Shown: piece after piece, positions 1 through 64,000 of the stretch
Layout: each line of letters begins with the position of its first letter
Numbering within the stretch: the first letter of the stretch is position 1
IMG/VR virus record: IMGVR_UViG_3300020188_000808
Coordinates: 203,784-267,783 of that record
DNA: 64,000 nucleotides
Direction: 5' to 3' (one strand)
Source: a virus
Program-made: the position numbers and the translations under genes
Notes under the pieces: model-generated
The model's database searches: none
What the model was told of the DNA's origin: nothing
What the model saw: the letters and a program-made list of their open reading frames with translations, nothing else

Positions 1-2041
1 TCTTAGTAATAAACAAACCTGACTCAGCAACAATTTCTCTACCTGCCGCAATAACATCTGATCTGCTCTTTGGACAATGAAATGCTTCTTGCATAAACTT
101 TGGAAATGTTTCATTCGCCGCTTCACATACTTGATCATATAATGTAATAACACTATCTTTTGTCCAAGGAATTTTTCCAGCATCAATATCTGCTTTTAGT
201 ACAGGGTGGGCACTAAAGTAAACAGAATCAGTATCACCATAGATAATACTATCACCTACATGATCATATGTGCCTGTAATAACTTTATTAACTTCTGCAC
301 TCATATGTTTTGCGATAGCTCTACCTGTTAGTGTTGTTGATTGACCAATCCGCGGATCAAAGAATCTACAACCAGGATTAAGAATTGCACCATACAAACT
401 GTTCAAGTTAATCTTCTTAACCAACTGTCGTTTATCCCAAAACTCAACTTCAATTCTGTTTCCAGCATCAATAGCTTTGCCTTTTTGTTTTTGTAAATCT
501 TTACGTTCACTATACCAACGTTTAAGAAGTCCTGGAATAACACCGTCAAATTCATTAGTTAAGATAGTTCCGTTAGCAGTTAGCATCCATGGCTTGTGTG
601 AATCAAATATTAGTTTGTATATCTCAGCACCACTAAGAATTTCACTTTCACCGTTTTCAAAGTCAACAGTAATACTAATGTCTTTCTTCTTCTCCATAAC
701 TGCTTCGTATTCAATAGTACCAAAGCGGCCTTCCCAAGCACCTGCAAATGACTTCTTCTGAAGTGTCATTGCATCTTCAACCATTGCATCAGTTAGCTCA
801 GGACGTAATTGTCCTATAACTGTTGCAGGATCCATATTTAATGCTCTAATAACAGACGGATATAGTGAATTCAAATCCATTGAACCAATCCACTTGTGTA
901 CACCTTTTTTAGGAAATGCTACATAAGCACCTGCCGCAGGATCACTGCCAGGCTCACGTTTTACTCTGTTAGGAACTTGCAAGCCTCTGTGATGTGCTTC
1001 GTTGATAATTGCTTGTTCTGTAACTGCAACTGCACCCATAGTGGTCTGTAGTAACACCGTGTTACTATGTGCAAGTTCGTTACTAAGATCAATAAACTTT
1101 AGTTTTTTGTCCAGCTTGTCCAGTAGTGCAACGTCTTGTCTGTTGTACTCAATGAACGTTCTGAAGTCATTGTTATAAAGTTGATCGAGCGTACCTTCGT
1201 ACACAGTTTTGTTTTCGCCGATCTCAAGTTCGCCAATAGCGTCGAGTCGATATGTGTGTCTTTCTTCATATGTGTATTTACGATATAATTCCAAACTATC
1301 TAAATGCACTCTGCCTATTAGGTCATAGGTTTCAGCTTTACGTCCGTACTTTTCATATTCACGTTTCTTAGGAAGTTGTTTCCATAAACAAAAACGTCTT
1401 GTATCATCTTTACTTAAAACTCTTTTTACACGATTTACAGTATATGGAATATCATAACCTTCACTGTTCCAACCTGTAAGTATATCACTGTCTTGTATAA
1501 TATCAAGAAACGCTTCTAACATGTCGCCTTCTTTTTCATACAAGTATGTGTTTGGAAAATCTTTTACTTCTTCTTTTGCTTGTTCCATTGATAAGCCTTT
1601 AGGAGGCATAGCAAATGTAACTAGACTATCTAACCATTGTAAGTGTACAGTAATAGCAGTAATAGGCATAAACGGATCACTAGGATCAGCAAAGCCACGT
1701 TCTGGATCAAAGTCTGTCTCAATATCAAAAAAGCAAACATTCAACTTAGGTGAATCTACATTTAAATAGTTTTCACTCAAACATTGGAAGATTGGATTAA
1801 TATCACTTTCAAACAATTCTTTGTTTGCGTTAATGGCTAGTTCTTTACGAAACTGTTTTGTGTTTTTAGCAACAATTCTGCTTAACGGATCGCCGTAAAT
1901 ACTTTTGTACTTACCACGTTGATCTTTATAATAAAATGTGTATTTGATTGGGTATTCTGTGTAAGAACGCTTACCATCTTTTCGTTCGACTACTCTGATC
2001 ACATCCTGATCACGATCAAACTGTGCGTCTACATAACTCAT
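1..2041 (-). CDS. Family B DNA polymerase, T4 gp43-like (C-terminus beyond window)
   Basis: Replicative DNA polymerase with 3'-5' proofreading exonuclease. About 680 residues are present, read from ATG at 2041; the gene runs off the left edge. Exonuclease motif I (FDIETD) lies near residue 105 and YNRQDVAL (Exo III) near 300. Polymerase motif A (DLNSLYPSVI) is near 391, motif B (KKINLNSLYGA) near 542 and motif C (YGDTDS) near 600. All catalytic Asp residues of these motifs are present. No intein or homing endonuclease interrupts the visible part. It lies downstream of the DsbA-like/HAD genes and is probably transcribed from the sigma-70 promoter at 2969-2997. T4 gp43 is about 900 residues, so roughly the last quarter (thumb) is missing here. 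Confidence 0.96.
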   Translation of the reverse strand, partial: MSYVDAQFDRDQDVIRVVERKDGKRSYTEYPIKYTFYYKDQRGKYKSIYGDPLSRIVAKNTKQFRKELAINANKELFESDINPIFQCLSENYLNVDSPKLNVCFFDIETDFDPERGFADPSDPFMPITAITVHLQWLDSLVTFAMPPKGLSMEQAKEEVKDFPNTYLYEKEGDMLEAFLDIIQDSDILTGWNSEGYDIPYTVNRVKRVLSKDDTRRFCLWKQLPKKREYEKYGRKAETYDLIGRVHLDSLELYRKYTYEERHTYRLDAIGELEIGENKTVYEGTLDQLYNNDFRTFIEYNRQDVALLDKLDKKLKFIDLSNELAHSNTVLLQTTMGAVAVTEQAIINEAHHRGLQVPNRVKREPGSDPAAGAYVAFPKKGVHKWIGSMDLNSLYPSVIRALNMDPATVIGQLRPELTDAMVEDAMTLQKKSFAGAWEGRFGTIEYEAVMEKKKDISITVDFENGESEILSGAEIYKLIFDSHKPWMLTANGTILTNEFDGVIPGLLKRWYSERKDLQKQKGKAIDAGNRIEVEFWDKRQLVKKINLNSLYGAILNPGCRFFDPRIGQSTTLTGRAIAKHMSAEVNKVITGTYDHVGDSIIYGDTDSVYFSAHPVLKADIDAGKIPWTKDSVITLYDQVCEAANETFPKFMQEAFHCPKSRSDVIAAGREIVAESGLFITK

Positions 2042-2092
2042 ATTTTAACTCCTTGTATGTCACTTGGGGCTGACAAAAACCAATAAGGTCGC

Positions 2093-2407
2093 TTATGGCC
2101 GACTTTTACCTTCATTCTTAAAATATTCATTCGCCTCTCTTGCCTTGTCATCTATCCAAATATCATAGTGTGGCTTTCTAAAACTTAGTGTTGTGTATAG
2201 TACACCCCACTCCGCAAACTGGTCTTTAGTAAGCTCACTCCAATCTTTGCCTGTGCTACCGCCTCTAGCAGTCCAATAATGTATTTCATTGCCTTCATTA
2301 TACAACTTATTAAAGTGTTGTATACGTTGAACATCTGGTTTACTAAATTCGTACTCACTGTTATTATTATAACAGATAGTTCCGTCTATGTCAACCATAT
2401 ATTTCAT
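2093..2407 (-). CDS. Small HAD-superfamily phosphatase
   Basis: A 104-residue capless HAD hydrolase. The nucleophile motif VDIDGT is within the first ten residues, a Thr-containing motif II follows in YWTARGG, and IWIDDKA near the C-terminus gives the acidic motif IV. Substrate is unknown; this type is often a nucleotide or polynucleotide phosphatase. An ORF extends upstream to 2461, but the ATG at 2407 is preferred because it forms an ATGA overlap with the stop of the upstream membrane-protein gene and puts DIDGT at the usual N-terminal position. It is followed by DNA polymerase after about 50 nt, so a role in nucleotide or DNA-end metabolism is plausible but inferred. Confidence 0.75.
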   Translation of the reverse strand: MKYMVDIDGTICYNNNSEYEFSKPDVQRIQHFNKLYNEGNEIHYWTARGGSTGKDWSELTKDQFAEWGVLYTTLSFRKPHYDIWIDDKAREANEYFKNEGKSRP

Positions 2408-2712
2408 ATTACGAACAACTGTATTAATGCCCAAAGGTTCATTGCTGAGAACCAAGAACAAAGTATAATTACAAATGCCGCTTGTCTAATAACTGCACTA
2501 ACAATGCCCAAAATACTTCCAACCAAATATAATGGCACAAATATTGTTGTTGCAGGGTCTAATATAGTAAAGCTCAATATTGCACTTGCTGAGATTAAGA
2601 ACAATGCCTCAATCATTTCGCAATAGAATGCAACAGGACTTAGCCTATAACTTGTTTTAAAGAAATTGGTTACTCTATTCAAACTACTTGTCCTTGCCAA
2701 CTGTAACAACAA
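2404..2712 (-). CDS. Small multi-pass membrane protein, unknown
   Basis: 102 residues, mostly hydrophobic after a short polar N-terminus. Two or three membrane segments are apparent (around residues 30-50, 55-75 and 78-100). No catalytic motif is recognised. Its start overlaps the 3' end of the DsbA-like gene by 29 nt and its stop overlaps the HAD gene start (ATGA), so it is translationally coupled inside an early operon. Function unknown. Confidence 0.6.
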   Translation of the reverse strand: MLLQLARTSSLNRVTNFFKTSYRLSPVAFYCEMIEALFLISASAILSFTILDPATTIFVPLYLVGSILGIVSAVIRQAAFVIILCSWFSAMNLWALIQLFVI

Positions 2713-2944
2713 GTGTTTCTAGATCATCAAATTCATCAGCAACTTTATGCCATTCACCTTTTTGGGCAATCTTAATTGCTTTATTAATAAGGCTTGGTTT
2801 AATATCTAGTTCTTCTGCTACTGCTTTTACAGTATCTTTAAGACCTGTAGTTAAGTCTTCTACTTCTTGGAGTACTGTAACTCCTTCGTTAACCAATCTT
2901 TCTAGTTTGGCTTTTTCTTCTACGCCGTATGTTCGATCGCTCAT
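2684..2944 (-). CDS. dsbA: DsbA-like double-stranded DNA-binding protein
   Basis: 86 residues, charged and helical, resembling the T4 DsbA family as found in marine T4-like phages; the segment AVAEELDIKPSLINKAIKIA looks like the family's helical DNA-binding core. In T4, DsbA binds late-promoter regions and modulates late transcription. The gene has its own consensus sigma-70 promoter (2969-2997), a 24-nt leader and a good AGGAG ribosome-binding site, so it is probably expressed early. It is first in the operon leading to DNA polymerase. Confidence 0.72.
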   Translation of the reverse strand: MSDRTYGVEEKAKLERLVNEGVTVLQEVEDLTTGLKDTVKAVAEELDIKPSLINKAIKIAQKGEWHKVADEFDDLETLVVTVGKDK

Positions 2945-2968
2945 GTTATCTCCTTAATTGTTATATAC

Positions 2969-2997
2969 ATTATACACGAACTGTAAGTGCTTGTCAA
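2969..2997 (-). promoter_or_regulatory. Sigma-70 promoter for the dsbA-HAD-polymerase operon
   Basis: On the minus strand TTGACA (2997-2992), a 17-nt spacer and TATAAT (2974-2969): a perfect match to the bacterial housekeeping consensus. The ATG at 2944 lies 24 nt downstream with AGGAG in between. Confidence 0.9.
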
Positions 2998-3003
2998 CAA
3001 CTA

Positions 3004-3543
3004 TTATTCAGCTTGTGTACGATGAATTGTTAAATTACCTGCTATTACTATTCGCTCTTTGTCGTTCTTCTGTGGGGGTACTTCGTGTGTTACCCAACCT
3101 GGGAATACTGCTATAAGTCCGGGATTTGGAAATATAGCATTACCACTTGTTGGAAATACTAAAGGTGCATCATCTGGAGTTGCATCAACATAGTATACAA
3201 AACTCCAAATAGCAGGATGATGTGCATGTGGTTTACAGCTATCGCCTTTGGAATATACTGCACCCCAACAATCTGTTACTTCATACTTACCACCAACTAA
3301 ATGTTCAAGACCATTTTGTACAACATCAATAGCAAAGTTAATAATCTTTTTAAAGTCAGGATCTCTAAACATTGTCCATTCTGTCATATTTGCTTGAACA
3401 TTTGTTTTTCTAAATTGGCAATCCCCTCTAGCTCTAATTTTTTCAGCTAGTATTGGATTGAGTGTCTCGGCATCTTCATATACGTGAGTATAGATGTCAG
3501 CAGATTCTTTAAACTCTAATTTTTGCACGTTTGGTATGAACAT
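3004..3543 (-). CDS. 2OG-Fe(II) oxygenase family protein
   Basis: 179 residues resembling the phage 2OG-FeII_Oxy_5 type dioxygenases. H106-A-H108-H109 provides the N-terminal iron ligands, H153 (in VTHE) the distal His, and R164 the likely 2-oxoglutarate anchor, all on a double-stranded beta-helix pattern. Substrate unknown. A TATAAATA late promoter ends 5 nt before the ATG and there is no Shine-Dalgarno, so the mRNA should be leaderless. It is one of six oxygenases of this broad superfamily in the window. Confidence 0.78.
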   Translation of the reverse strand: MFIPNVQKLEFKESADIYTHVYEDAETLNPILAEKIRARGDCQFRKTNVQANMTEWTMFRDPDFKKIINFAIDVVQNGLEHLVGGKYEVTDCWGAVYSKGDSCKPHAHHPAIWSFVYYVDATPDDAPLVFPTSGNAIFPNPGLIAVFPGWVTHEVPPQKNDKERIVIAGNLTIHRTQAE

Positions 3544-3548
3544 GCAAT

Positions 3549-3556
3549 TATTTATA
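3549..3556 (-). promoter_or_regulatory. T4-type late promoter TATAAATA, leaderless arrangement
   Basis: Exact T4 late consensus TATAAATA on the minus strand, followed by only 5 nt before the ATG at 3543. With the T4 start-site geometry, transcription would begin at the A of the ATG. Confidence 0.75.
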
Positions 3557-3576
3557 TAGGGGTGTTTAATGTATTG

Positions 3577-4461
3577 TTATTGCTGGTTCTGTCCAGCTTC
3601 AGCTTGTTTCATAAGTGCTTTGAACTTACCAAACAGTTGAGGATTAGACATCATACTTTGAATAGCAGTTGCATATGGAGCAATCGCTTTAATAATATTT
3701 GGCGGTAATGTTTCACCTGATGATATTTTATCTAAGCCTTTTGCAACTTGGGCACCACTTGCTTTACCACCAACAACACCTTTTAATGCTGTTGCTTTTT
3801 GTGCAACCTGTTGTGTTTGTTTGTTATCGTCGCCTTTTGCTAAGCCAGTAACTTTGCCAATTACGCCGCCTTGTTCTGCACCAGCTCTTTTGATATCATC
3901 TCTACTAGCACCTGTGGCATTCGCCGCAAAATCTACTGCCTTGTCTGCTACTTTACCTGCAACTTTTTTAACAATGCCTGCACCTGGTGCTTCTTTTACA
4001 AATTTGTTTTTAGCTTTATTAAATCCCTTCCATCCTGTTTCGGGCTTTAATTTAACTGCACCGTCACTCCAATCTGATCCAGTCCATGTCCAAGTTACAG
4101 TACCATCGTTGTATGCACTACCTGGTTTTAAATCATCTATTGTTTTAGGTTGTTTTTGAGTTTGTGCTTTAGGATCTGGTGTCGGTGTTGGTGTTGGTTT
4201 TGCTTTAGTCTTTGTGTCTTTTTTAGAAGTGTCGCCTTTAGCAATCCAATCATCAGTTTCTTTATCGTCAATGCCACCGCCGGGTGCGATTGGTTCTTTA
4301 CTGCCGTGTGCGCCACCAAACTTTTTTGAAAATGCTTTATTTAGATTACTAAGACCTGTACCTAAACGATTGTTGCGAACTAAATCATCTACTTTACCAA
4401 GCGATGCTTTAGTGTTTAACCAACCTCCTGGAGGTGCTTCTACAAGATCTTCAACTTTCAT
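3577..4461 (-). CDS. Putative head-packaged protein with capsid-targeting N-terminus
   Basis: 294 residues, low-complexity and Lys/Ala/Thr/Gly-rich, with a TPTPTP hinge near residue 90 and a Trp-rich patch (TWTWTGSDW) near 125. The N-terminus MKVEDLVEAPPGG contains L-V-E followed by A, matching the T4 prohead-protease rule ([LI]-x-E, then A or G). No enzyme motif is recognised. It is last in the late operon running from 9370 down to here. I infer a structural or internal head protein; the family is otherwise unknown to me. Confidence 0.55.
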   Translation of the reverse strand: MKVEDLVEAPPGGWLNTKASLGKVDDLVRNNRLGTGLSNLNKAFSKKFGGAHGSKEPIAPGGGIDDKETDDWIAKGDTSKKDTKTKAKPTPTPTPDPKAQTQKQPKTIDDLKPGSAYNDGTVTWTWTGSDWSDGAVKLKPETGWKGFNKAKNKFVKEAPGAGIVKKVAGKVADKAVDFAANATGASRDDIKRAGAEQGGVIGKVTGLAKGDDNKQTQQVAQKATALKGVVGGKASGAQVAKGLDKISSGETLPPNIIKAIAPYATAIQSMMSNPQLFGKFKALMKQAEAGQNQQ

Positions 4462-4464
4462 TGA

Positions 4465-5124
4465 CTAAGCCTTTACGCAATTATCAACGGTCTTGCCGCC
4501 TTTTTTCTTAGTACCCATACGCTTGTAGCCTTTCCAGCATACTTTGCCGTCAACGCCTTTTTGTTTTTCTTCGTCAAGTGTAGTGTAACTAGGCTTGCCA
4601 CAATCTTTACATTTACTATTTGCTACTTTTTCGTTTAGCATATTAGCTAATGTGTTTTTGTATGATTCGTTTTTCTTTTTGTCTGCTTTAGAAGCGTGTA
4701 CTGCTTTACGCTGTGCATCGTTCTTGTACTTGCCTTCATTCTTTTGATTTTCTTTGTAGCAATCGCAATGTTCGCAATCAGGTCCGCATTTACATTCTGT
4801 TACAGGCTTTCCGCAACATGCTTCTGGACACATTTTTTCTTTAGCTTCGTTAGCTGTAGATTCTGCTACTTCGTCAAACTTCATTTGGTAGTCTAAGTGA
4901 TGGTAAACACTACCTAAATAATCTGCTGATTTAGTAATTTTAGCTTGTACCCAACCTTCTAAGCCTGCTGACTCGTCAACACCTTTAAGCATTTCGTGTA
5001 GTTTGATACTGTATTTTGCAATTTTGTATAGTTCAGCTCTAGCCATTTGTACTTCATGGTCTGACTCAGCTTTGTAAGCCATGTCTGCTAAACCTTCTTT
5101 TAGTTGTTTTTTATTCATATCCAT
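4465..5124 (-). CDS. Putative head-packaged Cys-rich protein
   Basis: 219 residues from ATG 5124 (an in-frame GTG sits one codon upstream; AGAGAG favours the ATG). The N-terminus MDMNKKQLKEG contains L-K-E before Gly, a candidate prohead-protease site. The middle holds a Cys-rich cluster (CPEACCGKPVTECKCG, then CEHCDCYKE, around residues 96-125), suggesting metal binding. The tail carries KVCWKGYKRMGTKKKGG and a final Cys, a basic Cys/Trp tag like those of its neighbours. It has its own late box at 5144-5151. Function unknown. Confidence 0.55.
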   Translation of the reverse strand: MDMNKKQLKEGLADMAYKAESDHEVQMARAELYKIAKYSIKLHEMLKGVDESAGLEGWVQAKITKSADYLGSVYHHLDYQMKFDEVAESTANEAKEKMCPEACCGKPVTECKCGPDCEHCDCYKENQKNEGKYKNDAQRKAVHASKADKKKNESYKNTLANMLNEKVANSKCKDCGKPSYTTLDEEKQKGVDGKVCWKGYKRMGTKKKGGKTVDNCVKA

Positions 5125-5143
5125 CACTTTATCTCTCTAATAG

Positions 5144-5151
5144 TATTTATC
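5144..5151 (-). promoter_or_regulatory. Late promoter GATAAATA
   Basis: GATAAATA on the minus strand, 19 nt upstream of the ATG at 5124, overlapping the stop codon of the upstream gene. Confidence 0.7.
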
Positions 5152-5377
5152 GTTTAGCTACTTTGCCACCAAAGAAACTGTCTGACGCATCTAGTGCATT
5201 AACCACTGTGCCGTCTGCTTTTTTCTTAGACTTCTTTTTAGGTACACCGTTCTTATCACGTGGTATTTGACCATGTGCATGTACTGGATTTGCCACAGTT
5301 GCTATAGCACCTGCACTAGTACCGCCTGCTGTTGCAGTTTCTTCTAGGTCTTTTTGAAATAGTTCACGTATTAACAT
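5147..5377 (-). CDS. Small putative head-packaged protein
   Basis: 76 residues. The N-terminus MLIRELFQKDLEE closely parallels the start of T4 Alt (MELITELFDE), a head-internal protein, and offers L-E-E as a cleavage site. An Ala/Gly/Thr-rich segment (TSAGAIATVANP) and a Lys-rich segment (KKKSKKK) follow. A GATAAATA late box lies exactly 5 nt before the ATG with no Shine-Dalgarno, predicting leaderless mRNA. Function inferred only from the N-terminus and operon context. Confidence 0.6.
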   Translation of the reverse strand: MLIRELFQKDLEETATAGGTSAGAIATVANPVHAHGQIPRDKNGVPKKKSKKKADGTVVNALDASDSFFGGKVAKR

Positions 5378-5382
5378 AGTAT

Positions 5383-5390
5383 TATTTATC
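5383..5390 (-). promoter_or_regulatory. Late promoter GATAAATA, leaderless arrangement
   Basis: GATAAATA on the minus strand, then ATACT, then the ATG at 5377: 5 nt spacing, the same geometry as at 3549, 9723, 53599 and 58021. Confidence 0.75.
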
Positions 5391-6276
5391 CTGATTTAGC
5401 CATCTTAGTTGCTGTTGCATACATAACTGCTTCAGCATCTTTGCCATAACGCTTTTTAAAGTCACTTTTATTCTTTTTCATACCCTTTACTATGCGTTCT
5501 TTTTCTGCTTCTTCGTCTTTATCTAGTTCACGTTCTTCTACAGGTTTATTAAAGTAATCCTTTAATAGTCCAGCAGTACGCTCGAACTTGTGATCTTTGT
5601 GCTTAAATCCAACTCCACCTTTAGCTTCCCAGTTTCTAATATTAGATCCAAAGTCGTCAATTAGTATGTTAGGTGTACCATCAGGTTGTTTAGCCCACTT
5701 GTATTTGTCTGCGGATATAATAACTTCTTTAGGTGGAAAAAACGCTAAGTTCTTTTTAATCCATTCACGCTTGTGTGGTTCTGCTTTAGGGTCGTTAGCT
5801 AACGGAGCACTTAATATGTTGTACTCTCCTTTTAGCTCTTTAATAATGTTTAATAAGTTTTGAGCATTTTTTGTTAATGGTAATGATAACCAAAAATCAT
5901 CTTTGTCTCTAATTGTTTGTAATGCACTTTCAATGTCTGTAATTTGTCGCCAATCTTTACCTACTATCTTCTTCCAAGCTGGAAAGAAATCAGCTAATAC
6001 TCCGTCCATGTCTACGTATATTTCACTAACTGCTGATAGTTCTTTTGATTTTAATTCTTTTATTTGCGACTCAGTCATCCCCATATTAAATAAAGTATTT
6101 GGTTTTGTATTTTTATGTGCTTTCTTATGCATAGTATACAACGGCTTTCCATCTTTGTCAACCGAATTACCAAATTTCTTTGCTTCAATACTAGTTTGAT
6201 CCACGCCAACATCAGGAGTTGTGTTAACACCTTTTACAATGCGTCCTACGCCTTCTGATATCTCATGCCATCTCAT
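5386..6276 (-). CDS. HAD hydrolase, 5'(3')-deoxyribonucleotidase-like, candidate head-packaged enzyme
   Basis: 296 residues. N-terminus MRWHEISEGVG contains I-S-E before Gly (candidate prohead-protease site). The HAD core begins near residue 85 with YVDMDGVLADFF, the nucleophile motif of 5'(3')-deoxyribonucleotidase-type enzymes; NILSAPL supplies motif II and NILIDDFGSN the acidic motif IV. After about residue 245 comes a basic helical tail ending MYATATKMAKSG. The likely reaction is dephosphorylation of (deoxy)nucleotides, but the substrate is unproven. Start overlaps the preceding gene's stop (ATGA). If packaged, it could act on the host nucleotide pool right after injection. Confidence 0.72.
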   Translation of the reverse strand: MRWHEISEGVGRIVKGVNTTPDVGVDQTSIEAKKFGNSVDKDGKPLYTMHKKAHKNTKPNTLFNMGMTESQIKELKSKELSAVSEIYVDMDGVLADFFPAWKKIVGKDWRQITDIESALQTIRDKDDFWLSLPLTKNAQNLLNIIKELKGEYNILSAPLANDPKAEPHKREWIKKNLAFFPPKEVIISADKYKWAKQPDGTPNILIDDFGSNIRNWEAKGGVGFKHKDHKFERTAGLLKDYFNKPVEERELDKDEEAEKERIVKGMKKNKSDFKKRYGKDAEAVMYATATKMAKSG

Positions 6277-6500
6277 TTCTTTTTACGTCCTCTAAACCCT
6301 TGTGGCATATTTTGGTTAGTCATATAAGGTCTACTAAACCAAAGTTTAAACCAATCTTGATCACCTGGTTTTACACCCATTGCTTTTTCTTTTTTCTTTA
6401 GAGCTGTTGCAGTAATACTAGGATTTTCGTCAATCTTATACTCCGAATAACCTGAGAATTCATTAATCCCTGCTAGTCGTTGTAAAGTTTTAATATCCAT
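6273..6500 (-). CDS. Small protein of the late head-cargo operon
   Basis: 75 residues starting MDIKTLQRLAGINEF, with I-N-E as candidate protease site; the C-terminus is basic (FRGRKKK). Overlaps both neighbours (ATGA downstream, TAATG upstream), so it is translationally coupled. No known domain. Its job is inferred from position among proteins with capsid-targeting N-termini. Confidence 0.5.
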   Translation of the reverse strand: MDIKTLQRLAGINEFSGYSEYKIDENPSITATALKKKEKAMGVKPGDQDWFKLWFSRPYMTNQNMPQGFRGRKKK

Positions 6501-8440
6501 TACTTCTTTCCACTCTTCATGTTAGCACACCAGTGATACATTTTAGCCTTTTCGCCACTTGCATTTTTAGCACGTTTGCGTAGTGCTGTAACACTACCAT
6601 TGCAACTAGCACCTGACTTTTTTACACGCCCTGGTCTGCTTTTACCTTTTTTTTTACCGTCAGCAAAGTTTTCTTCTACATTTTCGTTATGTTTAAAGTA
6701 TTCTATTTGTCCTAGACGCTTTTCAGCCGCTTTACGACTATCGTATGTGCCAAGTTTCTTTTTACCGTCTTTACTGTAGATAACATACTTGTCACCTTGC
6801 TTACGAATAGTTTCTTCTATAGTTTCTTTTTTCTTACCGTCAGCAAAGTTTTCGTCTAGCATGTTTTCTAATACTTCATCTGCCATATGCACACGAGCAT
6901 ACTCTGCACCTGTTAAACGTAGTGCATCATATCTGTGATGTCCGTTTACAATACGTCCTTTGCGATCAATTTGTAAAGGTGCATAATCGTCGTTTAATAC
7001 GTTTACTAGTTGCTTACCTAGTTTATGCCAATGGCGTTCGCTTTGTACAGTTTTAAGTTTGTCTAGTTTAATTTTACCTGGCGACCCAAGTTTCTTTAAC
7101 TGCGGAGGTGCTTTACCGCCTGTGGGTTTGTCATCAAAATGTGCATCTTGATAACCTTGAGCATCTTGTGTTTGATAACCAATACGATTAAGTTGCTTCA
7201 TAAGGTACTTCATTTCTTTAGCACCTGCATAAGGAGCAATCATAATGTCTGGTTCATCTACATTAGATCCTGCTGGCATTGACTTTAGATTAGCTAAATT
7301 AGTACCTAATTTTAAAAAGTCGTATGCTGTGTCTGACTTAGTTAAGAAAGAATTTTTAGGATTAGGAAACATTTTACCTTCGTGGTGTCCTTTTTTAAGA
7401 GGCTTTTTCTTTTTCTTTTCACTAGCATTTAACCCACTTTGAAATGTTGCAAATTTTGCCTTGCCTTGCTCAATTTTTGAGTTAGACGCTGATGGAACAG
7501 AGTCGGAAGGACGTTCGTTAACATCAACTTCTTTAGTTAAGTTAGCTTTAAGTCTATCATATGGGTCTTGTGTTGAAATTTCTTTATTTTTTGGAACTTT
7601 AATACTTACATTAATGTTTAAGTTATTGAATAAGTTCTTAACACCGTTAACACTTTTTAGTGCTTTTTGCATTAGTTCTTTTTCATCTTCAGCTCTACTA
7701 TCGTAAAACTTAATAAATTTCTGTGCTTCTTGTGGAGTAATTAATACTTCACCACCGCTACTTGCACCACCTGTATCTTTATAACTTAATGGAAAAGGCA
7801 TACTGTCTTTTCTATCAGCAATGTTATATAATACTTCAATCTTTGGTCGTTGTTGCTTTACACTATATTCATCTAAACTTTCATCAACAATGCCCATGCC
7901 TTTTCTAACTTGGTCATACATTTGCTGTGCCATCTGTGCATTAGCAACACCTTGTTTGAAACTATCAAAGTCACCTTCTTGTGCCGCGGCTCTCATTTTA
8001 CTTGCACTCATGCCTTCAGCACCATCTGCATCAGGATCACGTTCGCCTGCACTTACAATGTTAATACTGTTAAAGTTATAGTCTTTACCGTTGTAGTCAT
8101 TTAATAATTTAGTAAATGAATCAACTCTGTCTGAACCTGCTACATATATAATATCTGTATAGCCTTTAGCTTCTAGACTTTGCATAGCTTGGATAATAGT
8201 TTTTACTTTAGGATCACCTATTTCAATACCTGGAAAACTTTTAGATGCAAAGTACATCTTTTCTGGGAATGGTAGTGGATCTGTTTTAGGTTTTTGTGTT
8301 TGACTTAAAAATAAAAAAGGATCGCCCTTTTGTGATTTTACTACGTCAGCTAATTTAGCATGTCCAATAGTTGGAGGATTCATTCTTCCAAATGCAAACA
8401 CCGCAGTCTTAGGTGCTTCAAAAAGCTCACGTAAAAGCAT
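6500..8440 (-). CDS. Nucleotidyltransferase (NMN-adenylyltransferase-like) fused to ParB-like domain
   Basis: 646 residues. N-terminus MLLRELFEAPK gives L-F-E before Ala, a textbook T4-type prohead cleavage site. The enzyme domain starts at once: FAFGRMNPPTIGH (nucleotide-binding HxGH-like motif) and, near residue 160, MSASKMRAAA (the ISSTxIR-like motif of NMNAT/cytidylyltransferases). After a long basic linker, IVNGHHRYDALRLTG near residue 510 resembles the ParB/sulfiredoxin nuclease-like motif. ENFADGKKK occurs twice in the C-terminal part, followed by a basic Cys/Trp tag (YHWCANMKSGKK). The likely activity is adenylyl transfer to a nicotinamide nucleotide (NAD synthesis), inferred from motifs. 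Confidence 0.75.
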   Translation of the reverse strand: MLLRELFEAPKTAVFAFGRMNPPTIGHAKLADVVKSQKGDPFLFLSQTQKPKTDPLPFPEKMYFASKSFPGIEIGDPKVKTIIQAMQSLEAKGYTDIIYVAGSDRVDSFTKLLNDYNGKDYNFNSINIVSAGERDPDADGAEGMSASKMRAAAQEGDFDSFKQGVANAQMAQQMYDQVRKGMGIVDESLDEYSVKQQRPKIEVLYNIADRKDSMPFPLSYKDTGGASSGGEVLITPQEAQKFIKFYDSRAEDEKELMQKALKSVNGVKNLFNNLNINVSIKVPKNKEISTQDPYDRLKANLTKEVDVNERPSDSVPSASNSKIEQGKAKFATFQSGLNASEKKKKKPLKKGHHEGKMFPNPKNSFLTKSDTAYDFLKLGTNLANLKSMPAGSNVDEPDIMIAPYAGAKEMKYLMKQLNRIGYQTQDAQGYQDAHFDDKPTGGKAPPQLKKLGSPGKIKLDKLKTVQSERHWHKLGKQLVNVLNDDYAPLQIDRKGRIVNGHHRYDALRLTGAEYARVHMADEVLENMLDENFADGKKKETIEETIRKQGDKYVIYSKDGKKKLGTYDSRKAAEKRLGQIEYFKHNENVEENFADGKKKGKSRPGRVKKSGASCNGSVTALRKRAKNASGEKAKMYHWCANMKSGKK

Positions 8441-8778
8441 TAGTACTCTCCGTCTCTAAGTGCTTCCATTTCTTCACTACAAATTACTTCTGCTAAAGAT
8501 TTATATTCTTCTTTAGTTAAAAGTTTTGTAGGATCTTTTGAAATGTTAAATTTATTACAATACTGTTCACAGCATCTATCAATCATAGGTGATAAATCTT
8601 GAGGTACTGGACTTTTGCCGCCTTTTAATTTATCTTGTAGTTTTGCCATTGTTGGATAATACTGTTTGCGATAGAACATTGGGTCGTTCTTCATAAACAC
8701 TTGTAAGTCGCCAATGACATCAAATCCTAACTCATTTTCTTTTGTTGGGTCTAAATCTGCAAACTCAGTTATTTTCAT
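8440..8778 (-). CDS. Conserved phage protein of the late head-cargo operon
   Basis: 112 residues from ATG 8778, chosen because it follows the upstream stop by 1 nt; the ORF extends to 8850 only by overlapping the previous gene. The N-terminus MKITEFADLDPT contains I-T-E. The body is helical with a DPMFYRKQYYPTMAKLQDKL motif and Cys pairs (RCCEQYC). The family seems common in marine T4-like phages; function unknown. Stop overlaps the next gene's ATG (TAATG). Confidence 0.65.
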   Translation of the reverse strand: MKITEFADLDPTKENELGFDVIGDLQVFMKNDPMFYRKQYYPTMAKLQDKLKGGKSPVPQDLSPMIDRCCEQYCNKFNISKDPTKLLTKEEYKSLAEVICSEEMEALRDGEY

Positions 8779-8779
8779 A

Positions 8780-9370
8780 TTACCACTTCCTACATGACCA
8801 GTAACGTGCCTTAGTACGTGGTCCTGGATTATCACAGTTGTGTCTAGCACGGAAACTTCTTCTACGTGCTGGATTAGACTTTTTAATACTCATTGCCTTA
8901 CCTTTGACACTTGATCCACCGTGTCCAAAGTTTACTTTTTTAACATTTCCTGTTTTAGGATCTTTTACATATACCTTAAACTTCTTAACATCACCTTGCA
9001 TAGGTTTACCAAGTTTTACTTTACGTCCTTGATATTCTGCTTCGTCTACAATATCATCTTCGTTATACCACATAACACCGTACTGTTCATAAAACTCATC
9101 ATCATCGTCATAAGTTTCTTCAATAATATCTTCGCCAAGCCCTGCACTAATTTCAATATCAAAGTCATCGTAACCTTGTTCGAACATGTAGTTTGCTAGT
9201 CTGTTAGCATACTCGTTTGATTCGTCTTCTGAAAGTTGTTTTGGTAAAGCAATTTCCCATGCTGTACCACCTTGCTCAGTTTCGTAAAGATTTTGATCAG
9301 GAAAGATACTTTCGTCTAACAACTTAGTTGTTTCCTGTTTTTCCATTACTATTCTTACAAAATGTTCCAT
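8780..9370 (-). CDS. Putative head-packaged protein, acidic with basic Cys/Trp tail
   Basis: 196 residues. First gene of the operon, with AGGAG about 7 nt before ATG 9370. The N-terminal region includes L18-D19-E20 before Ser, a weaker match to the prohead-protease rule. Residues 70-115 are strongly acidic; the C-terminal half is basic and ends in an Arg-rich stretch (ARRRSFRARHNC, then KARYWSCRKW) with paired Cys and Trp, a tag type I associate with proteins of marine T4-like phages. No catalytic domain is recognised. Acidic-then-basic layout is compatible with DNA binding inside the head. Confidence 0.55.
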   Translation of the reverse strand: MEHFVRIVMEKQETTKLLDESIFPDQNLYETEQGGTAWEIALPKQLSEDESNEYANRLANYMFEQGYDDFDIEISAGLGEDIIEETYDDDDEFYEQYGVMWYNEDDIVDEAEYQGRKVKLGKPMQGDVKKFKVYVKDPKTGNVKKVNFGHGGSSVKGKAMSIKKSNPARRRSFRARHNCDNPGPRTKARYWSCRKW

Positions 9371-9378
9371 CTTATCTC

Positions 9379-9717
9379 CTAGTGGTTTAATAGCACACTA
9401 TTTACTGTACCTGCTGTATGTACTGCTAACACTCTTACCCAAACAAAATTGCCTGTAAAGTTTTTAAAGTAATTACCGTCACTACCTGTTTCGCTTGTAT
9501 TAGTTATATCAAACCAATCATCAGCTGTAGGAGTTACTGCTAGAGTTCCTTGCATTTTAATAGTTCCGTTAAAGCCACTAAGGTTGTATTGCACAGTATG
9601 GAACCCATCTGCACGACCGTAATAGCCGTCTCCTTTAAACTTCTCACCTGTAATAGTCTGTGTTGTACTATCTCCTAGGTGTGTGTTTTGTGTTAATATT
9701 GTTGTACTGTTGGACAT
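9379..9717 (-). CDS. Small beta-rich structural protein (putative)
   Basis: 112 residues, Thr/Gly/Asn-rich with alternating polar and hydrophobic residues typical of beta-sheet virion proteins; ends with a strand-like segment (GNFVWVRVLAVHTAG). No enzyme motif. It is preceded by a GATAAATA late box exactly 5 nt before the ATG and no ribosome-binding site, so a leaderless late transcript is predicted. Likely a head decoration or tail accessory protein, by inference. Confidence 0.5.
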   Translation of the reverse strand: MSNSTTILTQNTHLGDSTTQTITGEKFKGDGYYGRADGFHTVQYNLSGFNGTIKMQGTLAVTPTADDWFDITNTSETGSDGNYFKNFTGNFVWVRVLAVHTAGTVNSVLLNH

Positions 9718-9721
9718 ATAG

Positions 9722-10378
9722 TTATTTATCTAGATCTTTACTACTTATAATTTTATCAATTCTCATCAAATCCTTCTTTAAGAACAATCTAATTAAGGTT
9801 ATAGTGGCAAAATCTTTAACATACATGTACATACCTTTGAGATTATATCCGCGTTGTATGTTACTTAATACTCTATTACCTATCTTAATTTTACTTTTAT
9901 GTTTGATGCAGAAGTTCGCAAGGTTCGGATCAGCAGTTCCGTTAAGTGTAATTTTATAACCAAAGTCTATAGTATCATTAATAATAATATTAGGGGTTAA
10001 GATTGCATTATCTTTGGGCATGTGTACTACGCAAACTGCGTTTAGTTTACTAGTTATAGTTTTAACCCATTCATAGTTATTAGTGTATATTCCTAAGTGA
10101 TAACTTTCACAACGAATTTTAAAATTTTCTTTTTGTTTTATGAATAACGAAAGTAATATCTGTAGATCGGATAGTTCTTCAGAAGTAACATTTACTGTTC
10201 TAAATCCAGACCCCCATTTAACAAAACCTTCAGCTTCGTATTGTTGAATAGCAGTATCGATAGACTTTCTTGCATGAGAAAAGTTTTTATTTCTAAAAAC
10301 AAAGCCTAATGCATTATGAAAGTCTACCTTATACTTGTATTGATCGTAGAATAGTTTATGAGAATCAACTTTTATCAA
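9722..10378 (-). CDS. Conserved marine-phage protein, unknown
   Basis: 218 residues, mixed alpha/beta, rich in Lys, Ile and Asn. An N-terminal HKLFYDQYKYKVDF segment resembles an uncharacterised family I believe recurs in marine phages. No catalytic signature or membrane segment is evident. It overlaps the 3' end of the ClpA-like gene by 14 nt, so it is the last gene of the dnaJ-def-clpA operon. Function unknown. Confidence 0.55.
   Translation of the reverse strand: MIKVDSHKLFYDQYKYKVDFHNALGFVFRNKNFSHARKSIDTAIQQYEAEGFVKWGSGFRTVNVTSEELSDLQILLSLFIKQKENFKIRCESYHLGIYTNNYEWVKTITSKLNAVCVVHMPKDNAILTPNIIINDTIDFGYKITLNGTADPNLANFCIKHKSKIKIGNRVLSNIQRGYNLKGMYMYVKDFATITLIRLFLKKDLMRIDKIISSKDLDK
9723..9730 (-). 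promoter_or_regulatory. Late promoter GATAAATA, leaderless arrangement
   Basis: GATAAATA on the minus strand followed by 5 nt (ACTAT) and the ATG at 9717. Probably also feeds the 9370-3577 operon downstream. Confidence 0.75.
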
Positions 10379-12632
10379 CTGTTTCGGGCTCCTTGACTGT
10401 ATTTACAGTAGTCTGTAAGTCAAACGCTCCGTCTTTAATGTCGATATGTAGTTTACCACCGTTCTTTAGGTCACCAAACAGTAATACTTTAGACAACGGA
10501 GTTTTAATATCATTATCAATTACACGTTGCAACGGTCTTGCACCCATCTTGGGATCAAATCCTTTGTCTACTAAGTAATCAATTGCTTCGTCTGAAATAG
10601 TAGTTACAACATTCTTTTCAGTAAGCATTGTCTTAAGATCAACTAAGAACTTACCAACAATTTTAATCATTGTATTCTTTTCTAATCTACCAAATGTCAT
10701 AACACCGTCAAGTCTGTTACGGAATTCTGGAGCAAAGAACTTTTTAAGTTCGCCATCGTCGTGGTCTTTCTCCATATCGCCAAATCCTACTGCATTAGTA
10801 TCAGCTTCAGCTGAACCTAAGTTTGTTGTAAGGATTAATACAAGGTTTCTACAGTCAGCAGTCTTACCGTTACTACCTGTAACAAATCCGTTGTCCATAA
10901 TTTGTAATAATAATGAACTTACATCTGGGTGTGACTTCTCAATTTCATCAAGTAGTAATACACAGTTTGGATTCTCTTGTACTTTAGTAATTAGTAAGCC
11001 ACTATTTTCTTCAAAGCCTACATATCCTGGAGGCGAACCAATTAGTTTAGCAACACTATGTTTCTCTTGATACTCTGACATATCAAATCTAATTAGTTTT
11101 ACACCTAATTGTTTTGCAAGTTGTTTCGCTGTTTCAGTTTTACCTACACCAGTTGGCCCCATAAACACAAACGATCCAATTGGTTTGTTTTCTGCTTTAA
11201 GTCCTGCTTGTGCTACATGAATCTTATCAACAATGCTGTCAATTGAACTGTCTTGTCCGTAAATTGCGGCTTTCATATTATGGTTTAAATTAGCAAGGTT
11301 ACTAGTTTCAGTTTCCATAATTTGTTCTTTAGGCATGTTAATCATCTTAGCAAGTTCAAACTGTACTTCTTTCATACCAACTGTCTTGTTTGGTTCACTT
11401 GTAATATTAAATCTTGAACATGCTACATCTAATAAGTCAATAGCTTTGTCAGGTAATTTTTTATCTGTTTGATATTTCACACTAAGTTTAATTGCAGTAT
11501 CAATAGCTTCTTCTGTAATAGATACTTTGTGAAAGTCTTCGTAATATTTTTTAATACCTAATAAAATATCTTTAGTAATTTCATTAGTAGGCTCGTCAAC
11601 ACTTACACGAGCAAATCTACGCATCAATGCACGATCTTTTTCAAAGAACTTTCTATATTCTTCCCATGTAGTTGATGCTACAACTTTAATATTTCCTTTA
11701 GTAAGAATAGGCTTTAGCATATTAGCTAAGTCATTTGATTGACCACTACCGCCAGCACCTGCTCCACTAATCATATGGGCTTCGTCAATAAACATAATAG
11801 TTTTGCCTTTCTTCTTAAGGCCAGCAATAACTAATTTAAATCTTTCTTCAAAGTCTCCTCGGTATTTACTACCTGCTAACATACTACCAATGTCTAAGTT
11901 GTATACTGCATATTCTTTAAGAAACTCTGGAACATTGTTATTAACAATATTATATGCAAGTCCTTCTGCAATAGCAGTTTTACCTACACCAGGCTCACCA
12001 ACTAGCAATACATTGTTCTTCTGTCTACGGCCAAGTGCTAGTGCAATGCTTTCGAGTTCTTCTGAACGTCCAATAACAGGATCAATTTTTCCTGTTTCAG
12101 CATCAGTATTAAGATTAGTTGTAAACGAACGTAATGCACGATTGGCCATCCCGGCCATTTCCTCATCTTCAAAGTTAGCTTCAAGTTCATTGTTTAGATA
12201 GTCGGCAAACTTTTCTTTTTCAATGCCTACTTCGTTAATAAAGTACAATGCCCAACTTTTCTTTTCGTTAAACATACTTAGGAATACATCGCTAACTTCA
12301 ATAGAGTTGCGACCACTAAACAACACTTGTGTAAATGCTCTGTTTAGTACACGTTCTACAGCCTGTGTTTTCTTAGGCTTCCATTTTTTAGGAAGTTCCG
12401 CTCCTTCAGGCATTAGTAAGTCGTTACATTTAGTTTTAAGATAGTTCTCTACATTCTTTTTTATAAAATCAGGGTCAGTATCATTATACCCAGATAGAAT
12501 ATTAGAAAAGTCTTCTTCACATAACATTGCAAACAACAAATGCTCTAATGTAAGATACTCGTGATTTAACTTTTTAGTTACATCAAGTGCTTTGTCAAAT
12601 ATTTTCTGTAAATTTTCGCTAGGTTCAACCAT
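10365..12632 (-). CDS. clpA: ClpA-like AAA+ unfoldase
   Basis: 755 residues, the size of bacterial ClpA. Clp-N repeat region at about 1-150 (SENLQKIFDKALDVTK onwards), first Walker A GEPGVGKT at 212-219, Walker B (MFIDEAH) near 280, second Walker A GPTGVGKT near 490 and a C-terminal D2 small domain (FRNRLDGV onwards). Between D2 Walker B and the arginine-finger region is VGF, at the position of the ClpP-docking IGL/IGF loop of E. coli ClpA, so docking to host ClpP is plausible. No ClpP gene is seen in this window. It unfolds substrates using ATP in the cytoplasm. ATG overlaps the peptide deformylase stop (TAATG). Confidence 0.93.
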   Translation of the reverse strand: MVEPSENLQKIFDKALDVTKKLNHEYLTLEHLLFAMLCEEDFSNILSGYNDTDPDFIKKNVENYLKTKCNDLLMPEGAELPKKWKPKKTQAVERVLNRAFTQVLFSGRNSIEVSDVFLSMFNEKKSWALYFINEVGIEKEKFADYLNNELEANFEDEEMAGMANRALRSFTTNLNTDAETGKIDPVIGRSEELESIALALGRRQKNNVLLVGEPGVGKTAIAEGLAYNIVNNNVPEFLKEYAVYNLDIGSMLAGSKYRGDFEERFKLVIAGLKKKGKTIMFIDEAHMISGAGAGGSGQSNDLANMLKPILTKGNIKVVASTTWEEYRKFFEKDRALMRRFARVSVDEPTNEITKDILLGIKKYYEDFHKVSITEEAIDTAIKLSVKYQTDKKLPDKAIDLLDVACSRFNITSEPNKTVGMKEVQFELAKMINMPKEQIMETETSNLANLNHNMKAAIYGQDSSIDSIVDKIHVAQAGLKAENKPIGSFVFMGPTGVGKTETAKQLAKQLGVKLIRFDMSEYQEKHSVAKLIGSPPGYVGFEENSGLLITKVQENPNCVLLLDEIEKSHPDVSSLLLQIMDNGFVTGSNGKTADCRNLVLILTTNLGSAEADTNAVGFGDMEKDHDDGELKKFFAPEFRNRLDGVMTFGRLEKNTMIKIVGKFLVDLKTMLTEKNVVTTISDEAIDYLVDKGFDPKMGARPLQRVIDNDIKTPLSKVLLFGDLKNGGKLHIDIKDGAFDLQTTVNTVKEPETVDKS

Positions 12633-13159
12633 TATGTTATGTACGCTCCAAATCTTTTTAATAATTTTGATTGCTTTTTCTTAGCAATGTCGAGTTTTAA
12701 TTTACTTACACGGTCAATGTAATTGATTCCGTATAAGTGATCGTATTCATGTCCTGCAATTCTTGCATTCCATCCTACTAGTTCTATTGTACACTCTTTA
12801 CGACTAGAGTCAAGACACTCTATTACCATTCCTGTTGGTCTTTTAACCTTAAAAAATAGTAATGGAAAACTTAAACAACCTTCTTCGCCTAACACAGTCT
12901 CCTGACTTACGGCTGTAATTTTAGGATTAATAATTGCAAAAGGTTTATTATCTTCATAACCTTCTAATCCTTCAGGTTTAATAATAAAGATTTGTGCATC
13001 AAGCCCAACTTGATTAGCACTAAGTCCTACACCGTTTTCTTTTTCCATAATTTCAATCATTTCTGATTCAATTTGTTTAGCATCGTACTTGTCAAAGTCA
13101 AACGGCGCTACTTTTTTATCTAAGAACGGGTCGGGGAATCTAAGTAGTTTTAGTTTCAT
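12632..13159 (-). CDS. def: Peptide deformylase
   Basis: 175 residues, standard length. Removes the N-formyl group from nascent proteins using Fe/Zn. All three motifs are intact: GVGLSANQ at 43-50, EGCLS at 93-97 (metal-ligand Cys) and HEYDH at 137-141 (metal ligands and catalytic Glu). Phage-encoded deformylases are established in marine cyanophages; here it sits between dnaJ-like and clpA-like genes, with overlaps on both sides, pointing to coordinated control of new protein maturation and turnover. Confidence 0.95.
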   Translation of the reverse strand: MKLKLLRFPDPFLDKKVAPFDFDKYDAKQIESEMIEIMEKENGVGLSANQVGLDAQIFIIKPEGLEGYEDNKPFAIINPKITAVSQETVLGEEGCLSFPLLFFKVKRPTGMVIECLDSSRKECTIELVGWNARIAGHEYDHLYGINYIDRVSKLKLDIAKKKQSKLLKRFGAYIT

Positions 13160-13988
13160 CTTGTATCTTTCTTATTTTTTCTCTTAATAGTTCGTCGTTA
13201 ATTTTTGGTGTAACACCATTTACTTTAATATATAAGTTGCCTGTTTGTCCTTGTCGTCTATTTGGTAATCCCTGTCCACCAACACTAAAAACTGTTCCTG
13301 GGTTTGACCCTGCTGGTACATTAACACTTAATGTACGTCCGTGTATTGTTTGGATGGTTATGTTTGTGCCTAAAATGAAATCAAATAAATTTAACTTCTT
13401 GTCTATATATAAATTTATGCCATCTTGAGTGTACTCGGGGTGCTTTCTGACTCTTATAAGAACATGCAAATCACCTCTTGGTGCTTGGCTATGTGCATCA
13501 CTGCCCATGCCTGCATACCGTATTCTATCACCTGCTTGTACACCTGGTGGTAATTTAATTTCTACTGTTTCTTCTCTACCACTAGGCAATCTGTAAGTTG
13601 CAATAACTTCTTTACCGGTAACAATATCTTCTAAATCAATATCAGCACCAATAGTTATATCTTGGTTCCTCATATGTCTACGCATATTTGGGTTTGCTCC
13701 AAACATTTGTCCAAATATATCTTCAAAATTAGCACCACCAAAAGCATTTGAAAAATGACTCTGCTGTTGTGCTTGTGCTTGTTGAGGATCAGCAGTTCCA
13801 TACTGATCATACATCTGTCTTTTTTGTGGATCTTTTAGTGCAGAGTATGCTTCGTTAATTTGTTTGAACTTTTCATCACTTCCACCATTCCGATCAGGGT
13901 GGTGTTGCATACTTTGTTTCTTGTATGCTTTCTTCAGCTCTGAGTCTGTGGCGTTTCTTGGAACACCTAAAAGTTCGTAATAATCCAT
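13140..13988 (-). CDS. DnaJ/CbpA-type co-chaperone
   Basis: 282 residues. J-domain at 1-70 with HPD at 30-32, which activates DnaK ATPase; a Gln/Ala and Gly/Phe-type linker at about 70-110; then the two C-terminal substrate-binding beta domains (near 115-275). The Cys-rich zinc-finger region of canonical DnaJ is absent, so it is CbpA-like. First gene of the cassette with def and clpA-like, driven by a perfect sigma-70 promoter whose -10 ends 6 nt before the ATG (leaderless). Confidence 0.92.
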   Translation of the reverse strand: MDYYELLGVPRNATDSELKKAYKKQSMQHHPDRNGGSDEKFKQINEAYSALKDPQKRQMYDQYGTADPQQAQAQQQSHFSNAFGGANFEDIFGQMFGANPNMRRHMRNQDITIGADIDLEDIVTGKEVIATYRLPSGREETVEIKLPPGVQAGDRIRYAGMGSDAHSQAPRGDLHVLIRVRKHPEYTQDGINLYIDKKLNLFDFILGTNITIQTIHGRTLSVNVPAGSNPGTVFSVGGQGLPNRRQGQTGNLYIKVNGVTPKINDELLREKIRKIQDETKTT

Positions 13989-13994
13989 AATAGT

Positions 13995-14023
13995 ATTATA
14001 TACTTATCTTAGGCTTTTGTCAA
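13995..14023 (-). promoter_or_regulatory. Sigma-70 promoter, leaderless, for dnaJ-def-clpA
   Basis: TTGACA (14023-14018), 17-nt spacer, TATAAT (14000-13995), then 6 nt and the ATG at 13988. A start site 7 nt below the -10 is the A of the ATG; there is no room for a Shine-Dalgarno. Confidence 0.88.
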
Positions 14024-14026
14024 GTT

Positions 14027-14368
14027 CTATTTGTCTGGATTCTTTTTAGATGTACCAGCATATAGTCCAAACCATGCCGCTCCTGCACCTACAACAATAC
14101 TAACTAATCCTGATTGCTCTAAGTTTGGATTTGGTAAATTCATGAACCATGTTGTAACATCATATAATAAGTAAATGTAAACTGACAAAAAGATTCTTGG
14201 AAAAATTCTCCAAGCATCTACAGCTCTTGCGAGAAAGATAAGATGCATATACGGATTCTTACCACTGTCAACTACATTAGTATCTACTTCTAATTCTAGT
14301 TTAACTTTTTTTGTATCTGTAGTTTCTACCTTTGTATCAGTTTCTACTTTTTTAGTTTCATTTTCCAT
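14027..14368 (-). CDS. Small two-helix membrane protein, holin candidate
   Basis: 113 residues: a charged cytoplasmic-type N-terminus (1-45, Lys/Glu/Thr-rich), a hydrophobic segment around 58-75, and a second one around 88-105 (LVSIVVGAGAAWFGLYAG) ending in a short basic tail. The pattern is widespread in marine T4-like phages. With endolysin and spanins 3-4 kb upstream, a holin role is possible but unproven. Starts inside the 3' end of the MscS-like gene. Confidence 0.55.
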   Translation of the reverse strand: MENETKKVETDTKVETTDTKKVKLELEVDTNVVDSGKNPYMHLIFLARAVDAWRIFPRIFLSVYIYLLYDVTTWFMNLPNPNLEQSGLVSIVVGAGAAWFGLYAGTSKKNPDK

Positions 14369-14792
14369 TTTTAATTTTCTCTATATTTTCTTTATTATCT
14401 TTAATTGCATCAGTTTGTGCTTTATCAATCATCTCTTGAAGACGTCTTCCTTTATCAATATCTGAATCTAAATGTAGATTTTTATTAATAACTTTTTCTA
14501 ACCTGTGAAACTTAACACGGTCATTTGGAATATATCTCCAAGTATAACCACGCTTACCGTAAACACCAAACACACTTTCACGCAATCCTATTTTAACTAT
14601 AATAGCATCATCGTCATCTAATATAATAGCATCACCCTCATTAAACGCAGGATTCATTTTAAACTTTAATCCTGACATTAGATTAGCCGCAAAATCTTTA
14701 AACCAGAAAGCAACAGAAATACTAATTAGTATTGCTATCCAAGGTGCTAACAAATCTGTTAAGCTCATTCCTAATTGATCAAATGCGTCCAT
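14358..14792 (-). CDS. MscS-like mini-channel domain protein
   Basis: 144 residues from ATG 14792 (GGAG 8 nt upstream; an in-frame GTG at 14804 is less likely). A hydrophobic helix (about 10-30) runs into FKDFAANLMSGLKFKMNPAF, matching the pore helix TM3 and start of the beta domain of MscS; NEGDAIILDDDDAIIVKIGL and WRYIPNDRV match the MscS beta-domain 'GD ... V..IG ... IPN' signature. TM1 and TM2 are missing and the tail is a charged helix. It could form an oligomeric pore, affect osmotic balance, or help lysis. Confidence 0.7.
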   Translation of the reverse strand: MDAFDQLGMSLTDLLAPWIAILISISVAFWFKDFAANLMSGLKFKMNPAFNEGDAIILDDDDAIIVKIGLRESVFGVYGKRGYTWRYIPNDRVKFHRLEKVINKNLHLDSDIDKGRRLQEMIDKAQTDAIKDNKENIEKIKNGK

Positions 14793-14807
14793 CTTCGTCT
14801 CCACTAG

Positions 14808-14815
14808 TATTTATC
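14808..14815 (-). promoter_or_regulatory. Late promoter GATAAATA
   Basis: GATAAATA 15 nt upstream of ATG 14792; the predicted short leader carries GGAG. Confidence 0.7.
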
Positions 14816-14824
14816 AGTCAAAAG

Positions 14825-14858
14825 GAAAGGTTGTCCAAAATAAATTAAACAACCTTTC
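14825..14858. terminator. Hairpin terminator after the Ala-rich fibre gene
   Basis: Perfect 10-bp inverted repeat (GAAAGGTTGT / ACAACCTTTC) with a 14-nt loop. On the minus strand it is followed by CTTTTG; on the plus strand by TAGTTTTTT. It ends the 16662-14869 transcription unit before the late promoter of the MscS-like gene and could work in both directions. Confidence 0.75.
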
Positions 14859-14868
14859 TAGTTTTTTC

Positions 14869-16662
14869 TTAGTTTATAGCAGGTAACTTACTGTAGTTAA
14901 CTGTATAATACCCTGATGGGTGTGTATCAACTGCGTCTGCATACTTAGTTTCTAATAGCTCTTGTGCCATTACACCTGTTTGTACTGCATTATCCCACAC
15001 ATAATTATATGTGTAAGTGTTAATACCGTTGACTTTGCCTGCAAATTCAACGTTTTCTTTTAAGCGTGAGTCTGAAAAGAATTTCTTAACACTCTTCCAA
15101 CTCTTCTTAGCACCGTCAGCAACTACATTAGCCGCATCAGTAATAGCTTTTTCAGCACTCTTAATGGCATTGTTTGCTTGATTAATAGTATTGTTACATG
15201 CATTAATGGCGCTGTTACATGCATTAATAGTGCTGTTAGCCGCTTTAACAGCGTTATTAGCATTAAATACACTTGTAGTCCACTTACCTACTTCGTTACC
15301 CCAATGTGCAACTGCATTAGCCGCATCAGTCATTGCTTGACCAGTTTGGTTAATTGCATCTTCGGTAGCACTTACTGCCGAGTTACATGCATCTACAGTT
15401 TGTTTTGCAACTTTTTCGCCTTGTTTAGCAACTACTTGTGCTTGGTTTGCAACTTTCATTGCTTCTGCTTGTGCTTTATCAATTCCATCAGTTACATGGT
15501 TCAATGCTTCGTCCATTGTTCCACCTGCGTTTAGAATAGCGTTAGCACCGTCTACTAGTGGTCCAATATCAATGTCAACATTCACATCAACATCTAGTCC
15601 AACTAGCAAAGCCGCTTGTCCGTCAATACCAAAACTAATTGTATCATCTGTATATGTAGCGTGTGCAGAACCTTGAGCACCAATTTGGCCTCCAATACTT
15701 GCACCAGCACCACCGGATACTGTTGCTCCGCCTATGTGTGCAGAACCTTCAGCATCAACTCCAACGTTAGCACCTGCAATAGCACCGCCACCTACGTCAA
15801 CTCCGTCTTTACCAATACTTGCATGTCCACCTGCTTCTGCGTATGCTTCAGCGTGAGCACCTGCTGTACCTTCTGCACCTGCATCAACACTAATATCACC
15901 TACAGGTGTATCAATACCAATCTTAGCATCTGCTGATCCTGTTGCTGTTACATCTGCACTTGCACTTGCACCAACTGTAGCCGCGGCTTCAACACCGTCT
16001 TTGTCAACTGATCCACTTGCTTTTGCGTGTGCTTCTGCTTCTGCTTTTGCTTTAGCTTCTACGTCTGCACTTGCATCTGCATGTGCGTCTACGCCTGGAA
16101 CAATTTCTTGTTCAGCATGAGCTTCAGCACCTGCACTTGCACTTGCTTCTGCACTAGCATGAGCTTCAGCGCCTGCGGCAAATGAACTATCAGTTACTTC
16201 GTAACCTGCACTTGCTCCTGCTTCAGCACTTGCACTTGCATCAGCTTCGTAACTAGCACCTGCGTGTTCGTCGCCTACTGTTTCACCTACTGATGTTTCG
16301 ACACCTGCGGCAACTTGAATTGTGTACTGAGGTCTTGAAACATCTTGGACCATTGCTTCAGCTTGTGCAACTTGTGCCTGTGCCGCCGCATAATCGTCAT
16401 CTGCTTGTTTTTGTTTTGCAATAGCATCATCATGATCTTTAATTGCTTGATCATGTGCCGCTTCAGCCGCCTCTTGTTGCTGTTGTGCAGTCTTTTGTTC
16501 GCTTTGTGCGTTTGCTTTATTAGCTTTTGCTGTATCTGCTTCTTGTTGTGCAGATTTCTTTTGATTTTCTGCTTTAGCTTTTTCTGAATTTTTTTGATTT
16601 ATTTGATTTTGAGCATCACGCTTTTGGGCTTCGGCTTTGTTTTTATCGTCTTGTGCTGACAT
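14869..16662 (-). CDS. Ala-rich coiled-coil/beta-repeat fibre with S74-type C-terminus
   Basis: 597 residues. Residues 1-110 are a Gln/Lys/Ala coiled coil; about 110-370 is an extreme Ala/Gly/Ser/Asp/Glu region with alternating small residues (ADASASAEAGASAG and similar), then further helical Asn/Ala repeats (NSAINACNNTINQANN). The C-terminus (SDSRLKENVEFAG to the end, about 65 residues) matches the start of the Peptidase_S74 intramolecular chaperone of phage tail spikes, though shorter than usual. Likely a trimeric virion fibre. It starts with a TAATG overlap behind a membrane-anchored protein and ends at a strong hairpin. Placement within the lysis region is odd for a fibre. Confidence 0.65.
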   Translation of the reverse strand: MSAQDDKNKAEAQKRDAQNQINQKNSEKAKAENQKKSAQQEADTAKANKANAQSEQKTAQQQQEAAEAAHDQAIKDHDDAIAKQKQADDDYAAAQAQVAQAEAMVQDVSRPQYTIQVAAGVETSVGETVGDEHAGASYEADASASAEAGASAGYEVTDSSFAAGAEAHASAEASASAGAEAHAEQEIVPGVDAHADASADVEAKAKAEAEAHAKASGSVDKDGVEAAATVGASASADVTATGSADAKIGIDTPVGDISVDAGAEGTAGAHAEAYAEAGGHASIGKDGVDVGGGAIAGANVGVDAEGSAHIGGATVSGGAGASIGGQIGAQGSAHATYTDDTISFGIDGQAALLVGLDVDVNVDIDIGPLVDGANAILNAGGTMDEALNHVTDGIDKAQAEAMKVANQAQVVAKQGEKVAKQTVDACNSAVSATEDAINQTGQAMTDAANAVAHWGNEVGKWTTSVFNANNAVKAANSTINACNSAINACNNTINQANNAIKSAEKAITDAANVVADGAKKSWKSVKKFFSDSRLKENVEFAGKVNGINTYTYNYVWDNAVQTGVMAQELLETKYADAVDTHPSGYYTVNYSKLPAIN

Positions 16663-16949
16663 TACTTTCTCCTTTTAGATTCTAAATGTTTAATACGTGT
16701 TTCTAACTCGTCAATCTTACGAGCTATATTTGGATTTACTTTCTTCCATGCATCAGGGTCTTGATTAAACCATGTCCAACCATATCTATCTCTAATGCTG
16801 TCTAAAAGTGTGTCCCATTTACCAAATACCCATAGTGCAATACGTGTATCTCTCATATATGCAATGAATAATGCTCCAAATATACTGCCGGCAATCGCGG
16901 TATATATCCATAGTCTATCACTAGCCATGCGTTCTATCATTTCGATCAT
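16662..16949 (-). CDS. Single-pass membrane protein with coiled-coil tail
   Basis: 95 residues: N-terminal membrane segment around 12-31 (LWIYTAIAGSIFGALFIAYM), a Trp-rich amphipathic middle (WTWFNQDPDAW) and a charged coiled-coil end (DELETRIKHLESKRRK). Family seems conserved in marine T4-like phages; function unknown. It has a late promoter 25 nt upstream and sits between the lysis genes and the S74 fibre; involvement in lysis is possible. Confidence 0.6.
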   Translation of the reverse strand: MIEMIERMASDRLWIYTAIAGSIFGALFIAYMRDTRIALWVFGKWDTLLDSIRDRYGWTWFNQDPDAWKKVNPNIARKIDELETRIKHLESKRRK

Positions 16950-16974
16950 ATTGTAATCCTGTGTATTATGTTAG

Positions 16975-16982
16975 TATTTATC
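16975..16982 (-). promoter_or_regulatory. Late promoter GATAAATA
   Basis: GATAAATA 25 nt upstream of the ATG at 16949; leader contains AGGAT. It overlaps the stop codon of the small lipoprotein gene. Confidence 0.7.
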
Positions 16983-17142
16983 AGAAGGCACAAGCAATTT
17001 CGCCTTTGGGTTGTACCTCAATATTTTTATTATTTTTAGAATCTTTGGTAATATCAATGTCTGCACCAGGACGTACAGAACATGTACTTTTAGCACAAGA
17101 GGATAATAGGACAATCAGAGTCAACATTGCCCAAATACGCAT
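16981..17142 (-). CDS. Small lipoprotein (53 residues) of the lysis region
   Basis: Short gene read by hand: 53 residues starting MRIWAMLTLIVLLSSCAKS. The hydrophobic stretch ending in L-S-S-C is a clear lipobox, giving a mature outer-membrane-type lipoprotein of about 38 residues with two further Cys. Its ATG overlaps the stop of the o-spanin gene (TAATG). It could be a second o-spanin-like or accessory lysis lipoprotein; no family is recognised. Confidence 0.65.
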   Translation of the reverse strand: MRIWAMLTLIVLLSSCAKSTCSVRPGADIDITKDSKNNKNIEVQPKGEIACAF

Positions 17143-17531
17143 TACTTTTTAGTTTTGCTTTTGTCTGTAGACTCGTAATATTCTTTGTAAGATTTAATAA
17201 TTTCGTCTTGTTGAAGCATATATGCACGTATTTGTGCGAAGTTTTTACTTAGAGCTTCATAACCGTCATCTGTTAATCCAAATAATACAGGGTCAACACC
17301 GCCTGCTTTAAGTTTAGCAAATACTTCATCGGCATTGTCACTAGTAATGATAGTCCATTTGATTTCTTCTAGTTTTGGAGTTAACGGTTGTGGCAACGCA
17401 AGAGGTTCTCTTGGAACTTCTGTCTTAAAGACTTCTAGTTGCTTAACAGAACTACATCCACTAATAAGGAACGTAATTGGGATTAGCAATACTAGGACAC
17501 TCAGAGTTGATCTCAGATTTCTTAGTAGCAT
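17142..17531 (-). CDS. Outer-membrane lipoprotein, o-spanin (Rz1-like)
   Basis: 129 residues. Signal peptide with lipobox LISGC, mature Cys near residue 26, then a Pro-rich stretch (VPREPLALPQPLTP) typical of o-spanins and a segment WTIITSDNADEVFAKL found in marine-phage Rz1-like proteins; the C-terminus is a charged helix. Begins inside the 3' end of the i-spanin gene (71-nt overlap), the usual overlapping Rz/Rz1 layout. Expected to bridge to the i-spanin and fuse inner and outer membranes in the last lysis step. Confidence 0.75.
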   Translation of the reverse strand: MLLRNLRSTLSVLVLLIPITFLISGCSSVKQLEVFKTEVPREPLALPQPLTPKLEEIKWTIITSDNADEVFAKLKAGGVDPVLFGLTDDGYEALSKNFAQIRAYMLQQDEIIKSYKEYYESTDKSKTKK

Positions 17532-17946
17532 TTTTCTCTTTCTCCGTTAATGGTGACCCCATAGCAATTTCTACACATCTCATTGCTTTTGTAGTCGCAC
17601 CGTTAATAACACGTTCAACTGATTTAGGACGTTCATCTGCAAGTTTGCCAATGTCACGTACTTCACCTTGAGCGTTAATTTTATTAAAGCGTTCGTCTAG
17701 TGCTTGGAATTCAGCGGCTAGTGTTTTATTTTGTTCAGTTAGTTTGGCTGATATAGCTTTTTGCGATTCAAAGTCAGCTTTTGCTTGTGCAATTACTTCT
17801 TTTTGATCAGCAACACTTTGTTCTAACTTTAAATTATTTGCTTCTGATGTAGCCAAGTCTGCTTTTATATTCTTAACATATACATAGCCACCGCCGGCAC
17901 CTGCCAACGCTACAACTATCATTGCTATTTTAATCGATGCAAACAT
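17461..17946 (-). CDS. i-spanin (Rz-like)
   Basis: 161 residues: one N-terminal membrane anchor (about 5-27, IAMIVVALAGAGGGYVYV) followed by a long Ala/Glu/Lys/Gln coiled coil (30-100) and a Cys-containing C-terminal part. This is the topology of Rz inner-membrane spanins. Start overlaps the Zn-ribbon gene; the 3' end contains the o-spanin start. Acts in the periplasm with the o-spanin. Confidence 0.75.
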   Translation of the reverse strand: MFASIKIAMIVVALAGAGGGYVYVKNIKADLATSEANNLKLEQSVADQKEVIAQAKADFESQKAISAKLTEQNKTLAAEFQALDERFNKINAQGEVRDIGKLADERPKSVERVINGATTKAMRCVEIAMGSPLTEKEKNATKKSEINSECPSIANPNYVPY

Positions 17947-18070
17947 CTTTTACCTCATATCTATGTTGTTCACAGACGACAATTTCAATTGGCTTGTTGT
18001 CGCCGTCTGTAAACGTTTCAATTAGTTTACCTTCGTGTTGTCTACCGCAATTTTGGCAAACGTCACTCAT
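17930..18070 (-). CDS. 46-residue zinc-ribbon-like protein
   Basis: Short gene read by hand: starts MSDVCQNCGRQHEGK and ends KDVCID. CxxC near the N-terminus and C-E-Q-H later form a plausible single zinc site. Start overlaps the endolysin stop (ATGA) and the end overlaps the i-spanin start by 17 nt, so it is translated as part of the lysis cassette. Function unknown. Confidence 0.6.
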   Translation of the reverse strand: MSDVCQNCGRQHEGKLIETFTDGDNKPIEIVVCEQHRYEVKDVCID

Positions 18071-18576
18071 GCCATTGACAAAGCAAGTTCCGTTGTTTCG
18101 TCTACTCTACGTGTCCAACCTCGACCAAATGTTTCAAAGGTCTTTAATCTTTCGTAGTATCCTTGACGGTCTTCTTGGAACTCTTTAATAGTTTCTTTAA
18201 GTCCATGTGTGTCAACATATTCAGCTAATTTCTTTAGCGTGTTAGGACCAATTCCGCCATCAGCTACTGTACCAATCATAGTTTGTAAGTATTTTGCTGA
18301 ACGTCCTGTACCGGCATTAACACCAAAGTCAAATACACATAAGTCTAATCCACTTGGTAGTTCATCGCCTTTAACACGATCCCAATAATTCTTTTTGTAA
18401 ATTGGAGCAACATCTGCGACTGTTAAGTCTTTCATGTCTTTTGTTCCGCCCCATTCTTCATACACACGTTTTGTAACACCCAAGTTAGTTTCGCCACCTG
18501 GATCTTTAGGGTGATTTACATATCCGCCCTCGTGGTGTAGAATAGTTTCTAAACATTTTTGATAGTTTTCTTGCAT
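18067..18576 (-). CDS. Endolysin, GH108-type N-acetylmuramidase
   Basis: 169 residues. The N-terminal HHEGGYVNHPKDPGGETNLG is the glycoside hydrolase family 108 signature, with E16 as the probable catalytic acid; ECFDFGVNAG-type motif (CVFDFGVNAGTG) and DGGIGPNTL match the C-terminal peptidoglycan-binding part. It cleaves the glycan of murein. No signal peptide or SAR segment is obvious, so a holin is needed. Head of the lysis cassette: endolysin, zinc-ribbon, i-spanin, o-spanin, lipoprotein. Confidence 0.88.
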   Translation of the reverse strand: MQENYQKCLETILHHEGGYVNHPKDPGGETNLGVTKRVYEEWGGTKDMKDLTVADVAPIYKKNYWDRVKGDELPSGLDLCVFDFGVNAGTGRSAKYLQTMIGTVADGGIGPNTLKKLAEYVDTHGLKETIKEFQEDRQGYYERLKTFETFGRGWTRRVDETTELALSMA

Positions 18577-18587
18577 TGTAATTTATC

Positions 18588-19298
18588 CTATTTTGTTAGG
18601 ACTACTACATACCCATTGTTCTCAACCAAATAATTTTGACCATACTTTGATATATTGTAGTCTCCAATATATTTAGTTAAGTAAATAATCTCGGCAAAAG
18701 AATTGGCATCATATGATTCAGTAATTCTTTCGTGGATGTCTTTATGCTCTCCAAAATCTACAACATTGTACTGTAATGGTTCAGCATATATTTTTGAGAA
18801 TTTAATTTTATTTTCAACAAGATCAATACTGTCAAGATAGCTTTTACTAAAAAAGTTCTTGTAGTTGTCCATATTGTTTTCGTTTACTCTTATTTCGTAT
18901 GCACCTTTATCTAATGGAACTGTTGCTAAAATGTTTTCCATTTGTGCTTCTTGGCTTTTAAAACTTTTGTAATAGCGGAATTTAAACTTATCTATGTTAG
19001 CTAATTTACCAACACCGTCTAACATTTCTATGATTTGTTTTGGAACATCTTTATGACGTTCAATTTCTACAAATACTTTATATGTTCCATCAGTCTGTTC
19101 TCCTGAAGTAACATCAGCATCTAGTATGTAAGGATAACCTTTCTCAAAAAAGTTCATTAAATCTTTTGCTGGTCCTTCAGACATGCAACTAAAACTGCAT
19201 ACTACAATATCCTTATCATCACCCATTTTACTTTTAAAACTATCAATTTCAAAAATAGGTAAAACTAAATCGTTAAGATCTCCGGCAATCAATCCCAT
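18588..19298 (-). CDS. Conserved marine T4-like phage protein, unknown
   Basis: 236 residues, mixed alpha/beta, with ...GPAKDLMNFFEKGYPYILDADV and VFVEIERHKDVPKQI segments that I associate with an uncharacterised protein of cyanophages and pelagiphages. No catalytic or membrane motif. ATG overlaps or abuts the stop of the preceding gene (19298). Function unknown; its position next to another phage-core unknown suggests a structural or replication-accessory role. Confidence 0.6.
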   Translation of the reverse strand: MGLIAGDLNDLVLPIFEIDSFKSKMGDDKDIVVCSFSCMSEGPAKDLMNFFEKGYPYILDADVTSGEQTDGTYKVFVEIERHKDVPKQIIEMLDGVGKLANIDKFKFRYYKSFKSQEAQMENILATVPLDKGAYEIRVNENNMDNYKNFFSKSYLDSIDLVENKIKFSKIYAEPLQYNVVDFGEHKDIHERITESYDANSFAEIIYLTKYIGDYNISKYGQNYLVENNGYVVVLTK

Positions 19299-19819
19299 TA
19301 TACTGCTCCACCTTCGACTGCGGCAGTTTCGCCTTCTTGTGCAATGTCGTCAACTGCTGGTTGAGTTGAAGCTACTGCTGGTTCTTTAACATAATCCAAT
19401 TGTTCTTTGTATCCACTATAGATGTTTAAAATAAGTTCTTTAGGCATTTTAATAGTTACTACCCAAACAGGTTCTCTATCTAGTTTGCCTTTCTTAGTAC
19501 CAGGTCTAATATCGCTTGGTTCTTTAATTTTGCGTGGTTTAAGAATAGCTGTTTTTTCGTATGATACATAACAGTCGTAATCTAATAGACGTTTTCCACC
19601 TGCTGGATCAGGCATCTTATCTTTAGGCCACATAAATGAAGCCGCTACCCAATGTCTTTCAATTTTAGGTCCTTCAACTAACTCACCATCTTCCCAGTTA
19701 GCATACACGTATAGATCTAATTCGTCTAATACACGTTCAAAGTCTTTTAAAACACTTAAAGCAGTATCACTTTCGTATATACTTTCAATGTTTGTAATAA
19801 TATCTAATACATCACGCAT
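19298..19819 (-). CDS. Conserved marine T4-like phage protein, unknown
   Basis: 173 residues with an acidic N-terminal helix, Trp/Tyr-rich centre (YVYANWEDGE, HWVAASFMWP) and an Ala/Thr/Glu-rich flexible C-terminus. Conserved-looking but not assignable. A GATAAATA late box lies 26 nt upstream with an AGGTGA leader, so it is expressed late, divergently from phoH. Confidence 0.6.
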   Translation of the reverse strand: MRDVLDIITNIESIYESDTALSVLKDFERVLDELDLYVYANWEDGELVEGPKIERHWVAASFMWPKDKMPDPAGGKRLLDYDCYVSYEKTAILKPRKIKEPSDIRPGTKKGKLDREPVWVVTIKMPKELILNIYSGYKEQLDYVKEPAVASTQPAVDDIAQEGETAAVEGGAV

Positions 19820-19845
19820 GTCGTTTTCACCTATTCTTATACACT

Positions 19846-19853
19846 TATTTATC
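19846..19853 (-). promoter_or_regulatory. Late promoter GATAAATA
   Basis: GATAAATA on the minus strand, 26 nt upstream of ATG 19819, in the 156-nt divergent gap before phoH. The remaining gap (19854-19975) holds an ACAGTGACTGT inverted repeat and a weak plus-strand -10 (TATACT) before phoH. Confidence 0.7.
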
Positions 19854-19975
19854 CGGATACGATCTATAAGTGTGCAGTTTTGTCTTGTGACCCAAATGGT
19901 AAATATTAGTGTAGGGCAGTAATACTGTGAATCTACAGTGACTGTCTTTATACTAACTCATGAAGGAGGAACTTA

Positions 19976-20695
19976 ATGGGTGCTAAAAGACGAGCAAGAG
20001 CTCATAAAACCCCCGCTGATAACAATGTTATTAGCTTTTCAAAACCACAACAAAAACAAATCAATATACTTCCTAGAAACAAAAACCAAGAAACATATAT
20101 GCTAAAACTGTTGGACCCGAAGAAAGACATAGTCTTCGGTGTTGGTCCTGCGGGAACCGGTAAGACCCTACTTGCGGTCCAGGTGGCTATTAAGTTATTC
20201 AAAGAAGGCGCAATTGATAAGATTGTTGTAACAAGACCTGCTGTTTCAGCTGACGAAGATCTTGGTTTTTTACCAGGAACAATGGAAGAAAAAATGGCTC
20301 CATGGACAAGACCTATCTTTGATGTTTTTAAAGAGTACTTTAGTGCTAAAGAACTTGAAGGTATGATGTACGATGGTGTTATTGAAATTTCACCGTTAGC
20401 TTATATGAGAGGTCGAACATTTAAGAAATCAATAATTGTTGCAGATGAGATGCAAAATGCAACACCAAATCAAATGAAAATGTTACTAACACGTATTGGT
20501 GAGAAATCACAGATGGTAGTAACAGGCGATTTAGCTCAAGCTGATAAGTTGAGTAATAATGGTTTGATTGATTTTATTAAATCGTTAGAAAAACACAGAG
20601 AAACAACGCACATTGACATAGTCAGATTCCAAACTCATGATATAGAAAGGCATGATGCAGTTAAAGAAGTATTAGCTGTTTATGGCGACGAGTAA
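19976..20695 (+). CDS. phoH: PhoH family ATPase
   Basis: 239 residues. Walker A GPAGTGKT at 57-64, Walker B in IIVADEMQNA near 160, and the VTGDLAQAD sensor region: a complete PhoH P-loop ATPase of the RNA-processing type. Very common in marine phages; the phage role (RNA metabolism or phosphate stress) is unresolved. GGAGG lies upstream of the ATG. It is one of only three plus-strand genes and converges directly on the next minus-strand gene with no intergenic space. Confidence 0.93.
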   Translation: MGAKRRARAHKTPADNNVISFSKPQQKQINILPRNKNQETYMLKLLDPKKDIVFGVGPAGTGKTLLAVQVAIKLFKEGAIDKIVVTRPAVSADEDLGFLPGTMEEKMAPWTRPIFDVFKEYFSAKELEGMMYDGVIEISPLAYMRGRTFKKSIIVADEMQNATPNQMKMLLTRIGEKSQMVVTGDLAQADKLSNNGLIDFIKSLEKHRETTHIDIVRFQTHDIERHDAVKEVLAVYGDE

Positions 20696-21448
20696 TTAAT
20701 CATCACCTGGAAGATCTATGTCGTTTTGATCAACGATGTAGGTCTTCTTAGCGTGTTGCCACTTAGACCAACTGTTAAAGATCATTCTTTGCAGTCCAAT
20801 GATAGCATTGTGTCTATCAACTGCGGTCTCACTTAGATTTCCTGTACGAGCAACAACTGTTTCTCTCTTAATAGGAATCAGTTGGCACAAAGGTTCACCC
20901 ATTTTAATTGTTGTAGGCTTAATTTCTTTTAGCATAATATTAAGCGGACTAACTAATGCACCTAAGTCATGGTCAATAATACCAGGAATTGCTTCATAGT
21001 TTCGATCTTCATGATAAAACATAGGTTGATATAAAACACTCCAATTAGACTTGCTCCATATTCTCCAAGGACAATCTAATTTAACCGCGGCTCTTACACC
21101 AAACTTAGTTAGTAGTTGTGTTTCATTCTCTACTTGATCTGCAGGATGATATGCAGAATTATAAGCTGGATCACTATAGCGTGTTTCTACGTAATTTCCA
21201 TCATCACTTGGTAAAATTTCCATATCGCACCAAGCAGGAATAACAAATCCAGTCTCCATAAAATCTTTAATGCCTGGGCATCCTTTTACAGTTTGTTCAC
21301 TGTCAATTTTATGCTTTTGTTTATTAATATACGCTGGCATCTTTTTCCAGGCTGTAGGTTTAAATTCACCAGCTGGTCTAATAGGAGCATGTTTGCGTAC
21401 AGCCCACCTTTCAGTTTCAAAAAATATTACTGGTTCTGGATTATTCAT
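20696..21448 (-). CDS. Conserved protein, unknown
   Basis: 250 residues, rich in Trp, Pro and Asn, starting MNNPEPVIFFETERWAVRK, with a predicted mostly beta fold; CPGIKDFMETGFVIPAWCD and ISPLNIM-like segments suggest a family shared between marine phages and bacteria, possibly a DUF6065-type protein, but I cannot confirm this. Overlaps the ThyX start region by 8 nt. Function unknown. Confidence 0.55.
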   Translation of the reverse strand: MNNPEPVIFFETERWAVRKHAPIRPAGEFKPTAWKKMPAYINKQKHKIDSEQTVKGCPGIKDFMETGFVIPAWCDMEILPSDDGNYVETRYSDPAYNSAYHPADQVENETQLLTKFGVRAAVKLDCPWRIWSKSNWSVLYQPMFYHEDRNYEAIPGIIDHDLGALVSPLNIMLKEIKPTTIKMGEPLCQLIPIKRETVVARTGNLSETAVDRHNAIIGLQRMIFNSWSKWQHAKKTYIVDQNDIDLPGDD

Positions 21449-22121
21449 TAATTGTTTCCATCAAAGGAAATATTTCTGCAATTACCTTTGCACATGCATG
21501 AGCAATATCCATATGTTCTTTTTGTGTACCATTAGCACCACGTAGATCAATGTAATGTAACCAACTACGCAAAGTACCATTCATGTACAGTCGTGTTTTA
21601 GTACAACCTTCGGGCAATACTGCACGAGCTTGTTCTTTTGCAATACCGTTATCAATTGCCCACTCGTATGCTTCTTTAGACGCATCAATTACTTTTTGTT
21701 GTTGCGTTTCCCAATCATTGAGTAGATTCATATCTTGTTGTGTATTACCTAGTGCAATACTATTTTGTCTGTTCTTTGTGTCCTGTAGTCGTGCTTCACG
21801 TAATACAAATTGATTGCCAAACTCTGCAGGATCTGCATAACGCTGACTAAACTCTTGGAAACTAAAACTACGATGACGCACAATTTGATGTGCAATATCA
21901 CGTGTAGTATTAATTTCTAAACAAGCACTAACCATTTCTAAAGGAGACCAATGTTGATGTTTAATCAAATACTTAATTAAACGTTCACTTGTTTCGTTGT
22001 TAATTTGTGCCGCAGGGTTACTTACCTTGGCACAAAAAGCAATAAGTTCCTGTAAATCATCAACACCTTCAGTTGAAAATTCATCCGTTGCTTTTGAGTA
22101 ACTTACTAGTCTGACCTTCAT
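21441..22121 (-). CDS. thyX: Flavin-dependent thymidylate synthase
   Basis: 226 residues. The ThyX signature RHRSFSFQEFSQRY (RHRxxSxNExSxRY type) lies near residues 78-91, and FAD/dUMP-binding Arg/His residues flank it (VRHRS, LRSWLHYIDLR). Makes dTMP from dUMP with FAD and methylene-tetrahydrofolate, supplying thymidine for an AT-rich genome. Start overlaps the preceding small gene by 41 nt. Confidence 0.94.
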   Translation of the reverse strand: MKVRLVSYSKATDEFSTEGVDDLQELIAFCAKVSNPAAQINNETSERLIKYLIKHQHWSPLEMVSACLEINTTRDIAHQIVRHRSFSFQEFSQRYADPAEFGNQFVLREARLQDTKNRQNSIALGNTQQDMNLLNDWETQQQKVIDASKEAYEWAIDNGIAKEQARAVLPEGCTKTRLYMNGTLRSWLHYIDLRGANGTQKEHMDIAHACAKVIAEIFPLMETINE

Positions 22122-22269
22122 TTTTTAATTCCTTTGTTCGATGTTCTAACCAATTAATGGCTGTGTGTATATGTCCTGTATCATGTTCACGTAAACAAGA
22201 TTTTGCATATTCAATTTCACGTTCTAATATAGTAACTGCTATTAGGTTACCGGGAAAGTCTTTTTTCAC
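22081..22269 (-). CDS. Small helical protein, GTG start
   Basis: 62 residues beginning at GTG 22269. This start is chosen because GGAGG sits 6 nt upstream and the GTG overlaps the stop of the parvulin gene (GTGA). An ATG at 22350 exists, but would need 85 nt of overlap. Helical, charged (ILEREIEYAKSCLREHD, NWLEHRTKELKNEG); no known domain. Confidence 0.55.
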   Translation of the reverse strand: MKKDFPGNLIAVTILEREIEYAKSCLREHDTGHIHTAINWLEHRTKELKNEGQTSKLLKSNG

Positions 22270-22601
22270 CCAGTCCTCCAAATCACATGTACGCCAAATT
22301 CTGTTACGAATGGGTGTGGCCCTAATTCTCCAATTGGAATAGCCGCACACGCAGTCGAAAATTCTACAACCATGTCAGTTGGTTCAAACCAACCTAGGTC
22401 GCCTCCGTTATTCTTACTAGGACATGCAGAGTTTTCTTTTGCCATTTGATCAAAAGAAACGCCACCTTTTTTTAGTTCTGCTGTAATTCTTTCACCTTCG
22501 GCCATTGCTTCACCAACGCCTCGACTGTGTGTAGAATTCTTTGCTCCTTTAAATGATAGCAGTATATGACTTGCTCTCATCTTTTTCGTGTTTAGTGCCA
22601 T
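22266..22601 (-). CDS. Parvulin-type peptidyl-prolyl isomerase
   Basis: 111 residues, essentially a lone PpiC/parvulin domain: ASHILLSFKG at the start, then FDQMAKENSACPSKNNGGDLGWF and the C-terminal FGVHVIWR, matching HILL...FxxLAxxxSxxPxxxxGGDLGWF...GxHII. Catalyses cis-trans isomerisation of X-Pro bonds; no signal peptide, so cytoplasmic. Adds to the folding genes of this phage (DnaJ-like, GroES-like, deformylase, ClpA-like). Confidence 0.85.
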   Translation of the reverse strand: MALNTKKMRASHILLSFKGAKNSTHSRGVGEAMAEGERITAELKKGGVSFDQMAKENSACPSKNNGGDLGWFEPTDMVVEFSTACAAIPIGELGPHPFVTEFGVHVIWRTG

Positions 22602-22922
22602 TTAATCTCCTTTACCTGGTTTAGTTGACATTACATCAATTACAGGAATTTTATCTGCTAATACATCTTCTTCTCTGACCTGTGTAATATTGGGCCATTC
22701 ATAACTATATTTACTATTGATCTTAAACCAAGTACCGTCATCCTGATCCTCTGTAATAATAGCATCAACAGGACATTCAGGTTCACATACTCCACAGTCA
22801 ATACATTCATCTGGGTTAATAACAAGCATATTTTCACCTTCATAAAAACAATCCACAGGACATACTTCAACGCATGTCATATGCTTACAATTAACACAAT
22901 TATTATTAACCAAATAACTCAT
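22602..22922 (-). CDS. 7Fe/8Fe ferredoxin, FdxA-like
   Basis: 106 residues. First cluster Cys in [19 protein letters not shown], second in [14 protein letters not shown], i.e. two CxxC...CP cluster motifs; the C-terminal 45 residues ([15 protein letters not shown]) match the extension of bacterial FdxA ferredoxins. Low-potential electron carrier in the cytoplasm. Partner unknown; ThyX, the oxygenases or host metabolism are possible. Confidence 0.88.
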
Positions 22923-22925
22923 AAT

Positions 22926-23171
22926 TTACCCCATCCAGTTCCATACACCTCTAATTGCTAATAGCAAATACATCAATTCCATTAATGCTCTAGGTATATC
23001 TTTATCTTTAATTCCCATCCAAATCCAGATACTACAACTTGCAAGAGCAACACCCCAACCTATCCATTGTATTTTTGGATCACCACCACTTAATATAAAT
23101 GCACTAACCATTGCTAGTATAAATCCTAGCCATCGCCAGCCGTCAATTTTGTGGTAGTAGCGTATTTTCAT
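22926..23171 (-). CDS. Small membrane protein, unknown
   Basis: 81 residues with three hydrophobic helices (about 14-28, 36-52 and 62-80) and a short basic N-terminus. Trp-rich (SIWIWMG, VWNWMG). No recognised family. Lies between the clamp-loader and ferredoxin genes, overlapping the former by 4 nt. Confidence 0.55.
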   Translation of the reverse strand: MKIRYYHKIDGWRWLGFILAMVSAFILSGGDPKIQWIGWGVALASCSIWIWMGIKDKDIPRALMELMYLLLAIRGVWNWMG

Positions 23172-24082
23172 ACTTTACCAAGTTTAATTAATGTTGCGGC
23201 TAAATTAATTTCCGGATCAACTACTAATGTGTGATCTACTAGACCTTGTTTAATAATCATAATAGCTTTATCTTGTTGATCAGCATCACCGAATAAATCA
23301 ATATTGTCATAAAGCCAACGATAAATCTCTTCCATCTCTTCAGCTCTAGCACTTGCACAAACAAGTTTACGTGCTTCTGTAATTTTACCTGCTTTAAATA
23401 ATTGTACCATATCAAGTTTCCAATCAGCTTCTGTTTTATCAGCTTCGTTGGGTTTAATTAGTACACCGTCTTGTGAATTCATTTGCACCATATTAATGCA
23501 TTTACGTAAATCTGGATATGTTGCTTTTACATATGTATCAAGTGTGTCTAAGTCTGGTTGTACACCTTCTGCAATTAAAATCTCTGCAACTCTAGCAGTA
23601 AACTCTGTTTGATCTACTTTTGCAATATGAAATCCTTGACATCTACTGTGCAATGCCGGAATAATTCTATTAGGATAGTTACACGTTAAAATAAATCTGC
23701 TTGTAGTATGATATTCCTCCATAACACCACGTAGTGCGGCTTGTGCGTTAGGCGACAAATAATCAGCCTCATCTAGTAGCACAACCTTAAAGTCACCAAA
23801 TGGAATCATCTGTACAAAGTTTACAATCTTATTTCTAACTTCATCTACAGAGTTTGTTCGACTTGCGTTAATTTCTAGTATGTCTAGATCATTTAATTCT
23901 AGTTCGTTAAACAGTAGTTTAGCAAGTGTTGTCTTTCCAATACCTGCGTTACCACTAAACAACAAATGAGGAATAGTTTTGTCTTTAATCCAAGTTTGTA
24001 TTTGTTTCTTTTGATGTTCATCTCTGAACACATAACCGTCTACTGTTTTAGGACGATATTTTTCTACCCAAAGTTCTTTCAT
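23168..24082 (-). CDS. Clamp-loader ATPase, T4 gp44-like
   Basis: 304 residues. RFC-type AAA+: WVEKYRPKTVDGYVF box, Walker A GNAGIGKT at 44-51, Walker B VVLLDEADYLS near 105 and the SRC arginine-finger motif (LHSRCQGF) near 150. Loads the sliding clamp for the phage polymerase. A consensus sigma-70 promoter lies 59 nt upstream inside the previous gene. The gp62 and gp45 partners are not in the window. Confidence 0.93.
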   Translation of the reverse strand: MKELWVEKYRPKTVDGYVFRDEHQKKQIQTWIKDKTIPHLLFSGNAGIGKTTLAKLLFNELELNDLDILEINASRTNSVDEVRNKIVNFVQMIPFGDFKVVLLDEADYLSPNAQAALRGVMEEYHTTSRFILTCNYPNRIIPALHSRCQGFHIAKVDQTEFTARVAEILIAEGVQPDLDTLDTYVKATYPDLRKCINMVQMNSQDGVLIKPNEADKTEADWKLDMVQLFKAGKITEARKLVCASARAEEMEEIYRWLYDNIDLFGDADQQDKAIMIIKQGLVDHTLVVDPEINLAATLIKLGKV

Positions 24083-24492
24083 GTTTGTGCCTCGCTTATT
24101 CGTTTTCTCAAATTAGATGTACTAAATGAGTGTTGTCTTTTATTATAATACAATTCTATGCCTTTGTCAACACAAATCTGCTTACCTGTAAACTCTTTAT
24201 CACGATATTCTTCGCCAATAAATCTACGATTCAATGTATATGTTAACAAAATATCTTTTAAATCTTGTTCTGTAGCATAGGGAATAATTTCATCGATATA
24301 CTTACAACCTTTTAATTGAACATATCGTTCGAACACACTTTGTATAGGTTTATTCTTTTCTGGTCTATCAATAGTTGGATCTGTTTGTAATCCAACAATC
24401 AAATAGTTGCAATTCTCACTTGCTTCTTTTAGCATAGCAACATGTCCACTATGGAACAAATCAAAACTGCTAAATGTTATTCCTACTGTCAT
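24079..24492 (-). CDS. Cytidylyltransferase, glycerol-3-phosphate type
   Basis: 137 residues from ATG 24492, where the domain begins (MTVGITFSSFDLFHSGHVAM). HSGH is the nucleotide-binding HxGH motif and RQHSFSTSNLRKRI the RTxGISTTxxIxRI-like motif of glycerol-3-phosphate cytidylyltransferases. The likely product is a CDP-activated precursor for surface polymer or lipid. An upstream extension to 24588 overlaps the oxygenase gene and adds no conserved sequence. Fits with the surface-polysaccharide genes elsewhere in the window. Confidence 0.8.
   Translation of the reverse strand: MTVGITFSSFDLFHSGHVAMLKEASENCNYLIVGLQTDPTIDRPEKNKPIQSVFERYVQLKGCKYIDEIIPYATEQDLKDILLTYTLNRRFIGEEYRDKEFTGKQICVDKGIELYYNKRQHSFSTSNLRKRISEAQT
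24142..24170 (-). promoter_or_regulatory. Internal sigma-70 promoter for clamp loader
   Basis: TTGACA (24170-24165), 17-nt spacer, TATAAT (24147-24142), inside the 3' end of the cytidylyltransferase gene and 59 nt before the clamp-loader ATG (24082). Confidence 0.85.
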
Positions 24493-25096
24493 AGTTAACT
24501 TGCTCCTTTTTAAATATAGGTAATATAATATTGCGTTGTCTTGCAAACGGAGTACTCTTACCACTAAACACGTATCCAGCAGTAACACGAGGACTTACAT
24601 CTTTAACAGGTATGCCTCTATGTAAGTAACGACTTGGAAAGACGATTAGACGTCCTTCTTTGTATTCCACTTCATCAATTTTTTTACCATCTTTCTCAGG
24701 ATCGCCATCCCAAAAATCCATACCAGTGTCACCGTGAATTAAATAAACCATAGTGTAAGCAGGTACATCATCTCCACTATCGACATGCAATCCACCTGTG
24801 TGTTCTTTTGTTGTAAGATTAATTTGTACTTGATTTAATTGTATGTCGCCAACATCATTGTCAATTAGATTCTTATGATGTTCAAAGGCGTGCCATACTG
24901 CTTTTAGTGTCCACGGAGTATTTTCTAACTCTGCTTGTGAAAACTGTTGACTAAAGATTTGATGTCCTTGATACTGACCTAAACCTCTATGTCCAAAACT
25001 AAGTGGATAATGTAATACTTGATTTATAGCTTGGTCATGTAACCATTGTGGAACTACATCATCAAGTATTACTATTTTATTGGGATCATAATTCAT
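24470..25096 (-). CDS. 2OG-Fe(II) oxygenase
   Basis: 208 residues. HVDSGDD supplies His and Asp iron ligands, LHRGIPV the distal His, and SPRVTAGYVF the 2-oxoglutarate-binding Arg. The -10 of a perfect sigma-70 promoter ends 6 nt before the ATG, so the early mRNA should be leaderless. Substrate unknown (protein, nucleic acid or small molecule). Confidence 0.82.
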   Translation of the reverse strand: MNYDPNKIVILDDVVPQWLHDQAINQVLHYPLSFGHRGLGQYQGHQIFSQQFSQAELENTPWTLKAVWHAFEHHKNLIDNDVGDIQLNQVQINLTTKEHTGGLHVDSGDDVPAYTMVYLIHGDTGMDFWDGDPEKDGKKIDEVEYKEGRLIVFPSRYLHRGIPVKDVSPRVTAGYVFSGKSTPFARQRNIILPIFKKEQVNYDSRNNI

Positions 25097-25102
25097 AGTT
25101 TA

Positions 25103-25131
25103 ATTATAAACTATGTTTGTTAGAATGTCAA
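25103..25131 (-). promoter_or_regulatory. Sigma-70 promoter, leaderless, for oxygenase
   Basis: TTGACA (25131-25126), 17-nt spacer, TATAAT (25108-25103), then 6 nt (TAAACT) and ATG 25096. Confidence 0.88.
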
Positions 25132-25139
25132 GTTCTTTT

Positions 25140-25553
25140 TTATAAATCGCCTTTGACTCTATTTTCGGAATAATGTGCATCAAATTCGCCGCCTGGGTAT
25201 CGTGATTTAAGTTTATCAATATTCATTTGAATTACTTCATTAGGATCAATATTTAATGCCATACATCCTTGCATCCAATACCACATAACATCACCTAACT
25301 CACGTTGCATATGCCAAATGTTGTCTTTGTCCAAAGGCTTACCTTGAAACAAGATCTTTTTAATAATCTCAGTAAACTCTCCTGCTTCAGCACCTAACCC
25401 CATAGACGCTGTTAATAGTCTAGGTAAGTTAATATCTCTATCAGTATTGTTTAATGTAGCCCAATGTGATGAAAACGCATCATTACTTGAACTTTCTTTT
25501 GATGTTACAGCATCAACAAATTCTTTATATTTATTTAGGTCTATTTCAGCCAC
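25140..25553 (-). CDS. MazG-like nucleotide pyrophosphohydrolase
   Basis: 137 residues. EAGEFTEIIKK and RELGDVMWY form the ExxE...ExxD metal-binding helices of the MazG/all-alpha NTP pyrophosphatase family. Hydrolyses (d)NTPs to monophosphates; in marine phages it is proposed to adjust nucleotide or ppGpp pools. Single domain, with a short C-terminal extension. Confidence 0.85.
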   Translation of the reverse strand: MAEIDLNKYKEFVDAVTSKESSSNDAFSSHWATLNNTDRDINLPRLLTASMGLGAEAGEFTEIIKKILFQGKPLDKDNIWHMQRELGDVMWYWMQGCMALNIDPNEVIQMNIDKLKSRYPGGEFDAHYSENRVKGDL

Positions 25554-25580
25554 AAGGTATTCCTCTTCTTTTTTAAAGTG

Positions 25581-26027
25581 TTATGGTGTTCTAACGAAAT
25601 CGCTAGGATCAATTGTTGGTTGTGATAAGTCTGTTGAATGACCAATACCAAGATCTTCGGGTGCGTCTTTACTTGTAAGTAAGATAGCATTAACATCAAT
25701 TAATCTAATATCTAACTCACCTAGTTCTTCGTCTTCGAGTATAATACTTCTACTCCAACGCCCGTGTTCTACATAAATCCAATCACCAACTTCGTATGGA
25801 TCTTTATTCTCAGAACCAATAGCATAAATTTGGCACCATCGTGGACGAATGCCTCTTTCTTTACCATCGTCATGAGTAAGAATAATTCCTCCTTTGGTAG
25901 TACGTTCTCCAAAGTTCATATTATAAGCAAGTACACCATCATGAATGGGTCTTATAGTTCCTTTGATACGAGTTTTAACTTTCGGGCCTTCTCCAAAGCC
26001 TTTAACTACTTCTGGATCTAATTGCAT
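25581..26027 (-). CDS. GroES/gp31-like co-chaperonin
   Basis: 148 residues. IRPIHDGVLAYNM, TTKGGIILTHD (mobile-loop position with GGI-IL), WCQIYAIGSENKDPYEVGDWIYVEHGRWS and the final IDVNAILL strand follow the GroES beta-barrel layout (cf. GGIILP mobile loop, G.V.AVG, VGD.V). T4 gp31 replaces GroES for capsid folding; a similar role is likely here. The N- and C-terminal extensions are longer than in GroES. Confidence 0.75.
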   Translation of the reverse strand: MQLDPEVVKGFGEGPKVKTRIKGTIRPIHDGVLAYNMNFGERTTKGGIILTHDDGKERGIRPRWCQIYAIGSENKDPYEVGDWIYVEHGRWSRSIILEDEELGELDIRLIDVNAILLTSKDAPEDLGIGHSTDLSQPTIDPSDFVRTP

Positions 26028-26030
26028 TTT

Positions 26031-26471
26031 TTAGTCACCTTTTTTTACAAAATTACCATCTTCATCTTCTACCCATGCTGTACCTGTTTCATCAGCTTCT
26101 TCATCGATAGCCGCCATTTCTGCTTCTACTTTAGAAGTAGTAGCTTTGACTGCTTTTTTAGCTGGTGCTTTAGTTTCAGTTGCTGGTACTACTACTTGAG
26201 GTTGTGCAACTTGATCTATAGCAACATCATGATTGCCTTGATTTGGTACTTCATCTGTAACAGTTTGTGGATGATCTTTATAGTACTCTTCTAAAATATC
26301 GTCACGTTTTTTAATGATTTGACCGCCTGGGCCTAATTCATCACCACGTGCATTTACTCTAGCATTTCCTACAGCTGGTGTAAGTTCATTACGTTGGCGT
26401 AGTAGATCCATATCAACGGACTTACCTTGCATACTTTTATAAACTTTACGACCTGATTGCTTCATAGCCAT
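26031..26471 (-). CDS. Conserved phage protein, disordered acidic tail
   Basis: 146 residues. A basic N-terminal half (SGRKVYKSMQGKSVDMDLLR, then NELTPAVGNARVNARGDELG) followed by Ala/Lys/Glu-rich low complexity and an acidic end (AWVEDEDGNFVKKGD). The N-terminal motif appears conserved among marine T4-like phages. A transcription-accessory role is possible but unsupported. Directly upstream of the GroES-like gene. Confidence 0.55.
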   Translation of the reverse strand: MAMKQSGRKVYKSMQGKSVDMDLLRQRNELTPAVGNARVNARGDELGPGGQIIKKRDDILEEYYKDHPQTVTDEVPNQGNHDVAIDQVAQPQVVVPATETKAPAKKAVKATTSKVEAEMAAIDEEADETGTAWVEDEDGNFVKKGD

Positions 26472-26501
26472 TTTATTTCTCCTATTATATTATATACTTA
26501 C

Positions 26502-27023
26502 TTATCTCAGGAACTCACGCCAATCCAGGCCAAACTGGATTGAATTTACCTTGTGTACACCTATCAAATATAGCACATATGATGCTACGCTTGATCCACG
26601 TCCTACACCCCATACAATGTCGTTCTCACGCATAAAGTTCACAAGATATATCATATACTGTAGCAAAGGCTTCATACCTCTGCCTTCAAACTCTGCAAGT
26701 TCTTCTGCACATCTTGCTGTTTCTTCTTGTGTAGTACATTTCTCCAGCACCCAATTATGTACATTAATGGCTTTGTATGCGTCAGGCATGAACCATTCAC
26801 TTTGACATACACCGTCAAAAGTCTTTTGATCTACATCTAATGGGATATACTTTTGTAGTTTGCTAAGGCCTTGTTCTTCCATAGCACTATTGAACTTGTC
26901 TACGTCATCACTTGGATCACATAGTACAACGTGTACCTTATCCGCATGACCACTATAGATCATATCAATAAGATCTTTATTAGAAAATCGTGGAATACCT
27001 AAATCGTCAGTTTTCATAAGCAT
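26502..27023 (-). CDS. DnaE/PolC-like replicase fragment
   Basis: 173 residues. The C-terminal part (about 138-173) reads IVWGVGRGSSVASYVLYLIG, then VNSIQFGLDWREFLR, matching the GRGS.ASLVAYLLGIT..DP..Y.L.FERFLN motif of bacterial DNA polymerase III alpha just before its catalytic Asp residues. The gene ends right after that motif, so catalytic aspartates are absent and it cannot be a polymerase by itself. Transcribed from its own sigma-70-like promoter with the ATG 6 nt below the -10. Confidence 0.7.
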   Translation of the reverse strand: MLMKTDDLGIPRFSNKDLIDMIYSGHADKVHVVLCDPSDDVDKFNSAMEEQGLSKLQKYIPLDVDQKTFDGVCQSEWFMPDAYKAINVHNWVLEKCTTQEETARCAEELAEFEGRGMKPLLQYMIYLVNFMRENDIVWGVGRGSSVASYVLYLIGVHKVNSIQFGLDWREFLR

Positions 27024-27029
27024 ACACTT

Positions 27030-27058
27030 ATTTTAACTTACATTGATTAGATTGTCAA
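27030..27058 (-). promoter_or_regulatory. Sigma-70-like promoter, leaderless, for DnaE-like gene
   Basis: TTGACA (27058-27053), 17-nt spacer, TAAAAT (27035-27030), then 6 nt and ATG 27023. Overlaps the 3' end of the preceding gene. Confidence 0.75.
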
Positions 27059-27257
27059 GATCTTTATTGCCGTTTTCTGGATTTGATTTGCTCGATCTAT
27101 CAATCATTTCTAATTTGTATGTGTCTAACATAGTTTGGATTTGATGTTGAGCATCAGGATTTCTAGTTTGAAACCATTTCTGTGTTAACGAATTAATTTT
27201 TTCTACAATTTGTTCGTCTGTTAGAGAACTTATATCTGATAGTAATGGATGATCCAT
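27033..27257 (-). CDS. Small helical protein, unknown
   Basis: 74 residues, charged and helical (LLSDISSLTDEQIVEKINSL). The 3' end overlaps the promoter of the DnaE-like gene. No domain recognised. Confidence 0.5.
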   Translation of the reverse strand: MDHPLLSDISSLTDEQIVEKINSLTQKWFQTRNPDAQHQIQTMLDTYKLEMIDRSSKSNPENGNKDLDNLINVS

Positions 27258-27268
27258 TAATTAATACC

Positions 27269-27847
27269 TTATGCGAATTGACCAATGTATTGTGCGTAAA
27301 CTGTGATACCACCGTCATATGTCCAAACGTCAACACAAATTGGATCACTATTGCTGTTTACAACAAATGGTGCTGGAAATGGGTTATCGCCGTTTGTACC
27401 ATATTTGATAGTACCATTTTCTGTAGCAAAAGATACTGTTCTTGCTGTACTATCGCCTAATGTATCTAACAGCATAACTCTAATTCTACCTACTTTGTTT
27501 GCTGTAGGCCAATCAGTAAATGTTAGTGTAAGTGTGTTTGATCCAATAGTAAATGTTTGAAAATTACCATTAGTAAAACTAACGTTTGTTGGACCAGTTA
27601 CTGTACCACCTGGATAATGTTTTTCAGTGTTAGCAATAAAGTTTGCTCCACTTACATCGTTACCTAGAAAGTTGTTTGCCGCGTTTAATTTTGCAGTATT
27701 TGTCTGCAAATCTTCAATTTCATTCTTTGCGGCTGTGAAATTGTTCTTGATAGTATTAAAGTTATTACGAAATCCCTGGCTGTCATTATCCTGACCTGCT
27801 ACGGGAAACGTAGAATCAATACTTGTATTGTCAATATTACTTGCCAT
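27269..27847 (-). CDS. Virion fibre-like protein with fibre-anchor N-terminus
   Basis: 192 residues. N-terminal FRNNFNTIKNNFTAAKNEI is related to the NxNFxxLY anchor segment repeated in larger fibre proteins of this cluster; the rest is beta-rich (TFTIGSNTLTLTFTDW, VWTYDGGITVYAQYIGQF). Likely a short tail-fibre or baseplate accessory. It is the most downstream gene of the 47-27 kb fibre cluster, with its own GCTAAATA late box. Confidence 0.55.
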   Translation of the reverse strand: MASNIDNTSIDSTFPVAGQDNDSQGFRNNFNTIKNNFTAAKNEIEDLQTNTAKLNAANNFLGNDVSGANFIANTEKHYPGGTVTGPTNVSFTNGNFQTFTIGSNTLTLTFTDWPTANKVGRIRVMLLDTLGDSTARTVSFATENGTIKYGTNGDNPFPAPFVVNSNSDPICVDVWTYDGGITVYAQYIGQFA

Positions 27848-27869
27848 ATTAGTTCCTCTCTAGTATATG

Positions 27870-27877
27870 TATTTAGC
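27870..27877 (-). promoter_or_regulatory. Late promoter variant GCTAAATA
   Basis: GCTAAATA on the minus strand, 22 nt upstream of ATG 27847 with AGAGAGGA in the leader; the CTAAATA form resembles reported cyanophage late promoters. Confidence 0.6.
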
Positions 27878-27881
27878 TAGG

Positions 27882-30800
27882 TTAAACATTATATTGATAG
27901 TTTCCGAATGCAATATATTGCTCATCGCTATTACCTATAGTAGCATCAACAATATATCTATCTATTTCAAAATCTAAATTCTTAAAGTCGAACCCACTAT
28001 TAGTTATATTTAATAAAATCTGTGCCGCTGTTCCTGGTTTACAATAGCATAATGGTACTGCTGTAACATATCCTAATTCTTGTACACCAGAACCTTGTGC
28101 AGTTGACATCCAAATAGGTAAGAAACTACCTTCTGTAACGCCCGCTTGTGCTATATTTTCACGCATATTTGTTACATTACTAATAAAGCGTGTTTGATCG
28201 GTAGAATTACTAATTTGTACAGCATCACTATCTACTTTAAGAGTGTTGTATGTTGGTCTAAATCTAAACGGATCACTACTTGTAGTAGCAATTTGTCCTG
28301 CTTTTAATATAGCACCATTTCTAGTTGTAATTTCAATAGTGCCGTTTGCATCGTATATAACAGATCCTGCTCTAGTAATAATTTCTAAATCGTTACCAAA
28401 CGCTCGAACATTAATAATTTGATTTACACTATTTCTAATTTGGAAAACAGCTTCACCTGCTCCTTCTTTACTAGCATCATCACGTGTTTCGTACTCAACA
28501 CTATCAACTGTAATTTTCTTTTTGTTAGCAATTCCTGTAGTTTTAGCAACCTTTCCAGTCTTTGTATCTAAAGGGTCATTTACATCTACATAAATTACTT
28601 CATACAATACTGTGTTAGTTCCGTTCTCTTTTGCTTCTGCAACTTTCAACTCACCAAATTTAAATCTTTTACGTTTATGATTTTTTCTAGAAGCCGCAAC
28701 ATACTCTTTAATTTCTTTAGTTTCAATACCAGCATATACTAACATCTTAACTTCTTTTTGTAGACCAAACTGTGCATCATTTGGTCTGTAAATACTATTA
28801 GGTGTAAAGATATTACTATCACCTATGAAATTTTTATATATTTGGCGCTGTGTAGTTTTAAATAAAGGTTTAACATATAAGTTACTGTACGTCAAATTGT
28901 CAGGATCTCTTACAACAATGTTAAACGTTCTAGTTGTAGAACTAAACCCAAATCTATCTCTTGCTTGTACTGTGAAAATAAACTTTCTATCAATAGTAGT
29001 TGTACCACCGTCAAGTGTAAATTTATTATTATCAATAGTTGAAAGACCATCTGAAGTAGGTGTTGCAAACTGTACAACTTTACCAACAATTTCACCATCA
29101 AAGTTTAAAGTTAACCCTGGTGGCAATCTACCACTTGATAATGTATAAAGTAATGAACTATCTGTAACACTTGTTAATGCTTCTACAAAAAACGTACTAA
29201 CAAAGTTAGCTTTGATACTGCCTAAGTTTTCTGTAGTTTGCCATTTAATTGTACTTTCAACTTCTCCTAAAATCTTAACTGTAAACGTTTTTCTTTTTTC
29301 AGCAATTAACTCTTGACTGATACTAGTAAAGCGTTGAGCATTAATTGTAAATTTGTATTCTTTTGTAACAGCTGGCTGATAAGGAACACGACCTGCTATT
29401 TCGCCGGTAGTAACATCTAATACTAACCCTGGTGGAATTTCACTTGGAGTATTATCTGGATTAGTTGATTCAAACGTATATGTTAGATCACCTAGTACTG
29501 TTTGAGGATCAAATACATCTAAGAAAATTGTTACGTAATTGTTAGCACGTTTAAACCCTAAGTCTGCTGGTGTTAACCAAACAGGAGTTCTTAAATAAGT
29601 GTTGTCTGCTTTGAATACCCCTGTACCAATTTGCATAACTGTGTTATCTGCACGTAGGAAATCATCACCTACTAAAAATATTTCAAATGATCTTTTAACA
29701 ACAGTATCACCGTCACTTACACTTACATCAAATGCGTATCTTCGATTTAATTTTTTTCTACTTTGTGTTGGGATAGCATCGTCATATCCTTTTGTATCAT
29801 AGTAGTAACTTTCAAAGCCGTTAGCACTTCTTAATCCAAAGTCAAACGCATATGAGTCAAACTGTGTTGCATCATAAAATCCACTACCTGCATTTTTGTC
29901 TATTGCTAGGATAGGGTCAACAATTCCAACTAATCTTCCGTCAGTTGTTAATTGTAATCCTGGTGGTATTTCTCCATCACCGTCGGCAATAAAATATTCT
30001 AATGTTTGTCCAGTTGGTAAGTCAGCATCAATTGCTTCTAATTGGAAGTCAACAATACTACTGTCTAAAATGAATGTAGCACTTCCTCTTCCTAATGGTA
30101 ATAGTCCTTCTGTTGTTGACCATACTGGATCATCAGGACCTTCTATAGTTAGAGTAAATGTTCTATCTCTTAATCCTTCTTCGTTGGTTGCACGTAACAC
30201 AAATTTAAATTCAGTAGTACGTGACACTTCAAAAGGAGTACCAACAATTTTATTTTGTTCTAAACGCATACCCGGAGGTAATTCCCCACTAATTAGTGTA
30301 ACAATATCTGTGTTTAATGTAATAGTAGTTGGGGATCCATCAGATATATAAACGTCTTTTAATACTGATTCTGTATATGTAAAGTAACTTCTTACAATAT
30401 CTCTATACCATAATTCAGTTGTTACATAGTCACTACTTCCACTTGTTTTATAGTGTAGTACTTGACCTGACAAGTATGAGTAATAATATGTACTGTACTG
30501 TCCATAAAATGTTCCTCCAGCATCTGGTATTTGTCCACCAACATATCCTTGAGATAATGCCCATTGATATGCTGTTTCTTGACCGCCTAACCATGTTACT
30601 GGAGTTGTACTATAATTAGGTGCTATGTTATTACTAGGATCAACATAACCTCCAACGTAAGGCATCATATCGTTCGTTGTAGCAACATTTGTGTCACCAT
30701 CAGTACTTTGTATTGTTAATATTCTTTTACCTTGTTTAACAGCCGTATTTGTGTTATAGTCGTCTGCCGAATTACCTGTATTTGCTTCTGATGACGGAAA

Positions 30801-31442
30801 GTAAAAACTACCATTTCTAAACATTGGGTTAAACAGTGGAGCATTAATTGTAGCAAAATCTTTAACGCCAATGTCGTCAATTTCAATCATTGCACGATTA
30901 ACTAACAGTCCGCCGTTATTAATACCAAGTAGTTTGATTTCGTTTGATTCAACATTTGAAAATTTACTAAGTTTATTAATAAGTTGACGTAGCATTTCAA
31001 TGTCTGGTGATTTATTAGTATCTTCGTCAATCACATTCCAATCATTTAACGGTTTGTCAGGAGCAACAATAATATGATCTCCTAAATAATTTTGCCAGTC
31101 GTTGATCATATTAGCACCTGTACTACCCTGAGGGTGTAAAATAATAACAACAGGTATTAGCTTGTTTGATAAAGTAGGAATAGTTGGAACACGTATAGCT
31201 GGGGTTGGATATGTTGTAGTCATACTAGCACCATATTGATCAACATGATCAATACTAATACTAATAGTACTAGCATTACTTAATGCCGATTGTGGTGGAT
31301 AACTTAAACTTTGATTGCTAGGATTATATCCGCTACCGCCGCCTATTGTTGGATCTAACGGCAGTGGAACTGATGCTGTAACTCTTTCTTGTAGAGTTGC
31401 TAAATTATAACCTGATTTTTGAGTCCAACTTGGTACTGCCAT
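27882..31442 (-). CDS. Large adhesin: degenerate esterase-like domain plus Ig-like repeats
   Basis: 1186 residues. About 95-340 resembles an alpha/beta-hydrolase of the PHB-depolymerase/LpqC type (IPVVIILHPQGSTG, then LLGINNGGLLVNR), but the nucleophile position G173-I-N175-N-G177 carries Asn instead of Ser. About 370-850 holds repeated Ig-like (He_PIG type) domains with the recurring LPPGL.L...GEI.G pattern. The C-terminal 300 residues are beta-rich without a known domain. Likely a virion adhesin or receptor-binding protein. A late promoter precedes it (31467-31474). Confidence 0.7.
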   Translation of the reverse strand: MAVPSWTQKSGYNLATLQERVTASVPLPLDPTIGGGSGYNPSNQSLSYPPQSALSNASTISISIDHVDQYGASMTTTYPTPAIRVPTIPTLSNKLIPVVIILHPQGSTGANMINDWQNYLGDHIIVAPDKPLNDWNVIDEDTNKSPDIEMLRQLINKLSKFSNVESNEIKLLGINNGGLLVNRAMIEIDDIGVKDFATINAPLFNPMFRNGSFYFPSSEANTGNSADDYNTNTAVKQGKRILTIQSTDGDTNVATTNDMMPYVGGYVDPSNNIAPNYSTTPVTWLGGQETAYQWALSQGYVGGQIPDAGGTFYGQYSTYYYSYLSGQVLHYKTSGSSDYVTTELWYRDIVRSYFTYTESVLKDVYISDGSPTTITLNTDIVTLISGELPPGMRLEQNKIVGTPFEVSRTTEFKFVLRATNEEGLRDRTFTLTIEGPDDPVWSTTEGLLPLGRGSATFILDSSIVDFQLEAIDADLPTGQTLEYFIADGDGEIPPGLQLTTDGRLVGIVDPILAIDKNAGSGFYDATQFDSYAFDFGLRSANGFESYYYDTKGYDDAIPTQSRKKLNRRYAFDVSVSDGDTVVKRSFEIFLVGDDFLRADNTVMQIGTGVFKADNTYLRTPVWLTPADLGFKRANNYVTIFLDVFDPQTVLGDLTYTFESTNPDNTPSEIPPGLVLDVTTGEIAGRVPYQPAVTKEYKFTINAQRFTSISQELIAEKRKTFTVKILGEVESTIKWQTTENLGSIKANFVSTFFVEALTSVTDSSLLYTLSSGRLPPGLTLNFDGEIVGKVVQFATPTSDGLSTIDNNKFTLDGGTTTIDRKFIFTVQARDRFGFSSTTRTFNIVVRDPDNLTYSNLYVKPLFKTTQRQIYKNFIGDSNIFTPNSIYRPNDAQFGLQKEVKMLVYAGIETKEIKEYVAASRKNHKRKRFKFGELKVAEAKENGTNTVLYEVIYVDVNDPLDTKTGKVAKTTGIANKKKITVDSVEYETRDDASKEGAGEAVFQIRNSVNQIINVRAFGNDLEIITRAGSVIYDANGTIEITTRNGAILKAGQIATTSSDPFRFRPTYNTLKVDSDAVQISNSTDQTRFISNVTNMRENIAQAGVTEGSFLPIWMSTAQGSGVQELGYVTAVPLCYCKPGTAAQILLNITNSGFDFKNLDFEIDRYIVDATIGNSDEQYIAFGNYQYNV

Positions 31443-31466
31443 GTTTCATATCCTTTAACTTATTAG

Positions 31467-31474
31467 TATTTATC
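31467..31474 (-). promoter_or_regulatory. Late promoter GATAAATA
   Basis: GATAAATA 24 nt upstream of ATG 31442, with AAAGGA in the leader. Confidence 0.7.
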
Positions 31475-31487
31475 GGATATCAAGTGT

Positions 31488-32366
31488 TTAGAATGCACGT
31501 TGTTGTTTAGTACTAGGACCTACGATATATGGGTATACTGGTTGGTTATTTGTATCTACAGTCATAAAGTAAGCATATGTGCCATCTGGATATTCCGGAG
31601 TTTTTGTGAAGCGTCCGTTGTATTGATCCAAAGTTCCTGTACCAATTTGAAATTCGTGATCGTTAACAAATGTTCCTGCTGTTTTTTCTGAATACAAATA
31701 GTCACGACCTGGTCTTTCACTACCATAATATTGATATGAACTTGTCATTCTAATTACTACTGACAAAGGATCGTTAAAGTCTGAATAACCAAATGGTCCG
31801 TAAATAGGATATCCATCAAAACAGTAACCTACAATTTTACTATGACCGTCTGCATGTCTAAACTTATCTCCACCAAAGTCGCTTCCAGCATAATATGTAG
31901 GAGTTGGACTTGCGTCAGTATCAATCATTGTAGTTGACCATGCTGGTCCTGTTTCACTTGATCCTGTTGGTAAAAATAAAAACATTGCTGACATATAATG
32001 ATATTGACCATTTGTTTCTGGCCATCCACCTGCATCGTCACCGCCATAATTTCCTCTAAACTGTACAGCATTATATTCAAATCCTGTAGCTGGTGCATCG
32101 TCAATTGCACTTAGTCCAGGTGGAACAACGCCAACTCCTGAACTTGGTGAGTAAAATACAACACCATTAGACATAATGCCTAGTGGAGTTAGTGCAGTAG
32201 TTAGCTGTGCGTTTGTAGTATTTTCGCCACCTCTAAATGTAAAAGAATAGTTGTATGATTGTGATTGGGCTGTATTTGCACTAGGTGCAAACGCATTATT
32301 GCCAAACGCTTTACCAAATTGTGCTGGATTAGGTAATCCATTTGATGTAATTGTTAAAGTTGCCAT
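31488..32366 (-). CDS. YHYH-domain virion protein
   Basis: 292 residues. NGQYHYMSAMFLF and GYCFDGYPIYGPFGYSD match the YHYH domain (YHYH ... DG.PIYGP), found in secreted proteins and marine phages; its biochemical role is unknown, copper or polysaccharide binding having been suggested for relatives. No signal peptide. Embedded in the fibre cluster, so a tail or adhesin component is likely. Confidence 0.7.
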   Translation of the reverse strand: MATLTITSNGLPNPAQFGKAFGNNAFAPSANTAQSQSYNYSFTFRGGENTTNAQLTTALTPLGIMSNGVVFYSPSSGVGVVPPGLSAIDDAPATGFEYNAVQFRGNYGGDDAGGWPETNGQYHYMSAMFLFLPTGSSETGPAWSTTMIDTDASPTPTYYAGSDFGGDKFRHADGHSKIVGYCFDGYPIYGPFGYSDFNDPLSVVIRMTSSYQYYGSERPGRDYLYSEKTAGTFVNDHEFQIGTGTLDQYNGRFTKTPEYPDGTYAYFMTVDTNNQPVYPYIVGPSTKQQRAF

Positions 32367-32367
32367 A

Positions 32368-33072
32368 TTAGCTTATTACTCCTGCGTCAAAAGTTCTATC
32401 ATCAGGAGTCATATATCCTCCAAAGTCTATATCTGTTTCGTAAAGTAGCCAGTCACTGAAGCCCCTTACATCATTACTTAGCGTTCCAAAATCAAATCCT
32501 GCTGTATTTGGCTCAATACTTCTAATATCAATACCGTATACTAATCCTTGTAAGTTACCTGTAACAGGACCACTAAATTCACTTGCTGTAAATGTTCCGC
32601 CGTTAGTAATATCAAAACCAGCGGCATTTAAGTTTCCGCCTAATTCTGGACTTGTGTCTGTTACAATTTCTGCTGTTGAATTAACAGTTAAAACATTTCC
32701 TGATAATGATGTATTTGCACCTGTACCACCAAAGATACTAAGTGATTGGCCATCTGCAAGTGATATGCTACCTGAATCTGAAACTATAGTTAATGCTTGT
32801 AATCCTCCTGTAGCATTAACTGTAATTCCTTGCGGAGTACTAGTTAGTGTTACATTAGATCCTTGTACTAATTTTTTAAGTTGAATTTCAGCTCCAACCT
32901 TTTGTGAAAATATACCTTCGCCAACATTCCCTACATTGGCAACGGTTGTGCTTTCTGGTGAACGTAGATCTAAATCATCAAAATTTTGATTTACTTTAAT
33001 AAACGCTTCACGAAGATCATCACCTGTTCCGTCGTTTGCTAGTGTACCGATATTAATTGTTTGTAAAGCCAT
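32368..33072 (-). CDS. Short tail-fibre protein with shared anchor module
   Basis: 234 residues. N-terminus TINIGTLANDGTGDDLREAF, then IKVNQNFDDLD is the anchor module shared with the fibres at 39874 and 40695 (and the degenerate one at 27269). The rest is beta-rich, Gly/Ser/Asn repeats (SDSGSISLADGQSLSIFGGT). Late promoter at 33093-33100. Confidence 0.65.
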   Translation of the reverse strand: MALQTINIGTLANDGTGDDLREAFIKVNQNFDDLDLRSPESTTVANVGNVGEGIFSQKVGAEIQLKKLVQGSNVTLTSTPQGITVNATGGLQALTIVSDSGSISLADGQSLSIFGGTGANTSLSGNVLTVNSTAEIVTDTSPELGGNLNAAGFDITNGGTFTASEFSGPVTGNLQGLVYGIDIRSIEPNTAGFDFGTLSNDVRGFSDWLLYETDIDFGGYMTPDDRTFDAGVIS

Positions 33073-33092
33073 ATTATCTCTCTTCTATAATG

Positions 33093-33100
33093 TATTTATC
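33093..33100 (-). promoter_or_regulatory. Late promoter GATAAATA
   Basis: GATAAATA 20 nt upstream of ATG 33072, with AGAGAGA in the leader; also lies just before the stop of the subtilase gene. Confidence 0.7.
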
Positions 33101-34718
33101 CTTGTCCACTACCACTAGTACCTTTGGCACTAAACTGTATTGGACTATTATAAGGCCAATATGCTATATTACGTGTACCACCATATAATCTAGGTATACT
33201 ATTACTTGCAACAAAACTGTCAGGATTACCTGTATTATATAATTGTTCTTTTGCGTTGTTAGTCAAGAAATCTTTAAATTCTTGTGCTGTGCCTCCCGGA
33301 TTTGCTTGTAACCATAAAGCACCCATTCCTGTTATTTGCGGCGCCGCCATGCTTGTTCCACTAATTCTAGCAATAGAATATGCTGTGTTAGGTGGATAAT
33401 TTTGTTTGGTACTATATGTAGATACATTACTTGTAACACTTGTAATTTGTTCACCAGCGGCATTGATGTCTAATCGAGCACCACGCTCACTATCTTCTCT
33501 TAAAAATTCTTCTGAACCATACTGGTCACATGCCATATTGCCAACCCATACTGTATCTAATGAGTGCGGGCTACTTGGCCTATTATAAAATACAGGCTGT
33601 CCTGCGGCAATGTATCCAGCCCATGTTTCGTTGAGTGTATAATAACTGTCATATATTGTATCAGCATATTGTCCTGCGGATGATCCTGCACAAGGATGAT
33701 ATCCATTACCTGCGGCTTTAACACATATTACTCCGGCATCAGTTAATTGTTCTTGTTCAACATCAGCTGGCGTATATGCCATTGGGTGTCTACTTGCTAC
33801 TGCACCGTATTGTGTAAATGTACCACTAGTCCACGCCTGTGGTGTAATACTTTGATCAACACCTCTATAAAAAATTGATTGAATTTGTGTAGATCCAAAT
33901 TGTGAATTTCTATAATACCAACTATATCCCCAACTTTGATTTACAATAGTAGGACGTTTAAATCCTGTATTTGGATCAATTGGTTTTTGTTCGTGGAATA
34001 ATCTAATTAAATCATAACGATCAGTATCAATACTATGATTAGACCCGCCAAATATTCTCATAGAATAAATTCTTGCATTCTTTGCCCAACCATATGTTTT
34101 ACCAGCGGCAATACCTGTACAATGACTACCATGAGCACCTGCTCTATTTGAATCATTTGATGTGTTAGCATAAAAGCTACTAGGCATTGTTCCTGATAAT
34201 CCAGTTAGTTCGTACCAATCAACTTGTTGGAATCTACTTACTCCATTTGCATCTTCCCATTCAGGGTGATCAACTTGTACACCGTCATCTTGAATAACAA
34301 TGTCTACTCCGGTTCCGTCTAGTGTATAATTGTAATCAGCTGTACGTGTGCTTGAAGAATTATAATCTAAATTTGGATCAATATGTCTTTCTAAACCCCA
34401 GTTAACACTATTTGAACCGTTTACAAAACTTCTTTGAAATTCTGCATTTTGTGTAGCATATAGTTCTTGTGTTTCTATGTCTGGAACTCCTGCTACTGAT
34501 AGTACTCGCGGGTCATTTGATAATGCCGCGGCTTCTTCGTCAGTAAGATCATAATGCGTCATTCTGTTATTAGCAGGCCTAGCATTAATTACTGGTACAC
34601 TTCTATCAGGTACAATACTACTGTTTACAGAGTCATCAGTCGATGTGTCTCTTTGTAAATCGTTATCGACTACTGCAACATCTATGCCTTTTTCTGTAAC
34701 TACAATATATTCAGCCAT
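33096..34718 (-). CDS. Subtilisin-like serine protease (S8), intact triad
   Basis: 540 residues. An N-terminal I9-inhibitor-like segment (EYIVVTEKGIDVAVV to about 80) precedes the catalytic domain. D144 (VIQDDGVQVDH), H196 (HGSHCTG), N338 (oxyanion, KAAGNGYH) and S456 (SGTSMAAP) are all present. No signal peptide is seen, so it probably acts as a virion or tail-associated protease, processing fibres or degrading host surface proteins. It sits in the fibre cluster, upstream of a paralogue (34745-37195). Confidence 0.9.
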   Translation of the reverse strand: MAEYIVVTEKGIDVAVVDNDLQRDTSTDDSVNSSIVPDRSVPVINARPANNRMTHYDLTDEEAAALSNDPRVLSVAGVPDIETQELYATQNAEFQRSFVNGSNSVNWGLERHIDPNLDYNSSSTRTADYNYTLDGTGVDIVIQDDGVQVDHPEWEDANGVSRFQQVDWYELTGLSGTMPSSFYANTSNDSNRAGAHGSHCTGIAAGKTYGWAKNARIYSMRIFGGSNHSIDTDRYDLIRLFHEQKPIDPNTGFKRPTIVNQSWGYSWYYRNSQFGSTQIQSIFYRGVDQSITPQAWTSGTFTQYGAVASRHPMAYTPADVEQEQLTDAGVICVKAAGNGYHPCAGSSAGQYADTIYDSYYTLNETWAGYIAAGQPVFYNRPSSPHSLDTVWVGNMACDQYGSEEFLREDSERGARLDINAAGEQITSVTSNVSTYSTKQNYPPNTAYSIARISGTSMAAPQITGMGALWLQANPGGTAQEFKDFLTNNAKEQLYNTGNPDSFVASNSIPRLYGGTRNIAYWPYNSPIQFSAKGTSGSGQG

Positions 34719-34744
34719 ATTATGCTCCGTCTCTTTGTTTAAAT

Positions 34745-37195
34745 TTAATCAACAACATATCCTGATTCTCCTGCTAGTCTTGGATCGTCTTGTGCTGGTG
34801 TGTTACCATCTTGGAATATACTTCTAATTGTTGCAAGTGATGGTTTACTAATTATTGGTGCAATGTATGTGTTATGGAATGCATAACCTAACGGATTGTT
34901 TGTTTGAATGCCTGCTTGGGTACGCATATCATCTGTCCACTCTGGAGCAAGACTTCCACCGTCCCATAATTCTGTGTATTCAAACATAGCAAAGTTTAGT
35001 AGGAACAAGTATTCTTTTGCGGCTACTTCAAATGCATCTGCATCTGTTTTCCAATCATCTGGATTTTCTTGATAACCTGATGGATCCCACTTGCCAGCAT
35101 CGTATGCTTCTTCCATTGCGGCATACAAATCACCTGTCTGCCAGTCAGCGGCTAAGAACTGATATAGTTTTATATCGTCTGCAGGTAACCCGTGCATGTG
35201 TAGTGTGTGGAATACGTGTTCAATAACTTCTTGTGCGTCAATGTCACCATCGCCATACCCATCACCAGTTGAGTTTAAATACCATACCATGTCATTTTGT
35301 ACAGTCGTATCAAACAGGTTAGTTAAGTTCCAAGCAAGAACACCTGCATCAGTTAAGAAGTTTGGAGTGTAATCTGCTCCTGCACCTCTTGCTACTCTTT
35401 GTATAGTTGGTAAGCCTGCGTGATAAGTTCCTGCATCACCACGGAGTGTTTTAATTAAATTTCTTTGGTATTCTTCGTTAATGCCTGCACCATTTGGATC
35501 TGTAAATAATTCAAACATACGTGCTACTTTTTCTAACCATGCATCTGGTACTGCTGTTTGTCCACCTACTGTGCCAGCACCCATAACTCTTACACCGTTA
35601 ACAGTAACTTCACGTTTGAAGAAGTCACTGCCGTCACCTGTAACATTAATAATTGGAAAATTACGATATTCTGAGTCTGCTATATCTTTAAAGGTTACAG
35701 CAAAATGCGCCGCAAATGGAAACACCCCTATTCTATTAGATGTTGCATCTGGACTCATTAAATTTCTACTGTTTGCAAAAAATGTACTTGCATTACCTTC
35801 ATCAGTAGAACCTTGAAATAATGCACCTTTGAGTGCATTGTCCTGCCACCATTTACGCAACTGTGCCGGAGACCAACCTGGGTTAAGTTGTAATAATAAA
35901 CAACTCATACCCGATACTTGTGGTGTTGACATACTTGTTCCTGAATAGGTTGCAACTGCTGATGAACTTGTATTTGTAGCACTAACAATATCAGTTCCTG
36001 CTGTATAAACATCTACTCGAGGTCCTTTATCACTTGATGATTGGCAAGCCTCTGATCCTGAATACAACGCACTATCTATATTACCTACCACAATAGTGTC
36101 AGGACCAATATTACCTGCTCCTCTATTATAATAAATTGGATTACCAGAAGCAATACCTCCTGTTGTAATACTACGTAAGATATAATTATCGTAATCTACG
36201 TCACCTGGGTAACAAAGTTTTTGACCTTGGTTACCTGCACTTTTCATATAGTGTACACCTTCGTCCTGCATTTCTTCAACTTCAGCATTTAGGTTGTACA
36301 AGTTAGCATTAAATCTATTTAAAGTATCTCCAATCATTCCGTATGCTGTACTTTTAACAGTACCAACATTTTGACCTCTAAAATTTATAGCAGTCATACT
36401 TGTAAAGTATGCTTTATATCCCCAACTAGCACCAACCACAGTTGGACGCTTAACACCTGTTACAGGGTCAACAGTTTTTGCTCTATGAAATTCTTTAATA
36501 CTATCAAACCATAATGAACTAGGAATAATATCCATAGGCATACAAAAAATATTTGCATTTTTAGCCCAGCCATAATCTTTACCTACAGCAATGCCGCAAC
36601 AATGTGTTGCATGATAACTTGATCCAGATGTATTTGAATAATCAATAGTAGAAATACTACCCATGTTTGGAAGTGTATTCCATTGAAATTCTTGTAAGCG
36701 ACTATTGCCGTCTTTGTCTTGCCATTGTACGTGATCAAATCTAAATTTACTTTCTTGGTGTACGTAGTCAATACCTGTTCCATCTAGATGGTATGGATAA
36801 ACACCACCAATATCAATATTTTGAGAACCTGAACCCCAAGCATTAGCTTCTTGTATGTGTCTACGTAGTCCCCAATTTCCTCTAAGAGTACTACTATTGT
36901 CTCTAGTCCAATTTGCTTCTTGTTCGTAGTCGACCCAGCTTTCGTCCCATTCTAACGGTTCGTTAACTCCGCCAACATCTGGATGGTTTAATAATGCTTG
37001 TGCTTCTTCGTCTGTAAGAGCAACATGAAACATTCGTTTACTAACAGGTCGTTCATTTACAATACTAATAGTTCTATCTGGAACAATGTTACTATCAATA
37101 CCATCATCCATAGATGTGTCTCTGTTAAGATCTGATAATATTAAATTTTTATCAGCACCTTTGTGTAGCGAAACAACATATTCTTTTTCTGACAT
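34745..37195 (-). CDS. Subtilase paralogue with altered catalytic Asp and long C-terminal domain
   Basis: 816 residues. The N-terminal half is paralogous to the 33096 protease. H195 (HATHCCG), N322 (KSAGNQG) and S421 (YSGTSMSTPQ) are kept, but the catalytic Asp position is E148 and the following Gly is K150 (HQESKFRFDH against IQDDGVQVDH). Residues about 490-816 are an extra helical domain containing VIEHVFHTLHMHG near 660, a possible metal-binding His cluster. Activity is uncertain; it could be a pseudoprotease or scaffold. Confidence 0.82.
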   Translation of the reverse strand: MSEKEYVVSLHKGADKNLILSDLNRDTSMDDGIDSNIVPDRTISIVNERPVSKRMFHVALTDEEAQALLNHPDVGGVNEPLEWDESWVDYEQEANWTRDNSSTLRGNWGLRRHIQEANAWGSGSQNIDIGGVYPYHLDGTGIDYVHQESKFRFDHVQWQDKDGNSRLQEFQWNTLPNMGSISTIDYSNTSGSSYHATHCCGIAVGKDYGWAKNANIFCMPMDIIPSSLWFDSIKEFHRAKTVDPVTGVKRPTVVGASWGYKAYFTSMTAINFRGQNVGTVKSTAYGMIGDTLNRFNANLYNLNAEVEEMQDEGVHYMKSAGNQGQKLCYPGDVDYDNYILRSITTGGIASGNPIYYNRGAGNIGPDTIVVGNIDSALYSGSEACQSSSDKGPRVDVYTAGTDIVSATNTSSSAVATYSGTSMSTPQVSGMSCLLLQLNPGWSPAQLRKWWQDNALKGALFQGSTDEGNASTFFANSRNLMSPDATSNRIGVFPFAAHFAVTFKDIADSEYRNFPIINVTGDGSDFFKREVTVNGVRVMGAGTVGGQTAVPDAWLEKVARMFELFTDPNGAGINEEYQRNLIKTLRGDAGTYHAGLPTIQRVARGAGADYTPNFLTDAGVLAWNLTNLFDTTVQNDMVWYLNSTGDGYGDGDIDAQEVIEHVFHTLHMHGLPADDIKLYQFLAADWQTGDLYAAMEEAYDAGKWDPSGYQENPDDWKTDADAFEVAAKEYLFLLNFAMFEYTELWDGGSLAPEWTDDMRTQAGIQTNNPLGYAFHNTYIAPIISKPSLATIRSIFQDGNTPAQDDPRLAGESGYVVD

Positions 37196-37206
37196 TTTGT
37201 TAATCC

Positions 37207-39840
37207 TTAAACAATAGTTATGTTACCAACCATAGCTGAATGAATTGTACATTGGTATACTAACGTACTATCACTAATATCGTGTGGTACGGTAAATGTT
37301 TGTGTTCCTGTTTGTAATCCTGAAATTCCTTCACTAAATGCCGCGCCACCGTTTGATACTCTAAATTCAAATGGATGAGTTGATCCTGTAGTATTTTTAA
37401 ACACGTAGGTAAATCCTTTGTACAAAGTAAAGTTAGGATTATCAGTAGTACCACCAATTCCTGGACCACTAAATCTGTATGCAGTACTTCCATTTGCTGT
37501 AATAGTGTAATGAAGTATAGGACCATCATGTTCTGCCCAAGCAGTTCCGTTGTACCAAATCATTGATCCTTCTATTGGATTAGCAATACTAACATTGTCG
37601 TCTGGTAGTGCTATCCAATCATAGTCTGCTCCAGTCCAACTTAAAATTTCATTTGAATTTGCTGTAACTGTATTTAAATGTGCATCTACATCTGAGTTAG
37701 CATATACAGTATCTGTGAAAGTTGAATTAATTGTAATATTACCCTCAGCATCACTTGTAGTTGTAACATTTGTGCCGCCAACAAACTTAATACTTTCTTG
37801 ATTGTTAACTATTCTTAGTGTGGAGTCATCTGCACCAACACTAAATCTAAAATCATCACTAGATGACTTCCAAGATGTACCATCCCAGAATTGCATTTGT
37901 CTTTCTGAACTATTATAAACTACATCGCCTGCTTGAGCAGTTAATGTTGACATTCCGTCGGTGTCATAAGATCCTAATCTTAATACTGTTTTTTGTAATA
38001 CAACAGCATTAGCCGCATCAAGTATAATATTACTTGCACTAGTAATAGTTGGAATACCTGTTGAACTTGAAAATATTTCTGGTGCTTCAATTTTACCAGT
38101 TGCTACTAAATTAACTCCTGTTAATGTATTAGTAGTTTTATTATAAACTAGATCTGCATCACCGCCAAATTCTCCGCCGTCATTAAACTGTACTTGTGTA
38201 TCACTACCGCCTGGGATCCCTGATCCACCACCACTTGCGGCATTAATAGTAATTGTGTCTGTTGCATCATTGGTTGTAATTGTTACGTTAGTACCAGCTA
38301 CTAAAGTTAATGTATCATTTGCAGTATCTGCAACAACATTGTTTGATCCTGCTACAATGATTGTACTAAACGAATTACCGCCTGCAATGTTATCAACCCA
38401 GGCTAAATTCCCTGAACCATCTGTCTTTAAAATTTGGTTATTAGTACCGTCACCGTCTGGTAAGGTCCAAGTTACATTAGTTGTTAATGCCGCAGGACTC
38501 TTAAATGCGTTGTACTTAATGTTAGCAGTATCGTATAATCTTAATTCTTTACCACTAGTTAATCTAACAGCATCTGCAAAGTTAACTTCTGAAGCAGTAC
38601 CTGTAATGTTACCGGTAACAGCAAGTCCACTTGTTTGTGTACTAGTAGCAACAATAGTATTAAGTGAAATAACATTAGTATTTGGATTGTACGTAATGCC
38701 TGAATCTGTTTTTAATATCTGTTGACTTCCATTACCTGCCGCAACAAACGGAATGTAATGACTTGCCGCAGTATTATCTAACTGAGTAGTAACAGTTGAT
38801 GCATCTAAGTTGTTTAATGCTCTAGGACGCCAATAACTGTTTCCGTTATCCCAACTTAGTACATAATTATCTACAGGTGTAACTACTGTTACATCTACAT
38901 CGTCTAAGTCACCAATTGTTGAAATACCACCAGCTACTGTTCCTGGTTCCCATCTTGAATTTGAATTACTCCAAACTAGTGCTTGTCCATCTGCAGGAGT
39001 TGGTGCAACAACATTTGTTAAGTCACCTAATGCTCCTACTGTAATTGTAATATCACCTTCAGCTGTACTTGTAGTACTAATACCTGTACCACCTGAAATT
39101 TTAAATGATTCTCCGTTACCAATTTGTCTTAGTGTTGAGTCATCAGCACCTATGCTAAATGATGTAAAGTTTTCACCTTCGTTCTGTAAAACTTTCCATT
39201 CTCCACTGTGAGCATAATATGCTTTACCTGTTGCATGAACGTGTGCAAACATACCATGGTAAGTTGCCGCATCAGGTAAATCTTCTAACTGTGCAAATAC
39301 GTTTGCAAAGTAAACTTTACCTGTTGTATTAATATCTTGGTTAGTAGTATTACCTCTTGTAAGTATTGACTGTAAGTTATCTGATTCAGTAATAACATTT
39401 GTAAATTTAAATGTTCCTGTTTCATGATTATAATATATAACTTTTCCATCATCACCACTAGTAACAGGATCAACATTGTTTAAACTTGATAAGTTAGTTG
39501 ACTGTATACGAGCATCAACTCTTGCAGTTGAGTAATATAAATTAGTAAGTCCTTCTGGAATACTATCAGTATCAGTACCAAACACTAAGTATCCTGAGTC
39601 GTTTGCAAATGCACTTATTGCACTTGGTACAACAGGAATAATTGGTTTGTTAGTTAGATCGTTGTAGTTACCACTGAATGGATTATTGAATGATACTCCG
39701 TTAATTGTAACGTCTGTAGCATTTACAGTTCCAACATTAGTAAGCCCAGCGTTACCTAAATCTAAATTATCACCTGCTGGTAATTCTTTGATTTTGTTGT
39801 CATCTAATGTGTCAACTATAAGTGGTATTCTATTTGCCAT
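37207..39840 (-). CDS. Tail-fibre protein
   Basis: 877 residues, Thr/Asn/Gly/Ser-rich with many short beta repeats such as DNLQS, LPDGDGTNNQILKTDGSGN and GISTTSTAEGDITI, typical of marine-phage tail fibres. The C-terminal 110 residues (HYTITANGSTAYRFSGPG..., TGSTHPFEFRVSNGGAAF) end in a His-containing motif (HPFEFRV; QCTIHSAMVGNITIV) resembling plastocyanin-like/cupredoxin ends. Late promoter at 39859-39866. Confidence 0.7.
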   Translation of the reverse strand: MANRIPLIVDTLDDNKIKELPAGDNLDLGNAGLTNVGTVNATDVTINGVSFNNPFSGNYNDLTNKPIIPVVPSAISAFANDSGYLVFGTDTDSIPEGLTNLYYSTARVDARIQSTNLSSLNNVDPVTSGDDGKVIYYNHETGTFKFTNVITESDNLQSILTRGNTTNQDINTTGKVYFANVFAQLEDLPDAATYHGMFAHVHATGKAYYAHSGEWKVLQNEGENFTSFSIGADDSTLRQIGNGESFKISGGTGISTTSTAEGDITITVGALGDLTNVVAPTPADGQALVWSNSNSRWEPGTVAGGISTIGDLDDVDVTVVTPVDNYVLSWDNGNSYWRPRALNNLDASTVTTQLDNTAASHYIPFVAAGNGSQQILKTDSGITYNPNTNVISLNTIVATSTQTSGLAVTGNITGTASEVNFADAVRLTSGKELRLYDTANIKYNAFKSPAALTTNVTWTLPDGDGTNNQILKTDGSGNLAWVDNIAGGNSFSTIIVAGSNNVVADTANDTLTLVAGTNVTITTNDATDTITINAASGGGSGIPGGSDTQVQFNDGGEFGGDADLVYNKTTNTLTGVNLVATGKIEAPEIFSSSTGIPTITSASNIILDAANAVVLQKTVLRLGSYDTDGMSTLTAQAGDVVYNSSERQMQFWDGTSWKSSSDDFRFSVGADDSTLRIVNNQESIKFVGGTNVTTTSDAEGNITINSTFTDTVYANSDVDAHLNTVTANSNEILSWTGADYDWIALPDDNVSIANPIEGSMIWYNGTAWAEHDGPILHYTITANGSTAYRFSGPGIGGTTDNPNFTLYKGFTYVFKNTTGSTHPFEFRVSNGGAAFSEGISGLQTGTQTFTVPHDISDSTLVYQCTIHSAMVGNITIV

Positions 39841-39858
39841 TTTGTTTTCCTATATCCA

Positions 39859-39866
39859 TATTTATC
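39859..39866 (-). promoter_or_regulatory. Late promoter GATAAATA
   Basis: GATAAATA 18 nt upstream of ATG 39840, with AGGAAA in the leader. Confidence 0.7.
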
Positions 39867-39873
39867 GTACTCA

Positions 39874-40695
39874 TTATAGTGCCGCTATTCTTACTTGGAA
39901 GTCAGCAAAGTCGGCACTTGCCGCTACTTCTGTTTTCAGTGTTGTTAAACTAATTGTTTCTGCTTGTAATGCAGTATCCGCCAATGCACCTTGTGCTGAT
40001 GTTGCCGCATCTGTGATTCCATAACCTGATAGTGTAGTTGGTGTACTTGTAATGTCGCCAAATGCAACGGTTGTTAAGAAATTTGTTCCTGTAATAGTAG
40101 CACCTGTAAAGTCTACTGTTGTACCACTTGGATAATCTACTGTGTTAGTTCCACTACCAATAGTAACTGTACCACTTGTAGATCCGCCAATGTCAATACT
40201 AGCCAATGCGGCACCTATTAAAGTAATACCTGCTGTGCCTCCTATTGTAACACCAGTAACTGCACTTGTTGTTACTGTAGCAACTCCAAGTCCGTCATCC
40301 AATGCTGATTGTGTTGGTATTGTTAAATTTGTTAATGCTGAACCATCTAATGCTGGTAAGTTACCTACTAGCACACTAGAGTTAATAGTGCCTGCAACAC
40401 CGTCAATTATTAATGTACTGTTATCAGCAAATACACTACCTGTCACGTCACCGTCTAATGCACCTACAAATGATCCGTAGTGTGTATTAGTAGCTGAACT
40501 ATATGCTAATGAACTATCTTGTGCAAAAATATCACCTTGTATGTCTTGTGCAACGGCAACGCCACCACCTTCAAGTACAACTACTCTAGCATATAAATCT
40601 GTAAAGTTTGCATTAACTTTAGTAAACGCAACTCTAATAGGATCTCCATCACCTTTGTTAGCATATGTGCCAATGTTTATAGTTTGTTGTGCCAT
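39874..40695 (-). CDS. Tail-fibre protein with shared anchor module
   Basis: 273 residues starting with the anchor TINIGTYANKGDGDPIRVAF, then TKVNANFTDLYARV. The remainder is a beta-repeat fibre (DGDVTGSVFADNSTLIIDGV; GGTAGITLIGAALASIDIGG). Its start overlaps the stop of the 2161-residue fibre gene. Function: tail fibre or fibre adaptor, by homology of the anchor and composition. Confidence 0.65.
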   Translation of the reverse strand: MAQQTINIGTYANKGDGDPIRVAFTKVNANFTDLYARVVVLEGGGVAVAQDIQGDIFAQDSSLAYSSATNTHYGSFVGALDGDVTGSVFADNSTLIIDGVAGTINSSVLVGNLPALDGSALTNLTIPTQSALDDGLGVATVTTSAVTGVTIGGTAGITLIGAALASIDIGGSTSGTVTIGSGTNTVDYPSGTTVDFTGATITGTNFLTTVAFGDITSTPTTLSGYGITDAATSAQGALADTALQAETISLTTLKTEVAASADFADFQVRIAAL

Positions 40696-43600
40696 TATAC
40701 TCTCCCTACCACTGCTTCAACTGTGCCATGACCGGGATCATCTTTGGCTTGTAATGCTTTACCAATTACAGTTCCAACACTAGGGTTTGAACTTGCTATT
40801 GCGTAACCTGGAATACTTGCTGAAACAAGCATATCACCTTTGCGTACTATGCCAACAACATTTACAGGAACTCTACCTTGTAATGCTATTGCAGTAACGT
40901 GTTCGCCTTCTAAACCACTGTTCATTAAGTAACCTGGTTTCTCTGAAACTACACCAGCTACCCTTGTGTCGTCTTTTAATTTTGTACTTGTTAGTTCTTG
41001 TTCACCGCCAAATATCAATACAGTACCAACAGCGTAGTCTTGGTCTGCTAAATAATTCTCTGCTAAGTCAGCATAACGTGATTGTGTTGATGTACCATCT
41101 ATTACCGTTGCATAAACAGTATTGTATCTATTCGAACTTGTACCAATATTATACGTATCGTGTAGTCCTGGTTCAAATCCTGTTGATGTTGTTTTAACAA
41201 CTACTGCACCGTCACTAATTAACGCAATCTGTCCTGCCGCACTATAACCTGTGTTAGCACCAATACCAATACCTGTTGAGTTTGCATCAAGTTCACCTGG
41301 TGCTTCAATAAAGCTACTGTGTATCCAATCAACTGCTAGTCTGCTTTCGCCTGCTAGTGCTGAGTTAGTTTGGAATGATCCTTGTGTAACTCCTGTTGCT
41401 CCAATGTTAACCGATCCTGGAATTTCAATTGTTGGTGTAACTGAACCAGCTGATGTCATAAACAATGCACCACCAGGTGTTGAAAGTTGTATTTCATTAC
41501 CGCTAGTATCTAGTATTAAGTAGTTGTCAACTTTAAGACCTTGTACACTTGCTACTCCAACACCGTCTGTTTTAACAAGAGAGTTTATTGCTCCTGTTGT
41601 ACTAACATTTTCTTGTACACCGCCACCTTCACTAACAATAGTTGCAAATGGAACTTCACTTACATCACCGTTACTTGAGTCACCAGCCGCTCTACCAATT
41701 ACAGTACCGTCGGCAATGTTAATAATTTTTCTATAGTCTAAAGCACCATTGTCAATTGTAATCCAACCACTGTCTGCTGTAAATATATCACTATCAAAAC
41801 TAGCAACACCTAAATCATTCTGTGTAATACCAGTTGCGTTAGCTCTTGTACTTGCAGTTTCTAATGCTAGTTTACTTTGTTGTATACCTGCACTTGCATT
41901 TACATCAGCATTAATAATACTATCAGGTCTAAGTCTTAGATCAACAGTTGCTCCTGTGCCACTTCTAGCAACAACAATATTAACATCTGAACTTGCTAGT
42001 TCAACTAAGTTTGCAAATTCATCAATTGGTCCTGTTTTAACTTGTGCTGACACACCGCCTGCTGTTGAAACAATATCTGAATTTAGTATTGTTCCTGTTA
42101 CTGCGGTGTATGTAATTAAGTTTTCTGCTTCACCATTGCGTGTAACATTTGTAATTTCTACAATAGTACCTGTTGCACTTGATCCGTTACCTGTAATAGT
42201 ATCGCCTGCTACAAAGTTACCACCAGTTGCAGGTTGTGTATAAATTCTAAACTTACCTGTTGAACCAATAAGTTGATTTCCAGCTAACCCATTAGTTTTC
42301 ATATCAATTAATTCAGGAATAGTATCACCGGAATCAATTAACCCGTCAACATAACTCTTAGTTGCCGCTTCTTGATCACTTGACGGATCAGCTAAGTTTG
42401 TAAATGTAAATCCACCAGCGTTGATATTAGCTGTTAAAGATGTTGTACCGTCTCTTGCTAATGCACCTGGACCAATAATATTAGCGTATGGGTTACCACC
42501 GTGGTCCCAACCTAATCTTCTTGCAACATACCCACGTACTGCTGATTCAACCGGAACTGTATCAGTAGCGTTATCAGTCATGCCGTCATCAGCACTAAAT
42601 TCTGCTACAACAACACCACGTTTAAATCCAATACCATCCAAATTACTCAATGCAATCGAAGCACTAAATGTAACTGTACCTGTACCTTGGTCAACTGTAA
42701 AGAACTTACCTACTCTAAAGAAACCGTCTTCATCTGTACTTACGTAGAATACTCTACCCTTATCTCGTTCGTCAACTTGTCTAGCAGTTTGTTTAGGTTG
42801 TGTTGGTTGTCCTAGTACAACATTTGGATAGTTACTTGTGTTAAAGCCACCTGTACCAATGTTTAAGAAGTCATGTCCTGTTGCTCTAGTTGTTGAAATG
42901 TTAACAGTAATGTTACCGCCTTCACCACTAATTAATCCTACTCTCAATGTAACTGTATTAGTTGCATTATAAACTGAACTTACAATACCTGCCGCCGATG
43001 CCGGACTGTTAATGTCTGATCCAGCCAAGTCTTGAATGGCAATAGTACCATAGCCTGTTCTTTGTGTGTATCCTGTAACAGTATGCGTTTTACCATTCCA
43101 GGTAAAGATCATGTCACCTGCATTAAGTTGATCTAATTGTTTCTGTGAGAAAATACTAACAACAGCAATAACATTATCACCTGCTGTAGCACCCATTGTA
43201 GTACCTGTACCAGCATAAGTGCTTAACTGTGAATTTGTTTCGTCAACAACAAGTTTGATATATTCATATGTACTATCAAGTCTAACTTGCTGTGTTCCTG
43301 CCGGTAAAGCATTACCCAATGCGTTTGTAGTATTAAAACTAATAACTCTATAAATTGTATTAGGTTCTTGATCAAATATTAATGCACTACTTGGTCTAGT
43401 TGTTGCAACATCAACTCCTGATAGTTCAAGAGTTTGTCCAATTCTAATAGTACCAATTTGACCGTTTGTTAATACTGCTTTAAGTCCTGTTGTACTAGTT
43501 TGGTTAGCACCTGTTGTTGCCATGTTTAATTTATAAACAGTACTGTTAATAACACCAGTTGGAGGTGATACAGGTTGTGTTATCGCTTCAACAGTTGTAA

Positions 43601-46600
43601 TTTCGTATCTAGTAGTTCCTAATACTCCGCCGTGATCAATTTCAATTTCTGAATTTGTTCTTGGAGGTGTAGCAAACTCGTATGCATATATAAACAGTTG
43701 ATCTTCTGCGTGATCAAAATCGGCACCATCGTCAAAGATTTTAAATGGTGTAGTAAAGTTGTTTCCAGTTGTAATAATGTCCGGAATTTCGTTTGGATCT
43801 GAACCTGTACTTACTAGTCCGTATTCTCCATATGCGTTAGATCCGTTAAGTGATCTAATTTCTGAACCACTGCCTGCATAGTATGCCGCTTGACAATAAT
43901 ATGTAAACTGTGATACAAGCTCTGAAAGTCCTGTGTTAACAGCAACAGTACCGTAACCTAAGTCGTTAACTTGTGTAAAGTCGTTTGCTAACATACTTCT
44001 GTTACCAGCTGTTTGTAACACAATGTTAGTTGGCATAGGTTGATCAAAACCAGTTCCACTATTTGAAGTTGGATCTAATATAAGTGTTGCAGTACCTGCC
44101 GCCTGATCATAACTAGTAATTGCATTTACCTGGAAACGCTTGCCGTTAATATAAAATGGGCTTGGTACTTGTGGACGCTTAATTCTTAGTCCTTCACCTG
44201 CCGCACTTTGTACGTTTAGTGTGAAGTTATCTGTTTTACTGTTTACAACAGTTCGTAAGTTACCAACAAATCCGTCAATAAACATACCGCCTCTAAATGC
44301 TTGTTTATTAATACTCTGTGAGAAACTTGTTCCTGTTTGAATGTATGGTGATTTAGTTAGTACTACTCCTTCTGGATCTAGTACACACATAAAGCCACCG
44401 TGTCCCTGTACACTCATGTTACGTACGATAGTTGCGTCATTCATTAAGAAGACGTCCATATCTTTGTTTTCTTTTGGTGTACTTGAAGCGTTAGTATAAT
44501 CTGTTAAGTAATGGTAACCATAACTTGGTGAGTCAAGTGCTGGTAATACAGCAAGTCCGTTAGTAATAACGTTACCAACCATGTCAAGCAATGTACCAAC
44601 TTGTGTACTTGCCGCCGCTTCAGCCGCTGTAGAGTCAATTGTTTGTGTTGTTCTTATAGGGTTTTGTAAACTTGTATATGTAGCGTTAGCAAAAATATAT
44701 GTTTGAATTATTGCTTTTAGCTGTGCCATTGCGGCTGTAGTTTGTGCTTCTTGTCCGTTAACTAAACTAACAACACCGTCATAATATCTTGATGCATTAA
44801 GATGTGTTTTTTCATTACCACTCCATCTAATATCATATATTAATCCGTCAATGATAATTCCTGCATCTCTTTCACATTTTTGTTTATCGTAAGTAAAGCC
44901 AGCCCAAATTCCAGTACCAATTACAATCTGTGCTTCAATCCAAGCTACAACTTCATCTTTAAGAAATTCTTTGTTTGCAGTTAAGAGTTCAATAGCATTT
45001 GGGTTGTATTCCGGTTTTAATGCAAGACCATCAAATTCAGGTTCTCTATAAAAATAAGTATTAGCCCAAATTGATGTACTTGTACCTGGAGCTGGTTTAA
45101 TATTAACACGTCTAAACTCGTCACCTTTTATTGATACTCCTGCTGGAATCTTAATTGGAAACTGTTCTAAGTATGTACCCGACTCAACATGGATACTGAT
45201 ATCTTTGGTTGAAAACTTATTACCATAATCAATTTCTTCGCCAACTACTGGAGTAATTGGTTCAAGTAATTCTATTTCAATAGTATCAACTGCTGGACCT
45301 CTTGTTGTTGATACAATTCTACCAACTGCTCCAGAAGTCCTAAATGACATTAGTTTGCCTGGTACTAAGTCTTGGTTTGAAATAATGTTTTGGTCAACAT
45401 AACCTTGACCACCATTGGTAATTGTAACAGTCCATGTGCTACCTTCAACTGTTTGTGGAGCACTAGCAATAGTTGGTCCTGTTACGATTGTTTTAACAAT
45501 ATCCCATTTTGCCGCTACTGCTGTTTGTCCAACTAAGTCAACTACTTGTGCCGGAATAGTAACCTGTGTACTAACATTTTGATATAAATTAGTTTCTACT
45601 GTGTTAGTAATAACTTTAGCATGTAGAGCTTTGGCAAAGTTAAGTGACGCTATTGTTTCAGTATATTGTGTACGTCTAGCAATCTGTCCACTTGCACTAC
45701 TGTAATATCTTAATCCAGCATTTCTACTGTGATAGTTTGCAAAGGTTCCATCTAAAATATCTAATACAATACCTTCTGCAATAAATCCTAAATCTCTACG
45801 ACATAATGTTTCGTCATATAATAAGTTTGGAAATTGATCTGCTAGGTATGCAATAGTTTCATCTATAATAAATTGTTTGTTTGCATCTGTAAGAATTTTA
45901 ACTTCTTCATAACCGCTACTACTAGTAACGCCACTTGATGCAACAGTTGAATTAGTTAGCCCATTGCCATATGTAATTCGTTGTTGATAAGGTCCTAAGT
46001 TAACAGGACTTGTTATAATAATTTCTTCTGCTTTTGCCGCCGCGGCCGCAACTGAAGCATATGAATAGTTCCATGAACGACCTTCTTGACCAACTGGAAC
46101 GTTAGCCATTGTATCGTCACCTTTGGTACTTACATATAAGTTTGTTTTAGAAGGGTATGCACTATTGTCTACATAATATTTTGTAACTGCTTGTAAATCT
46201 GTAATACCGCCTGGCGTTCCTGCTCCTGCTTGAGATCCTGGATGATCATGCAAATACAATGCACCTGTCATTGTATCACCTTCACGTCTAGTAATACTCT
46301 TACGTGGTAGTGCTTCAGTACTAATCCAATTACCTGTTAGAGCTGGATCATATTCAGAATCTTGCATTGTCTGTGTGCCAGTTCCTGACCCACTAGGTAT
46401 AGCAATTTTAACTCTTGTTAACTCATCTTCATTTTGTGCTTCTGCTATTGATGTGTGGACACTTAATTGTGTAGCACTTACATATCTTAAATAATAAACG
46501 GTTCCGCTTACAAGTCCAGTAGCATCAGCACCTGTTGAATTGTATCTATAACTAATACCATTAGCAGTTGTTGAGAATCCATGTCCTGCACTTACAACAA

Positions 46601-47180
46601 TATTTCCATTTGCAAAACTAGAAATTGTAAAACTATACGCTGATGCATCAATTGGTTCGTCACGTACTCTAATTTGTCCTTCACCACCTGGTGAACCTGT
46701 TGAACGCAAGTAACGTCCGTCAGCATAACCTTTGTTAATAAGTAAATCGTCAACTCCAAAGTTAGTACCGTGTGTTGAGTTTAGTGCATTAACTGCACTT
46801 TGTGAAACTGGTGCGTTTGCAATAGCTTGGTTAGCCGCATTAAGTGGACCACCTAAACTTGGAGTGCCGTCTGTACTAATTACACTTGATACATTACTAA
46901 TTACAATTTGATTTGGACTTGTTGAGTTGATACTCATACCAGTCCCGCCAACTAGTGTTTTAAAGTCTACTGCTGTACCTTCTGCGTTAGCTTGTGGAAC
47001 TGTGTATGCAGTTAGTGTATCTGGAACATCACTTAAACTTGTAAAACTAATTTGACCGCCAATGCCAAAAACAGCATACAGTTCAGTAAAGTTTTCATTG
47101 GCTTTTCTAAAGGCTTCTCTAATACTATCACCAGTATTGTCGTTGCCCTCTGTTCCAATATTAATATTTAATTTTGACAT
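40695..47180 (-). CDS. Giant tail-fibre protein (2161 residues)
   Basis: 2161 residues, the largest gene in the window. N-terminal anchor module NINIGTEGNDNTGDSIREAF, then RKANENFTELYAVFG. A pectate-lyase-like/beta-helical and repeat body follows. The C-terminal region (GTSTQSRYADLAENYLADQD ... VSEKPGYLMN) resembles the Peptidase_G2/intramolecular-chaperone end of phage fibres, where self-cleavage and trimer maturation occur. Likely the long side fibre or main host-recognition fibre. The stop overlaps the next fibre gene, and no late box is seen directly before it, so it may read through from 47536. Confidence 0.75.
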   Translation of the reverse strand: MSKLNINIGTEGNDNTGDSIREAFRKANENFTELYAVFGIGGQISFTSLSDVPDTLTAYTVPQANAEGTAVDFKTLVGGTGMSINSTSPNQIVISNVSSVISTDGTPSLGGPLNAANQAIANAPVSQSAVNALNSTHGTNFGVDDLLINKGYADGRYLRSTGSPGGEGQIRVRDEPIDASAYSFTISSFANGNIVVSAGHGFSTTANGISYRYNSTGADATGLVSGTVYYLRYVSATQLSVHTSIAEAQNEDELTRVKIAIPSGSGTGTQTMQDSEYDPALTGNWISTEALPRKSITRREGDTMTGALYLHDHPGSQAGAGTPGGITDLQAVTKYYVDNSAYPSKTNLYVSTKGDDTMANVPVGQEGRSWNYSYASVAAAAAKAEEIIITSPVNLGPYQQRITYGNGLTNSTVASSGVTSSSGYEEVKILTDANKQFIIDETIAYLADQFPNLLYDETLCRRDLGFIAEGIVLDILDGTFANYHSRNAGLRYYSSASGQIARRTQYTETIASLNFAKALHAKVITNTVETNLYQNVSTQVTIPAQVVDLVGQTAVAAKWDIVKTIVTGPTIASAPQTVEGSTWTVTITNGGQGYVDQNIISNQDLVPGKLMSFRTSGAVGRIVSTTRGPAVDTIEIELLEPITPVVGEEIDYGNKFSTKDISIHVESGTYLEQFPIKIPAGVSIKGDEFRRVNIKPAPGTSTSIWANTYFYREPEFDGLALKPEYNPNAIELLTANKEFLKDEVVAWIEAQIVIGTGIWAGFTYDKQKCERDAGIIIDGLIYDIRWSGNEKTHLNASRYYDGVVSLVNGQEAQTTAAMAQLKAIIQTYIFANATYTSLQNPIRTTQTIDSTAAEAAASTQVGTLLDMVGNVITNGLAVLPALDSPSYGYHYLTDYTNASSTPKENKDMDVFLMNDATIVRNMSVQGHGGFMCVLDPEGVVLTKSPYIQTGTSFSQSINKQAFRGGMFIDGFVGNLRTVVNSKTDNFTLNVQSAAGEGLRIKRPQVPSPFYINGKRFQVNAITSYDQAAGTATLILDPTSNSGTGFDQPMPTNIVLQTAGNRSMLANDFTQVNDLGYGTVAVNTGLSELVSQFTYYCQAAYYAGSGSEIRSLNGSNAYGEYGLVSTGSDPNEIPDIITTGNNFTTPFKIFDDGADFDHAEDQLFIYAYEFATPPRTNSEIEIDHGGVLGTTRYEITTVEAITQPVSPPTGVINSTVYKLNMATTGANQTSTTGLKAVLTNGQIGTIRIGQTLELSGVDVATTRPSSALIFDQEPNTIYRVISFNTTNALGNALPAGTQQVRLDSTYEYIKLVVDETNSQLSTYAGTGTTMGATAGDNVIAVVSIFSQKQLDQLNAGDMIFTWNGKTHTVTGYTQRTGYGTIAIQDLAGSDINSPASAAGIVSSVYNATNTVTLRVGLISGEGGNITVNISTTRATGHDFLNIGTGGFNTSNYPNVVLGQPTQPKQTARQVDERDKGRVFYVSTDEDGFFRVGKFFTVDQGTGTVTFSASIALSNLDGIGFKRGVVVAEFSADDGMTDNATDTVPVESAVRGYVARRLGWDHGGNPYANIIGPGALARDGTTSLTANINAGGFTFTNLADPSSDQEAATKSYVDGLIDSGDTIPELIDMKTNGLAGNQLIGSTGKFRIYTQPATGGNFVAGDTITGNGSSATGTIVEITNVTRNGEAENLITYTAVTGTILNSDIVSTAGGVSAQVKTGPIDEFANLVELASSDVNIVVARSGTGATVDLRLRPDSIINADVNASAGIQQSKLALETASTRANATGITQNDLGVASFDSDIFTADSGWITIDNGALDYRKIINIADGTVIGRAAGDSSNGDVSEVPFATIVSEGGGVQENVSTTGAINSLVKTDGVGVASVQGLKVDNYLILDTSGNEIQLSTPGGALFMTSAGSVTPTIEIPGSVNIGATGVTQGSFQTNSALAGESRLAVDWIHSSFIEAPGELDANSTGIGIGANTGYSAAGQIALISDGAVVVKTTSTGFEPGLHDTYNIGTSSNRYNTVYATVIDGTSTQSRYADLAENYLADQDYAVGTVLIFGGEQELTSTKLKDDTRVAGVVSEKPGYLMNSGLEGEHVTAIALQGRVPVNVVGIVRKGDMLVSASIPGYAIASSNPSVGTVIGKALQAKDDPGHGTVEAVVGRV

Positions 47181-47190
47181 GTATTATTCC

Positions 47191-47514
47191 CTAAAATCCT
47201 ATTGATTCACCACAACCACAACTTGAAGTACTTGCTGGATTCTCTACTGCAAAGTATGATCCAAACATTTCTTTCTTGTAGTCTATTGTACTACCTAGTA
47301 AAAACATCACGCTTGATGGATCTACTATAAATTTTCCATTGTTAAATTCAACTACTTCGTCATCTGCGTTCACTTCGTCTTCCATAGTCCAATCGTATTT
47401 AAATCCTGCACAACCGCCACCTTTTAACGAAAGCCGTACAGCTGGCTTTTGATGTTGTTCAACCATGTTTTGCATTTGTTCTTTGGCTGATTCTGTTAGT
47501 GTTACTATTGACAT
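47191..47514 (-). CDS. IscA/ErpA-type iron-sulfur carrier
   Basis: 107 residues, standard A-type carrier size. C35 (GGGCAGFKY) and C99-G-C101 (SSCGCGES) match the three conserved Cys of E. coli IscA at the same numbering. Delivers Fe-S clusters to apo-proteins. The phage ferredoxin is a possible client. Late promoter at 47536-47543. It lies 10 nt upstream of the giant fibre gene, so both may be co-transcribed late. Confidence 0.93.
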   Translation of the reverse strand: MSIVTLTESAKEQMQNMVEQHQKPAVRLSLKGGGCAGFKYDWTMEDEVNADDEVVEFNNGKFIVDPSSVMFLLGSTIDYKKEMFGSYFAVENPASTSSCGCGESIGF

Positions 47515-47535
47515 TGCTGTGTTTCCTATTACTAT

Positions 47536-47543
47536 TATTTATC
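47536..47543 (-). promoter_or_regulatory. Late promoter GATAAATA
   Basis: GATAAATA 21 nt upstream of ATG 47514; back-to-back with a plus-strand late box at 47567. Confidence 0.7.
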
Positions 47544-47566
47544 AGTTAATCTATAATCCGAATGTG

Positions 47567-47574
47567 AATAAATA
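47567..47574 (+). promoter_or_regulatory. Late promoter AATAAATA (plus strand)
   Basis: AATAAATA followed by 8 nt and ATG 47583; predicted leader is only about 3 nt. No clear Shine-Dalgarno. Confidence 0.6.
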
Positions 47575-47582
47575 CTGTTACT

Positions 47583-47867
47583 ATGTTTTTAAGAACTGAA
47601 AAGAAAATTCAATACTATATGCGTAAAGGTAAACGCGGACATCACCCATATCAGCGTAAAAAAACGCTAGTGTTCTTTGAGTGTGATAATTGTCACGAAG
47701 AATTTACCCGTGATAAAGGACAAGTAGACCCTAAACGGTTAACAAATGATTATTCACATGTTTGTGAAAAATGTGATCCTAAAAGATTTGCTCAAAAAGC
47801 TGGTGTACTACAACGTAAGAAGCTTAATGTTAGGGTAGATACTATGACTGATATTAGCAAATTGTAA
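47583..47867 (+). CDS. Small zinc-ribbon protein, unknown
   Basis: 94 residues, basic. FFECDNCHEEF and HVCEKCDPKRF form a C2-C2 zinc site; the N-terminus is Lys/Arg-rich (RKGKRGHHPYQRKK), so nucleic-acid binding is likely. Divergent from the IscA-like gene, with its own late-type box. Family recurs in marine phages; role unknown. Confidence 0.65.
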   Translation: MFLRTEKKIQYYMRKGKRGHHPYQRKKTLVFFECDNCHEEFTRDKGQVDPKRLTNDYSHVCEKCDPKRFAQKAGVLQRKKLNVRVDTMTDISKL

Positions 47868-47890
47868 TACCAGTCACAGTACTAAAGTAA

Positions 47891-48064
47891 TTACTCTGAT
47901 TTATACAATGTCCAAGCACCATATGCGATTGCCGCATAAGCCGCTAGTTTTGCAAGAGGTCCTGCAATTAGTACAATCACGCCAACGCCAATAAGCATTG
48001 CGCCATCCCAAGATGTGCGTTCTTCAAAACGTTCACCTACCCAATTTTTAATAGTATCGATCAT
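47891..48064 (-). CDS. 57-residue membrane protein
   Basis: Short gene read by hand: starts MIDTIKNWVGERFEERTSWD and continues with a hydrophobic region of two adjoining helices (about 22-52, GAMLIGVGVIVLIAGPLAKL, then AAYAAIAYGAW). AAGGAG lies before ATG 48064 and a CGTAAATA late-type box further upstream. Possible holin or small membrane effector; no family assigned. Confidence 0.65.
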   Translation of the reverse strand: MIDTIKNWVGERFEERTSWDGAMLIGVGVIVLIAGPLAKLAAYAAIAYGAWTLYKSE

Positions 48065-48092
48065 TATAATCTCCTTAAAAGTTAATGTGTAG

Positions 48093-48100
48093 TATTTACG
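48093..48100 (-). promoter_or_regulatory. Late promoter variant CGTAAATA
   Basis: CGTAAATA on the minus strand, 28 nt before ATG 48064; overlaps the start of the uvsE 3' end. Confidence 0.5.
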
Positions 48101-49124
48101 CTTTATATTGTTCGTATAGCTTAATGCTGGCTAAGTTCTTCATCTTGCTTTCGCACATAATATCTGCATAAGGCAAAAACGATAGTGCGTATTCATTTAC
48201 TAGAGGATTAGGATAGAAGTCACTGTGTGCTCTAAGTTTGCCTTTTTTGTGTCCTGCTTCTAATAGTGTAGGAAAGTCAGGCATTGTGTCGTGTGCAAAG
48301 CCTTCGGGCAATGCTTCGTCTCTGCTATATGAATAATGTATTACAGGACGTACACCACGCCAACTATCAATTATGCGAGCAAATCTATCGTCGGTGGGGT
48401 ATATGTATTCACCTTCGCGGCACCACGTATGGTGTATGTCAAGAACGAGGGCACAGGTATCAACAAGTTCGAGACTGTGTTCGACACCCCATTTGTTTTC
48501 GTCGTTTTCAATCGTGATGCAGTTTCTCGCTTCTTGAGATAATCTTGTGTTAACTGCGTGTTTGATACCGGCTGGACCCTGCCTGCCTGATATATGGACG
48601 TTGCATTTAAAGTCTTGGAATGTGCGTCCATAGCCCATCCAGCGGATGACATCGGTGTGATATTCAAATTCTTCTACGCTCCTATTTACTATATCAGGGT
48701 TGTCAGATGCCAAAACACAAAACTGGCCAGGATGCATAGACAACCGTACATCCAATTGCCTTGCCACCTCGCCGACCCTTGCAAAATGCTGTTCGCAATA
48801 TGCGACCACATCAGGTAGTTTCCAATAATAGCACCAAGTAGGCTCAGTGTATACAGGAAGTACGTCACTGCCAAGCCTAACCATTCGTAATTCATCGGGT
48901 AATCCTCCTACATATCTAATCAAGTTTTCGTATGACTTGATGTTGTGAACCATGATGTCCCACAAACGTTCTTCTGCAACATCCTTTGTTTGTCTATTTA
49001 ACCATTGAACTGTGGTGCTTCGTGTGTTCAATGGTCGTTGAATTTCTTCTAGTAACTTTTTCTTTTGTGTTTGATCTGGGTGCATGTACTTACATGCGAA
49101 GCCTATACGTTTATGAGAGTTCAT
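48096..49124 (-). CDS. uvsE: UV damage endonuclease, UvsE/UVDE
   Basis: 342 residues. TIM-barrel UVDE: RIGFACKYMHPDQ at the start, metal-ligand motifs LSMHPGQFCVL, NVHISG, ITIENDEN, VLDIHHTW and HYSYSR in order. Nicks DNA 5' to UV photoproducts, useful in sunlit surface water. A perfect sigma-70 promoter lies 37 nt upstream inside the preceding gene. Confidence 0.93.
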   Translation of the reverse strand: MNSHKRIGFACKYMHPDQTQKKKLLEEIQRPLNTRSTTVQWLNRQTKDVAEERLWDIMVHNIKSYENLIRYVGGLPDELRMVRLGSDVLPVYTEPTWCYYWKLPDVVAYCEQHFARVGEVARQLDVRLSMHPGQFCVLASDNPDIVNRSVEEFEYHTDVIRWMGYGRTFQDFKCNVHISGRQGPAGIKHAVNTRLSQEARNCITIENDENKWGVEHSLELVDTCALVLDIHHTWCREGEYIYPTDDRFARIIDSWRGVRPVIHYSYSRDEALPEGFAHDTMPDFPTLLEAGHKKGKLRAHSDFYPNPLVNEYALSFLPYADIMCESKMKNLASIKLYEQYKA

Positions 49125-49821
49125 CTTTTAATAGTGTCCAAGTTTCATTATAATCATTTACATTATAGCAGAAACCTAGGTCATTGTCAATGATTACTTT
49201 CTTCAAAGGATAATCATTCCCTTCAGGGTGCATAGCATCACCAAAAAAGTGTATAGTATCACTAGGACTAAAATCTTTTATAATTTGACTTTTATCAAAT
49301 CCTTTAGCAAATATGTCAATACCTGTTTCACCACCTACTACTGCTTGTAGATTTGGAAAAACTTTATTAAACTCTTTAGCTAATTTGTTGCGTTCGTTGT
49401 GTTTCTTATCGTATTCTACATAAACTTTACGTTCTAACGAATCAGCATTACGTCCTACTACACTAAAGTTTATCATACCAGGTCGTTCTTCAAAGTGTAA
49501 TCCTGTTCTTAATACAAAACGACTTTCATCTAATTTAATTTTTAACCATTTACGAGCATCATCTGGTAGTGTCCAATCAGTAGTATATACATTTTTACCT
49601 TGTTCCCATACATCACAACCTGAACAGTTGTATACACGTTTTGCTAGATTATAAGTTGCTTCGCTTATTTGTTCTATAGTTTTAGATTTATCACTGCCTG
49701 TAACAAGATATACATCATTAGTTAAACAAAATGTATTAAAGAACATTTTAAATTCTAAATCAATTAGACTACGACTTGGTGTTAGTGTTCCGTCTACATC
49801 AAATATAAATTTATTACTCAT
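49111..49821 (-). CDS. HAD IIB phosphatase, eukaryote-type phosphomannomutase-like
   Basis: 236 residues from ATG 49821, which overlaps the upstream stop (ATGA). IFDVDGTLTPSR is the HAD nucleophile motif; FEERPGMINFSVVGR matches the substrate-loop motif of eukaryotic PMM (F..R.GM.N.SP.GR), and FFGDAMHPEGND the GD...GND Mg-binding end. May convert mannose-6-P to mannose-1-P or dephosphorylate a sugar phosphate. Its neighbours include a glycosyltransferase. Confidence 0.78.
   Translation of the reverse strand: MSNKFIFDVDGTLTPSRSLIDLEFKMFFNTFCLTNDVYLVTGSDKSKTIEQISEATYNLAKRVYNCSGCDVWEQGKNVYTTDWTLPDDARKWLKIKLDESRFVLRTGLHFEERPGMINFSVVGRNADSLERKVYVEYDKKHNERNKLAKEFNKVFPNLQAVVGGETGIDIFAKGFDKSQIIKDFSPSDTIHFFGDAMHPEGNDYPLKKVIIDNDLGFCYNVNDYNETWTLLKDELS
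49162..49190 (-). promoter_or_regulatory. Internal sigma-70 promoter for uvsE
   Basis: TTGACA (49190-49185), 17-nt spacer, TATAAT (49167-49162), within the 3' end of the PMM-like gene, 37 nt before ATG 49124. Confidence 0.85.
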
Positions 49822-50015
49822 AACCCAATTAATCCCCATCCGTGATTTGCTATTGCATTAGTGATAATAGCAAGACAAGTAATAATGTGCAAAATAACCC
49901 ACATACTACGAAGAACGGCAACCTTGTCTGCTTTTTTATTTTCGTCATATGCTTTTTGCCCTATCGCTTTACACCAATATTCCCACACAATTATTTCCAA
50001 TGCTCTTTGCACCAA
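49818..50015 (-). CDS. Small single-pass membrane protein
   Basis: 65 residues with one hydrophobic helix (about 36-58, LRSMWVILHIITCLAIITN) after a charged N-terminus. Start overlaps the 3' end of the glycosyltransferase gene by 25 nt. Unknown; may modulate the neighbouring envelope enzymes. Confidence 0.5.
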   Translation of the reverse strand: MVQRALEIIVWEYWCKAIGQKAYDENKKADKVAVLRSMWVILHIITCLAIITNAIANHGWGLIGL

Positions 50016-50692
50016 GGATCAATGCAGTCTTTTGGATTAGGATCTCCGTGAAATACAGCAATACTTGTTTCAGGTTTAATGATTGGATCACCTGGGCTAA
50101 CAAAGTTTCGTTTGCCGTTGTATCTATTCATTTCAGGTCGTCCACGCATTTCCCACTTGTAACTTTGAATCCATTCATCTGGCCAAAAATTAAATTGTGA
50201 TTTTACATTAGCATATAACCAATCTTGATCTCCATGGTACTTACGTGCATTTTGTTTTGGATCTTTCATAAACTCGTGATATACGTTTGCATGTTGTCCT
50301 GTTTCTAATCTAAAACAACTTGAATTCATTCTTTCCCATTGACTTTGTACGCTACGATTAAAATCACGTATTACACAAAACTCTCCTGGCTTGTAAGTAA
50401 ACAACTTATCAATGTTACCAAATACAATAACATCAAGATCTAAAAATAATACAGTACCGTAACACCCAAAGTCTGGATTAAAGAACATTGTCTTATACCA
50501 CCAACCATTGATGTCGCTGTTTAACTGCAAAGGTTTAACTTGTATGCCCATGTCAAGTCCTGTTGGATCTTCTGTAAAGCAAACAAAGTTATGTGGTACA
50601 GTAAGGTTACGGGTTACCATTCTATAAAGAACATTAACATATTCTGCTGAATACTTTTTACCGTGCTTTAGGCATACTACATGATTGGGCAA
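49991..50692 (-). CDS. Glycosyltransferase-like protein
   Basis: 233 residues. VLFLDLDVIVFG is the DxD sugar-nucleotide-binding motif of a GT-A fold glycosyltransferase; HGDQDWLYANV and AVFHGDPNPKDC resemble the acceptor side and the C-terminal HxG..K metal motif of GT8-like enzymes. No signal peptide or membrane anchor. Substrate unknown; consistent with O-antigen or surface-polysaccharide modification. Confidence 0.72.
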   Translation of the reverse strand: MPNHVVCLKHGKKYSAEYVNVLYRMVTRNLTVPHNFVCFTEDPTGLDMGIQVKPLQLNSDINGWWYKTMFFNPDFGCYGTVLFLDLDVIVFGNIDKLFTYKPGEFCVIRDFNRSVQSQWERMNSSCFRLETGQHANVYHEFMKDPKQNARKYHGDQDWLYANVKSQFNFWPDEWIQSYKWEMRGRPEMNRYNGKRNFVSPGDPIIKPETSIAVFHGDPNPKDCIDPWCKEHWK

Positions 50693-50704
50693 TTTAACTT
50701 CCTT

Positions 50705-51256
50705 CTAAATTGACGAATTAACTGGACCATAATTTTTAGTAGTCATTGCTTTTAAAGGATTGGCTCCTAGACTTAGTGTAACTCTTGGACCTAGTATTAA
50801 AGGTTTATGATTTGTAAGTCTTGGTAAAAGCAAAGCATCACCAGTTCTACAATGATAAATTTCTTTGTTCATTGTGTCTGCATCTGTTACAAGATATGCA
50901 GTTTCACCGTATCCTTGTATAAGCAAAACAGTTTCATAATCATTGTGTAAGAATAAACTGTTATGTCCGTCACTTAATGAATAAAATAAACTAGCATTAA
51001 AATGCCCTTCAGTTTCGTGTCTTTCATAATGCTTTTGAAACTCTAACAAATATTTTTGTATACGCTTGTCTGATCCTATGTCAGAAATATGTGTACTGCC
51101 TTTTACAAATTCATCTACATTTGATACTGTAGATTTATATTGATTTATTTCTACTAGTGTTGTAAAATTAATATCGTCTAGTGCATCTGGAAATGCATTT
51201 TTGTAATGTGCTACCTTAAGATTTTTACGATCTTCGTTTATTTGGTCCCAAATCAT
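50705..51256 (-). CDS. Cupin-like protein
   Basis: 183 residues. FLHNDYETVLLIQGYGETAYLV and HCRTGDALLLPRLTNHKPL follow the cupin beta-barrel pattern (H...E...G...W/Y, then GD...P...H). Likely a metal-dependent oxygenase or isomerase, perhaps of the JmjC/cupin_8 group; substrate unknown. Between QueD and the glycosyltransferase. Confidence 0.6.
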   Translation of the reverse strand: MIWDQINEDRKNLKVAHYKNAFPDALDDINFTTLVEINQYKSTVSNVDEFVKGSTHISDIGSDKRIQKYLLEFQKHYERHETEGHFNASLFYSLSDGHNSLFLHNDYETVLLIQGYGETAYLVTDADTMNKEIYHCRTGDALLLPRLTNHKPLILGPRVTLSLGANPLKAMTTKNYGPVNSSI

Positions 51257-51264
51257 TTTAATTC

Positions 51265-51714
51265 CTATCCTTCATAGATCGCTGAGTTTGCTCCGTGTTC
51301 GGCACATTCTACCTTTACACAATAACAACGACCGTCTGTTGCTTCACGAATCAGTTTGTCAGCAAAGTAAAATGCGTGTTCTGCAAACTTCTCTGCACCT
51401 ACACCGCCAAACTCTCTTACTTCACACAAGCCTTTGTCTTGTAGATCATAAAAGTCTTGTTTGTGCGGATCGTTAAAGTCTACACAAGTCTTATGATCAA
51501 AACTATCTTCTAACCAAGCCTTCAAAGGCTTTAGTCCGCCAAAGTCGACTGCCCAGTTTTTATTGTCTAGATGATCACATCCAAATGTAAATGTAAATGC
51601 TAGACTGTAACCGTGTAGCAAATGGCAATGTGAATGATCTGCGTTAGGTTGTCTAAAGACTGCCGAAAGACCAATGTTGTGTCCGTAATGTTTTGTACTA
51701 TAATGTTTTCCCAT
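51265..51714 (-). CDS. QueD/6-pyruvoyl-tetrahydropterin synthase family protein
   Basis: 149 residues, T-fold. HCHLLHGYSLAFTF matches the CxxxHGH motif (C30, H34, G35) and FDHKTCVDFNDP and VKVECAEHGANSAIYEG the Asp/His and Glu substrate motifs. Two usual zinc ligands differ: the first His position is F20 (SAVF) and HGH reads HGY36. Several His residues (27, 29, 31) may substitute. In QueD-type enzymes this makes 6-carboxytetrahydropterin for preQ0; whether this protein does so is uncertain. The leader (51715-51786) looks structured. Confidence 0.72.
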   Translation of the reverse strand: MGKHYSTKHYGHNIGLSAVFRQPNADHSHCHLLHGYSLAFTFTFGCDHLDNKNWAVDFGGLKPLKAWLEDSFDHKTCVDFNDPHKQDFYDLQDKGLCEVREFGGVGAEKFAEHAFYFADKLIREATDGRCYCVKVECAEHGANSAIYEG

Positions 51715-51786
51715 AATATTCTCCTACTATAATGTTTTTTTTATGGGCGGCAGAGTTAGAAGGGTTGACGCCAAGTCCTTTATTCA
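51715..51786 (-). promoter_or_regulatory. Structured 5' leader of QueD-like gene, SD-sequestering pseudoknot candidate
   Basis: About 72 nt from the predicted start site to ATG 51714. GGCG pairs with CGCC across a 19-nt loop; an A-rich linker (ATAAAAAAAACAT) follows, and the Shine-Dalgarno TAGGAG can pair with CTTCTA inside the loop. This is the H-type pseudoknot plan of preQ1-type riboswitches, but the loop is longer and the core differs from the preQ1-I consensus. Confidence 0.35.
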
Positions 51787-51793
51787 TGTATAT

Positions 51794-51822
51794 ATTATAT
51801 ATGAGTTTTGTTTACTTGTCAA
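51794..51822 (-). promoter_or_regulatory. Sigma-70 promoter for QueD-like gene
   Basis: TTGACA (51822-51817), 17-nt spacer, TATAAT (51799-51794). Six nt below the -10 is an ATG (51787) opening a 29-codon ORF that overlaps the start of the QueD-like gene. Confidence 0.88.
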
Positions 51823-52423
51823 GTGTTTTGTGGTGTGTATTAAAACTCATTGTTATCCGTTTTTCAGTTGGATTTGGTTTTGTATAATGATACAACCAAC
51901 TTGGAAATAATATTAAGAATCCTGTCCTAACATCAAATTCCATTTCGTCTGCTGTGTATTCTGTTGCTTTAGCATGTATTTCAGACATCTTAGGACCAAG
52001 TATTGGACTTTTAAATATTAATGGAGAACTGTTTGGTTCAACAAATGGATAATATGCTCCACTGACAATACTTAGTTCGTGTCTGTGTAAATCTACACGA
52101 CCGTCAAGTTGTTGTGCATTTAACCAACTTTTTGATATTTCGGTATATTCTAAGCCTGCATGAAAACAATATTCATTGATACACATTTGTATATCGTCTT
52201 TAATTTTAAATCTGTCAAGCACGTTCATTTCTAATTGACTAGTAGTTTTTCCTTTACCAATCTCTTCAGGCCAATCGGTAACATTATTAGATTCAACGTA
52301 GTCTAATATTTCTTTATTGCTTGGATGGTCGTTTAAGTTATAAACTTGTACTAGTGTAGGAAAGATTGGATAGTCTGCTTTCCTAAACGGTCCATCAACT
52401 ATCTGTGCTTTCATGTGGGTCAA
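51812..52423 (-). CDS. 2OG-Fe(II) oxygenase, tandem copy A
   Basis: 203 residues of the PF13759-like phage oxygenase type. DLHRHELSIVSGAYYPFVE carries the first His ligands, PSWLYHYTKPN the distal His and EKRITMSFN the Arg. It is a close paralogue of the adjacent gene at 52395-53042; the two overlap by 29 nt, implying tandem duplication. Substrate unknown. Confidence 0.8.
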   Translation of the reverse strand: MTHMKAQIVDGPFRKADYPIFPTLVQVYNLNDHPSNKEILDYVESNNVTDWPEEIGKGKTTSQLEMNVLDRFKIKDDIQMCINEYCFHAGLEYTEISKSWLNAQQLDGRVDLHRHELSIVSGAYYPFVEPNSSPLIFKSPILGPKMSEIHAKATEYTADEMEFDVRTGFLILFPSWLYHYTKPNPTEKRITMSFNTHHKTLDK

Positions 52424-53042
52424 TCCTATAATCTCTTATTTTTGCATACGCGGCTCTGTCACTGTGTCGAATAGTATTAAAACTAACTGTGTATCGTTTT
52501 TCTGTTGTGTTTGACGGCACATGATGTCGCATCCAGCTTGGAAATAAACATAGCAATCCTGTTTTAGGATAACATTCTAATTCATATCTATTGTAGTCTG
52601 TTAGTCCTAGTGCTGAATAGTTCATAAAGTTTACTTGATTAGGGTTTTCAAAAACCAAAGGCGCACTACCTCCATCTACATAAGGATAGTATGCTCCGCT
52701 GACAATACTTCTTTCATGTCGATGTGCATCTACTTGTCCGTTCTGATATAACGAGTTAAACCAACTAGTTGATATTAGAGTGTAATCAACACCAAGATGT
52801 TGTGTATAAATGTCAACACATTCTTGTATAGTTTTCCAAAGGTTAGTTAGTCTTTTATCATTAAGGAACTGTTCATCTCCTGTGATGTAACTACTCTGTC
52901 CTTCGTGTACTAGTTTATGGTCACCAAATTTTGTATACGTGTTAATCATTTCCATTACAGTATTTTCATCAGGATGTCCTTCGATGTCAAATGTTGTAAC
53001 TAAACTTGGAAACGCATTATGGTGTGCAGGCTCTAACTTCAT
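52395..53042 (-). CDS. 2OG-Fe(II) oxygenase, tandem copy B
   Basis: 215 residues, paralogous to 51812-52423: DAHRHERSIVSGAYYPYVD, PSWMRHHVPSNTTEKRYTVSFN. Iron and 2-oxoglutarate ligand positions are conserved. Together with the sugar genes nearby, a surface or small-molecule hydroxylation role is possible. Confidence 0.8.
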   Translation of the reverse strand: MKLEPAHHNAFPSLVTTFDIEGHPDENTVMEMINTYTKFGDHKLVHEGQSSYITGDEQFLNDKRLTNLWKTIQECVDIYTQHLGVDYTLISTSWFNSLYQNGQVDAHRHERSIVSGAYYPYVDGGSAPLVFENPNQVNFMNYSALGLTDYNRYELECYPKTGLLCLFPSWMRHHVPSNTTEKRYTVSFNTIRHSDRAAYAKIRDYRIDPHESTDS

Positions 53043-53593
53043 TTAAGTTCCTCTAAATCTAAATTCTTTATGTTACTATACTTATCTGGCCATTTTTTTG
53101 TAGAGTAATAATTGAATGTAATATCAGGAAAGTGTTCAAATACTTTGTTTATTTGGTATATCCAATAACTTGGGTCAACTGGTCTAGCAGTTGATTTGCT
53201 GTAGTTTTTAGTATCCTTGTAAATATTTCCATGGTACAAATCAAACCCTACTAGGTTAACTGGTTCTCTCCATTCATATGCTAATCTTGCTCCAATTAGC
53301 ACAGCAAAAGGACCACTGCCCCAATGCCAAGGATCATCTGGTCTTGCTGTACCTCTGTAAGGTAAGTCAGGTAAACACTCAACTCCTTTGAAATCTTTAA
53401 ACCAGTCTTTACGAGTATATAAACTGCCCTTAAATGTGTTTGCTTCTAGTACTTCTTTAACCATTCGCTTGTCGCAACAGACTAGATGATCTACTGTATA
53501 ATCTCTATACAGGGCATTACATCCTACTTTAGTATCTCTAATCAGATCTAAATCAATGTTATATCTAGTTTCACCGTTGCCAATTACAAGCAT
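53039..53593 (-). CDS. Protein with GNGxxR start, glycan- or pterin-related fold (putative)
   Basis: 184 residues from ATG 53593. MLVIGNGETRYNIDL and VGCNALYRDY, then HLVCCDKRMV resemble the N-terminal part of a sialyltransferase-like/DUF115 (MptE-like) fold; LVGFDLYHGNIYKDTKNY follows. The TTG further upstream (53614) is rejected because the ATG lies 5 nt after an ATTAAATA late box. Function uncertain; a sugar-transfer role fits the neighbourhood. Confidence 0.5.
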   Translation of the reverse strand: MLVIGNGETRYNIDLDLIRDTKVGCNALYRDYTVDHLVCCDKRMVKEVLEANTFKGSLYTRKDWFKDFKGVECLPDLPYRGTARPDDPWHWGSGPFAVLIGARLAYEWREPVNLVGFDLYHGNIYKDTKNYSKSTARPVDPSYWIYQINKVFEHFPDITFNYYSTKKWPDKYSNIKNLDLEELK

Positions 53594-53598
53594 AACAT

Positions 53599-53606
53599 TA
53601 TTTAAT
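53599..53606 (-). promoter_or_regulatory. Late promoter ATTAAATA, leaderless (minus)
   Basis: ATTAAATA followed by 5 nt (ATGTT) and ATG 53593. Overlaps a plus-strand late box, forming a two-way promoter within 13 bp. Confidence 0.6.
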
Positions 53607-53611
53607 AAATA
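53604..53611 (+). promoter_or_regulatory. Late promoter AATAAATA (plus) for the tail-fibre gene
   Basis: AATAAATA on the plus strand, 27 nt upstream of ATG 53639 with AAAGGA in the leader. Shares bases with the minus-strand box at 53599-53606. Confidence 0.65.
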
Positions 53612-53638
53612 CAATATACAAAAGGAACAAATACGAAC

Positions 53639-56020
53639 ATGACTGCATACTACGATTTTTTCAGATACGTTAAACTATATTCCCCTGACGGAACAACATT
53701 AGAAGCTACTGTAGAAGCTGATAGTGTTACAGATAGTATTAATTTTGTTAGAGGAAACGGTGTTGCTTGGAACACAGTTGATGTCGGTACAGACACGTTT
53801 AAATTTGATGTCGATTACAGTCTTAGTATTCCATTAGCAAGTACAGATATAACACTTACTGACGTTAATAATGCAACCTCAACAATCAGTTTAGTTGCAG
53901 GTGGTAATATGATTATTACTAGAGATAATGCAAATCAATTAACTATTGCGGCATTGGTTGGCGGTGTTAGTAAATCAATTCAAAACATTACAACAACTAA
54001 CCCAGTTGTAATTACAACAACAAATGCACACGCATTCACTGATGGTACAGAAGTAACTATTGTTGATGTTGTTGGAACTACACAGCTTAACGGTAACGAA
54101 TACTTCATGGACGTACAAACTAGTGACACGTTTGCTTTGTACACAGATGCACAATTAACAACACCATTAGACGGCACAGCATTTACAGCATATGTCAGTG
54201 GCGGAGTTGCTACTGCTGATTACGGTGGAGCAAAGAACGCATTTAAAACTATTCAGGTAACAGGTCAAAGTCCTGTTGTTGCTGACAACATTCAAGATAT
54301 TTTAAACCTAACAGGTGGAACAGGTATTGACATTACAACAACACCTGGAACAGACTCTATTGCATGGGCGATAGACAATACAGTAACAACACTTGCAGAT
54401 GCACAAACTTTACTAAACAAAACTTTAACATCTCCAATCATTGCGGCAATTAAACCAAGTGCAAGTAATTCATGGTCATTGCCTGATAGTAACGATACAT
54501 TTGTAGGTAAAGCTACAACAGACACGTTTACTAACAAGAGTGTTGACTTAACAAATAATACACTAACGACAACTATAGCACAATTGAATACAGCCGTTAG
54601 TGACGAAACAGTAGTAGCTAGAGATACAACAGACACACTTACAAACAAGTCAATTAGTTTAACTGATAATACAGTAACAGGTACAATAGCAGAACTTAAT
54701 ACCGCAGTTAGTGATGAAACTGTAGTAGGTAGAGATACAACTGATACACTTACAAATAAAAGTATTGATCTAACTGATAATACTGTAACAGGAACCTTTG
54801 CGGAATTTAATACTGCGGTTAGTGACGAAACACTTGTTGGACTTGATGCATCACAAACATTAACAGCTAAAACGCTAACTGATCCTATTCTATCTCCTAC
54901 TGCTACAACAGCAGGTAAGATTGAGTTTTTAGAAGGAACAGACAACGGTACTAACAAAGCAACACTAATAGGTCCTGCAAGTACTGCTGATGTAACTATT
55001 ACATTGCCAGCCGCAACAGATACACTAGTTGGTAAAGCAACAACAGATACATTTACAAATAAAAGCGGTAGTAATAGTCAGTGGACAAATGATGAAGCAT
55101 ATATTAAAGCTGACACAAGTGACACACTTACAAACAAGTCAATTAGTTTAACAACTAATACTGTAACAGGTACACTTGTAGAATTTAATACTGCGGTTAG
55201 TGATGCTACTCTTGTTTCAACAACAGGTATAGAAACCCTTACTAACAAAACTTTAACATCTCCGACCTTTAGTGGAACAGCAACATCATTCACTTCAACA
55301 GGTATTGATGACAATGCAACAAGCACATCTATCACTATAGATTCATCACAGAGTGTAGGTATTGGCGGAGCACCAGTAGCTCTTAGTGGAAATGCTACCC
55401 CAGGATTAACACTTACTTCAAATGGTCCTTTTATACTTTTAAAAGATGCAAACAACGCAAATAAAACAACATACATTTCTAATAATAGTGGGGTACTTCA
55501 ATTTGGTATAGTTGATGATGATGGCGTAACAAATAAAACTGAACATATGCAGATTACTGATACAGGTACAGTACAAGTAGCGTCAGCCGCAAATTTTGAA
55601 ACTCCTAATATTACAGGATCCATTCCAGGCATGACATTTGTTATGACTATTGGGGGAATTACAACGATAGGTGATGGTGCAACAACTGTTACAAGATATG
55701 CTACTCCAGGAAATGATTGGCAAGCAAATTTAGCCATAGGTACTAGCATGCCAGTTACTAGCAATATGAAATGTGTTGCAATGTCTGTTCTTTGTGATGG
55801 TGTGCTAACTGTTGGTTCTTCAAATGTAACACTTATGAAAAACGGTGTTGATACAACAACATCTGTTACCTTTGCTAATGGAGATGGCGGAACTGGTGAT
55901 GTAAAACAAAGCACAGTAAATAATAGCTTTGACGCTGGTGACAGAGTAGGAATCAAAGTAGTCACACTATCAGCAACTGCTAGAGCATACCTTGTTATGA
56001 CTCAGTGGGAATTAATTTAA
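53639..56020 (+). CDS. Tail-fibre protein with 37-residue tandem repeats
   Basis: 793 residues, the only long plus-strand gene. The central part (about 295-550) has tandem repeats of the type TDTLTNKSISLTDNTVTGTI (then AELNTAVSDETVV), 111 nt per unit, diverging at the edges; the C-terminus is a beta-rich tip (AMSVLCDGVLTVGSSNVTLM). Adhesive tail fibre. It converges on the next minus-strand gene with a 4-nt overlap. Confidence 0.7.
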   Translation: MTAYYDFFRYVKLYSPDGTTLEATVEADSVTDSINFVRGNGVAWNTVDVGTDTFKFDVDYSLSIPLASTDITLTDVNNATSTISLVAGGNMIITRDNANQLTIAALVGGVSKSIQNITTTNPVVITTTNAHAFTDGTEVTIVDVVGTTQLNGNEYFMDVQTSDTFALYTDAQLTTPLDGTAFTAYVSGGVATADYGGAKNAFKTIQVTGQSPVVADNIQDILNLTGGTGIDITTTPGTDSIAWAIDNTVTTLADAQTLLNKTLTSPIIAAIKPSASNSWSLPDSNDTFVGKATTDTFTNKSVDLTNNTLTTTIAQLNTAVSDETVVARDTTDTLTNKSISLTDNTVTGTIAELNTAVSDETVVGRDTTDTLTNKSIDLTDNTVTGTFAEFNTAVSDETLVGLDASQTLTAKTLTDPILSPTATTAGKIEFLEGTDNGTNKATLIGPASTADVTITLPAATDTLVGKATTDTFTNKSGSNSQWTNDEAYIKADTSDTLTNKSISLTTNTVTGTLVEFNTAVSDATLVSTTGIETLTNKTLTSPTFSGTATSFTSTGIDDNATSTSITIDSSQSVGIGGAPVALSGNATPGLTLTSNGPFILLKDANNANKTTYISNNSGVLQFGIVDDDGVTNKTEHMQITDTGTVQVASAANFETPNITGSIPGMTFVMTIGGITTIGDGATTVTRYATPGNDWQANLAIGTSMPVTSNMKCVAMSVLCDGVLTVGSSNVTLMKNGVDTTTSVTFANGDGGTGDVKQSTVNNSFDAGDRVGIKVVTLSATARAYLVMTQWELI
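54521..54853 (+). repeat. 111-nt tandem repeats in fibre gene
   Basis: Three direct repeat units starting at 54521, 54632 and 54743, with a partial fourth at about 54854 and a related unit near 55120. Period 111 nt equals 37 codons, so the reading frame is kept and copy number could vary without frameshift. Confidence 0.75.
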
Positions 56021-56550
56021 TTTTTAGGATTAACGATTAATAAAATATTATCGTATGTTTGTGATTTTTCAGTTTGGAAGATTAGATAGTTGCATACAAA
56101 GTTACCTGTCATGCTAACACGGTATTCTCCACCCGCCATCATATCGTTTGGAACAGCCATTGTCCATTGATTAGGAATAGGTTCTCCAGGGCGTGTGTTA
56201 CGAGTGTATTGTTTTGTAAACTTGTCTAATCTATGCGTATGTCCATCTTTATGATATGCTACACCATACACTTCTGTACTATTACATTCATGCTTTTTAG
56301 AGCCTATCATCATAAACTCTATATCGTCGTGCTGTTCAATTGGGTTGTTTACTATTTCAATTTTAACATCTTGGAATACAAAAGCGTTATTAAAACTCAT
56401 ATATGCAATACCTAGCACAATGATAGTCATTAAACTTAGTCCACTGACTACATTTGCTATTGCACGTAATAGGATGAATTTTTGATTACTTGTCATTTCT
56501 AACTTTTCTAAGTTCTTTTTTAATTCTACTAAATTCAACGTGAACTTCAT
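56017..56550 (-). CDS. Membrane-anchored beta-domain protein, unknown
   Basis: 177 residues: N-terminal helix, then a membrane segment at about 35-52 (VSGLSLMTIIVLGIAYM), then an external beta-rich domain with paired Cys (HECNST, FVCNYL). It may start at ATG 56550 or at 56496 (MTSNQKFIL), the latter giving an 11-nt rather than a 65-nt overlap. Likely inner-membrane protein with periplasmic domain. Confidence 0.5.
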   Translation of the reverse strand: MKFTLNLVELKKNLEKLEMTSNQKFILLRAIANVVSGLSLMTIIVLGIAYMSFNNAFVFQDVKIEIVNNPIEQHDDIEFMMIGSKKHECNSTEVYGVAYHKDGHTHRLDKFTKQYTRNTRPGEPIPNQWTMAVPNDMMAGGEYRVSMTGNFVCNYLIFQTEKSQTYDNILLIVNPKN

Positions 56551-56818
56551 ATAAATTATTACTTGCCCTCTGTAAGGTATTTATTAATGATTTGATTGTA
56601 AACAGAGTCCAAAACCACCAAGTTACGGCTGTCACAGCAAATGATCCTACTCCCCACCAAAATGCTTGGGCAAAGGTTATAGTATTAAAAAGAAGCAATA
56701 CTCCAGTAATCGTTAGAAATGCTGTTGGGATTACTTTCGCATAGATATCCCACAGTTCTACCTGTTTTTTAATCTTTTCTTCTATTCTCTTTTGTTGTTC
56801 TAGTTCTTGTTTTTTCAT
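56486..56818 (-). CDS. Two-helix membrane protein, unknown
   Basis: 110 residues from ATG 56818 (AAAGG upstream; a TTG one codon earlier is unlikely). Charged coiled N-terminus (EQQKRIEEKIKKQ), two membrane segments (about 33-52 and 56-75) and a charged C-terminal helix (EFSRIKKELRKVRNDK). Resembles bacterial or phage two-helix proteins with both ends cytoplasmic. Function unknown; overlaps the next gene. Confidence 0.55.
   Translation of the reverse strand: MKKQELEQQKRIEEKIKKQVELWDIYAKVIPTAFLTITGVLLLFNTITFAQAFWWGVGSFAVTAVTWWFWTLFTIKSLINTLQRASNNLYEVHVEFSRIKKELRKVRNDK
56578..56585 (-). promoter_or_regulatory. Late promoter AATAAATA (minus)
   Basis: AATAAATA on the minus strand upstream of ATG 56550; a 27-nt leader carries AGAGGG, but 14 nt from the ATG. 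Confidence 0.5.
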
Positions 56819-56887
56819 CAATAGTTGCCTTTACTGTGTTCTCTACAGTATATTTAATCTAGTTAGGTGATAAATTAAAGCAGACTA

Positions 56888-58015
56888 TTAAGAACTAATA
56901 GTGCCAAATGGCTTCCATTCGCCTGGCGTTCCTTCTCTAATACATACCCACCCTACATATCCTGTTGGAGTTGGCTCTGTATTAAAAATTAGATCTCCTC
57001 TAGTGTAAATTCCGTTAGTTGGAAGTTGATCACTAAATTCAATTTTCTTACCTTGCACTTTAATTGGTGATGCAACACTTAATGCTGTATCAGGATTATT
57101 AATTCCAATACCTACATTACCTTTGAAAGTTGTAACAGTATTAGAATCAGTACCAACTTCAATTTTGTTGGTAGATTTAAGTTTAATTCTTGTAACATCG
57201 TCAGTTACTAGCTCTAAGTCGTGTGTAGTATATGATCCAGTTTTAATACTATCAAACCCAGGCTCAACGATATATTCTGCTTCATTGCTGGCTACACTTA
57301 GTTGTCCGTTTGGAGCATCTATACCTATTCCTAATCTCATTCCATCTCCGTCATAGAAGATAAACTGATCAATATTCATATTGCCTTCGGTTCTTAAATT
57401 TCTAAGTGTACCTACGCTAGTTAGATTAGAATGTGTTATGCCTGCGCCAAGTGTGTCTGAACTTAGTACTGAAACATTGCCAATCATATAATGCTTTGCA
57501 TCATGTAAGTCCAACGACTCACTACTCCATAGTCTTTCGGAGTTGGCTTGCATTACTAGTTGTTTGGTATGACCGTACCCGGTCCACATTAGACCTTTTC
57601 CAAATGGGGTATCTTGTTCACTACATTTAAATTCTAATGGACTTGTTCTTTCAAGTCTAACGTCAGCATTAATTTCTACTGCATCAATACGTTGAGCAGT
57701 GATGATTCCGCCAACCTGTAAATTCTTTTCAACTTTAATATCCCCTTTGAGTTCAACAGCATCAATGTAGTCTACAACAATTCTATCATCTTTAACAAGT
57801 AAACTTACTTTAGATGCTTGGTCGTATATACCAACACTTTTAAATGCTGAGATAGTACCTCCGTGTACTAAGTCACCTGTAATTGAATCGTTGGGCATAC
57901 CCTCTACTGTTGGAACTGATTGCTCTCGTTGTGAGATAGTTTCAATTGCATTAGCGAGTTGTGTCAACCCATTTTTAATTACTAAAAGGTCATTATCTGG
58001 AATATTACTGTTCAT
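56888..58015 (-). CDS. Tail-fibre-like virion protein
   Basis: 375 residues with repeats such as GDIKVEKNLQVGGIITAQRI and DNTVTTFKGNVGIGINNP, a pattern found in phage tail fibres and receptor-binding proteins. An N-terminal helix (1-40) may anchor it. The GATAAATA late box ends 5 nt before the ATG (leaderless). Its position next to the 58038 gene suggests it is part of a fibre/neck late operon. Confidence 0.65.
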   Translation of the reverse strand: MNSNIPDNDLLVIKNGLTQLANAIETISQREQSVPTVEGMPNDSITGDLVHGGTISAFKSVGIYDQASKVSLLVKDDRIVVDYIDAVELKGDIKVEKNLQVGGIITAQRIDAVEINADVRLERTSPLEFKCSEQDTPFGKGLMWTGYGHTKQLVMQANSERLWSSESLDLHDAKHYMIGNVSVLSSDTLGAGITHSNLTSVGTLRNLRTEGNMNIDQFIFYDGDGMRLGIGIDAPNGQLSVASNEAEYIVEPGFDSIKTGSYTTHDLELVTDDVTRIKLKSTNKIEVGTDSNTVTTFKGNVGIGINNPDTALSVASPIKVQGKKIEFSDQLPTNGIYTRGDLIFNTEPTPTGYVGWVCIREGTPGEWKPFGTISS

Positions 58016-58020
58016 ACTAT

Positions 58021-58028
58021 TATTTATC
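58021..58028 (-). promoter_or_regulatory. Late promoter GATAAATA, leaderless arrangement
   Basis: GATAAATA followed by 5 nt (ATAGT) and ATG 58015, the fourth exact GATAAATA/TATAAATA case with this spacing. Confidence 0.75.
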
Positions 58029-58037
58029 CAGAACAGT

Positions 58038-59321
58038 TTACTGAACGACTTTTAACAAAATAGTATCTTGATTAATACGACCATTAAGTTTGATGTCTAC
58101 AGCATTGATTTCGTCTAAGAATGTCTTAACTTTTCGTGACCCAGCTTGTTTAAATTCTTCAAGTTTCTCTTCAGGTTTACGTAGTGTTTTTTGTACACTA
58201 AGGGATTCGTTGAAGTTAATAATAGTAGTACCTTTGATACTAAGTCCACTACCTTCACGTCCTTGACGCATAGGATCTAAGTTCTGTGCAATATAACGTC
58301 CAAGTTTCCGTGTTTTAATATTAAACACCCAAAGCTCACTTGCAAATATAATATCTTGTGGATTAATACTTGCTAGTTTAAACTTATCATCAGTATGAGC
58401 ATACTTTAGTTTAGTAACCATTTTTTCTTTGCTTAACACACGTTTGCGAGGCTTACGTGTTGCTTTAGCAGTTTGAATAATAACGTCTAATGACCCCATT
58501 AGTAGTTTGAGACTGTCTAACTTACGTTTAAGTGCTTTAGTAGAATAAATTGCATATGCCTCTTTATACTGTGCATATGTTTCTTGATCATATTCACTCA
58601 TTTTAGCAAGTTCAGCTTTGCTAGGAAAGTTTACAACTCCATCAAGTTCTTCAATTTCTCCTATATAGAAATCTCTAATCTTTCGAGCATGTGCTTGAGT
58701 GCATTGCGAGTCTCTAAGATGTTTGCTAATATCAAATTCTCTAGGATTAAACTTCTCCATTTCGTCCATCCATTTTTCTAACCATATGTCAATCTTTTCA
58801 GACATTATAATTGACTGCTCATAAATTCGTTGTTGGATAGTTGGCTTGTATACTGTAGATTCTTCTTCTTGTTTTTTCTTAGTTTCTTCAACAACTAGAG
58901 AACCACGTGCATACAGCTCTTTTAGTGTCTTTTCAACAAACTCGGAGAATGGCTTTACTGTACCCATAGTACCAGCAAGGCTAATCCAATGTTCGTTGTA
59001 TGCAGGGTGTACATCTGGCATACCATTTGATAGCATTCTACACAATCCACCAATGGTAGGACCAAAACAATTATCTGGAAGTTTTTGAACTACTGTTGCT
59101 TTATCCTTCCATTTAGAGTTATCTAACATCCATTGCTTAACCCAGAGCTTATAGTCTGAACTTTTAAATTCCATGCGATAATAATCATTTGCAGAATTTT
59201 TCAATCGACCAAAAGTTGGACCGTCAAGTTCAAGAGCACCTTCAAACGAAGGTTCGTTGTTCTTGTTGCTTATTCGGCGAGCAACTGGCTTTTTTCTTTT
59301 TGGACCTTTTGGAATGGCCAT
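58038..59321 (-). CDS. Large conserved phage protein, unknown
   Basis: 427 residues, Lys-rich and mostly helical, with a basic N-terminus (KGPKRKKPVARRISNK) and a Lys/Arg patch near 285 (ATRKPRKRVLSKEK); about 290-360 is more beta-like. The family appears conserved in marine T4-like phages. DNA binding is plausible from charge but not shown. Has its own sigma-70-like promoter, so it is expressed early, unlike its fibre neighbours. Confidence 0.55.
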   Translation of the reverse strand: MAIPKGPKRKKPVARRISNKNNEPSFEGALELDGPTFGRLKNSANDYYRMEFKSSDYKLWVKQWMLDNSKWKDKATVVQKLPDNCFGPTIGGLCRMLSNGMPDVHPAYNEHWISLAGTMGTVKPFSEFVEKTLKELYARGSLVVEETKKKQEEESTVYKPTIQQRIYEQSIIMSEKIDIWLEKWMDEMEKFNPREFDISKHLRDSQCTQAHARKIRDFYIGEIEELDGVVNFPSKAELAKMSEYDQETYAQYKEAYAIYSTKALKRKLDSLKLLMGSLDVIIQTAKATRKPRKRVLSKEKMVTKLKYAHTDDKFKLASINPQDIIFASELWVFNIKTRKLGRYIAQNLDPMRQGREGSGLSIKGTTIINFNESLSVQKTLRKPEEKLEEFKQAGSRKVKTFLDEINAVDIKLNGRINQDTILLKVVQ

Positions 59322-59354
59322 TATCTAAACTCCTCTAATTTCTATGTAATCATA

Positions 59355-59382
59355 ACTATATAGCAAAAAGATATAAAGTCAA
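59355..59382 (-). promoter_or_regulatory. Sigma-70-like promoter for the 58038 gene
   Basis: TTGACT (59382-59377), 16-nt spacer, TATAGT (59360-59355); ATG 59321 is 33 nt downstream with AGAGGAG in the leader. Confidence 0.7.
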
Positions 59383-59404
59383 CTAAAAATGGTGGTTCGT
59401 GTTA

Positions 59405-60733
59405 TCAAAGTTTTTCGTTAGACTCAAAGCCACGGAACGTTTTAAATCTTGGAAAACGTAAACTATACGTTTCACTATCTTGTGATTTAGTACGAGCATC
59501 TGCCCTAATTTCAATTAGCTGACCAATGAGACTAGCACGTTCAGTCCAGTACTCATCACGTTGAGAGTCAGTGAAACCGCTCCCACAGTTAAGGCGATAA
59601 TTGTATCCATCGTCTTCTCCTTCTACTATTACGGCACCTAGTCTTCCCGCATTACGTCCAGTGCCTTCTTCAACGTCTACGACTTTTAGTGTAATTTCAA
59701 TAAATGGTTTTGCCTTTAACCAAGCATGAGTTCTTTTGCATTCATAGGGTGCATCAACATCTTTGATCATAACCCCTTCGTAACCACCGTCTACAGCCGT
59801 CTTATTAAGCTCTACAAAGCGTTGTTCGCCTTCAGGAGTACTTAGGTCTACATCTTCCCATTCAAGTGCTTGTACGTGCTTTAAAACAGCTTGATTACTT
59901 TCAACCCAATGTTTGGTTATTGCACTTCTTGTTGACTGTGGTTTATCCCAACCACCTTCTTTGAAATTGGATAGTGGAATAGTATCAAATAAATGTAATA
60001 CTGCATCTTTGGCTGTACCACCGCTCTTTCTATGTACCTGCTTCATAAGGTCCTGAAAGTTAGCACTCATTACTTCACCGTCTAACACAAGGTCATATGG
60101 TGCAGGATTATCTTTGAGTACTGTTTTAATTTCTTCAATAATGTGATCAAAGTTATGAAACTGTTTACCATTACGACTAAACATTTCTACCTTATCACCT
60201 TGAATAATTGTAATAACACGAACGCCATCTAACTTAACTTCAATTTGTTTCTTACCAACCATCTTCTTTTCGTGGTTAGCAGAGTCATGTGCTAATGCAC
60301 AAGTAAATGTAGGAATTGTATATTGTGGAAACTTCTTTGCAATTTTGTTTACTGTTTTTTCTGAAACACCACAACGTAGATCTTTTATAAGTATTCTACG
60401 ATAGAACATGTTCCATTGTTCTGCGGTTGCTAGATCTTTACAAAGTATAATTGCATCTCTAGCATTATGCCCTGTAAGTTGTCTGTCAATTAATTTACGT
60501 GCTAGTTCTTTGAATGTAGGCCAAGCAAGACCTTGTGGCGTAAGTACTTCATTTTCTTCTTTTTCAGGTACTTGTTTTACACCAAAAGTAACAAGTGGAT
60601 CAAGTGCCATACGTACACCTTCAAAGAACTGATCTAGTCCTTCTTCCATTGCTTCTAAGATAACTTGTTCTTTTGCTAGGCGACTGTTGTCTGCCTCTAA
60701 TTTTGAAATAATTTCTTGTGGTTGTGTTCTCAT
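59405..60733 (-). CDS. ATP-dependent DNA ligase, T4 gp30-like
   Basis: 442 residues. The nucleotidyl-Lys motif is K167-L-D-G170 (EVKLDGVR); motif III is LVLDGEVMS near 210, motif IV EGVMIKD near 320 and motif V WLKAKP near 340, followed by an OB-fold domain. Seals Okazaki nicks and repair gaps. Sigma-70 promoter at 60773-60801 sets early expression. Confidence 0.94.
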   Translation of the reverse strand: MRTQPQEIISKLEADNSRLAKEQVILEAMEEGLDQFFEGVRMALDPLVTFGVKQVPEKEENEVLTPQGLAWPTFKELARKLIDRQLTGHNARDAIILCKDLATAEQWNMFYRRILIKDLRCGVSEKTVNKIAKKFPQYTIPTFTCALAHDSANHEKKMVGKKQIEVKLDGVRVITIIQGDKVEMFSRNGKQFHNFDHIIEEIKTVLKDNPAPYDLVLDGEVMSANFQDLMKQVHRKSGGTAKDAVLHLFDTIPLSNFKEGGWDKPQSTRSAITKHWVESNQAVLKHVQALEWEDVDLSTPEGEQRFVELNKTAVDGGYEGVMIKDVDAPYECKRTHAWLKAKPFIEITLKVVDVEEGTGRNAGRLGAVIVEGEDDGYNYRLNCGSGFTDSQRDEYWTERASLIGQLIEIRADARTKSQDSETYSLRFPRFKTFRGFESNEKL

Positions 60734-60772
60734 ATTGTGCCTCTGTTGCCTTTATAATTAATTCTTATGTAT

Positions 60773-60801
60773 ATAATACAGTCAAATGTGGCTTGTGTCA
60801 A
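60773..60801 (-). promoter_or_regulatory. Sigma-70 promoter for DNA ligase
   Basis: TTGACA (60801-60796), 17-nt spacer, TATTAT (60778-60773); ATG 60733 is 39 nt below. Lies just downstream of the tRNA gene on the same strand. Confidence 0.78.
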
Positions 60802-60814
60802 CCTTTTTGTTTAT

Positions 60815-60891
60815 TGGCGCACCCGAAAGGATTCGAACCTCTGACCCCAACTTCCGCAAAGTTGTGCTCTATCCAGCTGAGCTACGGGTGC
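60815..60891 (-). tRNA. tRNA-Arg, anticodon GCG, CCA encoded
   Basis: Cloverleaf on the minus strand: 7-bp acceptor GCACCCG/CGGGTGC, D arm GCTC/GAGC, anticodon stem CAACT/AGTTG with loop TTGCGGA (anticodon GCG, reading CGC/CGU), T arm AGAGG-TTCGAAT-CCTTT, discriminator G and an encoded CCA (60817-60815). 77 nt, no intron. Bacterial genomes usually decode these Arg codons with ACG, so GCG is unusual. Confidence 0.92.
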
Positions 60892-60898
60892 GTAAATG

Positions 60899-60930
60899 AA
60901 AACAGGCGACACAATTTAATGAGCCGCCTG
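60899..60930 (-). terminator. Hairpin terminator after the winged-helix gene
   Basis: Minus strand CAGGCG ... CGCCTG (6-bp perfect stem, 16-nt loop) followed by TTTT and the tRNA gene. Ends the 61204-60956 unit and separates it from the tRNA. Confidence 0.7.
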
Positions 60931-60955
60931 CTTTCTAGTAAAAACTAACGTTATA

Positions 60956-61204
60956 TTAGTTTACTAAACCTTTTGCAAGTGCTTTGTAACCAGCGGCTAC
61001 GATTGCTCTTGAAGGTGTTCCCAATCTGTACTTCTTAACACCATTTTTCTTAGTGTTTAGATACACAGGATGACCTGCGAATCTTAGTGATTGGATTACA
61101 GCTTGAGGATTACCTGCTTTGAATCTTGATTTAAGTTCAGCTGAGGTATACTCTTTACCTGATTGAAGTGCAGTTAATACACTATCTTGAATTGTCGTTT
61201 TCAT
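60956..61204 (-). CDS. Small winged-helix DNA-binding protein
   Basis: 82 residues: SVLTALQSGKEYTSAELKSR ... PQAVIQSLRFAGHPVYLNTKKNGVKKYRLG fits a winged helix (helix-turn-helix followed by a beta wing). It stands alone between its own near-consensus promoter, a 60-nt leader and a terminator, the plan of a highly and separately regulated gene. The family recurs in marine T4-like phages; targets unknown. Confidence 0.65.
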   Translation of the reverse strand: MKTTIQDSVLTALQSGKEYTSAELKSRFKAGNPQAVIQSLRFAGHPVYLNTKKNGVKKYRLGTPSRAIVAAGYKALAKGLVN

Positions 61205-61268
61205 ATATTTTCTCCTTATAAGTTTAAAACGTCTTAACTTTAAGCATTTACAGCTCTAAGTTATTAAT

Positions 61269-61297
61269 AGTATAACAGAATTAGTTTATAAAGTCAA
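61269..61297 (-). promoter_or_regulatory. Sigma-70-like promoter for the winged-helix gene
   Basis: TTGACT (61297-61292), 17-nt spacer, TATACT (61274-61269). The leader includes a CTTAA/TTAAG repeat and an imperfect AAGTTAA...TTAAACTT dyad, possible operator. Confidence 0.75.
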
Positions 61298-61313
61298 ACA
61301 GTTATGTTACCAA

Positions 61314-61901
61314 TTATACAAAATCGGGTCCATGCACCCATCCTACAATACTTTTGCGGATGCCTTTAGTGACAGGAGTTACCTTGTGTGGCAACCAACT
61401 TGGAAAGAAACAGATCTCATGTTTTTGTAAATCTGTTTGGAGACCTTGAAAATCTGGCATTAATAATAACTCGCCACCTTCAAAATCTTTTGGATCACTA
61501 AGAAGAATACTAAAAGATATCTTTCGAACCTGGCCGTGTTGTCCTTTAAAAGCCCCGTCCGAATGTGTTTCGTAGTGTCCTTTTTTGTCAGCATCATAAA
61601 CACCATACTGACAAGGTTCTAAATCTGTAATTGCATATTTAAATAATGTGTTGTTTGCATAATGAATAACATTACCAAGTAGTGCATAAAATTCTGGGTG
61701 CATACGAGTATCAATCCAATCAATGTCTGTACTACGGATTGATGTGTCGTCATCATGCTGATCGTCTGTAATATATCTTGCAGGTCGAACTTCCATTGAT
61801 TCTTCAATGCTGTCAACCATTTCCTGTGTAAGTCCCCATTCTTGTAACTTATAATAAGGAAACGGATTGTTTCGTATGTTAGGCGGAGTTAGTTGATACA
61901 T
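61314..61901 (-). CDS. 2OG-Fe(II) oxygenase (prolyl-4-hydroxylase type)
   Basis: 195 residues. HSDGAF gives the HxD motif, PSWLPHKVTPV the distal His and IRKSIVGW the 2OG-binding residues, with FEGGELLL between: the PKHD/P4H pattern. Substrate unknown. Directly follows the next oxygenase, whose stop abuts this ATG (61901). Confidence 0.82.
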   Translation of the reverse strand: MYQLTPPNIRNNPFPYYKLQEWGLTQEMVDSIEESMEVRPARYITDDQHDDDTSIRSTDIDWIDTRMHPEFYALLGNVIHYANNTLFKYAITDLEPCQYGVYDADKKGHYETHSDGAFKGQHGQVRKISFSILLSDPKDFEGGELLLMPDFQGLQTDLQKHEICFFPSWLPHKVTPVTKGIRKSIVGWVHGPDFV

Positions 61902-62416
61902 TATTTAAACCTCGCTTGTATAGTTACTCTTGTTTGTTTAGCCCACGGAGTGATAGCACTCACACTATGTTGTGTTGGGTGTTGTCTATTGTCATTAAGT
62001 ATTAATCTATTAAATTTTGGCTCTTGTGCTAGTATCTTGTCATCTTCTTTATACAAGAACAATCCGCCGTCTGCTGAATCCCAATGTTGATTAAGGTAAA
62101 TTGTACCACTTGCTATATACCCTGCATCGTCATGCCAGTCTAACATACTGTTCCTATTCCACAAGTATATAAATGCTTCAAATTTTAGATCACTGTAGAA
62201 TGGATTTAAGTTTACAAATTGTTTGCGTAATTCTTTATGTGTATTATCTGACACTGGACTCATGTTAGCACTATTTGCACCTTCAACAACAATACCTTCC
62301 CAACTGTGACTGGTAGCCCAAACAGCTTCTGACGACTGGATTTTTGTTTTAATCTCAGTTGCTATGCTGTCAATTAATTTTTGACTTAGGAAATTATCTT
62401 CTACGAGTATTGCCAT
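61901..62416 (-). CDS. 2OG-Fe(II) oxygenase
   Basis: 171 residues. WHDDAG provides HxD, QHSVSAI the distal His and TRVTIQARF the Arg; GGLFLY the core strand. Different subfamily from the PF13759-like copies. The 5' end overlaps the KdsB gene end by 23 nt, linking it to Kdo synthesis in one operon. Confidence 0.8.
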   Translation of the reverse strand: MAILVEDNFLSQKLIDSIATEIKTKIQSSEAVWATSHSWEGIVVEGANSANMSPVSDNTHKELRKQFVNLNPFYSDLKFEAFIYLWNRNSMLDWHDDAGYIASGTIYLNQHWDSADGGLFLYKEDDKILAQEPKFNRLILNDNRQHPTQHSVSAITPWAKQTRVTIQARFK

Positions 62417-63089
62417 TTAGTTTGTTCCATTGTTCTAATTCTTCTGGTGTGTTAATTTCCATTCCGCTAAACTCACAAGGAAGTACACCAATATTCCATC
62501 CGTTCTTTAACCAACGAAGCTGTTCTAAACTTTCGTGGCGTTCTTCTTTTGTAACAATTAAGTTATCGTATTGTTCTAATGCTTTACGTTTGTAACCGTA
62601 AATACCTAAATGCCAATCACCGTAGCCAGTCATGCCTCTCCCAAACCATAAACACTTACCTGCACCTCTAACTAGTTTAACTGTGTGAGGGTCGTTCTGT
62701 TTTTCTTCTGGCATCATTGCACACATTGTGGACACATCATAGTCTTTTAAGTTACTTAATGTTCCTTCAATCATATCTAGTGTAACATCGGGCATGTCGC
62801 CTTGTACGTTAATAAATGTATCGTACTTGCTAAAAAACTCGTGCTTAACTGCACCTGCACACCGTTCTGTGCCGTTTGCATAATCCTTTTGTTCAATAAA
62901 ACATGTGTCAGCATTGAACTGATTGTACACTTGCATACTGTCAGTTAGTACATATGTTGGTATCTTAGACGCAATACAAGCGTCATACACACGTCTAATC
63001 ATAGTCTTAGCACCCAACATAGCTAGTGGTTTGCCCGGTAAGCGTGTACTAGCAAATCTAGCCGGTATAAGAATAGCTGTGGATTTCAT
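62394..63089 (-). CDS. kdsB: CMP-Kdo synthetase, 3-deoxy-manno-octulosonate cytidylyltransferase
   Basis: 231 residues, close to the usual 245. IPARFASTRLPGKPLAML is the KdsB CTP-binding start (IPARxxSTRLPGKPL); FINVQGDMPDV the QGDxP metal motif, GIYGYKRKALEQY the substrate end. Activates Kdo with CTP for LPS core assembly in the cytoplasm. Overlaps KdsA by 32 nt. Confidence 0.92.
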   Translation of the reverse strand: MKSTAILIPARFASTRLPGKPLAMLGAKTMIRRVYDACIASKIPTYVLTDSMQVYNQFNADTCFIEQKDYANGTERCAGAVKHEFFSKYDTFINVQGDMPDVTLDMIEGTLSNLKDYDVSTMCAMMPEEKQNDPHTVKLVRGAGKCLWFGRGMTGYGDWHLGIYGYKRKALEQYDNLIVTKEERHESLEQLRWLKNGWNIGVLPCEFSGMEINTPEELEQWNKLNGNTRRR

Positions 63090-63831
63090 CTACTACCCTT
63101 TCAAAATCATTTAGTTTTAACATATTAGGCCCATCGCTAGGTGCATTGTCTGGGTCGTCGTGTACTTCTAAGAAAAAGTTTGTTACACCTAGAGCGGAAG
63201 CGGCACGAGACAAGCCAGGCACATACCCGCGATTGCCGCCACTACTATCGCCGTTACCCCCTGGCTTTTGTACCGAGTGAGTAACATCATAAACGATAGG
63301 AACGCTATAATTATCAAGCATATACTGAATGCCGGTGAAGTCAGTAACCAAAGTATTGTATCCAAAACTAGTACCCCTTTCTGTGATCCATACTTCTTTA
63401 GCACCTTCTGTTTTGCTTAATATGCCGTTGACGTCCCAAGGTGCAAGGAACTGTCCTTTTTTAATATTAACAATTTTGTCTGTTTCACATACCGCTTGTA
63501 TCAAATCAGTTTGCCTACAAAGGAATGCAGGTATTTGTAATACATCTACTGCATCATTAAAATATTCTGTAATCTTTTCAATTTGATCAATGTCATGTAC
63601 GTCAGTAAGTGTCAAACAATCTACATTATCTTTAATAATATTAAAATCATTTAGAGTATTAACAAGTCCAACACCACGCTTACCTTGCATACTACTTCTA
63701 TTGGCTTTATCAAAACTTGCTTTGAATATATATTCTATATCATACTTTCTACATACATCTGCACAATGTTGTGCAATCATTAAACTATGTTCTAACGATT
63801 CGTGTTGGCATGGTCCTGCAATAATTCTCAT
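63058..63831 (-). CDS. kdsA: Kdo-8-phosphate synthase
   Basis: 257 residues. IAGPCQHESLEHSL (PEP-binding GPC...E), IFKASFDKANRSS, TDVHD and QIPAFLCRQTDLI are KdsA motifs. Condenses phosphoenolpyruvate with arabinose-5-P to Kdo-8-P, the committed step of Kdo. Kdo-8-P phosphatase is not seen here. Forms an operon with KdsB and the AbrB-like gene (ATGA overlap at 63828). Confidence 0.92.
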   Translation of the reverse strand: MRIIAGPCQHESLEHSLMIAQHCADVCRKYDIEYIFKASFDKANRSSMQGKRGVGLVNTLNDFNIIKDNVDCLTLTDVHDIDQIEKITEYFNDAVDVLQIPAFLCRQTDLIQAVCETDKIVNIKKGQFLAPWDVNGILSKTEGAKEVWITERGTSFGYNTLVTDFTGIQYMLDNYSVPIVYDVTHSVQKPGGNGDSSGGNRGYVPGLSRAASALGVTNFFLEVHDDPDNAPSDGPNMLKLNDFERVVDEIHSYSYTG

Positions 63832-63995
63832 GATCTCTCCGTTAGTATCAAACTACCTTGATCCCCTATTTCAATCTTAAGTTTAGTACCTTCAGTCCAC
63901 CCCTTCTCGTCAAGTATCTCTTGAGGAATAGTTAGGATTGTTTCCCCTGTTTTGGGATCATCGTGGAACAAGTCTTCGTATTTGTAAGTTTTCAT
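63828..63995 (-). CDS. AbrB/MazE-like small protein
   Basis: Short gene read by hand, 55 residues: starts MKTYKYEDLFHDDPKTGET, then ILTIPQEILDEKGWTEGTKL, then KIEIGDQGSLILTERS. The LTIPQEILDE-GW-GT-LKI pattern is the swapped-hairpin AbrB/SpoVT DNA-binding fold. Its stop overlaps the KdsA ATG. A repressor of its own operon or an orphan antitoxin-like regulator are possibilities; no toxin is seen. Confidence 0.6.
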   Translation of the reverse strand: MKTYKYEDLFHDDPKTGETILTIPQEILDEKGWTEGTKLKIEIGDQGSLILTERS

Positions 63996-64000
63996 TTTGT

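Follow-up and report, generated by a model that had tools for sequence, protein, structure and literature searches.

Eight closely packed genes of a large marine virus of bacteria, a phage of the T4 superfamily, very probably make up a late cargo operon, the products of which would be led to the prohead by N-terminal leaders, lose these leaders to a gp21-type protease, stay in the head and probably be ejected, with the larger ones probably cut at their joints as well. In the mechanism that we propose, a capsid-targeting leader of about 8-20 residues would bring each product into the prohead core, and the protease would cleave it after [LI]-x-E as the head matures. Once processed, the enzymes and the small basic proteins would remain in the DNA-filled head, probably leaving the particle together with the DNA; the same protease probably cuts the larger products between modules, freeing pieces such as the basic cassettes. 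Cleavage, loading, inner cuts, ejection and host function are what we infer for this phage.

The window, a stretch of 64,000 nucleotides, is the terminal part of a 267,783-base IMG/VR virus record; a direct DNA similarity search against phage records gave no match. The eight cargo open reading frames lie at 3577-9370, all on the minus strand, with the positions given in the initial annotation. That annotation had all eight genes overlapping; three of the seven joints do overlap, by 1-4 bases, and at the other joints the genes are 1-25 bases apart, so that "closely packed" is the apt description. Its designation of the genes as late agrees with T4-type late promoter sequences upstream of the flanking gene f112, the 76-aa gene and the 220-aa gene. 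The same sequences also precede tail-fibre genes, and the minus strand has 14 copies of ATAAATA, the plus strand 2. Judged by these promoter sequences, the cargo genes look late. The genes and promoter sequences are as follows, with a slash at each predicted cut.

3577..4461, minus strand: 294-aa cargo gene, predicted leader MKVEDLVE/APPGG (leader codons 4438-4461)
4465..5124, minus strand: 218-220-aa cargo gene, predicted leader MDMNKKQLKE/GLADMA; possible inner sites LNE/KVANS and LDE/EKQKG, ahead of a basic C-terminal cassette, WKGYKRMGTKKKGG
5143-5152, minus strand: T4-type late promoter sequence CGATAAATAC, before the 220-aa gene
5147..5377, minus strand: 76-aa cargo gene, predicted leader and following residues MLIRELFQKDLEE / TATAGGTSAGAIAT
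5382-5391, minus strand: T4-type late promoter sequence GGATAAATAA, before the 76-aa gene
5386..6276, minus strand: 296-aa cargo gene, predicted leader MRWHEISE/G; basic C-terminal cassette KKRYGKDAEAVMYATATKMAK
6273..6500, minus strand: 75-aa cargo gene, predicted leader MDIKTLQRLAGINE/F
6500..8440, minus strand: 646-aa cargo gene, predicted leader MLLRELFE/A (codons 8417-8440); modules are a nucleotidyltransferase (about residues 10-181), a ParB-like domain and a basic C-terminal cassette
8440..8778, minus strand: 112-aa cargo gene, candidate leader MKITE/F, the weakest of the eight
8780..9370, minus strand: 196-aa cargo gene, predicted leader MEHFVRIVMEKQETTKLLDE/SIF
9722-9731, minus strand: T4-type late promoter sequence AGATAAATAA, before f112 and the cargo genes

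Pfam and PHROGs searches with the eight products assigned functions to the HAD and nucleotidyltransferase proteins only. The HAD domain of the 296-aa protein (about residues 83-243) matches the Pfam profile NT5C (PF06941, E 2.3e-7, over the cut-off), and in Foldseek its AlphaFold model has 3bwv as the best match, followed by cdN/mdN (deoxyribonucleotidases). The domain is a predicted deoxyribonucleotidase by profile and fold, as the initial annotation had suggested. Its second enzyme, an NMN-adenylyltransferase-like protein, is likewise recognizable in the 646-aa nucleotidyltransferase, which matches phrog_3041 at 1e-55 and a Pfam profile just below the cut-off, resembles NadD and CoaD in Foldseek, and has a TxGH motif within GRMNPPTIGH; this protein carries a predicted NMNAT/CoaD-type nucleotidyltransferase and a ParB-like domain. 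The basic cassettes (net +15, +21 and +8) would suit putative DNA binding. That ejected cargo acts early on nucleotides or NAD is our guess.

The prohead protease and the conserved leaders

The initial annotation proposed a search for a gp21-like protease outside the window, and the record indeed contains a Peptidase_S77 (gp21 family) gene (PF03420 at 99637-100095, E 4.5e-27, above the curated cut-off; phrog_207, 1.1e-57), which sits in the head module with the portal, scaffold and major capsid protein. The major capsid protein carries KWLNE/TATAGSTSAGNVAT; the 80 relatives examined keep this site as L[SAN]E/[TS]ATAG or in a closely similar form, and by alignment it is about 10 residues away from the known cut in T4 gp23. 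From its sequence, the capsid protein of this phage has a predicted maturation site that matches the leader motif.

All of the sites attributed to the eight products (LVE/A, LKE/G, LEE/T, ISE/G, INE/F, LFE/A, ITE/F and LDE/S) are present, and the two starts described as MLxRELF read MLIRELF and MLLRELF. An [LI]xE whose Glu lies within the first 20 residues is found in 8 of the 8 cluster genes vs 17 of 96 ORFs elsewhere in this genome, drawn from the rest of the window and 40 kb (two 20-kb stretches) elsewhere (binomial 1e-6, Fisher 4e-6). Because the 20-residue limit was chosen in the initial annotation, orthologues provide the better test, for which three scans yielded 237 IMG/VR loci with relatives. 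Among distinct orthologues, the leader site is found in 97% of the 646-aa (cytidylyltransferase) family (vs 19% after shuffling), 79% of the 112-aa family (21%), 77% of the HAD family (11%), 72% of the 196-aa family (34%), 9 of 9 in the 294-aa family (25%), 56% each of the 218-aa (25%) and 76-aa (16%) families, and 53% of the 75-aa family (35%). The six flanking families (2OG oxygenase, f112, f218, ClpA, deformylase and DnaJ) have it in 0-12%, at about the shuffled level or below. Since orthologues are related and not independent, similar sequences were collapsed into clusters, upon which the site is kept in 14 of 16 clusters of the 646-aa family (0.88), 24 of 33 of the 196-aa family (0.73) and 40 of 52 of the 112-aa family, and more weakly in the HAD family (8 of 18; 0.44) and the 218-aa family (12 of 35; 0.34); flanking ClpA has it in 3 of 5 clusters, a count that rests on those five.

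The orthologous leaders themselves differ (MFLRELFE, MRLRQLYE, MKITDLME, MKFKDITE), with the Glu and the residues downstream of it constant: in the 294-aa family, the Glu directly precedes APPGG in 7 of 7, and the 196-aa orthologues keep [LI][DN]E/S[IV]F despite differing leader length. For the 196-aa protein, VME/K was considered as the cleavage site and dropped in favour of LDE/S, which the orthologues retain while their leader length varies. The eight cargo families, unlike the neighbouring families, conserve the leaders selectively. The leader of the 112-aa gene is doubtful: a targeting sequence of five residues, ending in ITE/F, would be a short one, and the Glu is missing from some orthologues. 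With this reservation, the proposal that the eight products are targeted to the head finds support in the gp21-family protease, the selective conservation of the leaders and the occurrence of homologues in virions.

By published mass spectrometry, a leader-bearing cytidylyltransferase was detected in virions of four phages, S-SM1 (MKKFSAFLNE/A; PMC3037559), S-SZBM1 (MRFRQFIIE/A; PMC9146016), S-SCSM1 (ORF91, MKSFLQFLKE/A; PMC9602691) and S-CREM2 (MKNFSSFLTE/A; PMC10665884). In T4 IPIII, the first 10 residues suffice, residues 4 and 7 serving for targeting and residues 8 and 10 allowing processing (PMC9026906). Judged by eye, the S-SM1 and S-SCSM1 leaders match these key positions exactly; the hydrophobic spacing of the 8-residue leaders in our phage differs from the exact T4 pattern. 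Across two genome stretches of S-CREM2, a CTS-like motif is present in 5 of the 13 non-structural proteins detected in virions vs 2 of the 129 undetected ones (Fisher 5e-5), and [LI]xE with its Glu no later than residue 13 in 7 of 13 vs 11 of 129 (2e-4). Besides the cytidylyltransferase, the detected proteins there include a SAM hydrolase (MKDFDSFLEE/F), a kinase (VKRFDAFLTE/E) and a 78-aa protein (MKDLHSFLTE/Q). At T4 positions 4 and 7 (hydrophobic), 8 (Leu) and 10 (Glu), the leaders of five S-CREM2 proteins match exactly; of these, gp6, gp13, gp14 and gp154 were detected in virions and one was not.

All products of the S-SCSM1 cargo operon ORF89-93, and ORF97 as well, carry a virion-protein flag (PMC9602691); in the stretch examined there, the simple rule finds a leader in only 4 of 7 flagged non-structural proteins (Fisher 0.03) and the CTS rule in 1 of 7. 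Similarly, one virion-detected neighbour in S-SZBM1 (139) has no leader. Co-purification could account for the detection of such enzymes, as the proteomics authors themselves say, and the passages of their papers that were consulted do not mention a leader or cleavage of the cytidylyltransferase. True packaging appears more likely, because a targeting leader is common to the detected proteins, and the cargo enzymes are probably carried in the particle, given that tagged relatives are found in purified virus particles. Among open-licence papers, we found no description of cyanophage targeting leaders, propeptides or phage cargo polyproteins.

Module joints and copies of capsid parts

Several cassettes are shared among the cargo genes, directly following the leader in some and lying inside longer proteins in others. 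Nearly always a Glu stands in front of them, usually as hydrophobic-x-Glu, and with this arrangement the larger proteins look like polyproteins cut at their joints. The inner sites, which the initial annotation did not include and which may be as important as the N-terminal ones, are located as follows.

6671..6673, minus strand: Glu590 of the 646-aa protein, predicted inner site VEE/NFADGKKKGKSRPG, at the start of the basic C-terminal cassette (net +15)
6851..6853, minus strand: Glu530 of the 646-aa protein, predicted inner site LDE/NFADGKKK
7880..7882, minus strand: Glu187 of the 646-aa protein, where VDE/SLDE/Y, a possible inner site, follows the nucleotidyltransferase domain
9041..9043, minus strand: Glu110 of the 196-aa protein, predicted inner site VDE/AEYQG, between the acidic N-terminal part (net -26) and the basic C-terminal cassette (net +21)

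The Glu before NFADG(KKK) is present in 104 of 104 cases in one count and, in another, in 8 of 8 N-terminal and 80 of 80 inner cases; P3 is hydrophobic in 67% vs 9-30% at other positions, and the upstream positions are otherwise unconserved. AEYQG is preceded by Glu in 105 of 108 cases and by hydrophobic-x-Glu in 104 of 108 (P3 hydrophobic in 99%), the TATAG-type cassette by Glu in 33 of 33 (82%), and GLADMA by Glu in 47 of 56 when N-terminal and 25 of 25 when internal in other genes. A site following the nucleotidyltransferase is present in only 37 of 58 homologues, and Glu187 falls within a low-confidence linker (186-198) of the model. The start of the HAD domain was considered as a cut site and dropped, with P3 hydrophobic in 9%. 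Similar module joints are found in the cultured phages Melnitz, C48C1 and HTVC008M.

In a blind test, in which module boundaries were placed by all-against-all BLAST, a hydrophobic-x-Glu lies within 5 residues of 56% of the 234 better-supported boundaries vs 22% of random places; an earlier, unfiltered version was noisy (0.39 vs 0.22). In the 646-aa model, 7 of 9 inner sites lie in low-confidence linkers, yet so do 20 of 38 Glu, so that linker placement lends weak support to inner cutting. From the joint sequences, inner processing of the cargo proteins is likely.

The small proteins present a further likeness to head components. After its site, the 76-aa protein continues as TATAGGTSAGAIAT, which resembles the N-arm that this phage's major capsid protein would have once matured (LNE/TATAGSTSAGNVAT; the local alignment scores 65, against 53 for the highest of 1000 shuffles). 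S-SCSM1 ORF97, a 61-aa virion protein of the same neighbourhood, copies the capsid arm of its own phage, a dissimilar sequence, AVGAGGFTGSSAAEGPTAGYDPLM, with a score of 83 against 46 for the highest of 500 shuffles. The 75-aa leader, MDIKTLQRLAGINE, resembles the near-invariant scaffold C-terminus VDIRRLAGL, a short likeness that may be due to chance. Together, the capsid-arm and scaffold likenesses point to mimicry as a possible means of docking to the shell or core. A sequence search for further cassette or capsid-arm copies in this genome returned none beyond the known places.

Extended to marine T4-like phages in general, these observations would imply modular cargo polyproteins, brought into the prohead by a T4-type leader and then cut by the head protease at hydrophobic-x-Glu joints, with modules shuffled between genes and some cargo docking via copies of capsid parts (the 76-aa protein, S-SCSM1 ORF97 and the 75-aa protein), a tentative generalization that we place just below an even chance.

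Alternative explanations

That the leaders are chance or low-information matches is hardly credible. An [LI]xE near the start is indeed found in about 1 in 6 proteins (17 of 96 in the background), and the 112-aa leader is short and sometimes lost, but the presence of the motif in every gene of the cluster and its retention in 72-97% of four large families, compared with 0-12% of the flanking controls, are conservation data that strongly disfavour chance. It also seems quite improbable that the proteins remain unpackaged, the motif being an amphipathic helix with another use, such as partner or membrane binding, and virion detection reflecting co-purified abundant late proteins. The proteomics authors allow for co-purification, and some virion-flagged neighbours carry no leader; against this, the leaders end in a protease motif, which goes beyond mere helicity, recur on unrelated proteins, are over-represented among the detected S-CREM2 non-structural proteins, and are missing from the flanking families.

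A serious alternative, to which we give somewhat less than an even chance, accepts packaging and loss of the leader and dispenses with inner cuts: the modules would be ordinary fused domains and the Glu the first residue of the cassette. An invariant Glu before NFADG is what one expects of a domain residue, two joints, the one following the nucleotidyltransferase and the one ahead of the HAD domain, are not reliably protease-like, and T4 Alt is reported to lose terminal propeptides only (PMC9026906). Nevertheless, the hydrophobic enrichment falls exactly at P3 (67-99%), where L, I, V and M are interchangeable; the same rule holds ahead of unrelated cassettes and at the capsid protein's own site; and the blind boundary test (0.56 vs 0.22) points the same way, as does the position of 7 of 9 inner sites in low-confidence linkers, tempered by the 20 of 38 Glu found there too.

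Significance and comparison with known systems

If head cargo with cleavable leaders and joints is the correct reading, the shared leader is a sequence rule that predicts which marine phage genes of unknown function are head-carried, and it specifies exact new N-termini and inner cut sites that can be searched for in existing mass-spectrometry data. Cyanophage virion studies repeatedly find enzymes so far ascribed to possible co-purification. Cyanomyoviruses are reported to have no alt (PMC2984593), and our analysis suggests that marine T4-like phages reported without Alt may still carry candidate injected enzymes. If it is true that the modules are cut apart in the head, phages would have a simple route to swap and add injected functions.

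The closest counterparts are the internal proteins IPI-IPIII and Alt of T4, CTS-bearing and gp21-processed, with which the predicted cargo shares a short N-terminal L/I-x-E leader, probable late expression, a gp21-family protease and presumed ejection, and some cyanophage leaders match T4 key positions 4, 7, 8 and 10 exactly. The predicted mature parts here match other families (a nucleotidyltransferase, a deoxyribonucleotidase-like HAD and a ParB-like domain) instead of IPs or an ADP-ribosyltransferase, and this phage is also unlike T4 in its 8-residue leader spacing, apparent protease-site module joints and capsid-arm copy. The cytidylyltransferase/NMNAT-like proteins of cyanophage virions (T4-GC190) have a homologous nucleotidyltransferase and a similar genomic neighbourhood, whereas the 646-aa protein is larger, with extra modules.

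Polyvalent proteins, known from phages and from conjugative elements (PMC5512222), similarly fuse several dissimilar domains, including ParB-like ones, and are thought to be delivered with DNA. Unlike these, the cargo proteins contain no metallopeptidase, MuF or portal domain detectable with Pfam at E 0.1, their joints tend to bear a prohead-protease site, and their entry tag would be a T4-type leader. The ejection proteins of the giant phages phiKZ and SPN3US (PMC5694885), which lie outside the T4 superfamily, are also head cargo processed by a prohead protease; several of their propeptides exceed 100 residues, however, and only one has the length of a T4 CTS. Compared with all these systems, what looks new here is the cassette joints suggestive of polyproteins and the capsid-arm copy in the 76-aa protein, with its virion-detected analogue in S-SCSM1.

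Ends of the scaffold protein and an acidic neighbour

In the scaffold/portal/protease head module (locus L009), the final residues of the scaffold protein (L009:10392-11495; relatives at loci L252-L331), [VI][VI]D[IL][RK]RLAG[LI], are near-invariant, whereas identity falls to about 55% in the remainder of the protein. Similar C-terminal endings, ELTGLRKLAGLSK and SINTIRRLAGLA, are found in two further large proteins of these loci. The same module encodes an additional protein:

L009:12160-13119, a highly acidic product in which EATDEEVDESSDDEETN is repeated in tandem; its gene sits between those for the portal and the protease

This protein is possibly the counterpart of the T4 core proteins gp67/gp68.

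Possible leaders in unusual positions

The virion-detected, Cas9-like nuclease of cyanophage S-CREM2 (OR473000, gp12, 7704-10313) carries LRFASFMAE/A (slash, predicted cut), spanning residues 17-25; were residue 17 the translation start, this would make an ordinary leader; a similar delayed leader is present in S-CRM01 g128 (L333:878-1429). In S-SCSM1 (MK867354.2), the end of the virion-flagged, 69-aa ORF93 (36627-36836), KRTFKEFLEYIE, resembles a targeting sequence, albeit C-terminal rather than N-terminal. The 196-aa cargo protein (window 8780-9370) consists of a strongly acidic half (net -26) and a strongly basic half (net +21) joined at the predicted site VDE/AEYQG; up to cleavage at this site, the basic half may be masked by its acidic partner.

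Possible sugar genes and the reach of a cargo cassette

Adjacent KdsB-like and KdsA-like genes (window 62394-63831), likened by sequence only to those of the CMP-KDO pathway, suggest that the phage carries lipopolysaccharide-sugar genes. Podo- and siphophages that infect marine bacteria (HTVC111P, CRP-901, Kolga) also have the SFRARHNC...YWSC cassette, in small proteins, so that its range is wider than the T4-like phages.

Follow-up and report, generated by a model that had tools for sequence, protein, structure and literature searches.

Comparison of leader sequences has shown the core of the leader directly before a stand-alone phage queD-like gene to be a compact H-type pseudoknot. This leader is best explained overall as a cis-regulatory RNA of the gene, probably a metabolite-sensing riboswitch (probability about 0.55). 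That it is a real, conserved pseudoknot RNA associated with phage queD is close to certain; that it is cis-regulatory is very probable; that it is a riboswitch is somewhat favoured. In the best reading it belongs to a new class of riboswitch candidates, absent from Rfam, with a layout like that of preQ1-I but lacking several preQ1-I membership features. The class is an orphan RNA, compact, abundant and well aligned, with at least hundreds of examples. A ligand screen would be direct, because the gene association is clear and the invariant bases are defined. If the reading is true, uncultured phages regulate a gene of the 7-deazaguanine pathway with an RNA sensor of their own.

The queD-like gene and its promoter

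The window (the whole stretch of DNA analysed, 64,000 nt) is the last part (203,784-267,783) of a record of 267,783 bases from a marine phage. The protein encoded at 51714-51265 is of the PTPS/QueD-like type (PF01242, E 5.6e-12; phrog_2389 'QueD-like', E 7.9e-37), as the initial annotation had proposed. In the six phage QueD-like sequences compared, C30, H34, D73-H74 and E108 are kept, and HGY is found at the site of HGH, the motif of cellular QueD. A single PDB sequence matched the protein (7v0f, E 0.0016).

FolE is also encoded in the record, and a 299-aa protein beside it shows 39% identity over 303 positions to an annotated phage QueE. FolE is present in 13 of 14 large relatives. No QueC was found in the record at E 0.001; weak QueC matches in 6 of the 14 large relatives (3 of these over the cut-off) may correspond to other PP-loop enzymes. 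The search for TGT gave 0/15, with none in the window's record. QueE adjoins queD in 10/137 loci; FolE, QueC, QueF and TGT adjoin it in 0/137. Elsewhere in the window, the phage protein encoded at 49839-49111 (minus strand) strongly matches eukaryotic-type phosphomannomutase (PF03332, E 1.5e-24). Another perfect sigma-70 promoter, whose -10 is preceded by TG, is found at 49190-49162 (minus strand), inside the end of that gene and 38 nt upstream of a UvdE-like gene.

The features of the gene and its leader are given below, with their basis in brackets.

51817..51822, minus strand: -35 hexamer TTGACA (sequence; promoters in relatives)
51794..51799, minus strand: -10 hexamer TATAAT (sequence; promoters in relatives)
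51777..51780, minus strand: P1 5' strand AAGG (covariation; unfiltered pair count)
51774..51776, minus strand: L1 ACU (HCU) (C and U invariant in 144/144 distinct cores)
51769..51772, minus strand: P2 5' strand GGCG (covariation; unfiltered pair count)
51766..51768, minus strand: U (mismatch with C51750), then C and A pairing with G51751 and U51752 (inner P2)
51764..51765, minus strand: L2 AC (WC), immediately 5' of the P1 3' strand (C in 144/144)
51760..51763, minus strand: P1 3' strand CCUU (covariation; unfiltered pair count)
51753..51759, minus strand: L3 CUAACUC, short form (cores compared)
51750..51752, minus strand: UGC; U and G are the inner P2 partners, C is that of the invariant U-C mismatch
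51746..51749, minus strand: P2 3' strand CGCC (covariation; unfiltered pair count)
51741..51747, minus strand: P3 5' strand CCCAUAA (overlaps P2 by two C; can instead pair with the start-codon region)
51721..51725, minus strand: Shine-Dalgarno AGGAG (sequence)
51710..51716, minus strand: P3 3' strand UUAUGGG (contains the start codon AUG, 51714-51712)
51265..51714, minus strand: queD-like gene, 149 aa, PTPS family (profile matches)

The perfect sigma-70 promoter reported by the initial annotation is present (TTGACA-17-TATAAT, 51822-51794, minus strand, 12/12 consensus letters), as is the leader of about 72 nt; transcription would start near 51787. When the 70 nt upstream of distinct relatives were examined, promoters of 10-12/12 letters were found in 98/135 (57 perfect), compared with 5/135 in shuffled upstream sequences. 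The distance from the end of the -10 to P1 is 6-24 nt in these 98 relatives. Since the promoters lie just before P1, the transcript begins at queD and has this RNA at its 5' end or close to it. The A-rich linker described earlier is a spacer that varies between relatives, and some of its bases can pair with the start codon. In the window this spacer exceeds that of a near relative (L007) by a run of A, and a direct repeat, AAAACATTATAGTA, flanks the start codon on both sides (51738-51696, minus strand).

Pseudoknot core and its occurrence

In the window, P1 is formed by 51780-51777 with 51763-51760 and P2, which is interrupted, by 51772-51769 with 51749-51746. P2 has 3-6 bp, followed by a U-C mismatch that is invariant and by the inner pairs C-G and R-Y; it encloses WC, the P1 3' strand and L3. 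The GGCG/CGCC helix of the initial annotation is thus P2, and it covaries in relatives. The pseudoknot proposed there also exists, with a different second helix: AAGG with CCUU (P1) in place of a loop paired with the Shine-Dalgarno sequence. P1 occurs as GAGG/CCUC, GUGG/CCAC, AAGG/CCUU, GCGG/CCGC, UCGG/CCGA and GUAG/CUAC; the outer pair is lost where CAGG or UAGG faces CCUU. L3 has a long form, NNUAAAHAYUC, in most relatives; three consecutive A are found in most long forms and two in the short form of the window. The window has a single copy of the 33-nt core, and none was seen in 100 shuffles.

Folding of the window leader alone is no better than that of shuffles (z +1.0); the evidence for structure is therefore comparative. 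In 50 diverse cores (alignment columns 1-4/24-27 for P1, 14-18/42-46 for P2), 94.1% of the P1 and P2 cells are paired versus 66.0% (sd 1.6) after shuffling. The covariation score is 0.686 versus 0.181 (sd 0.020), with 0.04-0.24 for slid registers, and 0.629 versus 0.183 when the inner P2 pairs are added. Both sides change in 8 of 9 pairs (121 such cells versus 42.6 shuffled). The alignment check for compensatory changes suggested earlier thus yielded many, partly in a helix other than the one drawn. A structure-blind mutual-information scan placed modelled pairs at all of ranks 1-6 (2-26, 18-42, 21-39, 16-44, 17-43, 1-27). It also found an R (L2)-Y (L3) pair missing from the first drawing (A-U 102, G-C 42 of 144), which is why P2 is drawn as a longer helix with the U-C mismatch, C-G and R-Y.

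Pair counts from the first collection (A1) are inflated by its filter, which kept cores with at least three Watson-Crick P1 pairs and three contiguous P2 pairs and excluded leaders mismatched at the first P2 pair. The count was repeated without pairing filters on 231 anchored distinct leaders, the P1 5' strand being set at the best-pairing GHCU anchor, a choice that leans slightly towards P1: P1 has 4/4 pairs in 201 and at least 3 in 230. P2 pairs 1-4 are formed in 214, 231, 230 and 206 of these leaders, the exceptions at the first pair being A-A 13, A-C 3 and C-C 1. The R-Y pair is formed in 231/231 (A-U 171, G-C 59, G-U 1). The anchor is absent from 11 of 242 distinct matches: 7 within coding sequence in the author's reading, 4 of an insertion subfamily. 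The second P1 pair covaries (AU/UA/CG). On a quick QueD tree (129 proteins) at least 22 switches of pair type are needed for it, and at least 31, 33 and 41 for P2 pairs 1-3, counts that gene-leader recombination could inflate.

The insertion subfamily (L201, L244, L264, L300, L030, all before queD) has a long L1 (GTGGATGG...), and extra bases on the P2 3' side offer the rival partners CAAG/CTTG and AAGGC/GCCTT. Model R2 matches only the core of its members (four loci tried: L030, L201, L244, L264).

Eight positions are both invariant and unpaired in the 50 diverse rows: C51775, U51774, U51768, C51764, A51756, U51754, C51753 and C51750. They lie in L1, L2, L3 and the U-C mismatch, and such bases would be expected in a binding pocket.

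At least 80 loci were obtained when IMG/VR was searched with the QueD protein. In most of the 80 listed, the motif RAGGACUU-NNCG-UCRWC-CCUY-...YUCYGC-CGNN is found just before the Shine-Dalgarno sequence. Inspection of the leaders of close QueD relatives L021-L023, L025, L039, L040, L047, L065 and L072 showed it to be absent there, and models R1 and R2 gave no match in seven of these loci (L021, L025, L039, L040, L047, L065, L072).

Three gene-blind DNA-pattern scans of IMG/VR gave at least 119, 120 and 120 loci. Among the matches listed for the first (strict) pattern, 118/119 precede queD; the remaining one ends after 5 nt. Among those listed for the second and third patterns, a rule requiring contiguous pairs finds both helices in 101 and 88, and 100 and 83 of these precede queD. 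Six both-helix loci are not placed before queD. Four (L224, L345, L414, L418) end within 150 nt. L339 carries the same leader RNA before an ORF starting MTWIIDKTFEFCYGHRVHTQ, with the contig end at 243 nt, and from its sequence this ORF looks like a different PTPS-type enzyme; L340 is likely a chance match. The matches listed without contiguous helices number 19 and 32, of which 8 and 26 still precede queD. The 26 of the third pattern all have the same spacer start and are mismatched at the first P2 pair; the non-contiguous matches of the second are insertion variants and mismatches. True copies with enough downstream DNA all precede a queD-type gene, and they are nearly always in viral DNA.

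The long-form pattern, which covers that form only, matched 40 stretches among 11.3 million bacterial and archaeal genome contigs. Helix counting was applied to all 40 and model R1 to 15. The model supports three: L453 (Bacteroidetes MAG) and L461 and L475 (one Rickettsiales MAG), which may be phage contigs. MPFYSTKTYGHN, a QueD start, is found behind the motif in L461 and L475. The two methods disagree twice: L453 lacks a contiguous P2 (first pair A-A) yet matches R1, whereas L445 passes helix counting and does not match R1. Among cultured phages, blastn with 45 nt gave only one chance match of 17 nt. In 11 stretches from 11 of the 105 isolate records with a queD, no credible model match was found around queD (best E 0.4, inside a gene); the queD of the isolate phages examined mostly lies against a neighbouring gene or overlaps it, and the neighbour often belongs to the same pathway. 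No second copy of the leader was found in the window's own record, or before folE or queE.

Start-codon pairing and possible function

In 138 distinct leaders, the 12 nt from the P2 3' strand onward were compared with the start regions of their own and of other leaders. Their mean duplex energy is -6.62 versus -4.67 (sd 0.16) when permuted (0/5000), permutations that ignore relatedness. A slide control, which answers relatedness only in part, has its optimum at the start codon: the mean goes from about -6.7 to -1.5 at +12 to +16, and drifts back to about -2.5 to -3.8 beyond +24. By subfamily, this pairing (P3) has -9.5 in NNGUCA (n=45), -7.4 in CGC (n=45) and -4.05 in GCAU (n=6). The CACUC subfamily (n=13) has -4.1 at the start codon and -7.5 with the Shine-Dalgarno stretch (ACUCC/GGAGU), and the CGU subfamily (29/138) gives no P3 signal (own -2.8 versus -2.4 elsewhere). 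The P2 3' strand can thus pair with the start codon or the Shine-Dalgarno sequence in 4/5 subfamilies (109/138 leaders), partially in the window. Codons 2-3 are under coding constraint, which bears on P3.

Examples of P3 are AAGUCAUC/GAUGACUU (L324), GUCAUCUU/AAGAUGAC (L409), CCAUUAUUA/UAAUAAUGG (L063) and CCCAUAA/UUAUGGG in the window. L326, L358, L404 and other NNGUCA leaders have a conserved spacer, GUCAUCAAACUUGCUAC or ...CUUACUC, before GGAG...; it is longer than P3 needs and may be a second element of the start hairpin.

P2 and P3 compete, because P3 uses bases of the P2 3' strand (all five in L324, two in the window). That this strand pairs with the start region only incompletely while P2 is formed is supported statistically for most subfamilies. 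In pseudoknot-free folding with P2 enforced, a comparison biased in that loop bases are barred from pairing outward, start-codon pairing falls in 105/138 leaders and mean Shine-Dalgarno pairing falls in every subfamily, CGU included (0.78 to 0.26). In the window the paired probability of the start codon rises, from 0.86 to 0.97, because five of the seven P3 pairs can persist beside an intact P2. Competition by P3 means that formation of the knot should favour translation. Given a switch, the direction ON has a slight preference; as modelled from the window's own leader, the direction is ambiguous.

In the proposed mechanism, queD has a sigma-70-type promoter of its own, the RNA lies between this promoter and the ribosome-binding site, and a small molecule would bind between P1 and P2 and stabilise the knot. 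The stabilised knot would free the initiation region and raise queD translation (ON switch). The ligand would have a guanine-like face: a pterin, for instance 7,8-dihydroneopterin triphosphate (made by FolE and used by QueD), or a 7-deazaguanine. This face is weakly suggested by analogy, because the invariant C before the P1 3' strand sits at the face-reading base of preQ1-I, and because genes for FolE and a QueE-like protein are also present in the phage. A more specific version is tentative: a class essentially confined to phages that senses an early intermediate from GTP to 7-deazaguanine (such as the FolE product) and switches queD ON, by which a virus would control its own base-making pathway through feed-forward sensing. 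Such a class would have arisen from the preQ1-I fold or converged on it, its pocket having been remodelled.

A translational operator bound by a phage or host protein (QueD or a general repressor, for instance), with no small ligand, is rather unlikely. An operator, too, could be expected before a single gene and almost exclusively in phage DNA, as the leader is, and pseudoknot operators of T4-like phage proteins are known; eight invariant unpaired bases at one junction, however, resemble a small-molecule pocket. Neither these bases nor the alternative start-codon pairing of most subfamilies would be needed if the leader were a constitutive 5'-end structure, one that made the mRNA more stable or aided translation without sensing; this explanation is improbable, although the position of the RNA, at the very 5' end expected for the transcript, fits it. 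It is also unlikely that the leader is a divergent form of preQ1-I, sensing preQ1 or preQ0 and turning queD OFF. The helices and loops have the same order, UC or AC precedes the P1 3' strand in 143/144 cores, and some members (e.g. L221) share GAGG...ACCCTCTATAAA with preQ1-I of Rossellomorea. Against it, the preQ1 models of Rfam match neither the window leader nor 8 relatives, models R1 and R2 miss preQ1-I, the UU after the P1 5' strand is absent (144 cores), the Shine-Dalgarno sequence is outside P2 and the logic of P3 points to ON.

Two further explanations, both raised by the initial annotation, are hardly credible. Pairing of the loop CTTCTA with the Shine-Dalgarno TAGGAG can form in the window with one G-U pair, but all 6/6 pairs are found in 1/138 leaders only, the mean of 3.46 pairs is close to that of permuted leaders (3.38, sd 0.05) and the same loop bases form the covarying P1. 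The other is attenuation by a leaderless 29-codon leader peptide. The ORF (51787-51698) exists and overlaps the gene start, and in the window its ATG coincides with the predicted start of transcription, but it is not conserved as a leader peptide: an ATG is found at most 25 nt upstream of the core in 61/135 leaders and reads through it in 44/135, the ATGs are spread over the three frames (27, 25, 10), and the length of the core modulo 3 is distributed 77/39/22 in 138.

Comparison with known RNAs

Rfam 15 gave nothing relevant for the window and the leader, whether at gathering thresholds or with E as high as 10; two matches, to Yfr20 (antisense strand, E 1.5) and to Mu-gpT-DE (E 4.5), are attributed to chance. 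Among the titles listed in literature searches, none describes a queD leader RNA; an unnamed entry in a large candidate list could exist. Term searches in the available text of PMC11109978 and PMC8040213 gave no mention of queD, queuosine or pyruvoyl, and that of PMC11109978 no mention of phage.

The manA and wcaG motifs are described as orphan structured leaders of metabolic genes in T4-like marine phages (PMC2864571). Their genes differ from that of the queD leader, and neither has an Rfam match in the window or the leader (E up to 10). The second-class THF riboswitch (folE motif) is described as a simple leader RNA of a gene of the GTP-to-pterin pathway (PMC6800512); the gene differs, and there is no Rfam match. 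PreQ1-II and preQ1-III are pseudoknots that sense a product of the same pathway (PMC11625349). They share a pseudoknot with the queD leader, differ in topology by their description in that source (HLout) and give no Rfam match.

PreQ1-I (RF00522; types I, II, III) is closest in layout. Both RNAs are small H-type pseudoknots that lie in leaders of 7-deazaguanine pathway genes and have the order P1a-L1-P2a-L2-P1b-L3-P2b, and P1 is often GAGG/CCUC in both. In preQ1-I, UC (type I) or AC (types II, III) lies directly 5' of the P1 3' strand, as described in PMC11625349. The queD leaders share this feature (L2 is AC in 99, UC in 44 and CC in 1 of 144 cores), and their L3 contains A and starts UAUAAA or UUUAAA in many. 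Genuine preQ1-I riboswitches were taken from bacterial genomes of Rossellomorea as a reference (L489, L490, L491 and L493 over the RF00522 cut-off, L494 and L495 below it), with GAGG...ACCCTCTATAAA at the match. The phage loci L221 and L231 share this element in register, a resemblance in sequence that is suggestive.

The differences are as follows. The UU that follows the P1 5' strand in types I and III is replaced by ACU (119), UCU (20) or CCU (5) in 144 cores. P2 is interrupted by the invariant U-C mismatch, followed by C-G and R-Y, and L3 has an invariant UC. In translational preQ1-I the Shine-Dalgarno sequence is in P2, whereas it is downstream of P2 in the queD leaders listed. The queD leader stands before a phage queD, and its competing start-codon hairpin suggests ON. 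Models R1 and R2 gave no match in 8 loci holding preQ1-I (E up to 10 and 1), and no preQ1 match of Rfam was obtained at E up to 10 in the window leader or 8 relatives. The likeness to preQ1-I noted by the initial annotation, together with its remark that the core is not an exact match, thus stands for layout and does not extend to the membership features (UU, Shine-Dalgarno in P2, Rfam). The queD leader may work like a preQ1-I switch; it is not classed as preQ1-I, because the models miss each other and the UU element and the Shine-Dalgarno placement differ. The two RNAs offer a natural comparison of how a pseudoknot pocket changes specificity.
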